Shown: positions 1 to 32,474 of the stretch, piece after piece | Numbering within the stretch: the stretch's first letter is position 1 | Layout: each line of letters opens with the position of its first letter | Assembly: GCA_030065825.1 (NCBI GenBank) | Contig: JASJCY010000091.1 | Location: forward strand, 1-32,474 | From: Nostocaceae cyanobacterium | GTDB taxonomy: Bacteria; Cyanobacteriota; Cyanobacteriia; Cyanobacteriales; Nostocaceae | DNA length: 32,474 nt | Reading direction: 5' to 3' | Notes under the pieces: model-generated | The model's database searches: none | The model's input: only the letters and a program-made list of their open reading frames with translations | Told to the model about the DNA's origin: nothing | Made by a program: the position numbers and the translations under genes

Positions 1-128
1 TAGCGCTTTTCAGTTGAGTCCAATACACGAGGGAACCTCACCCCGTCCTGCGGACACCCCTCTCCTTACTAAGGAGAGGGGAAGGGGGTGAGGTTCATCT
101 GTATTCTATCCAAGTGAAAACCGCTATA
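1..128. mobile_element. MITE-like element, TATAGCGGTTTTC family, left end cut by window edge
   Basis: The left end reads TAGCGCTTTTCAGTTGAG and the right end reads CAAGTGAAAACCGCTATA, which is an imperfect inverted repeat. Inside is a second inverted repeat, AACCTCACCCC against GGGGGTGAGGTT, around a TCTCCTTA-type hairpin. Copies with the same ends lie at 7600-7708, 25115-25343 and 31621-31931. There is no coding potential, so this is probably a non-autonomous element. The left boundary is at or just outside the window. Confidence 0.6.
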
Positions 129-143
129 TTTTGAAACCTATAG

Positions 144-217
144 TTCCCTATTCCCTATTATTCCCTATTCCCTATTCTTTATTCCCTATTCCCTATTTCC
201 TATTCTCTATTCCCTAA
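144..217. repeat. TTCCCTA heptamer short tandem repeats
   Basis: About ten near-perfect copies of the heptamer TTCCCTA, with a few variants (TTATTCC, TTTCCTA, TTCTCTA). Short tandemly repeated heptamers of this sort are well known in gaps of filamentous cyanobacterial genomes. The same heptamer recurs in shorter runs near 8945 and, in reverse complement, near 18961 and 19055. Confidence 0.8.
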
Positions 218-256
218 CCATATTAACTGACATTTTGATACTATCTCGGTAAAAAT

Positions 257-286
257 AAAAAAGGGTTGCCTGGAAAAGCAACCCTA
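257..286 (-). terminator. Intrinsic terminator of the DUF1830 gene
   Basis: Read on the minus strand, the stem GGGTTGC and its complement GCAACCC enclose a short loop and are followed by TTTTTTATTTTT. The stem at 263-285 lies 20 bases past the stop codon of the upstream minus-strand gene. Stem plus uridine tract is the classic factor-independent form. Confidence 0.85.
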
Positions 287-305
287 AAATCAAGTATTTT
301 TTTTG

Positions 306-725
306 TTAATCAACCAATCCACAACCAACAGTTGTTAATGGTTTTGTTGTATCTACAGTTTTTGTTTTAATGGACTGCCCTACTGAGTTATTATTAAAAT
401 CTTGTTCCCCTGACTTTGAGTCAGTTTCCAAGGGATCGCTGCTCTGTTCTTTGATAGCAAGGCGATCGCATGGTATAGTATCTGATAAAATAGCACTTGC
501 CATCATGCCAGTGTGAATTTCCAAATAACCTTCTGGAGGTGATTCAAACACCAACCTCTGTCCGGGAAACACTACCCGTTCAAAGTACCAGTTAGGAATA
601 TTCGAGATGCGAGCCACCTGTATTTTGCTCGTGGCATTTACGTAGCAGCAGAGAATCTTTGTAGATTGCTCAGCGGGTATAGGGTCTAAAATTTGAGCCA
701 TAACTGCTGATGAGCTTTTCGCCAC
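306..725 (-). CDS. DUF1830 domain-containing protein
   Basis: A 139-residue protein. Its first two thirds match my memory of the cyanobacterial DUF1830 family, with the stretch ILCCYVNATSKIQVARI at about residues 24-40, a NWYFERVVFPGQRLVFE segment and a YLEIHTG segment. The function of the family is unknown. The last 45 residues are polar and low in complexity and look like a variable tail. A second ATG at residue 9 (MAQILDP) would give a 131-residue product, and I cannot decide between the two starts. There is no signal peptide or membrane segment, so a soluble cytoplasmic protein is likely. It is a single gene with its own terminator just downstream. Confidence 0.8.
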   Translation of the reverse strand: MAKSSSAVMAQILDPIPAEQSTKILCCYVNATSKIQVARISNIPNWYFERVVFPGQRLVFESPPEGYLEIHTGMMASAILSDTIPCDRLAIKEQSSDPLETDSKSGEQDFNNNSVGQSIKTKTVDTTKPLTTVGCGLVD

Positions 726-1148
726 AATTTTATCTTACATTATCTAAGCTAACACTTGCTGATCCCCAGTTGCTGTAACCCTTAATACCAACTGTCGTTT
801 TTTGAGCTATTTCTACCTAAAGAAAGGTTTGTAACCGGAAAAATATCTGAAACTTAATGTTGTTTTTGTGACCATTGTATATTATAATTCGTCAAATTAT
901 TTCAAAATTACTGTTAAATATAAAAAACTAGCAGTTTAAATGATTCCAATAGAGATTTGTTTATAATGATCCCTGTCCTAAAAGCTCTCAATAATCTCTG
1001 TTGTCATTAAATTGGCGGACTATCCATAATCGATGGAAATGTCCAGTAGGATTGTAATAGAGGACAAACAGCAAAAAGATTATCAAAGGGAAGCTAATTT
1101 TTCTCTTGCTGTCCCCTGAATAAAAGCAGGATAAAAGTTCAAATACCT
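726..1148. other. Divergent intergenic region, no gene seen
   Basis: AT-rich gap between the divergent DUF1830 and radical SAM genes, so promoters for both should lie here. I see no convincing protein-coding stretch, RNA gene, or long inverted repeat. No clear Shine-Dalgarno sequence precedes the radical SAM start at 1149. Confidence 0.4.
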
Positions 1149-2720
1149 ATGATGGAAAACAGAATTCTTTACGTTCGCCTTCCTTGTAACCCCATTTTCC
1201 CAATCGGGGTAGTCTACCTCAGCGATCACGTCCACAAGCTGTTTCCTACCATAGAACAGCGTATTTTTGATTTGGGGACAGTGCCACCTCTTGATTATGC
1301 CAGAGCGCTGGATCGCTGTATCGATGAGTTTAAACCAACGCTGTTAGTTTTCTCATGGCGGGATATCCAAATTTATGCCCCTGTGGGGGGACGTGGTGGT
1401 AATCCCCTACAAAACGCCTTTGAGGTTTACTACGCCAAAAATCCCTTGATTAAATTACGGGGGGCATTGGGAGGCTTACGAATTTTCATCGCTTACTATG
1501 TAGAATTGTGGCGCAATCTGGGATTAATTAAACGCGGTTTAAAACGCGCCCAGAAATATAATTCTAATGCCCGTGCAATTGTCGGTGGCGGTGCAGTAAG
1601 TGTATTTTATGAACAACTAGGAAAAAGTTTGCCCAAAGGAACTATTGTCTCTGTGGGTGAAGGAGAAACCCTGCTGACAAAACTCTTAAGTGGAAGTGAG
1701 TTTCAAGATGAACGCTGTTATGTCGTGGGAGAAACTCAACCACGTCAACGCCTAATTCACGAACAACCTACTCCTGTTGAAAAAACCGCTTGTAATTATG
1801 ACTATATAAAAGCCATTTGGGGCGAGTTTAATTATTATCTGCAAGACGGAGACTTCTATATTGGAGTGCAAACCAAACGCGGTTGTCCTCACAACTGCTG
1901 TTATTGCGTTTATACCGTCGTCGAAGGCAAACAGGTACGTATTAACCCTGCTGATGAAGTGGTTGCAGAAATGCGGCAATTATACAATCGCGGCATTCGC
2001 AATTTCTGGTTTACTGATGCTCAATTTATCCCAGCAAAGAAATTTATCGACGATGCAGTGGAACTGCTGCAAAAAATCGTTGATTCCGGGATGACAGATA
2101 TTCATTGGGCTGCTTATATCCGCGCTGACAACCTCACCCCCGAATTGTCTGAGTTGATGGTGAAAACCGGAATGAATTACTTTGAAATTGGCATTACTAG
2201 CGGTTCTCAGGAACTGGTGCGAAAAATGCGCATGGGTTACAACCTCAAAACCGTGTTGCAAAATTGCCGGGATTTAAAAGCAGCTGGGTTTAACGATTTA
2301 GTTTCTGTTAACTACTCCTTCAACGTCATTGATGAACGGAAAGAAACTATCCGCCAAACCATCGCCTATCACCGGGAATTAGAACGGATTTTTGGTGCCG
2401 ATAAAGTTGAGCCTGCTATCTTCTTTATTGGGCTGCAACCCCATACCCACCTAGAAGAATATGCCTTTAGGGAAAATATTCTACAACCAGGATATAATCC
2501 CATGAGTTTAATGCCATGGACAGCCAAAAAATTACTATGGAACCCCGAACCCCTCGGTTCCTTCTTTGGTGAGGTTTGCTTACAAGCTTGGCGACAAAAT
2601 CCTAACGATTTCGGACGGGAAGTAATGAAAATCCTGGAAGAAAGGCTAGGGTGTGCGCCATTAGAAGAAGCACTTTCCGCGCCAATTGAAAACAACGAAA
2701 AACAACTGGTGAGTGTTTAA
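1149..2720 (+). CDS. Cobalamin-binding-domain radical SAM protein (PSII high-light acclimation type)
   Basis: A 523-residue enzyme. The first 210 residues resemble a B12-binding Rossmann fold, with GGGAVSVFYEQLG and VSVGEGE near residues 147-175. The radical SAM core follows, with the iron-sulfur motif CPHNCCYC whose three ligands are C246, C250 and C253. Later segments TDAQFIP, YIRADNL and EIGITSGSQEL fit the SAM barrel. The layout and the LPCNPIFPIGVVYL opening match a cyanobacterial family I recall being annotated as a photosystem II high-light acclimation radical SAM protein. That role is family knowledge and is not shown here. ATGATG gives two possible starts one codon apart. It appears to be a single gene, followed by an inverted-repeat element at 2728. 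Confidence 0.8.
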   Translation: MMENRILYVRLPCNPIFPIGVVYLSDHVHKLFPTIEQRIFDLGTVPPLDYARALDRCIDEFKPTLLVFSWRDIQIYAPVGGRGGNPLQNAFEVYYAKNPLIKLRGALGGLRIFIAYYVELWRNLGLIKRGLKRAQKYNSNARAIVGGGAVSVFYEQLGKSLPKGTIVSVGEGETLLTKLLSGSEFQDERCYVVGETQPRQRLIHEQPTPVEKTACNYDYIKAIWGEFNYYLQDGDFYIGVQTKRGCPHNCCYCVYTVVEGKQVRINPADEVVAEMRQLYNRGIRNFWFTDAQFIPAKKFIDDAVELLQKIVDSGMTDIHWAAYIRADNLTPELSELMVKTGMNYFEIGITSGSQELVRKMRMGYNLKTVLQNCRDLKAAGFNDLVSVNYSFNVIDERKETIRQTIAYHRELERIFGADKVEPAIFFIGLQPHTHLEEYAFRENILQPGYNPMSLMPWTAKKLLWNPEPLGSFFGEVCLQAWRQNPNDFGREVMKILEERLGCAPLEEALSAPIENNEKQLVSV

Positions 2721-2727
2721 TTAAAGT

Positions 2728-2843
2728 CATATCTTGCACCATTATCAACAAGCATAGAGAAACCGGGTTTATGAAGGAAAAATTAGGGTTTTGACCGTTT
2801 AATATTTGCAATAAACCCGGTTTCTGACCCTGGTGCAAGATGT
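2728..2843. repeat. Inverted-repeat element, TCTTGCACC family
   Basis: The ends CATATCTTGCACCA and TGGTGCAAGATGTG are inverted repeats. Nested inside are AGAAACCGGGTTTA (near 2758) and TAAACCCGGTTTCT (to 2825). The whole element could fold into one long hairpin in RNA. It starts 8 bases after the radical SAM stop codon and may act as a 3' end for that transcript. Related sequence (ACATCTTGCACC followed by AACCGG) occurs twice at 18961-19148. Confidence 0.65.
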
Positions 2844-2869
2844 GTGTAAATTGACATTGCTCAATTTTC

Positions 2870-2957
2870 TGGTTACCAGCATCACCCTGGTAACTAGGAT
2901 TTCTATATCTACATTTTCTGGTTTCTGGTTACCAGGATCACCCCGATCACTAGGGTT
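2870..2957. repeat. Two copies of a GTTACCAG...CTGGTAAC palindromic repeat
   Basis: Copy one (2872-2894) is GTTACCAGCATCACC followed by CTGGTAAC, an imperfect hairpin with 8-base arms. Copy two (2927-2955) has the same start but decayed right arm. A third relative is at 31645-31670 (AGTTACCAGCGTCACGCTGG). It is a dispersed palindromic repeat with no coding potential. The rest of the 2721-3144 gap is AT-rich and otherwise featureless. Confidence 0.6.
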
Positions 2958-3144
2958 TAGAGACTATGCATCCTGATGATCGCAACTACAACTAATCTAA
3001 ATTATAATAAAATACAACTTTCTTCCCTAGGGTTCCGCAAAATTGATACACTAATTACTAATTGATACAGAAAAGCTTTAAGAAGAAAAACTAAGAACCT
3101 TTTGCGCCCTGTCCTGTTTGCGATATATCTTTAATAAAAACCCT

Positions 3145-4494
3145 ATGTTAGAAGGCTCAATCCTACAACAGTTAGAAAACAACCATCGCCATAGCGATCG
3201 CCCAATTCGATTCGGGGTATACTACAAAAATACCCTGGTTGCTCTGTGCCATGCGCTAGAAGACCATTTATTAATGGATGACAGTAATACCTTAGTAATC
3301 ACAGCCTTCCAACAGGGTAAATGGTATTTACAAGAAGCCGAACGATACGCAGACATTGCTCAAAAAGTTAGCCATATCACTATCTTGGCAGCCCCTGATA
3401 GCGGCTGGGCTGAACATCCCACCAGCCAACTGTCCAATGTTGATTTAGTTCCATTAGATCCAGTAGATCCAGTGGCGCAAGAGTGGCATTTAATTATTCT
3501 TTCTCCTCAATACACAGCAATGGTAATTTGTCAAGAATTATCTGAAGCTGATTATGGAGTTGGTGGACAACCTGAAACAGACGTAGAACGGAAATTCTAT
3601 GGCTTGTGGACATTTGAGCCAGAGTTGGTGCAAGAAACAGCAAAATTAGCGATCGCCCACATTCAAGACTATAATCCCCAACTAGCAGCAAAACTGAGTG
3701 CCTACCAAGACAGTATCCATCCCAGCCTTGCCACACCGGAAGACTTGAGTGAGATCGTCTCTCGTGTAGTCAATTACTTACAGACTGGCGAGGGGAATAC
3801 ACAACAGGCTTCCTTGGATAACAACTTAGTTTCCAATGAAGTCCAGGCATTTTTACGGATGGCAGAAATAATCGATGCAGCGGATATTACCAACCCCATG
3901 GCAGCAGCAGAAGTGGTGGCGCTGTGTGAGACAATGGGGCAGTTATTGGATCTTCCGGCTTGGCAAATCAAGCGCCTGCGGCTTGCGGCTTTACTGCACC
4001 GTATAGATCCATTTCAGAAAAGAGAAAGTGTGCTGAGTGGAACTTTATCCACCGATGTCGCGAGTTGTCCCTTAGTACCGGGGGCGCAAGCTCTACGAAC
4101 TATGCCTAGGTTAAGAGCTGTAGCACAAATTATCACTCATCAAACCGAGTGCTGGGATGGTAGCGGCGTACCTGGGGGGTTAGCTGGGGATGCAATTCCT
4201 TTAGAATCGAGAATTTTGGCGTTAGCTGCTGAATTTCAGGGGCGAGTCAATCAGATAAAAAATTCTCAGGTGAGTCGAGAAGAGATATTTACTCAAGCTT
4301 TAGAAGAATGCAGACAGCGATCGCATCGCTTCGATCCTAAACTGTTAGATACCTTAGCTTTATTAGTCATGGGTTTGCAGCAAGGATTAGAATTATCTAT
4401 GGCTTTACCCAAAGTTAGCAGCGGTATGTGGCTGCTAGACTCCCGATGGGATAGTGAAAGTAAAACGAGCGAGCTGACTTCTCAGCGCCAGTGA
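3145..4494 (+). CDS. DICT sensory domain protein with degenerate HD-GYP-like C-terminal half
   Basis: A 449-residue protein from ATG 3145; a TTG at 3118 in the same frame would add nine residues. I prefer the ATG because MLEGSILQQLE is the opening I recall for this family. Residues 1-180 match the DICT domain (RPIRFGVYYKNTLVALCHALED, then LWTFEPELV), a proposed sensor seen with cyclic-di-GMP and two-component proteins. From about residue 230 an HD-GYP-like fold is suggested by ALLHRIDPF and CWDGSGVPGGLAGDAIPLESRI. The catalytic HD pair reads HR at residues 285-286, GYP reads GVP, and a later metal Asp appears to be Glu. Phosphodiesterase activity is therefore unlikely, and a sensory or scaffold role is my inference. 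No Shine-Dalgarno sequence is evident. Confidence 0.75.
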   Translation: MLEGSILQQLENNHRHSDRPIRFGVYYKNTLVALCHALEDHLLMDDSNTLVITAFQQGKWYLQEAERYADIAQKVSHITILAAPDSGWAEHPTSQLSNVDLVPLDPVDPVAQEWHLIILSPQYTAMVICQELSEADYGVGGQPETDVERKFYGLWTFEPELVQETAKLAIAHIQDYNPQLAAKLSAYQDSIHPSLATPEDLSEIVSRVVNYLQTGEGNTQQASLDNNLVSNEVQAFLRMAEIIDAADITNPMAAAEVVALCETMGQLLDLPAWQIKRLRLAALLHRIDPFQKRESVLSGTLSTDVASCPLVPGAQALRTMPRLRAVAQIITHQTECWDGSGVPGGLAGDAIPLESRILALAAEFQGRVNQIKNSQVSREEIFTQALEECRQRSHRFDPKLLDTLALLVMGLQQGLELSMALPKVSSGMWLLDSRWDSESKTSELTSQRQ

Positions 4495-4518
4495 AAAAAA
4501 TTGCGGAGATGGGCACGT

Positions 4519-4850
4519 AGGGGCGGGGTTTCCCCGCCCAAAAGGGGTTTCCCTACAAGGGGTTTCCCTACGCAAAGGGGGTTTCCCTACAAGGGGTTTC
4601 CCTACGCAAAGGGGGTTTCCCCGCCCAAAAGGGGTTTCCCCGCCCAAAGTAGGTTTTCCTCTCCAAAGTAGGTTTTCCTCTCCAAAGTAGGTTTTCCTCT
4701 CCAAAGTAGGTTTTCCCGCCCAAAGTAGGTTTTCCCGCCCAAAGTAGGTTTTCCCGCCCAAAGTAGGTTTTCCCGCCCAAAGTAGGTTTCCCTCTCCAAA
4801 GTAGGTTTTCCCGCCCAAAGAGGGTTTTTCCCGCCAAGGGGTTTCCTCCC
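4519..4850. repeat. 19-bp tandem repeat block, about 17 units
   Basis: Units run from 4525 to about 4850. The early units are GGGGTTTCCCCGCCCAAAA or shorter 15-bp forms ending in CTACAA; later ones are TAGGTTTTCCTCTCCAAAG (three in a row, 4650-4706) and TAGGTTTTCCCGCCCAAAG (four in a row, 4707-4782, plus one at 4802). The block begins with a perfect hairpin, GGGCGGGG TTT CCCCGCCC. Homogeneous runs of unit types suggest growth by slippage or unequal exchange. Because 19 is not divisible by 3, all minus-strand frames stay open and give false repetitive reading frames. Confidence 0.9.
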
Positions 4851-4883
4851 ACAGGGGTAGGAAGAATAACAACTCCACGCGTG

Positions 4884-5013
4884 TTGGGCGCAAGCTTTGC
4901 GCCCCTACCTTTGCGCCTTTTGGACGCAAGCTTTGTGCCCCTACAAACTCCGTCCCTGTGCGCATCCCCATTACCCATTACCAATTACCGATTGCCAATT
5001 ACCAATTACCAAT
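4884..5013. repeat. Dispersed GCGCAAGCTTTGCGCC repeats and TTACCAA heptamers
   Basis: Two copies of a small palindromic repeat, GGGCGCAAGCTTTGCGCCCC and GGACGCAAGCTTTGTGCCCC, lie at 4884-4944. They are followed from about 4968 to 5013 by heptamers of the CCAATTA/CCATTAC type. The last heptamer ends exactly at the pentapeptide gene's start codon. Confidence 0.7.
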
Positions 5014-5655
5014 ATGAACATTGAAGATATTAAATCAAGTAAATTAAAGCAATTATCAGGAGTCAATTTAGAGGATGAAGATTTATCCCAAGCTGATTTA
5101 AACCGCGTTCACCTTGCTGGTGCTACTCTTGTGGGCACAAATTTTATGGGTTCCAAACTTGAAGGCGCTCATTTAGAAGGTGCTAACTTAATGGGGGCGA
5201 ATCTAACAGAAACTGACTTGCGAGCAAATTTAATGGGCGCGAATTTGATGCAAGCAGATTTAACAGGTGCTGATTTGCGGGGTAGTAATTTGCGTGGTGC
5301 TAACCTCATGGGAGCTAGACTTAGTGAAGTATCCCTTGCTGGGGCTTTCTTAAGTGGTGCAAATTTGATGAACGTCAATTTACAAGGAGTTGACTTACGG
5401 GGGGCTGACTTGCGGGGTGTAAACCTCTCTCAAGCAAATCTTAGGGGTGCAGACTTAAGTAGCACAGATTTGCAAGGGGCGTTATTGAGTGAGGCTAATT
5501 TGGAAGAAGCCGACTTACGAGGAGCAAATCTAGCTGGAGCAAATTTGACGGGGGCGAATTTGCTATGTGCAGAGTTAGAAGGTACGAATTTGCAAGGCGT
5601 TAATTTGGATCGGGCATGTTTAGTAGGAACAGTTGCAACCAAGATGATTTCGTAA
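5014..5655 (+). CDS. Pentapeptide-repeat protein
   Basis: A 213-residue protein built almost entirely of A(D/N)LXX pentads from about residue 20 to 205, which should fold as a right-handed quadrilateral beta-helix. The ATG at 5014 (MNIEDIKSSKL) is chosen because upstream codons in frame are translated heptamer repeat DNA. There is no signal peptide or membrane segment. One pentad is short at about residue 66-70 (TDLRANLMGANL), which would shift the helix register by one residue. Such proteins are very common in cyanobacteria and their functions are mostly unknown. No enzyme domain is attached. It converges with the cyclase gene, whose stop codon is 17 bases away. Confidence 0.9.
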   Translation: MNIEDIKSSKLKQLSGVNLEDEDLSQADLNRVHLAGATLVGTNFMGSKLEGAHLEGANLMGANLTETDLRANLMGANLMQADLTGADLRGSNLRGANLMGARLSEVSLAGAFLSGANLMNVNLQGVDLRGADLRGVNLSQANLRGADLSSTDLQGALLSEANLEEADLRGANLAGANLTGANLLCAELEGTNLQGVNLDRACLVGTVATKMIS

Positions 5656-5672
5656 TCGTGTGATGACGTGGC

Positions 5673-6287
5673 TTATGAAAAGTTGTAGTTTGCTACCTGA
5701 TAAACATCTACTGGTTGGGAAATGCCTTTGAGATTCTTTTTACCCAAAGACTGACAATCAAAACATTCCCCAACTATCTCATAAGTAGCGGGACAAAAAA
5801 CTATTGAGTTAGAAGTTGCTAAATTTTGTAAACGAGCAGCAATATTTGGTATAACTCCAATAGCAAGACATTCAGATTTATTACCTGTTTGTACTTGTCC
5901 TATGGCTACTTCTCCAGTGGCAATTCCCATCCTTACCGCTAGGTTATTTTGAATATCTATTTCCTTTTTGAGAATTAGATTTAGTTGCTCCATTCCCACT
6001 AAGATATCAAGCCCAGCTTGCACTGCTCTTTTGGCAGCATCTTTAGAAGCACTAGGATAACCAAAATAGACTAAAAGTCCATCACCCAGATATTGAGCAA
6101 TATAGCCAGAGTAGTCTTGGATTGCATAGGTACAAAGTTTTTGGTATGTTCGCAGTAGTTTCCAATATGTACAAGGAGAAAGTTGTTCTGAGAGAGCAGT
6201 TGAGCCAACCAAATCGCAGAACATTACAGTTAAATTACATAATTGATTTTCTTGAGCGTTGGTGAAATCAACTAGATTCCAGTTCAT
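5673..6287 (-). CDS. Stand-alone class III adenylate/guanylate cyclase catalytic domain
   Basis: A 204-residue protein that is little more than a class III cyclase homology domain. It would convert ATP or GTP to a cyclic nucleotide. The two metal-binding aspartates are D25 (MFCDLVGST) and D69 (QYLGDG), and the transition-state pair is N148 and R152 (PNIAARLQ). The position that is usually Lys for adenine recognition, four residues before D69, is Q65, so base preference is uncertain. The sequence is closest in style to N-terminal cyclase domains of large cyclase-ATPase-TPR proteins, but no partner domain follows. There are no membrane segments, so it should be cytosolic. The stop at 5673 is real and leaves a normal-looking end, so it is probably a complete short gene. 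Confidence 0.85.
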   Translation of the reverse strand: MNWNLVDFTNAQENQLCNLTVMFCDLVGSTALSEQLSPCTYWKLLRTYQKLCTYAIQDYSGYIAQYLGDGLLVYFGYPSASKDAAKRAVQAGLDILVGMEQLNLILKKEIDIQNNLAVRMGIATGEVAIGQVQTGNKSECLAIGVIPNIAARLQNLATSNSIVFCPATYEIVGECFDCQSLGKKNLKGISQPVDVYQVANYNFS

Positions 6288-6757
6288 GATTTGAGCTCAA
6301 TGGCTTACAAATATTTCTACAATTTCAACAAGCAAGATTCCGTAGATTACAGCAGTTTTATTTTTTTGCTAAACATAGTATACATTATGCTAAGAGTCTC
6401 ATTACCAAGATAAAATAAATATCTGTTTTATTGACTGTAAAATAGCTGTAAATCAAAAATCTGGTTTTGCAAAATGAAATAACAAATCAGATGCCTTTGA
6501 TTTGCATCTCTATTATTTATTACGAACTAAATTAGAAAATTATGCAGCTATCAAATATCAGCTATCAAATATCGTGGTTTTTGATTGCAGGAGTCGCCTA
6601 CTTACTCCAAGCCACGACCTGTCTACCCGCAGGGTATACAATATAAAGGAGATTGGTGAAATTCTTGCCCACAAGGGGCAAGAAATTTGATAATAGGTAA
6701 TTAAACCTCCCATGACCCATTACCGCTATAAAAGCACCCATAGCCAAGAAACGGAAA
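6288..6757. other. Intergenic region with hairpin, no gene supported
   Basis: AT-rich gap upstream of the cyclase gene and downstream of the CPBP gene, both on the minus strand. It contains a short direct repeat (AGCTATCAAATATC, twice near 6546-6576) and a perfect hairpin at 6659-6688 (AAATTCTTGCCC / GGGCAAGAAATTT), described separately. A 62-codon plus-strand open frame here has no family resemblance and I do not call it. Confidence 0.5.
6659..6688 (-). terminator. Hairpin downstream of CPBP gene, possible terminator
   Basis: A 12-bp inverted repeat, AAATTCTTGCCC against GGGCAAGAAATTT with a short loop, lies 70 bases past the CPBP stop codon. The A/T ends of the stem could serve as a weak uridine tract in either direction. 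Confidence 0.5.
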
Positions 6758-7582
6758 CTATAAAGGTATTATTCGCTTCTTTATCCACAACGCCAGCCCA
6801 GCCAAAAACAATAATCCCATCACCCCAGCTAAGGGATTGCGATCAATACCAGTCACCCAACTGGGAACCATACCTGAATATTGGATCAGATTTCCAACGT
6901 TAACAATGTAATAACCCCACACTAAACCTCCGTGAATACCCATAGCTAAACCCAAGCGTCCCCCACAACTGCGTTTTGCCCAAACACAGATTAATCCCAA
7001 CAGTAATAAACCGAGAAATTGTGGCAAGGTGCGAATTATTTCTGGCAAGGGCTTAATAAAATGTAACGCCGCAAAAATAATCGCATTTGTCCAAAGTACT
7101 ACGGAGGAACTATAATCCCGCTTTAACTCATCATATATCCAGCCCCGGAAAAATAATTCCTCAGCAAACGCCACACCCAAACCCGTTAGCGAACCTTCTA
7201 GAATCAATTTTAGTAATAAATCACCAGGTTGTTGCCATACTAACCAACCTAGCATCCCTTGAATAATAAATAAAATCTGAACGCTAATAATACCAATTGC
7301 AATACCCTGTAGCAGTTCTACTCCATTTTGGCGCGTAAACTCTAAACCATAATGCCGAAATATCCGGGGTTGCTGCTGTATATATTTACCCCACCAAGGT
7401 AGCAACAACAAAAACTCAATCGCCAAAGGAACCATCGCCAAAATTGTCTGGGTATTGGCATCTTTGACAAAAAAGTACACCGTTGCAGCGTAAGGTAGCC
7501 ACGATAGCAATAAAATTATGATAAAAAAACCCAACCTCAAGGGAAAAGGGCGTTGAGCAATACTAGTGAGGTTAAGTTTCAT
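6758..7582 (-). CDS. CPBP family intramembrane metalloprotease (CAAX protease-like)
   Basis: A 274-residue integral membrane protein with about seven or eight hydrophobic segments, starting at residues 16-38. The family motifs are present: EELFFR with E141, E142 and R146, then H174 in FAALHF and H217 in MGIHGG. These are the expected metal-binding and catalytic residues of the Abi/CAAX protease group. Substrates in cyanobacteria are not known. It follows clpS on the same strand, but a MITE-like element occupies the 223-base gap and ends 17 bases from the start codon, so its leader or promoter has probably been reshaped. The basic C-terminus (WIKKRIIPL) suggests a cytoplasmic end. Confidence 0.85.
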   Translation of the reverse strand: MKLNLTSIAQRPFPLRLGFFIIILLLSWLPYAATVYFFVKDANTQTILAMVPLAIEFLLLLPWWGKYIQQQPRIFRHYGLEFTRQNGVELLQGIAIGIISVQILFIIQGMLGWLVWQQPGDLLLKLILEGSLTGLGVAFAEELFFRGWIYDELKRDYSSSVVLWTNAIIFAALHFIKPLPEIIRTLPQFLGLLLLGLICVWAKRSCGGRLGLAMGIHGGLVWGYYIVNVGNLIQYSGMVPSWVTGIDRNPLAGVMGLLFLAGLALWIKKRIIPL

Positions 7583-7599
7583 ACCAAGTTGTCAATAAC

Positions 7600-7708
7600 T
7601 ATAGCGGTTTTCACGCTTTGTCCAATATAGTATGAGTGGGATGAGCATCCCTGCCCATCCTAATTTGAGTAATTCGCTTCCTATGGCATCCAACTGAAAA
7701 CCGCTATA
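7600..7708. mobile_element. MITE-like element, TATAGCGGTTTTC family
   Basis: The left end TATAGCGGTTTTCACG and right end CAACTGAAAACCGCTATA are inverted repeats. The core contains GGGATGAGCATCCCTGCCCATCC, written here as GGGATGAGCATCCC plus TGCCCATCC. The core is similar to 8258-8285, suggesting a decayed relative there. A 62-codon minus-strand open frame across this element is made of repeat sequence and is not called as a gene. Confidence 0.7.
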
Positions 7709-7805
7709 TAAAAATATACGGATTAAAAATACACAAAGAGAAGCCATGAGTTCCTTGTTAATCTTCTCATTTGACGACAACTTGGTATTAATAGTTGCTT
7801 AATTT

Positions 7806-8144
7806 CTATTCTTCTGGCTCTATAGTACTAGTCAAACCATGATTTTTCAAAGTTTCGCAATAGAATTCAGCTGGTTCCTGAGCGCAAGTAATAACTAACG
7901 CTATACCATTACTGTGTGCCTCCATCATGATACTAACAGCCTGGGGCTGAGTAATACTCGACACTGTAGTCATGAGTACCTGCACTACATACTCCATAGT
8001 GTTGTAGTCATCGTTATGGAGCAAGACACGATACTGAGGGGCGAGCTTACGAGATGTGGAACGCTTCTCTATGGTTTCGACTGACACGGCTGTTTGCTCT
8101 TTTGCTTCAATACTAATACTACAAAGCGAGTCCCTGTTCAGCAA
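7806..8144 (-). CDS. clpS: ATP-dependent Clp protease adaptor ClpS
   Basis: A 112-residue protein. The ClpS core begins at about residue 36 with YRVLLHNDDYNTMEYVVQVL, continues with QAVSIMMEAHSNGIALV and ends with AEFYCETLKNHGL. ClpS binds substrates with destabilising N-terminal residues and delivers them to the Clp ATPase (ClpC in cyanobacteria). The NDD segment and the MxxAH segment line the pocket for the substrate residue. The first 35 residues are a flexible tail of the kind needed for delivery. The length is normal. The next gene downstream on the same strand is the CPBP protease, although repeat DNA separates them. Confidence 0.93.
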   Translation of the reverse strand: MLNRDSLCSISIEAKEQTAVSVETIEKRSTSRKLAPQYRVLLHNDDYNTMEYVVQVLMTTVSSITQPQAVSIMMEAHSNGIALVITCAQEPAEFYCETLKNHGLTSTIEPEE

Positions 8145-8319
8145 TTGCTTAACAGTTATTAATTATTAACCTATTTTATAACATTTACATGCAATTGGGA
8201 CACAGACAAAATGCTTGCTTCTTGGGAGTGATTGCTCAAATATATTCTTGTGGGACGGGCATCCCTGCCTGTCCTAATTTCACCAATTCCCTTTGTATTA
8301 TACTCAAGGGAAAACCATT

Positions 8320-8429
8320 CTAGTAGTCCACCACATTAGTTACGAGGGGTCACAGATCCCCGACTTCTTTAAGAAGTCGGGGATCTAAACACCCGCTACT
8401 TGTCAAAATTAATGTGGTTGAGTACTAGT
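8320..8429. mobile_element. MITE-like element, CTAGTA(C/G)TC family with perfect central palindrome
   Basis: The left end CTAGTAGTCCACCACATTA and right end TAATGTGGTTGAGTACTAG are inverted repeats. The centre holds a 33-base near-perfect palindrome at 8354-8386, AGATCCCCGACTTCTT then its complement with one unpaired base. There is no coding potential. The preceding stretch 8195-8319 includes a decayed copy of the TATAGCGG element core (GGGACGGGCATCCCTGCC). Together these fill the 8145-8502 gap. Confidence 0.7.
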
Positions 8430-8502
8430 TAAGATAACTAATACAGGTCTTACAATAAAAAAAGCAGTGACATGAGAGTTCCTGTAGCCTAGCCCAGTGA
8501 CT

Positions 8503-8859
8503 ATGGACATAAACCTCAAATTTCAACCGGGACAAATTCTGTGTTTGGAACATAACGACACAAATCTGTATGCTGAACTCATTCAAGTTGTAGTTTCCCG
8601 CCAGTTGTGCTGGGTGCGTCCTTTATTGCTAGTCGCTAATAGCACAGAACCACCAACTGTCACTGACTTGCGAGATGCTTCTGACTTATTGTGGCCCATA
8701 GATTTGTTCCGAGTAGCCTTAGATACAGAAATAATTACCTTCTTAACCCAAGTTTTGGTTAAGGAACCTAAAAATGAACCAGACTCACCTGCCAAACAGC
8801 AGTTTAATCAGTTTATCCATCAAGTTTGGCAAGAATCTCAGAAAGGGAATGGACAATAG
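8503..8859 (+). CDS. Conserved hypothetical protein of about 118 residues
   Basis: I do not recognise a named domain. From ATG 8503 the product has 118 residues (MDINLKFQPGQILCLEHND); a GTG two codons earlier is possible. The composition is that of a soluble globular protein with a beta-rich first half (YAELIQVVVSRQLCWVRPLLLV) and a helical, charged C-terminus (QQFNQFIHQVWQESQKGN). I have an impression of similar proteins in other cyanobacteria, but no function can be assigned. It converges with the aminotransferase gene, and 92 bases of heptamer-like repeat lie between them. Confidence 0.7.
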   Translation: MDINLKFQPGQILCLEHNDTNLYAELIQVVVSRQLCWVRPLLLVANSTEPPTVTDLRDASDLLWPIDLFRVALDTEIITFLTQVLVKEPKNEPDSPAKQQFNQFIHQVWQESQKGNGQ

Positions 8860-8951
8860 GGAACGGCAAACGGGGAACGGGGAATGGCAAAATCGGGAGC
8901 ATCCCAAATGTTTGATTTTATAGCAATTTCTTCCAGGAAAATACTTATTCC

Positions 8952-10127
8952 CTATTCCCTGTAGCGAATGCCTGCATCTTTCATCCTCCCAATGGCTTCC
9001 CGTAGGGATTCTTCGGGAATGGTTAGGGCTATGCGGAAAAAACCCTCTCCCGTTGCACCATAGCCAATTCCTGGAGGGACAACAATACCACATTTGTCAA
9101 GTAGTAAATTGGTAAATTCTTGAGACGTATAACCCCCAGGAACAGGTGTCCACATATAAAGGGTGGCTTTGGGAGGTTGAATAGACCAACCTAAAGATTG
9201 TAATCCTTCAACAACAATATTGCGGCGATGTTCATAAACGGAAGTTACAGCTTGTAGTTGTGCCTCAGTTGTGGAATAAGCTGCGATCGCCGTTTTTTGA
9301 ATTGCCTTAAATACTCCTGAGTCTACATTGGTTTTGACCTGGGTTAAACCTTTAATGCCCGTAGAATTACCTACAGCAAATCCTATTCGCCAGCCAGTCA
9401 TGTTGTAAGATTTGGAAAGACTGTGGAACTCTATAGCAATATCCTTTGCTCCCGGTACCTGTAGCACACTTGGCGGTTTATAACCATCGTATGCTATTTC
9501 TGAGTAGGCATGGTCATGACAGAGGAGAATGTCGTATTCTTGACAAAAAGCTACTAATTCGGCGAAAAATTCCAGACTTGCGATGGCACCAGTAGGATTA
9601 TTGGGATAGTTAACCCACAATAATTTTGCCTGATGGGCTATTGCTGAAGGAATGGCACTTAAATCCGGTAAAAAATGGTTTTCTGCCTTTAGAGGCATGA
9701 TATAAGGTTCCCCACCTGCAAATATAGTCCCAGTGCGGTAAACAGGGTAACCGGGGTCAGGTATGAGGGTATAGTCTCCTGGTTCTACAAATGCCAAGAA
9801 GATGTTGTGAATCGCTTCCTTGGAACCAATGGAAGCCACAATTTCTGTATCTGGATTTAAACCTGTCACCCCAAAACGACTTTCCATCCACTTTGCTGTC
9901 GCTTGTCTAAATTCTGGAGTGCCTTGATAGGGTGGATAATTGTGGGTGGAAGGGTCATCAATTGCCCCATGCATGACTTGGAGAATACAATTAGGAGTTG
10001 GTATATCGGGGTCACCTACTCCCATGTTAATGATATCAACTCCCTTAGCAATAAGTTCATCTCGCTTGCGGTTAATTTCTGCAAACAGATAGGGAGGAAT
10101 TTTGTCTAAGCGTTTAGCAAACTGCAT
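8952..10127 (-). CDS. PLP-dependent class I/II aminotransferase, LL-diaminopimelate aminotransferase-like
   Basis: A 391-residue fold-type I aminotransferase. The PLP lysine is K239 in SLSKSYNMTGWRIGF; other signature parts are NMGVGDPD, SIGSKEAIHNIFLAF, PDPGYPVY, YPNNPTGA and DHAYSEIAYDG. The arginine for the substrate carboxylate is expected in GEGFFRIALT. Cyanobacterial proteins of this subfamily are variously annotated as LL-diaminopimelate aminotransferase (lysine and peptidoglycan precursor synthesis) or aspartate aminotransferase. Reading alone cannot settle the substrate. Length and both ends are normal. It sits alone on the minus strand, and the preceding minus-strand gene has a clear terminator. 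Confidence 0.88.
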   Translation of the reverse strand: MQFAKRLDKIPPYLFAEINRKRDELIAKGVDIINMGVGDPDIPTPNCILQVMHGAIDDPSTHNYPPYQGTPEFRQATAKWMESRFGVTGLNPDTEIVASIGSKEAIHNIFLAFVEPGDYTLIPDPGYPVYRTGTIFAGGEPYIMPLKAENHFLPDLSAIPSAIAHQAKLLWVNYPNNPTGAIASLEFFAELVAFCQEYDILLCHDHAYSEIAYDGYKPPSVLQVPGAKDIAIEFHSLSKSYNMTGWRIGFAVGNSTGIKGLTQVKTNVDSGVFKAIQKTAIAAYSTTEAQLQAVTSVYEHRRNIVVEGLQSLGWSIQPPKATLYMWTPVPGGYTSQEFTNLLLDKCGIVVPPGIGYGATGEGFFRIALTIPEESLREAIGRMKDAGIRYRE

Positions 10128-10211
10128 GGCAAGGGACTATTCACTAATGCAATGGTGGAAACACATTAGCTTAGTTTACGCCAAGCTACGGTGATAAATA
10201 ATCTTTCCCCA

Positions 10212-10252
10212 AAAAAATATTAGCTTTGGTATAGTTGAAGATACCAAAGCTT
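10212..10252 (-). terminator. Intrinsic terminator after the 64-residue gene
   Basis: On the minus strand AGCTTTGGTAT, an eight-base loop and ATACCAAAGCT form a perfect 11-bp stem followed by AATATTTTTTT. The hairpin lies about 115 bases past the stop of the 64-residue gene and before the aminotransferase start, so the two genes are probably transcribed separately. Confidence 0.8.
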
Positions 10253-10365
10253 GGCTAATACATGTAGTAATACTTAATGAATGAAATTTAATTGTTAAGT
10301 ATTTGTTGTATTTAAATTTTGTTCCCAAGTATTTTTACCAATATATCCACAAGTCAAATTGACAA

Positions 10366-10560
10366 TTACACACTGGGAACTAACTTAATGCGACCAGCAT
10401 CCATCTCTGCCATTAATAGTTCCAAGGCTTCATAATCAATTTCAGAAATATATCCCGTTGCAGTCAATTCCGAGTTGATTCCATTTTCAATTTCAGGAGT
10501 TAATTTCTTAATATCTAAAGCCTTTTCTACTAACTGACGAATAACGTACTTAGTTCTCAT
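10366..10560 (-). CDS. Small conserved hypothetical protein
   Basis: A 64-residue protein of mostly helical, acidic character (RQLVEKALDIKKLTPEIENGI, written here as RQLVEKALDIKK and LTPEIENGI; ISEIDYEALELLMAEMDAG). I recall very similar small proteins in many cyanobacteria, in which the last stretch LMAEMDAGRIKLVP is almost invariant; the function is unknown. There is no membrane segment. The start ATG at 10558-10560 has no strong Shine-Dalgarno sequence. A CRP-type palindrome is centred about 90 bases upstream, so regulation by a cyclic-AMP receptor is possible. Its own terminator follows at 10212-10252. Confidence 0.75.
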   Translation of the reverse strand: MRTKYVIRQLVEKALDIKKLTPEIENGINSELTATGYISEIDYEALELLMAEMDAGRIKLVPSV

Positions 10561-11114
10561 AGCGATCTAGCTTAATATATCTTGATGTCGATTATACCAG
10601 CCCTTTGTTAGTACAAAGAGTGATCTAAACAACAATAATAATGTGATTTGGATCACAGACAATCCGGTATAGAATTAGCAATATCCCCAAACTCTTTGTC
10701 TAACATAGTGTAAAACTCTGGAGTATTGTGCGTCTTCTTCCCTAAGAAATAGACTTATGATTTTATAATCTTTTCTTAACCTGGAACATTGAAACCATAA
10801 AGCTTGTCAACTTAAAAGTCCTCAGCCATTAGACTTGATTTTTGCCTATTACTAGAATGTTGCTTCTGTGGCATGTATTCCAGAAAGACTTCTTTCCAGT
10901 TCTAAGCCTATGCATGGATATAGTGGTTTTGGGATTTGAGGTAAAAAGTATATTTGACTACACTTATACGACTACTGGAATAAACTTTAAATAGGAACAC
11001 TTAAGTAATAAAGATTCCGCAAAGAGGGGTGAAACATCTGGTCAATGTTACGGAAAAAGCTTATCTTCAAAAACATGAGATGCAAATCATTTGAGTTCAA
11101 AAAAGGATTTAACT
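10561..11114. other. Divergent intergenic region with one candidate operator
   Basis: AT-rich region between the minus-strand 64-residue gene and the plus-strand STAS gene. It holds the CRP-type site at 10642-10657. Otherwise I see no gene, RNA gene or repeat family, only AT-rich sequence that should contain two promoters. Confidence 0.5.
10642..10657. promoter_or_regulatory. CRP-type palindrome TGTGATTTGGATCACA
   Basis: The sequence matches TGTGA-N6-TCACA exactly, the consensus for CRP-family regulators including cyanobacterial cyclic-AMP receptors. It lies 82-97 bases upstream of the 64-residue gene and about 460 bases upstream of the STAS start. The nearer gene is the likelier target. This is a pattern match only. 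Confidence 0.55.
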
Positions 11115-11423
11115 ATGCAAGCAACACTTAACTATCCCCAAATTACCGTTGTTACTCCCCAAGGTTCTTTGAATGAAGCCAACGCTTTAGAATTTCAGCA
11201 AAATCTGACACAAGCATTGACACAAAATGCCAAAAGTATTTTACTAGTTGATTTAAAAGCCATAGAATCAATAGATAGCAGTGGCTTGATGGCGTTGGTA
11301 TCTGCGTTAAAGCTAGCTCAAGATTTAGGACGTCGTTTAGTTCTTGGTGCTGTTTCTCCTTCCGTAAGAATTATCTTAGAAGTTACTCAACTTGATAAAG
11401 TATTTGAAATATTTGAACACTAA
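11115..11423 (+). CDS. STAS domain protein (anti-sigma factor antagonist-like)
   Basis: A 102-residue single STAS domain. The ATG at 11115 is chosen because AAAGGA lies eight bases upstream; a TTG at 11091 would add eight unlikely residues. The family pattern is clear: beta strand ITVVTPQGSLNEANA, then LVDLKAIESIDSSGLMALV, in which the serines of DSSG are at the usual phosphorylation site, then LVLGAVSPSVRIILEVTQLD. Such proteins bind anti-sigma or switch kinases and are regulated by serine phosphorylation. No partner kinase or phosphatase gene is next to it. The protein should be cytosolic. Confidence 0.9.
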   Translation: MQATLNYPQITVVTPQGSLNEANALEFQQNLTQALTQNAKSILLVDLKAIESIDSSGLMALVSALKLAQDLGRRLVLGAVSPSVRIILEVTQLDKVFEIFEH

Positions 11424-11560
11424 ATTGACTTTAAAAATTGCTTGGGTCCCTTGGAATACAGAAATACCTAGTACTGCTATGTGCAAAGGTCTGCTCTGCT
11501 GAAAATTATAGGCTGTTTTACCGGGAGCAATCGTTGTGAGTACAAGTGGACTTCGGCTTT

Positions 11561-11635
11561 CTCACCTCCAATGTTGTCTATAAAAATAAAACATATCTCT
11601 GAAAATGCCTAATCGATGCTAATGTTGGAGGTGAG
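11561..11635 (+). promoter_or_regulatory. Long-range hairpin in leader of the radical SAM/DUF2344 gene
   Basis: CTCACCTCCAA at 11561-11571 is perfectly complementary to TTGGAGGTGAG at 11625-11635. The right arm contains GGAGGTG, a strong Shine-Dalgarno-like sequence, 35-45 bases before the GTG start at 11670. The distance is too long for ordinary use of that site, so the role is open. Confidence 0.45.
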
Positions 11636-11669
11636 TAGCTGTAATTAAATTAGCTCAAGAAATAGCACA

Positions 11670-14399
11670 GTGGCTGTTGCAGTAGAAAAATTAATCACAT
11701 CGGATATTTTAAAGCCAGCTCGTTACTTAGGTAACGAGTTATTAGCCGTACATAAACCTTGGGATGCAGCAACAATACGCTGGGTACTAACCTATCCCGA
11801 AGTATATGAAGTAGGTGCATCGAATCTCGGGCATATCATTCTTTATAATATTTTGAATGCCCAGCCCCGTCAGCTATGTGACCGTGCTTACTTACCTGGT
11901 ACAGACTTATCAGCAAAACTACGGGCGAGCAGCACACCATTGTTTGCTGTGGAGTCCAAGCGATCGCTCACGGATTTTGACATTTTGGGCTTTAGTCTCA
12001 GTTATGAGTTAGGTGCAACCAACATCTTGGAAATGTTGGATTTAGCTGGTATTCCCCTAACGTGGCGAGAACGGTTAATGGGAAATCACCCACTGGTTTT
12101 TGCTGGAGGACAAACAGCGACATCCAATCCTGAACCATACGCTGACTTCTTCGACTTTTTCGCTTTAGGGGATGGGGAAGAACTACTGCCAGAAATTGGT
12201 TTAGTTCTAGAAGAAGGCAAACAAGCCGGATTAACCCGGAAAGAATTGTTGTTAGATTTAGCACAGGTTCCAGGGGTATATGTGCCGCAATTTTACGATA
12301 TGGCAGAGGATGGTTCTGTACATCCTAACCGTGGGGATGTACCCCAACGGATTTTGCGACGGGTGGCAACCCCCATCCCCGCATATTCCATTGGACTAGT
12401 TCCCTATGTAGAAACCGTACATGATCGCCTAACCATTGAAATTCGTCGCGGCTGTACTCGCGGTTGTCGCTTTTGTCAACCAGGAATGCTTACCCGACCA
12501 GCACGGGATGTGGAACCCCAAAAAGTTGTAGATGCCATTGAAAAGGGAATGGGGGAAACTGGTTATAATGAGTTTTCCTTATTGTCCCTAAGTTGTTCTG
12601 ATTATTTGTCCCTCCCAGCGGTGGGAATGGAAATTAAAAATCGTTTAAAAAACGAGAATATTTCCCTGTCTCTTCCCAGTCAAAGAGTAGATAGATTTGA
12701 CGAGAATATCGCCAATATCCTTGGGGGTACAAGGCAAAGTGGACTCACTTTTGCTCCCGAAGCTGGAACCCAGCGGATGCGGGATATTGTGAATAAAGGT
12801 TTGACCAATGAAGAATTATTACGAGGAGTCAAAACCGCTTGGGAACAAGGCTGGAATAAAATCAAACTTTACTTTATGATTGGCTTACCCGGTGAAACCG
12901 ACGTTGATGTGTTGGGAATTGCCGAAACTGTAAGTTGGTTAAGACGGGAATGTTGGGCAAAAGGGAGAAAACCGTTAAACATTAACTTAACAATTTCTAA
13001 CTTTACCCCCAAACCCCATACCCCATTTCAATGGCATTCCGTTTCCACAGCGGAATTTAAACGCAAACAGGAACTATTACGGCAAGAATTTCGCCGAATG
13101 AAGGGAGTAAAGGCAAATTTTACCGACGTCCGGATTTCAGCGATGGAAGATTTTATTGGTAGAGGCGATCGCTCTCTTGGTAAAGTATTGCATCGCGCTT
13201 GGGAATTAGGTGCGGGGATGGATTCCTGGTATGAAGGTTTAGACAAAGCTTTTGGCGCTTGGGGAGAAGCCATCGCCGAAGCTGGCTTAGATTGGAAATA
13301 CCGTCTCGTAGAAAATGGAGAGTGGAACCTGTTTCATTCTCAACAGACAAGAGGACAAGAAGAACAAGGAGAACAAGGAGAACAAGGTAGTAATCTTTCT
13401 CCCCCCTCTCCCCTCTCTCCCCTCTCTCCCTTGTCTTCCCACTCTCCACCTACTCCCCCCTCTCTCGACAAACCTCTACCTTGGGACCACATAGATACGG
13501 GTATCGATAAACAGTGGCTGCAAGAGGACTTAAAACGTGCAACAGAAGCTGCAACTGTGCCAGATTGTTCTTTTGATGGTTGTTCTCACTGTGGAGTTTG
13601 CAGTCCTGACTTTGGTCATAATATAGTGATTCCTCCCCCAGCCATCCCAGAATTTGCTGGTGAATTTGTACCAAATACTACTAAAGTCCAAAGACTGCGG
13701 GTATGGTTTGGCAAGCTAGGAGACATGGCTTTAACTAGTCACTTAGATTTAATGCGTCTATTTGATCGCGCCATGAGACGTGCTAGACTACCAGTGGCAT
13801 TTACAGGGGGCTTTCACCCCAATCCCCGGATTTCCGTGGCTAATGCTTTACCTTTAGGAGCTACCAGTAATGGCGAAATAGTAGATTTTGAATTAACACA
13901 GCTAGTAGATACCGCAAGTTTCCAGCAACAACTAGCACAAGTACTGCCTACAGATATACCTATATATAAAGTAGAAGCAGTAGATGTAAAAGAAACAGCG
14001 GCTACCCAAAGCTTAGAAACCGCAGAATATTTACTAACAATGATGGTGGCTGGTGAAGCTACATCTACCGAATGGCAAAGGTGGGTTGATAGCATCAAAG
14101 CCAAAAAAGAGATTTTTTGGGAGCATACAACTAAATCTGGTAAAACCAAATTAGTAAATCTGCGCGATCGCTTGTTTGAATTGGAATTAGTGGACTCAAA
14201 AACCAACGAAGATACTTATCCCGAATCTACAGTGGTTGTGCGTTATTTAGGCAGTTGTCGCAACAACGGTGTTTTGTTGCGTCCCCAACAAATATTGTTT
14301 ATGCTAGAACAAGAGGAGCCGCAACGAGAATTTCAACTTTTACATATCCACCGCCAACGGCTCATTTTAGCTTTTTCGACGGGAAGCCTGACATCTTAG
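11670..14399 (+). CDS. TIGR03960-family B12-binding radical SAM protein fused to DUF2344
   Basis: A 909-residue fusion protein that starts with GTG. The N-terminal part (to about 230) resembles a cobalamin-binding region (YEVGASNLGHIILYNILN). The radical SAM core has CTRGCRFC with ligands C262, C266 and C269, followed by LSCSDYLSL, FAPEAGTQRMRDIVNKG and YFMIGLPGE. A cysteine cluster (CSFDGCSHCGVC) is near residue 632. The DUF2344 domain runs from about residue 672 (RLRVWFGKLGDMALTSHLDL) to about 880. The function is unknown; the family usually lies next to the RNase E/G gene, as here. Residues 557-602 are a low-complexity insert (GEQGEQG, then PLSPLSPL) encoded by repeat-like DNA. The gene is intact despite the insert. 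Confidence 0.9.
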   Translation: MAVAVEKLITSDILKPARYLGNELLAVHKPWDAATIRWVLTYPEVYEVGASNLGHIILYNILNAQPRQLCDRAYLPGTDLSAKLRASSTPLFAVESKRSLTDFDILGFSLSYELGATNILEMLDLAGIPLTWRERLMGNHPLVFAGGQTATSNPEPYADFFDFFALGDGEELLPEIGLVLEEGKQAGLTRKELLLDLAQVPGVYVPQFYDMAEDGSVHPNRGDVPQRILRRVATPIPAYSIGLVPYVETVHDRLTIEIRRGCTRGCRFCQPGMLTRPARDVEPQKVVDAIEKGMGETGYNEFSLLSLSCSDYLSLPAVGMEIKNRLKNENISLSLPSQRVDRFDENIANILGGTRQSGLTFAPEAGTQRMRDIVNKGLTNEELLRGVKTAWEQGWNKIKLYFMIGLPGETDVDVLGIAETVSWLRRECWAKGRKPLNINLTISNFTPKPHTPFQWHSVSTAEFKRKQELLRQEFRRMKGVKANFTDVRISAMEDFIGRGDRSLGKVLHRAWELGAGMDSWYEGLDKAFGAWGEAIAEAGLDWKYRLVENGEWNLFHSQQTRGQEEQGEQGEQGSNLSPPSPLSPLSPLSSHSPPTPPSLDKPLPWDHIDTGIDKQWLQEDLKRATEAATVPDCSFDGCSHCGVCSPDFGHNIVIPPPAIPEFAGEFVPNTTKVQRLRVWFGKLGDMALTSHLDLMRLFDRAMRRARLPVAFTGGFHPNPRISVANALPLGATSNGEIVDFELTQLVDTASFQQQLAQVLPTDIPIYKVEAVDVKETAATQSLETAEYLLTMMVAGEATSTEWQRWVDSIKAKKEIFWEHTTKSGKTKLVNLRDRLFELELVDSKTNEDTYPESTVVVRYLGSCRNNGVLLRPQQILFMLEQEEPQREFQLLHIHRQRLILAFSTGSLTS

Positions 14400-14680
14400 C
14401 CTATAGGGAAGTGTCAGATGTAGCTTGCTTAAGCCTAGGAATAAGTCGCACCAAAGTTTATGATAAAATAGGGTATGTAGGTGTAATTCAATTAAATGCT
14501 CCAAATGCAGCCTACATATTGAAGAAAAATTTCATAAAACCCGGTGCGGAGGGGCATCCCGTATCGTTAATAAAGCTCATCGAGTATCCTATGCAGTAGC
14601 AGGAGTTGGTGAGAAGCCTATACTGTACGCTTGCGCTAGTGTGGGAGTATGTCACAACCGAACCATTAAACTGTTTTACC
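14400..14680 (+). pseudogene. Probable decayed 3' end of an IS200/IS605-type tnpB
   Basis: Just after the radical SAM stop codon, one frame reads NAAYILKKNFIKPGAEGHPV (14504-14563). This resembles the DVNAAYNILKK segment near the C-terminus of TnpB proteins, which contains a catalytic Asp that is missing here. It ends in a stop at 14597-14599. The next 80 bases (GAAGCCTATACTGTACGC ... GGGAGTATGTCACA) resemble what I recall of sequences at the 3' ends of cyanobacterial tnpB elements. No catalytic core is present. If correct, this is a remnant that split the neighbourhood of rne. The resemblance is short and the call is tentative. Confidence 0.35.
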
Positions 14681-14775
14681 AGGGGTAAAACAGTTTGGTT
14701 TGGAGGGTACCAACCGATAACTTTGGCATAGACGCTTTGCGAAACCTGCCATAGGCTGGCTAACTTGAGTGAAAT

Positions 14776-14836
14776 AGCAAGGTGTTTCCGGCATATGGGA
14801 AAATAGACAAGTACTATTGCTCTGTTTGCCTAACCT
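14776..14836 (+). ncRNA. Putative structured RNA motif, copy 1
   Basis: Begins AGCAAGG and ends CCTAACC. Hairpin one is TTTCC with loop GGCATATG and GGAAA; hairpin two is AGACAAG, TACTATTGCTCT, G, TTTGCCT with one A-C mismatch. A second copy with matching layout and compensatory base changes is at 15315-15375. The strand is inferred only from the plus-strand layout. The family is not recognised. Confidence 0.4.
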
Positions 14837-14982
14837 CTATTGGGGTGTTCCACGGGCATTAAAACACCCGTTGGTTTTTCCTCCGTGACTTGTAGCTTGT
14901 TTAGGTGCAGGCTAAATGCGCGGTTTCTAAACCTAATTTAAAGAAGTTTTCGATGAAGAAACATTATTTGGCGCTGCATTAA

Positions 14983-15078
14983 GTCAGAAACCCCACGGCT
15001 AAAACCGGGGGCTTGAGGTAGCCCTAATCTGACCAGACTAACGTACCTTGCGTACTACGTTAGAGGCAAGAGTTAAAG
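14983..15078. repeat. Repeat with two conserved hairpins, copy 1
   Basis: Begins GTCAGAAACCCCACGG, forms a CCCCACGG ... CCGGGG hairpin, then GCCCTAATCTGACCAGAC, then a CTAACGT ... ACGTTAG hairpin followed by AGGCAAGAGT. The same order of blocks is found at 31842-31920 with different loops. A G-rich hairpin of this form is common near ends of IS200/IS605-type elements, so this may be an element end or guide-type RNA; that is inference. Confidence 0.5.
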
Positions 15079-15314
15079 AACTAACAAGGAATGCGTAGCT
15101 AGTTCCTTGCTCTAGAACTTAAAAGTTAAACAGGTCTAAAGGGTTAAGCCAGTACTTTTAAGATACTACCCCTCCGGAGTATCTCCTCGTGAGAGGGTGC
15201 GCCAACGGGAGTCGCTCTTTGGACCGAAACCAACAAGACCGCGCTCCCTCACCGACCTCTAACATTGTCGTTCGCGCAGCGTGTGCGAAGCACTTAGCTA
15301 ACTTTACGCTTTGT

Positions 15315-15375
15315 AGCAAGGCAATTCCCGGCATACAGGGAAGTAGATAAGTACTATTCCTCTGCTTATCTAACC
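15315..15375 (+). ncRNA. Putative structured RNA motif, copy 2
   Basis: Begins AGCAAGG and ends TCTAACC. Hairpin one is TTCCC, loop GGCATACA, GGGAA; hairpin two is a perfect 7-bp stem AGATAAG / CTTATCT around TACTATTCCTCTG. The loop sequence TACTATT-CTCTG and the GGCATA loop are shared with copy 1 while stem bases differ in a pairing-preserving way. It is followed by CCCGCAAGGGGG, another small hairpin. Confidence 0.4.
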
Positions 15376-15491
15376 CCGCAAGGGGGACAGCGAATAAATT
15401 CGCGGCTCGACTGAGCTTCGCCGAACGTCCCGCGCCTTACCCCCATGTCTAAAGCCAGTTGCTCTCCTCGGTGCGGATGTTCTGGTGATTC

Positions 15492-15639
15492 TAGAGGATA
15501 GATTACACTAATCTATGTAATCCCAAAATCCGTGATCGTAGAGGATAGATTACACTAATCTGTGTAATTGCTAAATTCGTGATCGTAGAGGATAGATTAC
15601 ACTAATCTATGTAATTCCCAAATCCGTGATCGTAGAGGG
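15492..15639. repeat. 47-bp tandem repeat, three copies plus a partial
   Basis: Copies at 15492-15538, 15539-15585 and 15586-15632, then a partial TAGAGGG. Each has TAGAGGATAGATTACACTAA followed by TCT(A/G)TGTAAT and ends in CGTGATCG. Inside each unit ATAGATT and AATCTAT form a hairpin around ACACT; in copy 2 one arm has a G for A. There are no unique spacers, so it is not a CRISPR array. Confidence 0.85.
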
Positions 15640-16240
15640 TTGTGAATTAGTTACCAATAGGTGGCTCAACATTTTTCTCTAACTCTATGCTTTTGATAAC
15701 CATTGCCCAATGCCCAATTCCAAATTTGGTAGTACTGAATACTCAGTGCATAACAAATGTGCCCTTTTAATATCTTGACTTTGGATGTATATTGAGTCGA
15801 ATCTTAAACAATTATTCCTAAGAATGAAGAAAAGAAGTAGTTTCTTCTGGTTCTTCACAACTCAAGCTATCTGTTGTCAAACCTCGCTGACTGAGTCCAA
15901 AGCCAAATTAATCTTGGGGAATTTCCAGTCGGAACTTTCTGCTGTCAGGGCATGGCATCCAAAATAAACCACGGACGGAAGATTTTATTGCTTATAATAT
16001 GCAGCCGTTCTGGAAGCATCGGGTGTATTCACGCCATCGAGGGCGTAAATAGTTTCACAGGCAGTAGAGTGGGGCAGCCCTCGACTCTTAACTGGAAACA
16101 AGCTTTCTCCTCCCTTACCTCGTTAATGAACGAACTTAGATTTGCAATTTTTATTAACAGCAGTACTTTTGGGGCTTGTAGGGACGAGAGAAAAACAAAC
16201 CCGAAGAAACCTTGGTGCTGCCAATTTTTGAGGAAATTGA
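15640..16240 (+). promoter_or_regulatory. Long non-coding leader region of rne
   Basis: 600 bases with no supported gene directly before rne. It contains a small hairpin, ACGCC atcga GGGCGT (about 16029-16046), and ends with GAGGAA five bases before the ATG of rne. Long 5' leaders that allow autoregulation by RNase E are known for rne genes in other bacteria, so the region may be the rne leader and promoter. Two open frames of 60-114 codons here lack any family resemblance. Confidence 0.45.
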
Positions 16241-18265
16241 ATGCCAAAACAAATTATCATCGCGGAGCAGCATCAGATTGCTGCAGTCTTTTCTGAAGAT
16301 CAAATACAGGAACTAGTTGTAGCTACGGGTCATCATCAAATTGGTGACATCTATCTGGGTGTGGTTGAAAATGTCCTCCCTGGGATAGATGCGGCTTTTG
16401 TAAATATCGGTGATCCGGAGCGCAATGGCTTTATTCACGTCACCGACTTGGGACCATTAAGATTAAGACGTACTGCGGCGGCAATTACGGAACTGTTAGC
16501 ACCGCAGCAAAAAGTCTTGGTGCAAGTAATGAAGGAGCCAACGGGTAGCAAAGGACCGAGGCTCACGGGTAACGTGACTTTACCGGGACGTTATGTAGTT
16601 TTAATGCCCTATGGCAGGGGAGTTAATTTATCCCGGCGGATTAAGAATGAAAACGAGCGTAATCGCCTGCGTGCCTTAGCAATTTTAATTAAACCCGCAG
16701 GTATGGGTTTGCTGGTGCGTACCGAAGCTGAAGGTAAGCCAGAAGAGGCGATTATTGAAGATTTAGAGTCCTTGCAACGGCAATGGGAAATCATCCAGCA
16801 AGAAGCTCAATCCACTCGTGCCCCCTCTTTGCTCAACCGGGACGATGATTTTATCCAGCGCGTACTGCGAGACATGTACGGTGCAGACGTGAATCGGATT
16901 GTAGTTGATTCCAGCACTGGTTTAAAGCGGGTAAAACAGTATTTGCAGAACTGGAGTGGTGGGCAAACACCCCAGGGAGTATTAATTGACCATCACCGCG
17001 ATCGCTCTCCGGTCTTAGAGTATTTTCGGGTAAATGCAGCAATTCGAGATGCTCTTAAACCCAGGGTAGACTTACCTTCTGGGGGCTATATTATCATTGA
17101 GCCAACAGAAGCATTAACGGTCATTGATGTCAACTCTGGTTCCTTTACCCGTTCAGCGACCGCCAGAGAAACCGTGTTATGGACAAACTGCGAAGCTGCT
17201 ACAGAAATTGCTCGTCAGTTACGTCTGCGCAATATTGCCGGGGTAATTGTGGTTGATTTCATTGATATGGAATCACGGCGTGATCAACAGCACGTCCTAG
17301 AACACTTTAATAAGGCACTCAAAGCAGACAAAGCCCGTCCCCAAATTGCCCAGTTAACGGAATTGGGGTTAGTAGAATTGACCCGTAAGCGTCAAGGTCA
17401 AAATATTTACGAATTATTTGGTGGAACTTGTCCTACCTGTGGCGGTTTAGGACATATCCTACATATGCCCGGAGAAACTGAAACCAGATTACCAACATCA
17501 GCAGAATTACCAGACCGCTTTGTATCCATGCAGCAGCGGGAAACAGGTCCGCAAATTTCACGGATGCCAGAACCACGGGAAACCTACGATAGAGAGGAAG
17601 GATACGAAGCAGATACGGGGGTAGCACCGCTGAATCTGATGCATCACCCCAGTTATCAGGAACTGAGTGAAAGTAACAAACCCCGTCGCGTTCGTCGTCG
17701 TCGCATCAGTATCAATGGTGGCAATGGTAAAGATGAGTCACGAGTGAACAATCATCCATTAGCGCTGGTAAACGAACCAGATTTGGACATTGATAATGAA
17801 GAAGAATTTGGCGGCACTTCTGAATTACCTCCACCCACTCTCAATAAAACAGGTTGGGGAGATAGAGAACGCAGTAAACCATCAAGGACAGACCTGGTTA
17901 AACCAGTAATTGAACCTCCAGAAATTGTAACAGTAGAAATGTCGCCGGAGGAACAAGATGTTTACGCAGAAATGGGAGTTTCTCCATTAGAAAAATTGGG
18001 CACAGAGGTCAGAAATCCCAAATCTGTAATTATTAACGTCACCCTACCCGGACAAACATCTACTGCATCCGATGCACCAGAATTGACCCCAGTTCCTAGA
18101 AAAACTAGCAAATCAGAAGTTGAGACCAAACCAGAACCAGAATCTTCCGAACCAGAATTTTCCGAACCAGAATCTTCCGTTGTTGTTGCCTCAGAAGAAA
18201 CTGATACTGACAGCAGCACTCCCAAACGTCGCGTTCGTCGCCGTTCCTCTGCTAAAGGAGGGTAA
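16241..18265 (+). CDS. rne: Ribonuclease E/G
   Basis: A 674-residue endoribonuclease that cleaves single-stranded A/U-rich RNA in mRNA decay and RNA processing. An S1 RNA-binding domain spans about residues 36-105. The catalytic metal ligands are D296 (IDVNSG) and D339 (VVDFIDM), and the zinc-link cysteines are C397 and C400 (CPTC). Residues from about 420 form a disordered region typical of cyanobacterial RNase E, with basic patches RRVRRRRIS and, at the very end, RRVRRRSSAKGG. The end patch matches the arginine-rich peptide reported to bind polynucleotide phosphorylase in Anabaena. GAGGAA precedes the ATG at good spacing. rnhB follows after 38 bases, so the two are probably cotranscribed. 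Confidence 0.96.
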   Translation: MPKQIIIAEQHQIAAVFSEDQIQELVVATGHHQIGDIYLGVVENVLPGIDAAFVNIGDPERNGFIHVTDLGPLRLRRTAAAITELLAPQQKVLVQVMKEPTGSKGPRLTGNVTLPGRYVVLMPYGRGVNLSRRIKNENERNRLRALAILIKPAGMGLLVRTEAEGKPEEAIIEDLESLQRQWEIIQQEAQSTRAPSLLNRDDDFIQRVLRDMYGADVNRIVVDSSTGLKRVKQYLQNWSGGQTPQGVLIDHHRDRSPVLEYFRVNAAIRDALKPRVDLPSGGYIIIEPTEALTVIDVNSGSFTRSATARETVLWTNCEAATEIARQLRLRNIAGVIVVDFIDMESRRDQQHVLEHFNKALKADKARPQIAQLTELGLVELTRKRQGQNIYELFGGTCPTCGGLGHILHMPGETETRLPTSAELPDRFVSMQQRETGPQISRMPEPRETYDREEGYEADTGVAPLNLMHHPSYQELSESNKPRRVRRRRISINGGNGKDESRVNNHPLALVNEPDLDIDNEEEFGGTSELPPPTLNKTGWGDRERSKPSRTDLVKPVIEPPEIVTVEMSPEEQDVYAEMGVSPLEKLGTEVRNPKSVIINVTLPGQTSTASDAPELTPVPRKTSKSEVETKPEPESSEPEFSEPESSVVVASEETDTDSSTPKRRVRRRSSAKGG

Positions 18266-18303
18266 AATGTAATGTCTACTACTTCCCTTTCCTTAAGGCA
18301 TTA

Positions 18304-18969
18304 ATGCTCAAGAAACAGAAGGCTGCTGCTAGTTTACCAGCACCACAAAGTAAATTGAACTGGCTAGAATCTTCTACCTTGTCAAGTATTTCTGGATTAA
18401 TGGCAGGGGTGGATGAAGTCGGTAGAGGTTCTTTGTTTGGTCCGGTGGTAGCAGCAGTCGTCATATTACCAAAGAGTGCTTTAACCGCACCAATCGCAGG
18501 AGAAATTAAGGACAGTAAAAAACTCTCAAGCAGTCGCAGAAGAAAAATAGCTCAACAAATCTTCACTCTGGCATTAGACTGGAAAATTGGTTTTGCTTCA
18601 ACTGCCGAAATTGACCAAATGAATATTTTGCAGGCAACACTTTTAGCAATGAAGCGGGCAGTTTTGAAGTTGAAAGTACAGCCTGCACTTTGTTTGGTGG
18701 ATGGTAATCAGTTAATTCCCGACTTGTCTGTGACTCAACAAGTAATAGTTAAAGGAGATTCTCTGTCTCTAAATATTGCGGCTGCTAGTATTGTTGCTAA
18801 AGTATGGCGCGACGACTTAATAATTCGCCTAGGTTCCAAGTATCCTATGTATGATTTGGAACGAAATAAAGGTTATGGCAGTCAGCGACATTTACTGGCA
18901 CTGCAAAAGCATGGACCTTCTCCCCTACATCGCAAATCTTTTCGTCCCTGTCAAATAAATAGGGAATAG
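18304..18969 (+). CDS. rnhB: Ribonuclease HII
   Basis: A 221-residue enzyme that removes RNA from RNA-DNA hybrids and starts removal of misincorporated ribonucleotides. The four acidic catalytic residues are visible: D37 and E38 in GVDEVGRGSLFGPV, D133 in LVDGN, and D170 in IVAKVWRD. The GRG motif and the C-terminal KGYGSQRHLLAL / HRKSFRP segments are typical. The first 30 residues are a weakly conserved extension compared with the usual bacterial length of about 200. It directly follows rne on the same strand, in keeping with a shared RNA-processing transcript. Its stop codon lies in a TAGGGAA heptamer repeat. Confidence 0.95.
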   Translation: MLKKQKAAASLPAPQSKLNWLESSTLSSISGLMAGVDEVGRGSLFGPVVAAVVILPKSALTAPIAGEIKDSKKLSSSRRRKIAQQIFTLALDWKIGFASTAEIDQMNILQATLLAMKRAVLKLKVQPALCLVDGNQLIPDLSVTQQVIVKGDSLSLNIAAASIVAKVWRDDLIIRLGSKYPMYDLERNKGYGSQRHLLALQKHGPSPLHRKSFRPCQINRE

Positions 18970-19148
18970 GGAATTACACATCTTGCACCTAGGTTAAAAA
19001 CCGGTTTTTTTGCCAATATCTCAGTCTCAAAACTTTGATTTTTCGTTGAGAAACAGGGAATAGGGAATCACACATCTTGCACCTAGGTTAAAAACCGGGT
19101 TTTTTGCCAATATCTCAGTCTCAAAACCTTGATTTTTCGTTGAGAAAC
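18961..19148. repeat. 94-bp direct repeat, two copies
   Basis: Copy one 18961-19054 and copy two 19055-19148 differ at only a few bases. Each starts AGGGAATAGGGAAT, continues ACACATCTTGCACCTAGG, has a TTAAAAACCGG(G)TTTTTT hairpin and ends TTTTTCGTTGAGAAAC. The CATCTTGCACC part relates it to the element at 2728-2843. The AAACCGGTTT hairpin with T tract could act as a terminator for rne-rnhB. Confidence 0.85.
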
Positions 19149-19336
19149 CCCGGCAGTCGCTACCCTGCACCGAAGCCGCACTCCGTGCGTCTATAAGCCG
19201 GGGAACCCTTTCGGTAGTTGCTCATGGGGGAAACCCCCAAGACCGCACTGCCTCACCAACGCGCTGCCTCGCTTTTTTTTGGTCTTGATAGGGAATATTC
19301 CTATTACCAATTACCCATTACCAATTAGTGAACCTC
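19149..19336. repeat. G/C-rich dispersed repeat and TTACCAA heptamers
   Basis: Contains ACCCTGCACCGAAGCCGC and CAAGACCGCACTGCCTCACC, which resemble sequence at 25247-25270 and 15234-15256, and ends in ATTACCCATTACCAATTA heptamers. No gene is supported. Confidence 0.5.
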
Positions 19337-19337
19337 A

Positions 19338-19500
19338 GAGGATGTTTGGAAAGTCTAAAAGCTTACTTAAAACCTCTGTGGGTAAACCTCTCTACTACTA
19401 GGAGAGAGGCTTTGAAACCCCATTCCGATATAAAAAGTTTTTCCGCTTCCCTCTCCTGTTTCCCCTCTCTTCCCTCTCCCAATGGGAGAGGGGTTAGATG
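19338..19500. mobile_element. Truncated MITE-like element, GAGGATGTTTG family
   Basis: Begins GAGGATGTTTGGAAAGTC and shares long blocks with 31989-32233, including CTTACTTAAAACCTCTGTGG and AAAGTTTTTCCGCTTCCC. The right terminal repeat found in the other copy is missing. A TCA precedes the end, compatible with a TNA target. Confidence 0.6.
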
Positions 19501-19858
19501 TAGGTTGGGTTGTAGCTTGCTTCCCCGGAGGGGTAGCATGTAGACGCGGTAGACAGGTCATGGCTTCTCTTTGAGTACGGCTTTGAGCAGAGTAACCCAA
19601 CAACCGCAACCGATTGCGTTGGGTGGAGGGGCTACGAAATTTCAACACTTCCACGACTTTTGTCAGTCAACCAGCTCGAAACCTCACCCCGGCTAAAGCC
19701 ACCCCTCTCCCTTTCCCCTCTCCCATTGGGAGAGGGGTTAGGGGTGAGGTTCATCTGTATTTTATCAAGCGTGAAAACCGCTATATTCCTATTACCAATT
19801 ACCCATTACCAATTAGTTAACCTCACAGATATGATAAATATTCAGAAGGAACGTAATA
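19501..19858. repeat. Mosaic of dispersed repeats upstream of the DUF1997 3' end
   Basis: Contains a GTTGGGTT ... AACCCAAC repeat (about 19502-19626), a partial TATAGCGG-family element with only its right end (AACCTCACCCC ... GTGAAAACCGCTATA, 19676-19786), and ATTACCAATTACCC heptamers (19790-19815). Several short open frames run through these repeats and are not called. Confidence 0.55.
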
Positions 19859-20446
19859 TTATTCTATTTCCCACAGGGGTAATTCACCACGTTTTTGAAT
19901 AATAGTTGTTTCTTCAGTTTGTAATATTACCCAACGACGATAATCTACGAGCAATTGATGCAATAATCTTTGTTTAATTGTCAACAAAACACTCTTAAGT
20001 AAACCATTGCCAGTAGTTTCCAAAATTGGTTTAGGAGTAAAAGAAAATGGTGGTGGTAGTTCAACTTCTACCTCTAAATCTGCTCTTCCTTGAAGACGAG
20101 TATCTTTGCCTATTTGAAATGGTGACAAATGTCCCTTTAAATTCAAGTCAAAACGCTGGTTAATATACTCAATACCGAGGATTTCGCAACTTAACGACCG
20201 CAAATAAATAGTTCCATTTGATTCTGCCCATATTCTCATATCTACAGTAGGTTGAATACTCAGGGACATGAAACTTAAAGGACGCATTTTCAATCTAAAA
20301 ATATCGTCAGCTAGCAGTTTAGTGCGACTAGGATCGACTAAAGCATTAACTAGCCGTTGTGGCTGACGTAAGTAATGCTGAATGGGAATAGGCTGTTGGG
20401 GTACGGGAATTTCTACTGATTGGGATGCAACAAACTTACTAGGCAT
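19859..20446 (-). CDS. DUF1997 domain-containing protein
   Basis: A 195-residue protein that matches my memory of DUF1997, a family shared by cyanobacteria and plant chloroplasts. Key segments are YLRQPQRLVNALVDPSR near residue 25, MRPLSFMSLSIQPTVDMR near residue 55, GTIYLRSLSCEI, and GNGLLKSVLLTIKQRLLHQLL near residue 147. The biochemical role of the family is not established. There is no signal peptide or membrane segment. It is a single gene on the minus strand with a long non-coding region upstream (20447-21433). Confidence 0.85.
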   Translation of the reverse strand: MPSKFVASQSVEIPVPQQPIPIQHYLRQPQRLVNALVDPSRTKLLADDIFRLKMRPLSFMSLSIQPTVDMRIWAESNGTIYLRSLSCEILGIEYINQRFDLNLKGHLSPFQIGKDTRLQGRADLEVEVELPPPFSFTPKPILETTGNGLLKSVLLTIKQRLLHQLLVDYRRWVILQTEETTIIQKRGELPLWEIE

Positions 20447-21123
20447 AATTTAATGGAATAATTGGTGTGATATATATTATTTATTTGTTTGTTTTTTTGT
20501 TTATTTGTTATACTAATACATTTTGTTTCTATAGGATTCCTATTTTATTTTTATGAAGCCCAGTGACCTGGGTCTATGGGCTTAAAAAGTCAGCAGTATT
20601 TGACCTCCTTTTTTTCTGCTAAATTTCTCTATTTCTCAGGGTAATTTTACTTTAGCGGAGCTTGCCCGCAAAGCTTCTTAAACTCTATTTATACGTAAAA
20701 TAGTAACTGATAATTCCAACTTTATCTTAAACAATATATTTGTTCCTAGTTATCCTTCATTAGTTACATACTTCAGAAACAAATTCCTATCTTCAGTTAG
20801 ATAAATATACCACTTATAGTGGAGGTATCAGCACTTACAACTAAGACAACAAATATAAACCTTGTTGACCAATTCGACTATATTTTAAGTCGGGTTTAAG
20901 TATTATACAATTTTTTAATCAGCAATTATGCTTAAATATTTTTTGGCTTTGCTGATTAAAAGTATGACTTTGCCCTCCAACCCCCAATTCTGGGGGATTT
21001 AGGGGGTTAATCGAGAACTCTAATCACAGTATTCATACTTTGATTTAGCAACGCCTATTTTTCTAGTCTAGTAAATTAAGCTTTATAAATTTTTCCTCAA
21101 TAGGAATATTCTCATATTCTCAG

Positions 21124-21268
21124 GACTTACGCAACTGGCACATTTACCCTAAAACTGTCACATAGTAGTAATTTGTCTATAATGCCTATAAATCAAGGAA
21201 CATAGAGTTTTATTTCAAATTGAAGTATGTGTGCCAGTTGCCATAATTTTGTGACGCTTGCGTAAGTC
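21124..21268. mobile_element. MITE-like element, GACTTACGCA ends
   Basis: Left end GACTTACGCAACTGGCACA and right end TGTGCCAGTTGC ... TGCGTAAGTC are inverted repeats, with an extra 14 bases in the right arm. The 145-bp element is non-coding. GACTTACGC-type ends are, as far as I recall, common for small elements in cyanobacteria. Confidence 0.65.
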
Positions 21269-21382
21269 ATAATTCTTTATGCTTTTGTCTACCATCAACA
21301 AGTTTTTCGATCCTTATTCCTGATTACTTTTGGTACAAGCTGTAAAAGCACTGCTGTTGTGGAACTACCCGTTTACCTGTCA

Positions 21383-21406
21383 GGATAGCAGCGGGGGTTG
21401 CTATCC
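21383..21406 (+). promoter_or_regulatory. Leader hairpin before the glycosyltransferase gene
   Basis: GGATAGCA and TGCTATCC form a perfect 8-bp stem around GCGGGGGT, 28 bases before the ATG at 21434. There is no T tract, so it is not a clear terminator. It may affect translation of the downstream gene. Confidence 0.4.
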
Positions 21407-21433
21407 TCCCAATAAAGTTGCTCTCTCCCTTGA

Positions 21434-23266
21434 ATGAACAACCGCACTCACCTGCTACTACTGCTGTTATGGTTATTGATTGGCACTATTATCCGCTTAG
21501 TGGATTTAGCATCTCTACCACCTTGGACTGATGAATGTGCCACCATAGTTTTTAGCCTGGGCAATAGTTTTCACACGGTGCCACTAAATCAGGTTATTGG
21601 TTCAGATGTTCTTTTGCAACCGCTACAACCTACCTCAGAAGCTGGAATCAGTGCAGTTGTTGAACATTTATTCAGTGAAAGTACTCATCCTCCCTTGTAT
21701 TTTGCCCTTACCCATCTGTGGATGAAATTGTTTTCACCCCCTCAGGAATTAGCTTCAATTTGGGCAGCGCGATCGCTCAGTGCTTTTTTTGGGGTTGCAT
21801 GTATTCCAGCCATGTTTGGCTTTGCTTATTTAGTCTTTCCTTCTCGGTTAGCAGCTCAAATGGCAGCAGCAATGATGGCAGTTTCCCCCTACGCCATTTT
21901 TCTTGCTAGACAAACACGCCATTACACCTTAGCAATTTTACTGGTTATTGCTTCTGTGTGTTGCTTGTACAAAGCAGTGGAAACCATAAAGCGTCGGCAA
22001 ATTTTGCCTATCTGGTTGCTATTATCCTGGATAGTCGTCAACTGCTTGGGTATAGCAACTCATTACTTTTTCGCTCTGAGCTTATGTGCCCAAGGCTTGG
22101 TGTTACTACTGCAAATTTGGCGACAAATTAAAGCAAGTATATTTACTGAATTAAAAATTTATTGGTGGCGTATCGGGGTAATTGCTGTAGGTACGTTGAT
22201 GGGTTGTTTAGTATGGTTACCAGTGCTGCAAGGTATTTACGGTAGCGAACCAACAAATTGGGTTAGTGATGGTAACCCTCATACTGATTGGTTTAGTCCT
22301 ATAGGACGATTGCTAATTTGGATCATCAGTATTTTGTTACTTTTACCTTCGGCATTCACTAACTTACCCCTAGCAATTGTAATTGTTTCTGGGGTGGTCA
22401 GCTTACTATTTTTGCTCTGGAGTTTGCCCTATCTCTTCTTGGGTTGGAGGTGCCAGCAGCAAAGCCCAGATAACCATCTAGCCATGGAAATCTTAGTTGA
22501 GTACGTTGTTGGGGCGATCGCCATTTTTTTGGCTATTACCTATGGTTTGGGTATGGACTTAACCTTAGCTGCTCGTTTCCAATTTGTCTTTGCTCCTGCA
22601 ATAATTCTTTTATTGGGTGCTGCTTTGGCTGGTATTTGGCAGAACTCACAAAGGTCGCAGTTACTAGTTTACCAAGGTAACTTTACAGGGGTAAATAAAA
22701 AATCACACAGTCACAGAGAACCCAGAGTCAAACAAGCAGAGGATAAGTCTATAAGTTGGTTTACCCACCAAGGTTGGTGTACCACACTACTAGATAAATA
22801 TAAACTATTGCCCATTGTAAATGGCAAGGTGAGGGTAATAATAATTTACTTGATGGCAACCGTAGGGGGGTTTACCGCAGCTTACAATTTGGGCTACCTG
22901 CAAAATCATCGTCCTGATATTCTTGCTCCTATCATCCAAGAATTTTCTGAACATCCAGTATTGATTGCCACTACCCACAAACACCACGGACAAACGGGAA
23001 GAATGATGGGATTAGCTTGGGAATTCCCCTCTGAGAATTGGCAATTTTTCCTAGCACACAGAGATTCTAAGACTAAAAATTATACCAATGCTATCCAAAT
23101 GTTTCACCAGCAATTAACCGAACTCCCACGACCTTTTGACCTCTGGTTAGTTGATTTCCAAAGTGGGATAGATTTAGAGTCTCAGCAATGTGTCCCTGAC
23201 CATCCAAAGCGGAAATCTGCTGGTGAATACAGATACAGACTGTATCGCTGTAGAGCCACTAATTAA
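21434..23266 (+). CDS. GT39/ArnT-like integral membrane glycosyltransferase
   Basis: A 610-residue polytopic membrane protein with about ten or more hydrophobic segments. After the first one (residues 7-27) comes LPPWTDECA, whose D33 and E34 match the acidic pair in the first extracytoplasmic loop of GT-C glycosyltransferases of the GT39 type. HPPLYFALTHLWMKLF near residue 89 and SPYAIFLARQTRHYTLA near residue 151 are also typical. Such enzymes transfer sugars from lipid-phosphate donors outside the membrane; the acceptor is unknown. Residues about 410-460 form a polar insert between membrane segments. The C-terminal 120 residues are soluble (HKHHGQTGRMMGLAWEFP). pheA follows after 53 bases but is functionally unrelated. 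Confidence 0.85.
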   Translation: MNNRTHLLLLLLWLLIGTIIRLVDLASLPPWTDECATIVFSLGNSFHTVPLNQVIGSDVLLQPLQPTSEAGISAVVEHLFSESTHPPLYFALTHLWMKLFSPPQELASIWAARSLSAFFGVACIPAMFGFAYLVFPSRLAAQMAAAMMAVSPYAIFLARQTRHYTLAILLVIASVCCLYKAVETIKRRQILPIWLLLSWIVVNCLGIATHYFFALSLCAQGLVLLLQIWRQIKASIFTELKIYWWRIGVIAVGTLMGCLVWLPVLQGIYGSEPTNWVSDGNPHTDWFSPIGRLLIWIISILLLLPSAFTNLPLAIVIVSGVVSLLFLLWSLPYLFLGWRCQQQSPDNHLAMEILVEYVVGAIAIFLAITYGLGMDLTLAARFQFVFAPAIILLLGAALAGIWQNSQRSQLLVYQGNFTGVNKKSHSHREPRVKQAEDKSISWFTHQGWCTTLLDKYKLLPIVNGKVRVIIIYLMATVGGFTAAYNLGYLQNHRPDILAPIIQEFSEHPVLIATTHKHHGQTGRMMGLAWEFPSENWQFFLAHRDSKTKNYTNAIQMFHQQLTELPRPFDLWLVDFQSGIDLESQQCVPDHPKRKSAGEYRYRLYRCRATN

Positions 23267-23319
23267 TTGGTGGATTAAAATATAGGTTATTTCTATTTTT
23301 GAATTCACAACTAAACACC

Positions 23320-24198
23320 ATGAATGTATCCATAGCCCATTTGGGACCCCTAGGTACTTACGCGGAACAGGCAGCTATTAATTTTACTAAAATTTTAGCT
23401 CAAGACATTGGTAAAGAAGCTGACTTATATCCCTATCCCAGCATTGCCCAGACATTAAAAGCCGTAGCCCAAAAAGAGGTAGAATTAGCTGTGGTACCAG
23501 TGGAAAATTCCATTGAAGGCAGTGTCACAATGACATTGGATACCTTATGGCAGTTGGATAATTTACAAATACAATTGGCTTTGGTGATGCCAATTGTCCA
23601 TGGATTTATTTCCTGTGCCCAAAATGTAGAAGATATTAAAACAGTTTATTCCCATCCCCAAGCTTTAGCACAATGTCAGGGATGGTTAGAGCGTTCTCTC
23701 CCCAACGTCAAGCTAATTCCCACTAATTCCACCACAGAAGCTTTACAACTACTCAAACAGGATTTGACAGCAGCTGCTATTTCATCCCAACGAGCAGCGC
23801 AACTGTATAACCTACCAATATTAGTTACTGGCATTAATGACCATCCAGAGAATTGTACTCGCTTTTGGATAATAAGTCGGGATGATGTCTCTTACCCTTA
23901 CCACAAATCTCCAACACTCAGCCATACCTCCTTAGCTTTTAGCGTACCAGCTAATGTTCCTGGTGCTTTAGTTAAGCCACTACAAGTATTTGCAAAACTG
24001 AATATTAATCTGAGTCGCATTGAATCCCGTCCCACAAAGCGATCACTAGGAGAATATTTGTTTTTCATTGACTTAGAAGCAGACGCTTGTGAACCCAAAA
24101 TGAAATCGGCATTGGCAGAACTAACTACCTATACCGAAGTCTTAAAAATATTTGGCAGCTACAGTGTTTTGCAAACTGTTGGGGTTGGCAATGGGTAA
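23320..24198 (+). CDS. pheA: Prephenate dehydratase
   Basis: A 292-residue enzyme that converts prephenate to phenylpyruvate for phenylalanine synthesis. The ATG at 23320 (MNVSIAHLGPLGTYAEQAA) is preferred over an in-frame TTG at 23299. The catalytic domain spans about residues 1-185 with VPVENSIEGSV and the NCTRFWIISR segment holding the TRF motif. An ACT domain follows, with SRIESRPTKRSLGEYLFFID, where ESRP is the phenylalanine-binding motif, so feedback inhibition is likely. Mutase and dehydrogenase domains are absent, as is usual in cyanobacteria. Its TAA stop lies inside a TAATGGG/TAATTGG heptamer run. Confidence 0.95.
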   Translation: MNVSIAHLGPLGTYAEQAAINFTKILAQDIGKEADLYPYPSIAQTLKAVAQKEVELAVVPVENSIEGSVTMTLDTLWQLDNLQIQLALVMPIVHGFISCAQNVEDIKTVYSHPQALAQCQGWLERSLPNVKLIPTNSTTEALQLLKQDLTAAAISSQRAAQLYNLPILVTGINDHPENCTRFWIISRDDVSYPYHKSPTLSHTSLAFSVPANVPGALVKPLQVFAKLNINLSRIESRPTKRSLGEYLFFIDLEADACEPKMKSALAELTTYTEVLKIFGSYSVLQTVGVGNG

Positions 24199-24228
24199 TT
24201 GGTAATGGGTAATTGGTAATTAGTAACT
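24191..24228. repeat. TAATNGG heptamer repeats overlapping the pheA stop
   Basis: Five heptamers alternate between TAATGGG and TAATTGG starting at the last codons of pheA. They fill the whole gap to the 3' end of the LON-domain gene. Confidence 0.75.
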
Positions 24229-24240
24229 CCTAACTCCAAA

Positions 24241-24882
24241 CTAATTAAATGTATCTTTGATTGCTGTACGTGCTGCCAAGTGATTGCGAGTGGAAGTCAA
24301 AATTTCTGCTTCCCGTTGCAAACGAGCAGCAGTATCCTGTGTTTCCAACAATCCCTGTTGTTCGTTAGGGACTCCATAAAGATTGCTTGCCACCCAATAA
24401 GACAATTCTAGAGGTAAATCGGGTAAATCTTCCGGTAGTTCAATACTTTGTTCAGTTAACTTGGCTGACAGACGCACTACGTCTCGCAGTAATTGTTCTA
24501 CTTCTGTTGCCAGAGGATATAAATCTTGAGTAGGGGGATTATCTTCAATCCATTCCACCAAACCAATGCGGTAAGGTTTTTCCCGAACATACTCTAAAAC
24601 ACGGAACCTTTGCTGTCCCAAACTTAACATCTTAATACGGTCATCAGGCAACCGTTGGTAATCAATGATTTGGGCACAGCAACCAATATCAGCAATGGTA
24701 CCCCCTGCCGGATCTACCATCAATACCCCGAACCTGCGATCGCTCTCCAAAATTGTGTTCATCATAATTCGGTAGCGAAACTCAAATATATGCAGGGGTA
24801 AAGGTCTGGTGGGAAATAGAACCACTTTCGGTAACGGGAACAGAGGTAGTTCGCGAACAGCAATTTTAGAAGATGATGTCAT
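24241..24882 (-). CDS. Stand-alone LON substrate-binding-domain protein
   Basis: A 213-residue protein equal to the N-terminal substrate-recognition domain of the Lon protease, without the AAA+ or protease parts. It opens with RELPLFPLPKVVLFPTRPLPLHIFEFRYR, given here as RELPLFPLPKVVLFP and LPLHIFEFRYR. VLMVDPAGG, IGCCAQI and GQQRFRV are also typical. The C-terminal helix bundle includes LSYWVASNLYGV and QREAEIL. The role of such single-domain proteins in cyanobacteria is not known; some link to protein quality control is inferred. In cyanobacteria I recall it next to rpsJ, as here, though 1 kb of repeat-rich DNA separates them in this genome. Confidence 0.88.
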   Translation of the reverse strand: MTSSSKIAVRELPLFPLPKVVLFPTRPLPLHIFEFRYRIMMNTILESDRRFGVLMVDPAGGTIADIGCCAQIIDYQRLPDDRIKMLSLGQQRFRVLEYVREKPYRIGLVEWIEDNPPTQDLYPLATEVEQLLRDVVRLSAKLTEQSIELPEDLPDLPLELSYWVASNLYGVPNEQQGLLETQDTAARLQREAEILTSTRNHLAARTAIKDTFN

Positions 24883-25114
24883 TTTTTCCTTGGTATAATT
24901 TTAATCTTTAAAATTTCTGAATCTCTGCTTATCCCGTAATTTTTCTCAGGTTCATTTGGGTTGTTAGATATACTTTACTACTGATGGAGGATGCTACCTT
25001 GATGTCAAGTCTAGAGCATAAAAGCAACCGGGGTTAAGCGACCATTAACTGACAATAATGGCAAATTTATATTGGATTTTGGAATTATAGTAAGCTGTAA
25101 ATCCTGATTTTAAA

Positions 25115-25343
25115 TATAGCGGTTTTCGGTTGAGTGTAGATGCGCAGTGACTTCCCAGAGGGTGGTACAGGAATTCTAACTCACCACGTCACTTGCTACA
25201 ACGGGGGAAACGATAGCACAGCACTGCTTCCCCTTCTTCTGTGCTACCCTGCACCAAAGCCACTACCTGTCTAGGTAAGCAGAGGGGTGGCTTTAGCTGG
25301 GGTGAGGTTGCGTATGTATTGTTCTCAAGTGAAAACCGCTATA
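25115..25343. mobile_element. MITE-like element, TATAGCGGTTTTC family, 229-bp copy
   Basis: Left end TATAGCGGTTTTCGGTTGAG and right end CTCAAGTGAAAACCGCTATA are inverted repeats. The interior is G/C-rich with patches such as GTGCTACCCTGCACC and GGGGTGGCTTTAGC that recur near 19160 and 19690. It is non-coding. Confidence 0.7.
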
Positions 25344-25394
25344 TTTGCTTATAGCAATTACTTTTAATTACATTTTACCATCTTGATTTTCCAC

Positions 25395-25426
25395 TAAAAA
25401 GCCCTGAGAAAAATTTCTTCAGGGTT
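25395..25426 (-). terminator. Intrinsic terminator downstream of rpsJ
   Basis: On the minus strand CCCTGA, an 11-base loop and TCAGGG are followed by CTTTTTAG. The site is about 470 bases past the rpsJ stop and probably ends the ribosomal-protein transcript. Confidence 0.65.
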
Positions 25427-25894
25427 ATGTCAAAATTATCACAAAGATATCTTTTTTATCCTTGTTCATTGGTCTTTTGTGGTAGTGCAACATTTAACCT
25501 CTACAAACCTACGCATCCGCAGGTAGTACCTGTATGGCATCAGATAAAATCCGATGGTTGTTGCCGACAAAGCTTTGCTGTACAGCAAAGCGCTAATAAA
25601 CGTTTTTGGAGGCTCTGGTAATACTGACCGCGCCTACTCTGACCGCACTATAACTTCTCACAGTCCATTATTTTACGTCGCGTGACATCCACCCCACCGC
25701 AAGGCGGATGGGGAATTCCGCAAATAAGGTTAAACAAGTTACTAACTCTCTCTATACTAGCACAATCCAGCTTTTAGCGCCTCGGTTTCGCTCAAAGACC
25801 TTGCTAAACCTCCGTAAATAACATTTACCAAAGTTTGTCAAGGTTTAACAAAGAATGATGCTAATTATTGCACCTCTGAATGACTAATGACTAA

Positions 25895-26212
25895 TTAGAG
25901 CTTAACTTCAATATCCACACCTGATGGTAGATCCAATTTCATTAAAGCATCAATAGTTTTAGGAGAAGGCTGGTAAATATCTATAATCCGACGGTGGGTA
26001 CGAGTTTCAAAATGTTCCCGTGAATCCTTATCAACGTGGGGCGATCGCAATACGCAGTAGATGCGGCGTTTTGTGGGTAGAGGAATTGGACCGATTGCTG
26101 TAGCGTTAGTGCGGTTAGCTGTATCTACAATCTTCTCGCAAGATGTATCGAGTAAGCGACGATCAAAAGCTTTTAAGCGAATTCTAATTTTTTGGTGCTG
26201 TAGGGTTGCCAT
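25895..26212 (-). CDS. rpsJ: Small-subunit ribosomal protein S10
   Basis: A 105-residue protein beginning [22 protein letters not shown]. Strong S10 features are [37 protein letters not shown] and the C-terminal [11 protein letters not shown]. The ATG at 26212 is chosen because the 40 residues that could be added upstream are non-conserved and AGGAAAA lies upstream on the minus strand. S10 is part of the 30S head and in other bacteria also takes part in antitermination as NusE. Its separation from tuf by 416 bases including a dispersed element and a terminator suggests it may have its own promoter. Confidence 0.96.
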
Positions 26213-26396
26213 TTTCAATTTTCCTGGTTCTAGAAATTTTAGATTTTGCGGAAAGTTGGGGGTGTTAGTTTCCGTCCTGTTAAACTTTCCAAGACGGATT
26301 TTAGATTTTAGATTATAGATGCCAATCCACAATCCAAAATCAAAAATGCAAAATTCATGATACTGTTGGCGAATTAATGAATGGTCTAGCCCCTCA

Positions 26397-26531
26397 TTTC
26401 TCGTTCCTTGCCTCTTTTCAGCAATGCAGCGATTGAGGCTCCCCCCTCAAATCCGGGCTTCCTGCAAGTGCATTTCCACGCTGGAGCCTGGAAACGAGAG
26501 AGACACTCAAAGTTGGGGGGTGAAACCCATC
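26397..26531. repeat. Dispersed element, inverted copy 1 (between rpsJ and tuf)
   Basis: The plus strand reads TTTCTCGTTCCTTGCCTC, then AATGCAGCGATTGAGGCTCC, then AGTGCATTTCCACGC and ends GGTGAAACCCATC. The reverse complement matches 31401-31547 over its full length with scattered differences. No terminal repeats or coding potential are evident. The remaining parts of the 26213-26628 gap are AT-rich. Confidence 0.8.
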
Positions 26532-26573
26532 ATTAATTGACCAACAGTATCATTCATTTAAGGGAAGATAAAA

Positions 26574-26603
26574 GAGCAGAGAGGAATTTTACCATCTCTG
26601 CTC
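26574..26603 (-). terminator. Terminator downstream of tuf
   Basis: GAGCAGAGA and TCTCTGCTC form a perfect 9-bp stem 25 bases past the tuf stop. On the minus strand it is followed by TTTTATC. It should end, at least partly, the rpsL-rpsG-fusA-tuf transcript. Confidence 0.8.
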
Positions 26604-26628
26604 CTTGGGGGATTAAGGTACAGATGTA

Positions 26629-27858
26629 CTACTTAAGAATTTTGGAAACAACGCCAGCACCGATGGTGCGACCACCTTCACGAATAGCGAAGCGCATTCC
26701 TTGCTCAATAGCAATGGCGTTGATCAGTTCTACGGTCATTTTAATGCGGTCTCCGGGCATAACCATTTCCGCAGCGCTGCCATCATCAGCAGTAAAGGTC
26801 TTGATTGTACCGGTCACGTCGGTTGTCCGCACGTAGAACTGAGGACGGTAACCAGCAAAGAATGGAGTTTTACGACCACCTTCTTTATCTGTGAGAACGT
26901 AAACTTCACCTTCAAATTGGGTATGGGGAGTGATGGAACCAGGCTTGGCAAGTACCATACCGCGCTCAATATCAGTTTTTTGAATACCACGCAGTAGCAA
27001 ACCAGCGTTATCCCCAGCCATACCTTCTTCAAGACTCTTCTTGAACATCTCGATACCAGTAACGGTGGTGCTGCGAGTATCTCTAATTCCCACTAATTCA
27101 ACGGTATCGCCAATTTTGACCTTACCGCGCTCGATTCTACCGGTAGCTACCGTACCACGACCTGTGATGGAGAATACGTCCTCAACTGCCATGAGGAAGG
27201 GCTTATCTACATCGCGCTCAGGTGTAGGAATGAATGAGTCTACGTTATCCATAAGGTCGTAGATTTTATCTACCCACTCATTTTCACCCCGTTGGGTTTT
27301 GGGGTTAGCAGTCATGTGTTCCAGTGCCAGTAGACCAGAACCTGCGACGATGGGAATATCATCTCCAGGAAAATCGTAGCTGGAAAGCAATTCCCGAACT
27401 TCTAGTTCCACTAACTCTAGCAGTTCCTCGTCGTCTACTTGGTCTTGCTTGTTCAAGAACACTACTAGGCTGGGTACACCTACCTGTTTTGCCAGTAGGA
27501 TGTGTTCCCGAGTTTGGGGCATCGGACCATCAGCAGCAGACACCACTAGAATAGCTCCATCCATCTGGGCAGCACCAGTGATCATGTTTTTTACGTAGTC
27601 TGCGTGTCCGGGGCAGTCTACGTGGGCATAGTGCCGATTTTCAGTTTCATATTCTACGTGGGCGGTGTTAATGGTAATACCCCGCGCCTTTTCCTCAGGA
27701 GCATTATCGATTTGATCGTAAGCCTTTGCCTGAGCCTGACCAAGAGCCGACAAGGTCATGGTAATAGCTGCTGTCAGCGTAGTTTTACCATGGTCAACGT
27801 GTCCAATGGTACCAATGTTTACGTGGGGTTTAGTTCTTTCAAACTTTGCGCGTGCCAT
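26629..27858 (-). CDS. tuf: Translation elongation factor EF-Tu
   Basis: A 409-residue GTPase that delivers aminoacyl-tRNA to the ribosome. The nucleotide-binding motifs are GHVDHGKT (about residues 19-26), DCPGHADY (about 81-88) and NKQD (about 136-139). The effector region contains [14 protein letters not shown]. Domains 2 and 3 end with VVSKILK. Length is as usual for cyanobacterial and plastid EF-Tu. AAGGAAAG lies upstream of the ATG at good spacing. The gene starts 23 bases after fusA ends, so the two are cotranscribed. Confidence 0.98.
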
Positions 27859-27881
27859 GTATAGTACTTTCCTTTTCTAAA

Positions 27882-29960
27882 TTAAGCGTTCCCTTTGCTT
27901 TTAGCTATGATTGCCTCAGACACGTTGCGAGGCACTTCTTCGTAGTGGCTAAACTCCATGGAGAAGACGCCCCGACCCTGGGTTTTTGACCGGATATCAG
28001 TGGCGTAGCCAAACATTTCTGCCAATGGGACTTTAGCAGTCACCTTTGACAGACCATCTTCAGAACCCATGCCCTCTATTTGTCCGCGACGGGAATTGAG
28101 GTCGCCCATCACATCCCCTAGGAAGTTTTCGGGTACTTCTACCTCAACTTTCATCATCGGCTCTAAGAGGGCAGGTGAAGCCTTCATTGCTGCCGCTTTC
28201 ATTGCCATGGAACCGGCAATTTTGAAAGCCATTTCTGAAGAGTCTACATCGTGGTAAGAGCCATCAATCAACGTTGCTTTCACGTCAATTAAGGGATATC
28301 CAGCTAGAATACCGGATTCGCAGGTTTCTTTCATTCCTGCTTCCACTGGTGCGATGTACTCTTTGGGGACAGCACCACCAACAATCTTGGAGACAAATTC
28401 AAAGCCGCTTCCGGGTTCTCCTGGCTCCAAGTCAACTACAACGTGACCGTACTGACCTTTACCACCACTTTGGCGGATGAATTTACCTTCTACTTTGGTG
28501 ACAGCTTTGCTAATTGTTTCGCGGTAAGCTACTTGCGGCGCACCGATGTTAGCTTCCACTTTAAATTCCCGTAGCATTCTGTCTACCAGAATTTCCAAGT
28601 GCAACTCACCCATTCCGGCAATTACGGTTTGGTTAGTTTCCGGATCAACGCTGACACGGAAGGTTGGGTCTTCTTCCGAGAGAGTTTGCAGAGCTTTGGA
28701 GAGCTTATCCATGTCGTTCTTGGTTTTGGGTTCTACCGCCACCGAGATTACAGGTTCGGGGATATACAAGGATTCCAGAATTACTGGCGCTCCTTCGTCA
28801 CAGAGGGTGTCTCCTGTGAGAGTATCTTTTAATCCCACAGCCGCTCCCAAATCCCCCGCCCGTAATTCATCGACATCGATTCTCTCATCTGCCTTCATCA
28901 CCACTAAGCGGGAAATTCGCTCTTTTTTATCTTTTGTGGCGTTATAAACGTAGCTGCCTTTCTTCAAAATACCAGAGTAAACGCGCACAAAGGTTAAGCG
29001 ACCGTAGGGGTCTGCCATAATTTTGAACGCGAGTGCCGATAAAGGTGCATCATCATCGGCGTGTCTGTTGACGATTTCACCATTAGGTAGCGTACCTTCG
29101 ATGGCTGGTACTTCAGTTGGCGCTGGCAGATAATCTACAACTGCATCTAGCAGCAGTTGCACGCCCTTATTTTTAAAGGCTGAACCGCACAACATTGGCA
29201 CAATTGTACCTGCAAGCACCCCTTTACGCAGGGCAGTGCTAATTTCGGAGGCGGTAAGTTCTTCACCTTCAAAATACTTATTCATCAGGTCGTCATCAGT
29301 TTCCGCTACCGCTTCTACTAGTTTGGTACGGTACTCTTCCACCTCAGCTTGCATTTCGGGGGGAATATCCGTTTGCTGGATATCTGTTCCCTGGTCATTA
29401 TTGTATATAAAAGCACACATTTTTACCAGGTCAACAATTCCCTGAAATTCGCTTTCACTACCAATTGGCAGTTGAATGGGAACAGCGTTAGTCCGCAAGC
29501 GATCGCCTACCTGCTCGTATACTTTATAGAAGTTCGCACCAGTGCGATCCATCTTGTTCACAAAGACGATGCGGGGTACCTGATAACGGTCTGCCTGACG
29601 CCAAACTGTTTCTGTTTGGGGCTGTACACCACCTACAGAACATAAAACGGTAATTACACCATCAAGTACCCGCATAGAACGTTCTACTTCGATGGTGAAA
29701 TCAACGTGTCCCGGTGTGTCAATAATATTAATTTGATGATCTTTCCAACTGGTACTAATTGCAGCAGCAGTAATGGTGATTCCCCGCTCCCGCTCCTGAG
29801 CCATCCAGTCGGTGACAGCAGTCCCTTCGTGGACTTCACCAATCTTATGAATGATGCCAGAGTAAAACAGGATTCTTTCTGTTGTTGTTGTCTTGCCCGC
29901 ATCTATATGCGCCGCAATACCTATATTGCGTACTTTTTCCAGCGGGATACTACGTGCCAC
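27882..29960 (-). CDS. fusA: Translation elongation factor EF-G
   Basis: A 692-residue GTPase that drives ribosomal translocation. The motifs are [13 protein letters not shown] at residues about 15-27, [18 protein letters not shown] and NKMDRTGA. Domains III to V follow, with the [14 protein letters not shown] segment of domain IV and a conserved C-terminal region ending in [10 protein letters not shown] plus a short tail. The start codon is GTG (29958-29960), supported by GGAGGG four bases upstream, the strongest Shine-Dalgarno sequence in the cluster. The length is that of a typical bacterial EF-G. It lies between rpsG and tuf in the normal str order. Confidence 0.98.
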
Positions 29961-30083
29961 ACTTCCCTCCTATAGTTTTCGCCTCATGATATCTCGTATA
30001 TTACACTTTGTTAAGTTTCTATACTTTTGCAGAAAACCGTCATTTTTTGTAAACAGTACAATATATCGCTTTTTAATGAGTCT

Positions 30084-30131
30084 CCGTCCTTAAGAACGGG
30101 GTTTTTTTAGACGCGCTATTTACGCGTCTTT
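30084..30131. terminator. Paired hairpins in the rpsG-fusA gap
   Basis: Hairpin one is CCGTCCTTAAGAACGG followed on the plus strand by GGTTTTTTT. Hairpin two is AGACGCG CTATTTA CGCGTCT (30109-30129). On the minus strand, the direction of the operon, hairpin two comes first just after the rpsG stop. On the plus strand the first would be a good terminator for antisense transcripts. The role in the operon is uncertain. Confidence 0.5.
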
Positions 30132-30134
30132 CAA

Positions 30135-30605
30135 TTAATAGCGATAGTGGGCAAAGGCTTTGTTGGCTTCTGCCATCCGGTGTGTTTCTTCGCGCTTACG
30201 AATTGTACTTCCAGTTTCGTTGGCAGCATCCATTAATTCGTTTGCCAATTTGTTTGCCATTGTCCTACCAGGACGTTGTCTGGAGTACTGCACCAACCAA
30301 CGTAGTGCTAGGGTAGTACCCCGATCAGCACGTACTTCCATCGGTACTTGGTAGGTAGCACCACCCACTCGTCGTGCCTTTACTTCTACCAAAGGAGTGG
30401 CATTACGCACAGCTCTTTCAAAGGTTTCTAAAGGATCACCACCGGTGCGTTCTTCAATTGTTTTAAATGCGTCATAAACGACTCTAGCAGCGAGGGATTT
30501 TTTCCCATGACGCATAATCCGCCGCATGATCATACTTACGAGACGGCTGTTATAAACTGAGTCAGGGGGAACGGGACGCCTTTGAACAACACCACGACGA
30601 GACAT
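30135..30605 (-). CDS. rpsG: Small-subunit ribosomal protein S7
   Basis: A 156-residue protein of standard length that binds the 3' major domain of 16S rRNA and starts assembly of the 30S head. It opens [20 protein letters not shown] and contains [31 protein letters not shown] and the C-terminal [20 protein letters not shown]. In many bacteria S7 represses its own operon by binding the rpsL-rpsG gap. The 285-base gap here is longer than in E. coli and contains the hairpin at 30855-30883. AAGG lies eight bases before the ATG. Confidence 0.98.
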
Positions 30606-30854
30606 AATTCAACCTTAATTCTGATTTAGCAACGATAATGATATACGATTTACACAGACCTTTTACATTTATTGCCAGCGATGCTGACTTGTTTACTTGC
30701 TCTCCACAAGTAGACATATAACGCGACAATTATTATATACCTTAAGACTCATCTTTCAATGCTGCTGTCGCTAACAACATTCCGAAAAAATCCCTGCCTT
30801 CATGGGCTGAACGCAGGCTACAGTAGTTCAAATTTTTTGGTGAAGGTGGCTGCT

Positions 30855-30883
30855 GCGATTAACCGCAAATTTCGATTAATCGC
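30855..30883 (-). promoter_or_regulatory. Hairpin just downstream of rpsL
   Basis: GCGATTAA and TTAATCGC form a perfect 8-bp stem around a 13-base loop, 7 bases past the rpsL stop. No T tract follows, so a processing or stability role is more likely than termination. The rest of the 30606-30890 gap shows nothing clear. Confidence 0.45.
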
Positions 30884-30890
30884 AACGGCT

Positions 30891-31265
30891 TTATCCTTTA
30901 GGACGCTTTGTTCCATATTTGGAACGACCTTGCTTACGGTCTTTGACTCCGGCTGTATCTAAGGTGCCACGGATAATGTGGTATCTCACGCCTGGTAAGT
31001 CCTTTACACGACCGCCGCGAATCATCACGACAGAGTGCTCTTGTAGGTTGTGACCTATTCCTGGAATATAAGCTGTGACTTCAAATCCAGAAGTTAGTCT
31101 CACCCTCGCTACTTTGCGCAGAGCTGAGTTAGGTTTTTTCGGCGTTGTTGTGTACACCCTGGTGCAAACCCCCCGACGTTGAGGGCATTGTTTTAGGGCT
31201 GGGGACTTGGTTTTCTGACGCGCTAGTTCGCGTTCATTACGGATTAATTGCTGTATTGTTGGCAT
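30891..31265 (-). CDS. rpsL: Small-subunit ribosomal protein S12
   Basis: A 124-residue protein at the ribosomal decoding centre. It opens [20 protein letters not shown] and contains the conserved [45 protein letters not shown] and [12 protein letters not shown], each cited here in short pieces of the full segment. In many bacteria K43 (in KPNSA) is where streptomycin-resistance changes occur; the wild-type lysine is present. It is the first gene of the str cluster. The promoter should lie within 31266-31400, but I cannot mark it with confidence. Confidence 0.98.
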
Positions 31266-31400
31266 GAGTTACAGCACGTATGCGTTACTGTCTATACTTT
31301 CTAAGTTTTAACAAATCACTATTATACCGTTTTTAATGATTTTCTGTCAAATTTTAAGTTTACGCAAAATCATCAGGGGTAATCCTGTTAGTCAATTAGT

Positions 31401-31547
31401 GATGGGTTTCACCCCCAACTTTGAGTATCTCTCTGGTTTCCAGGCGACGGTCTGGAAATGCACTCACCAGAGGCTCCCGGCGACCGCCAGGATTTGAGGC
31501 GGGAGCCTCAATCGCTGCATTCCTGAAAAAAGGCAAGGAACGAGAAA
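31401..31547. repeat. Dispersed element, inverted copy 2 (upstream of rpsL)
   Basis: Reads GATGGGTTTCACCCCCAAC, then GGAAATGCACT, GATTTGAGGCGGGAGCC, CTCAATCGCTGCATT and GGCAAGGAACGAGAAA. It is the reverse complement of 26397-26531 apart from scattered changes. A 60-codon minus-strand frame across it is repeat DNA and is not called. Confidence 0.8.
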
Positions 31548-31620
31548 AAATCATCGGGGGTAAGCCCCACAATTCCATTTATGGGATAAGCCTATAACCC
31601 ACATTCCGCACCATTTTCAA

Positions 31621-31931
31621 TATAGCGGTTTTCAGTTAATTTCTAGTTACCAGCGTCACGCTGGTAATTAGGGGAGTTGAGGCTCTGCCTCCTGGTTATC
31701 CTTTTTGGAAGTGCAAGTTGTTAGGTGAAACGAAGTGGAACTCAACAATCATGTTGATAGCGTTGGGTTACCCTGCAGCGAAGGCTACCCTACGGGAAGC
31801 AAGCTACAACCCAACCGACGCCAGTTTTCTTGGGTCTTGCTGTCAAAACCCCACGGAAGACAGCCGGGGACGCAGAAATTGCCCTAATCTAACGAGACAG
31901 TATGTTAGAGGTAAGAGTGAAAAACGCTATA
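31621..31931. mobile_element. Composite MITE-like element, TATAGCGGTTTTC family
   Basis: Left end TATAGCGGTTTTCAGTTAA and right end GAGTGAAAAACGCTATA are inverted repeats. Inside are three other dispersed repeats: the GTTACCAGCG/CGCTGGTAA palindrome (31645-31670), a GTTGGGTT/AACCCAAC repeat (31761-31816) and the hairpin repeat at 31842-31920. The 76-codon frame at 31718 runs through these repeats and is not called. Confidence 0.6.
31842..31920. repeat. Repeat with two conserved hairpins, copy 2
   Basis: Reads GTCAAAACCCCACGG with CCGGGG, then GCCCTAATCTAACGAGAC, then CTAAC ... GTTAG and AGGTAAGAGT. Block order is the same as at 14983-15078 but both loops differ. Confidence 0.5.
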
Positions 31932-31988
31932 TTCCCCGTCTTTTGTGATAAAATACATTTAATTGCTCTACCATAGGGCTATACCTAA

Positions 31989-32233
31989 GAGGTTGTTTGA
32001 GGGGTCCAAAAGGTTACTTAAAACCTCTGTGGGTAAACCTCTCTCCTACTAGTCCAGAGGCTTTAAGACCCCTATTTTTCTGTTCCCCTTCCAGCATTAA
32101 AAGTTTTTCCGCTTCCCTCTCCTGTTTCCCCTCTCCCATTGGGAGAGGGGAAACAGGAGAGGGCTTCCCCTAGGGGTTAGGGGTTAGGTTTTTAGGGTTG
32201 TGATGTTAAACATAATATTTTTCAAACATCCTC
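31989..32233. mobile_element. MITE-like element, GAGGNTGTTTGA ends, TAA target duplication
   Basis: The left end GAGGTTGTTTGA and right end TCAAACATCCTC are inverted repeats with one mismatch. TAA flanks the element on both sides (31986-31988 and 32234-32236), consistent with a TNA target duplication of the kind made by some IS5-group transposases. The interior contains AAAGTTTTTCCGCTTCCC and a CCTCTCCCATTGGGAGAGG hairpin shared with 19338-19500. It is 245 bp and non-coding. Confidence 0.65.
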
Positions 32234-32239
32234 TAAGGT

Positions 32240-32474
32240 TACTGGCGAGAGTTTGACACTCCATCGTCCTATAAGGACGAGGATTCTTGGTTAATTGACA
32301 CTCCTTAAATCTAGAGCGGACGCCGTCTATCCTTATTACCGACTTCCCGCAGAAAAACTGCAAAAGAAGCAAGCTGAAGCAATCTAGACCCAGCGGGATT
32401 ATCTCCCCAAACGTAGTTTTACCCTGTTCTCCGGTGCCCCCGGATACAGCATTTATGTATATATTCAACTTTGC
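32240..32474 (-). other. Possible end of an IS200/IS605-type element
   Basis: TTGACACTCC occurs twice (32253-32262 and 32295-32304) around a CGTCCTATAAGGACG hairpin, followed by GAGGATTCTTGG. This layout resembles subterminal hairpins of IS200/IS605 elements. A 94-codon minus-strand frame covers the region and reads NAVSGGTGEQGKTTFGE near the window end, which might be a decayed tnpB C-terminus, but the resemblance is weak and the window ends there. Confidence 0.3.

Follow-up and report, generated by a model that had tools for sequence, protein, structure and literature searches.

Two elements at the locus

The window (the whole stretch of DNA analysed here, 32,474 nt from a Nostocaceae cyanobacterium) contains two elements on the plus strand, each carrying one copy of a hairpin motif that the initial annotation had left unassigned. 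The copies were present as described at 14776-14836 and 15315-15375, with AGCAAGG, GGCATA, TACTATT-CTCTG and TAACC common to both. The third pair of stem one is indeed U-A in one copy and C-G in the other; the changes reported for stem two (C-G against U-A, and G-U against G-C) were also found, and the claim that this stem still pairs holds only in part, copy A having an A-C mismatch there too.

Element B (14983..15484, 502 nt, plus strand) is a protein-less HEARO with a 3' domain and extra inserted stretches, as judged from an Rfam match, a layout like that of other copies and the GTGA at 15485. Its core at 14983..15206 matched the HEARO family (RF02033) with 87.8 bits against a gathering score of 83, and the last 30-40 nt of the core fit poorly because about 90 nt are inserted before the motif. 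This was the sole Rfam match in the window, it lies between the two copies, and a relaxed search (E<=5) returned no family other than HEARO for the motif. The 3' domain of copy B, which includes the second annotated motif, spans 15298..15385, with stem one at 15325-15342, stem two at 15344-15372 and a CCCC-GGGG hairpin at 15374-15385. A pseudoknot strand, TTTGTAG at 15310..15316, faces its partner CTATTCC at 15354-15360 and is degenerate, with 4/7 pairs possible. A variable hairpin and a right-end hairpin follow at 15386..15484, then GTGA at 15485-15488.

Element A (14656..14952, plus strand) is the 3' part of a HEARO whose 5' part is missing, and it ends before the ATGA at 14953. It showed 81% identity over 311 nt to an element with a full core on another contig (C77) and gave no HEARO match of its own in Rfam at E<=5. 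Its 3' domain, which includes the first annotated motif, lies at 14760..14845 on the plus strand, with pseudoknot strands at 14771-14777 and 14814-14820 (6/7 pairs), stem one at 14785-14802 and stem two at 14804-14832. Copy A is thus a 5'-truncated HEARO, and copy B belongs to the HEARO at 14983. The ORF from the GTGA after element B has only 8 codons, so there is no gene there, and that from the ATGA after element A has 9 codons; neither element of the window fronts a gene.

Element A adjoins the end of an unrelated, multi-copy insertion sequence at 14390..14655 (plus strand), which lies outside the system. This remnant had 35 matches in the genome, and 21 of the other 34 end within 3 nt of the same point. 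The initial annotation had suggested a tie between the motif and the remnant at 14400, and this tie does not hold, the remnant being the end of another multi-copy element. The ORF at 14255-14599 yielded no Pfam domain, and a TnpB origin of the remnant is therefore unproven.

Two further features were observed nearby. A 909-aa ORF at 11670-14399 combines Radical_SAM_N2, Radical_SAM and DUF2344 domains in a single protein. A 47-bp tandem repeat (15485-15638, 3.3 copies, 89% matches) begins exactly at the GTGA that ends element B, and every full unit starts with GTGA.

The motif follows HEARO cores

A BLAST search of the genome of the window (7.5 Mb) with copy B gave 18 places, 3 of them short stretches without the motif; with copy A added from its own search, 16 copies were alignable over the motif. 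At E<=0.001 the same genome gave 25 HEARO matches, of which 15 exceed the cut-off. A HEARO match overlapped the motif start or ended within 100 nt of the motif in 14/16 copies, the two others being copy A and the copy on contig C84. The gap between core match and motif was 91-97 nt in copy B and in the copies on C203 and C3.

A covariance model built from these 16 copies (R1) matched 13 of 291 genomes of the order; at most 15 candidates were scored per genome, and counts for rich genomes are lower bounds. In a phylum-wide draw, 7/339 genomes matched, all 7 from the same order. A pattern search of named genomes found 29 stretches, carried by Calothrix, Nostoc, Tolypothrix, Scytonema, Cylindrospermum, Microseira, Argonema and one uncultured cyanobacterium.

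In the other genomes, a HEARO core lay directly upstream of the motif in 33/39 loci (19/20, 4/6 and 10/13 in the three sets). Many of the related elements, those in the genome of the window included, had core matches of 100-160 bits. The loci without an adjacent HEARO were L070, L082, L083, L130, L131 and L133; L130 is at a contig edge, and the HEARO match of L133 lies elsewhere on the opposite strand. The 13 carrier genomes hold 281 HEARO matches against at least 54 R1 matches. The core match usually reaches only about 10 nt into the modelled motif: the Rfam model stops where the motif starts, and this is why the motif had seemed unassigned. A free-standing new RNA family was rejected.

As read from these sequence comparisons, the motif is the 3' domain of protein-less HEARO elements, that is, of elements with an omega RNA of the IscB/IsrB type. 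The observation of the motif was sound, and the motif is part of a larger, known kind of element. Of the proposed guide RNA of a TnpB- or IscB-like system, the IscB/IsrB branch was upheld and the idea of a separate guide RNA was not. The initial annotation had overlooked the HEARO match that lies between the copies, the pseudoknot and how far the element extends.

Folding and covariation of the 3' domain

RNAalifold returned the two annotated stems and the CCCC-GGGG hairpin. A pseudoknot was spotted by eye: GGAGUAG, just 5' of CAAGG, is complementary to the stem-two loop CUACUCC. Compensatory variants of the two strands were GGAAUAG/CUAUUCC, GGAACAG/CUGUUCC, GGGGCAG/CUGCUCC, GGAAUGG/CCAUUCC, GUGCAG/CUGCAC and GUACAG/CUGUAC.

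Covariation was counted on an alignment (A2) of 53 rows, 50 of them distinct, from which L024 (the copy on C84) and L082 were left out. Changes on both sides were found in 17/22 pairs, including 4/7 pairs of the pseudoknot, which was found and counted on the same sequences. The covariation score was 0.459, compared with a mean of 0.226 (sd 0.010) after shuffling and at most 0.157 with slid partners. The earlier suggestion of selection on RNA structure, drawn from two copies, is supported by the 53 aligned copies. Two pseudoknot pairs are weak (unpaired in 22/50 and 9/50 rows), and the pseudoknot is cut to 4/7 pairs in 7/15 copies of the genome of the window, including copy B. Among single sequences, copy B folded better than its own shuffles (z -2.96), copy A folded no better than its own (z -0.45) and L064 folded weakly against shuffles (z -1.29).

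Where a right end can be recognised, hairpins follow on the 3' side of the motif up to [A/G]TGA. The motif is internal in the copies that were measured, with 69-136 nt more of hairpins before the right end, and the elements measured are mostly about 365-420 nt long.

Right ends and start codons

In 31/36 cases from the other genomes, an ORF of 60 or more codons begins directly at the right end, and such ORFs begin at 17.0% of 1567 other [A/G]TGA sites in the loci; these right-end counts were not blind, because the ends were picked by eye from lists showing ORF lengths. In the genome of the window, 4/15 right ends were at ORF starts, not above background (p 0.24). With all sites taken together and repeats at the same gene removed, 37/65 right ends were at ORF starts. 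A Shine-Dalgarno match of at least 4 nt was found at 43/65 right ends compared with 19.1% of 1881 background sites; like those of covariation, these counts are not independent events, because the copies are related by descent. The right-end count was made without L024, L083, L087 and L134 (no right end found). The set of 65 sites also leaves out L146, L147 and L162 (end missing or changed) and the repeats at the same gene site L060, L073, L080, L132, L133, L136, L140, L142, L143, L154, L158 and L159. Weinberg's 2009 description of HEARO reportedly places insertion before ATGA or GTGA.

Named genes of full length begin at a number of right ends. For GlnA, LepA, PetH, SqdB, ArgG, an allophycocyanin-like subunit and thioredoxin, the NCBIfam models aligned with the sequence behind the right end from residue 1-8 onwards, those of SqdB, allophycocyanin and thioredoxin with scores below the curated cut-offs. 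SufB also aligned from residue 1-8, its ORF being cut by the fetched stretch, and CtpB, in the genome of the window, aligned from residue 10. Pfam matches included Peptidase_S48 (presumably the HetR family), rubredoxin, response regulator, subtilase, HicB and others, with 1/10 lacking a match.

Five start-codon positions (L059/L060, L063/L073, L074/L080, L084/L132 and L070/L133) were each common to species within a genus. In two genomes of different families (G002 and G094; loci L068 and L069 / L142), a motif element sits at the start codon of sqdB; the flanks immediately upstream look dissimilar, and two independent insertions are therefore conceivable. In the genome of the window, a HicB-like antitoxin gene has its start codon at the end of the element at L022 (530-895). 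At L155, a stop follows 3 codons after the element's ATGA and a 216-codon ORF begins at an ATG located 8 nt downstream; insertion may have shifted the start here.

Precise insertion and effector genes

Two insertions were each found in 2/3 sister genomes and were absent from the third. At the empty sites, the joined flanks gave one unbroken 240-nt match at 95% identity. Since the joined flanks match without interruption, the insertion in these two cases was precise, directly before ATGA and without target duplication. The empty sites are evidence independent of the choice of right ends by eye. Precise insertion, lack of target duplication and hairpins at the ends fit a non-autonomous element of the IS200/IS605 type.

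No IscB/IsrB homology of any length was found inside the motif elements of 40 motif loci and the window. The sole strong IscB/IsrB match near motif elements was a separate IsrB gene beside the element on C16, in the region of about 1950-2900, minus strand, of L055 (G000:C16). The right end of this element meets the ATG of a 77-codon ORF, and the IsrB gene starts about 350 nt beyond that end; the sequence upstream of this IsrB gene gave no match to the Rfam HEARO model. R1 matched 0/29 IsrB loci of other genomes, and the motif as part of an IsrB gene's own omega RNA was rejected on this count. The HEARO upstream of IsrB at L091 was likewise rejected as the omega RNA of that gene, since by eye it belongs to a distinct element that lacks an ORF and has a right end of its own.

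The genome of the window encodes three IscB-like ORFs (HNH seen by eye) whose starts lie no more than about 110 nt from a HEARO core, with no R1 match in between, as well as two IsrB-like ORFs in which no HNH was seen by eye. It also gave 18 matches to Y1 transposase. IscB/IsrB relatives were present in 13/13 genomes with the motif, compared with 169/291 overall (hypergeometric p 7e-4).

Other 3' domains in the wider element group

Twenty high-scoring HEAROs without the motif were picked by hand. Another common 3' domain, the GCGUACAG type, was found in 11 of them; in 7 the sequence leads into what looks like an IscB ORF, and the tail of the remaining 2 is shorter (by eye). The loci with this second domain (L031, L182, L186-L188, L190 and L194-L199) are ORF-less HEAROs; the domain is apparently structured too and commoner than the motif in this small sample. 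The GCGUACAG-type elements have the same core family as the motif elements and a different 3' domain. Several alternative 3' domains, the motif among them, thus seem to occupy the position of the protein gene.

Several ORF-less HEAROs without the motif also end at a plausible start codon, as do 2/3 IscB elements of the genome of the window at a plausible gene start (both by eye). Among the IsrB loci, 2/30 fitted the right-end pattern of the motif elements, both followed by long ORFs (214 and 291 codons). This placement therefore seems to be a property of the wider element group. In a tree of 22 cores, the motif elements fell in two separate clades, and the 3' domain may therefore have been exchanged.

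Discussion

Read from the sequence, the element begins behind the host flank (the guide position) with the HEARO core, after which come the pseudoknotted 3' domain, a variable hairpin, a terminal hairpin and [A/G]TGA. Most copies have a Shine-Dalgarno-like stretch between the terminal hairpin and [A/G]TGA, and outside the genome of the window the right end usually falls on a host gene's start codon.

IscB elements have HEARO as their RNA, for which the name omega RNA is now in use as well (excerpts of PMC9755519). The motif elements share with RF02033 a core that matches the family (in element B above the gathering score) and an end directly before ATGA or GTGA, on the evidence of right ends chosen by eye and two precise empty sites. 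The Rfam model lacks the 3' domain and its pseudoknot, and the motif elements lack an ORF for an HNH/RuvC protein, which is optional in HEARO. The HEARO of Limnospira maxima is given as 343 nt in excerpts of PMC12286853, and as this is longer than Rfam's 211, the original HEARO definition may already contain this 3' region.

Compared with the omega RNAs of IsrB and IscB, as excerpted from PMC9581776, the motif elements are alike in the kind of core, the NTGA-type motif at the right end and the 5' guide position, and unlike in that they have no protein gene and do not lie directly 5' of isrB. In the solved IsrB RNA, two short hairpins follow the core together with the gene's own Shine-Dalgarno (excerpts of PMC9581776), whereas in the motif elements the core is followed by a pseudoknotted domain and the stretch that resembles a Shine-Dalgarno sequence comes last, at the right end, with a host gene behind it. 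TTGA and ATGA serve as target motifs for cutting by DtIsrB, and NTG is accepted by four other IsrBs (PMC9581776, as excerpted), so the target motif fits the [A/G]TGA right ends. Stand-alone omega RNAs act with IscB in trans (cited within the excerpts of PMC9581776); they resemble the motif elements in being omega RNAs without their protein gene and differ in that start-codon placement and the 3' domain are unmentioned in these excerpts. In the titles, abstracts and passages searched, those of the primary HEARO/IscB papers not among them, no description of HEARO start-codon placement or of this 3' domain was found.

We consider it likely that the motif forms the 3' domain of a protein-less omega-RNA element that is non-autonomous, IS200/IS605-like, served in trans and tolerated at start codons. 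A Y1 transposase would move the element in trans, and an IscB or IsrB encoded elsewhere in the genome would use its omega RNA in trans. Host sequence immediately 5' of the core, which natively precedes the start codon, would act as the guide, and its target would be the element-free allele. The effector may then cut or nick the element-free allele, and the element would be copied back. Insertion at start codons may do little harm since a ribosome-binding site comes with the right end, in which case the element would be transcribed as the 5' leader of the gene. The 3' domain would replace the protein gene; most likely it closes the RNA fold and separates this fold from the ribosome-binding site.

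The same elements could be transposon-end DNA only, with hairpins read by the transposase as single-stranded DNA, start-codon sites that do the least harm and an inert RNA. Precise insertion and terminal hairpins suit IS200/IS605 ends, start-codon placement is not enriched in the genome of the window, and in Limnospira HEARO RNAs, found among regulated non-coding RNAs, were set aside as mobility remnants (excerpts of PMC8400943). We nevertheless regard this explanation as unlikely, though not negligible, because the motif is internal, with its 69-136 nt of hairpins before the right end, because the pseudoknot and the G-U steps in the stems suit RNA better than DNA hairpins, and because the HEARO core is an established effector-bound RNA (PMC9581776, as excerpted).

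Somewhat less probable still is a domesticated leader without a guide role, in which no effector works and the fold merely controls downstream translation. The five start-codon positions at core genes that are common to species of one genus speak for it, but most HEARO cores still match the full model length, some insertions are recent enough to be polymorphic within a genus, and IscB/IsrB relatives occur in all 13 carrier genomes. A TnpB guide RNA tied to the insertion-sequence end at 14400, which lies directly upstream of copy A, is very improbable there and refuted as a general explanation, because the other copies adjoin HEARO cores rather than the 3' end of a tnpB element and the HEARO homology of copy A begins right after the insertion-sequence end.

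In principle, protein-less omega-RNA elements could even have turned into RNA-guided 5' leaders of cyanobacterial core genes. One transcript might serve both as an mRNA leader with a ribosome-binding site and as a guide RNA for IscB/IsrB at the start-codon region of element-free alleles, with translation control and allele homing coupled via the pseudoknotted 3' domain; we offer this as a speculative idea and think it doubtful.

The pseudoknot and, above all, the start-codon placement merit attention. Protein-less omega-RNA elements gain a covarying pseudoknot domain that is left out of the Rfam model, and several cyanobacteria have core genes whose translation start is exactly where such an element ends. 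Sequence alone gives the ribosome-binding site, the guide and the target to be expected, and there are related genomes that differ in having or lacking a given insertion. The domestication of OMEGA guide RNAs as gene leaders thereby becomes directly testable.
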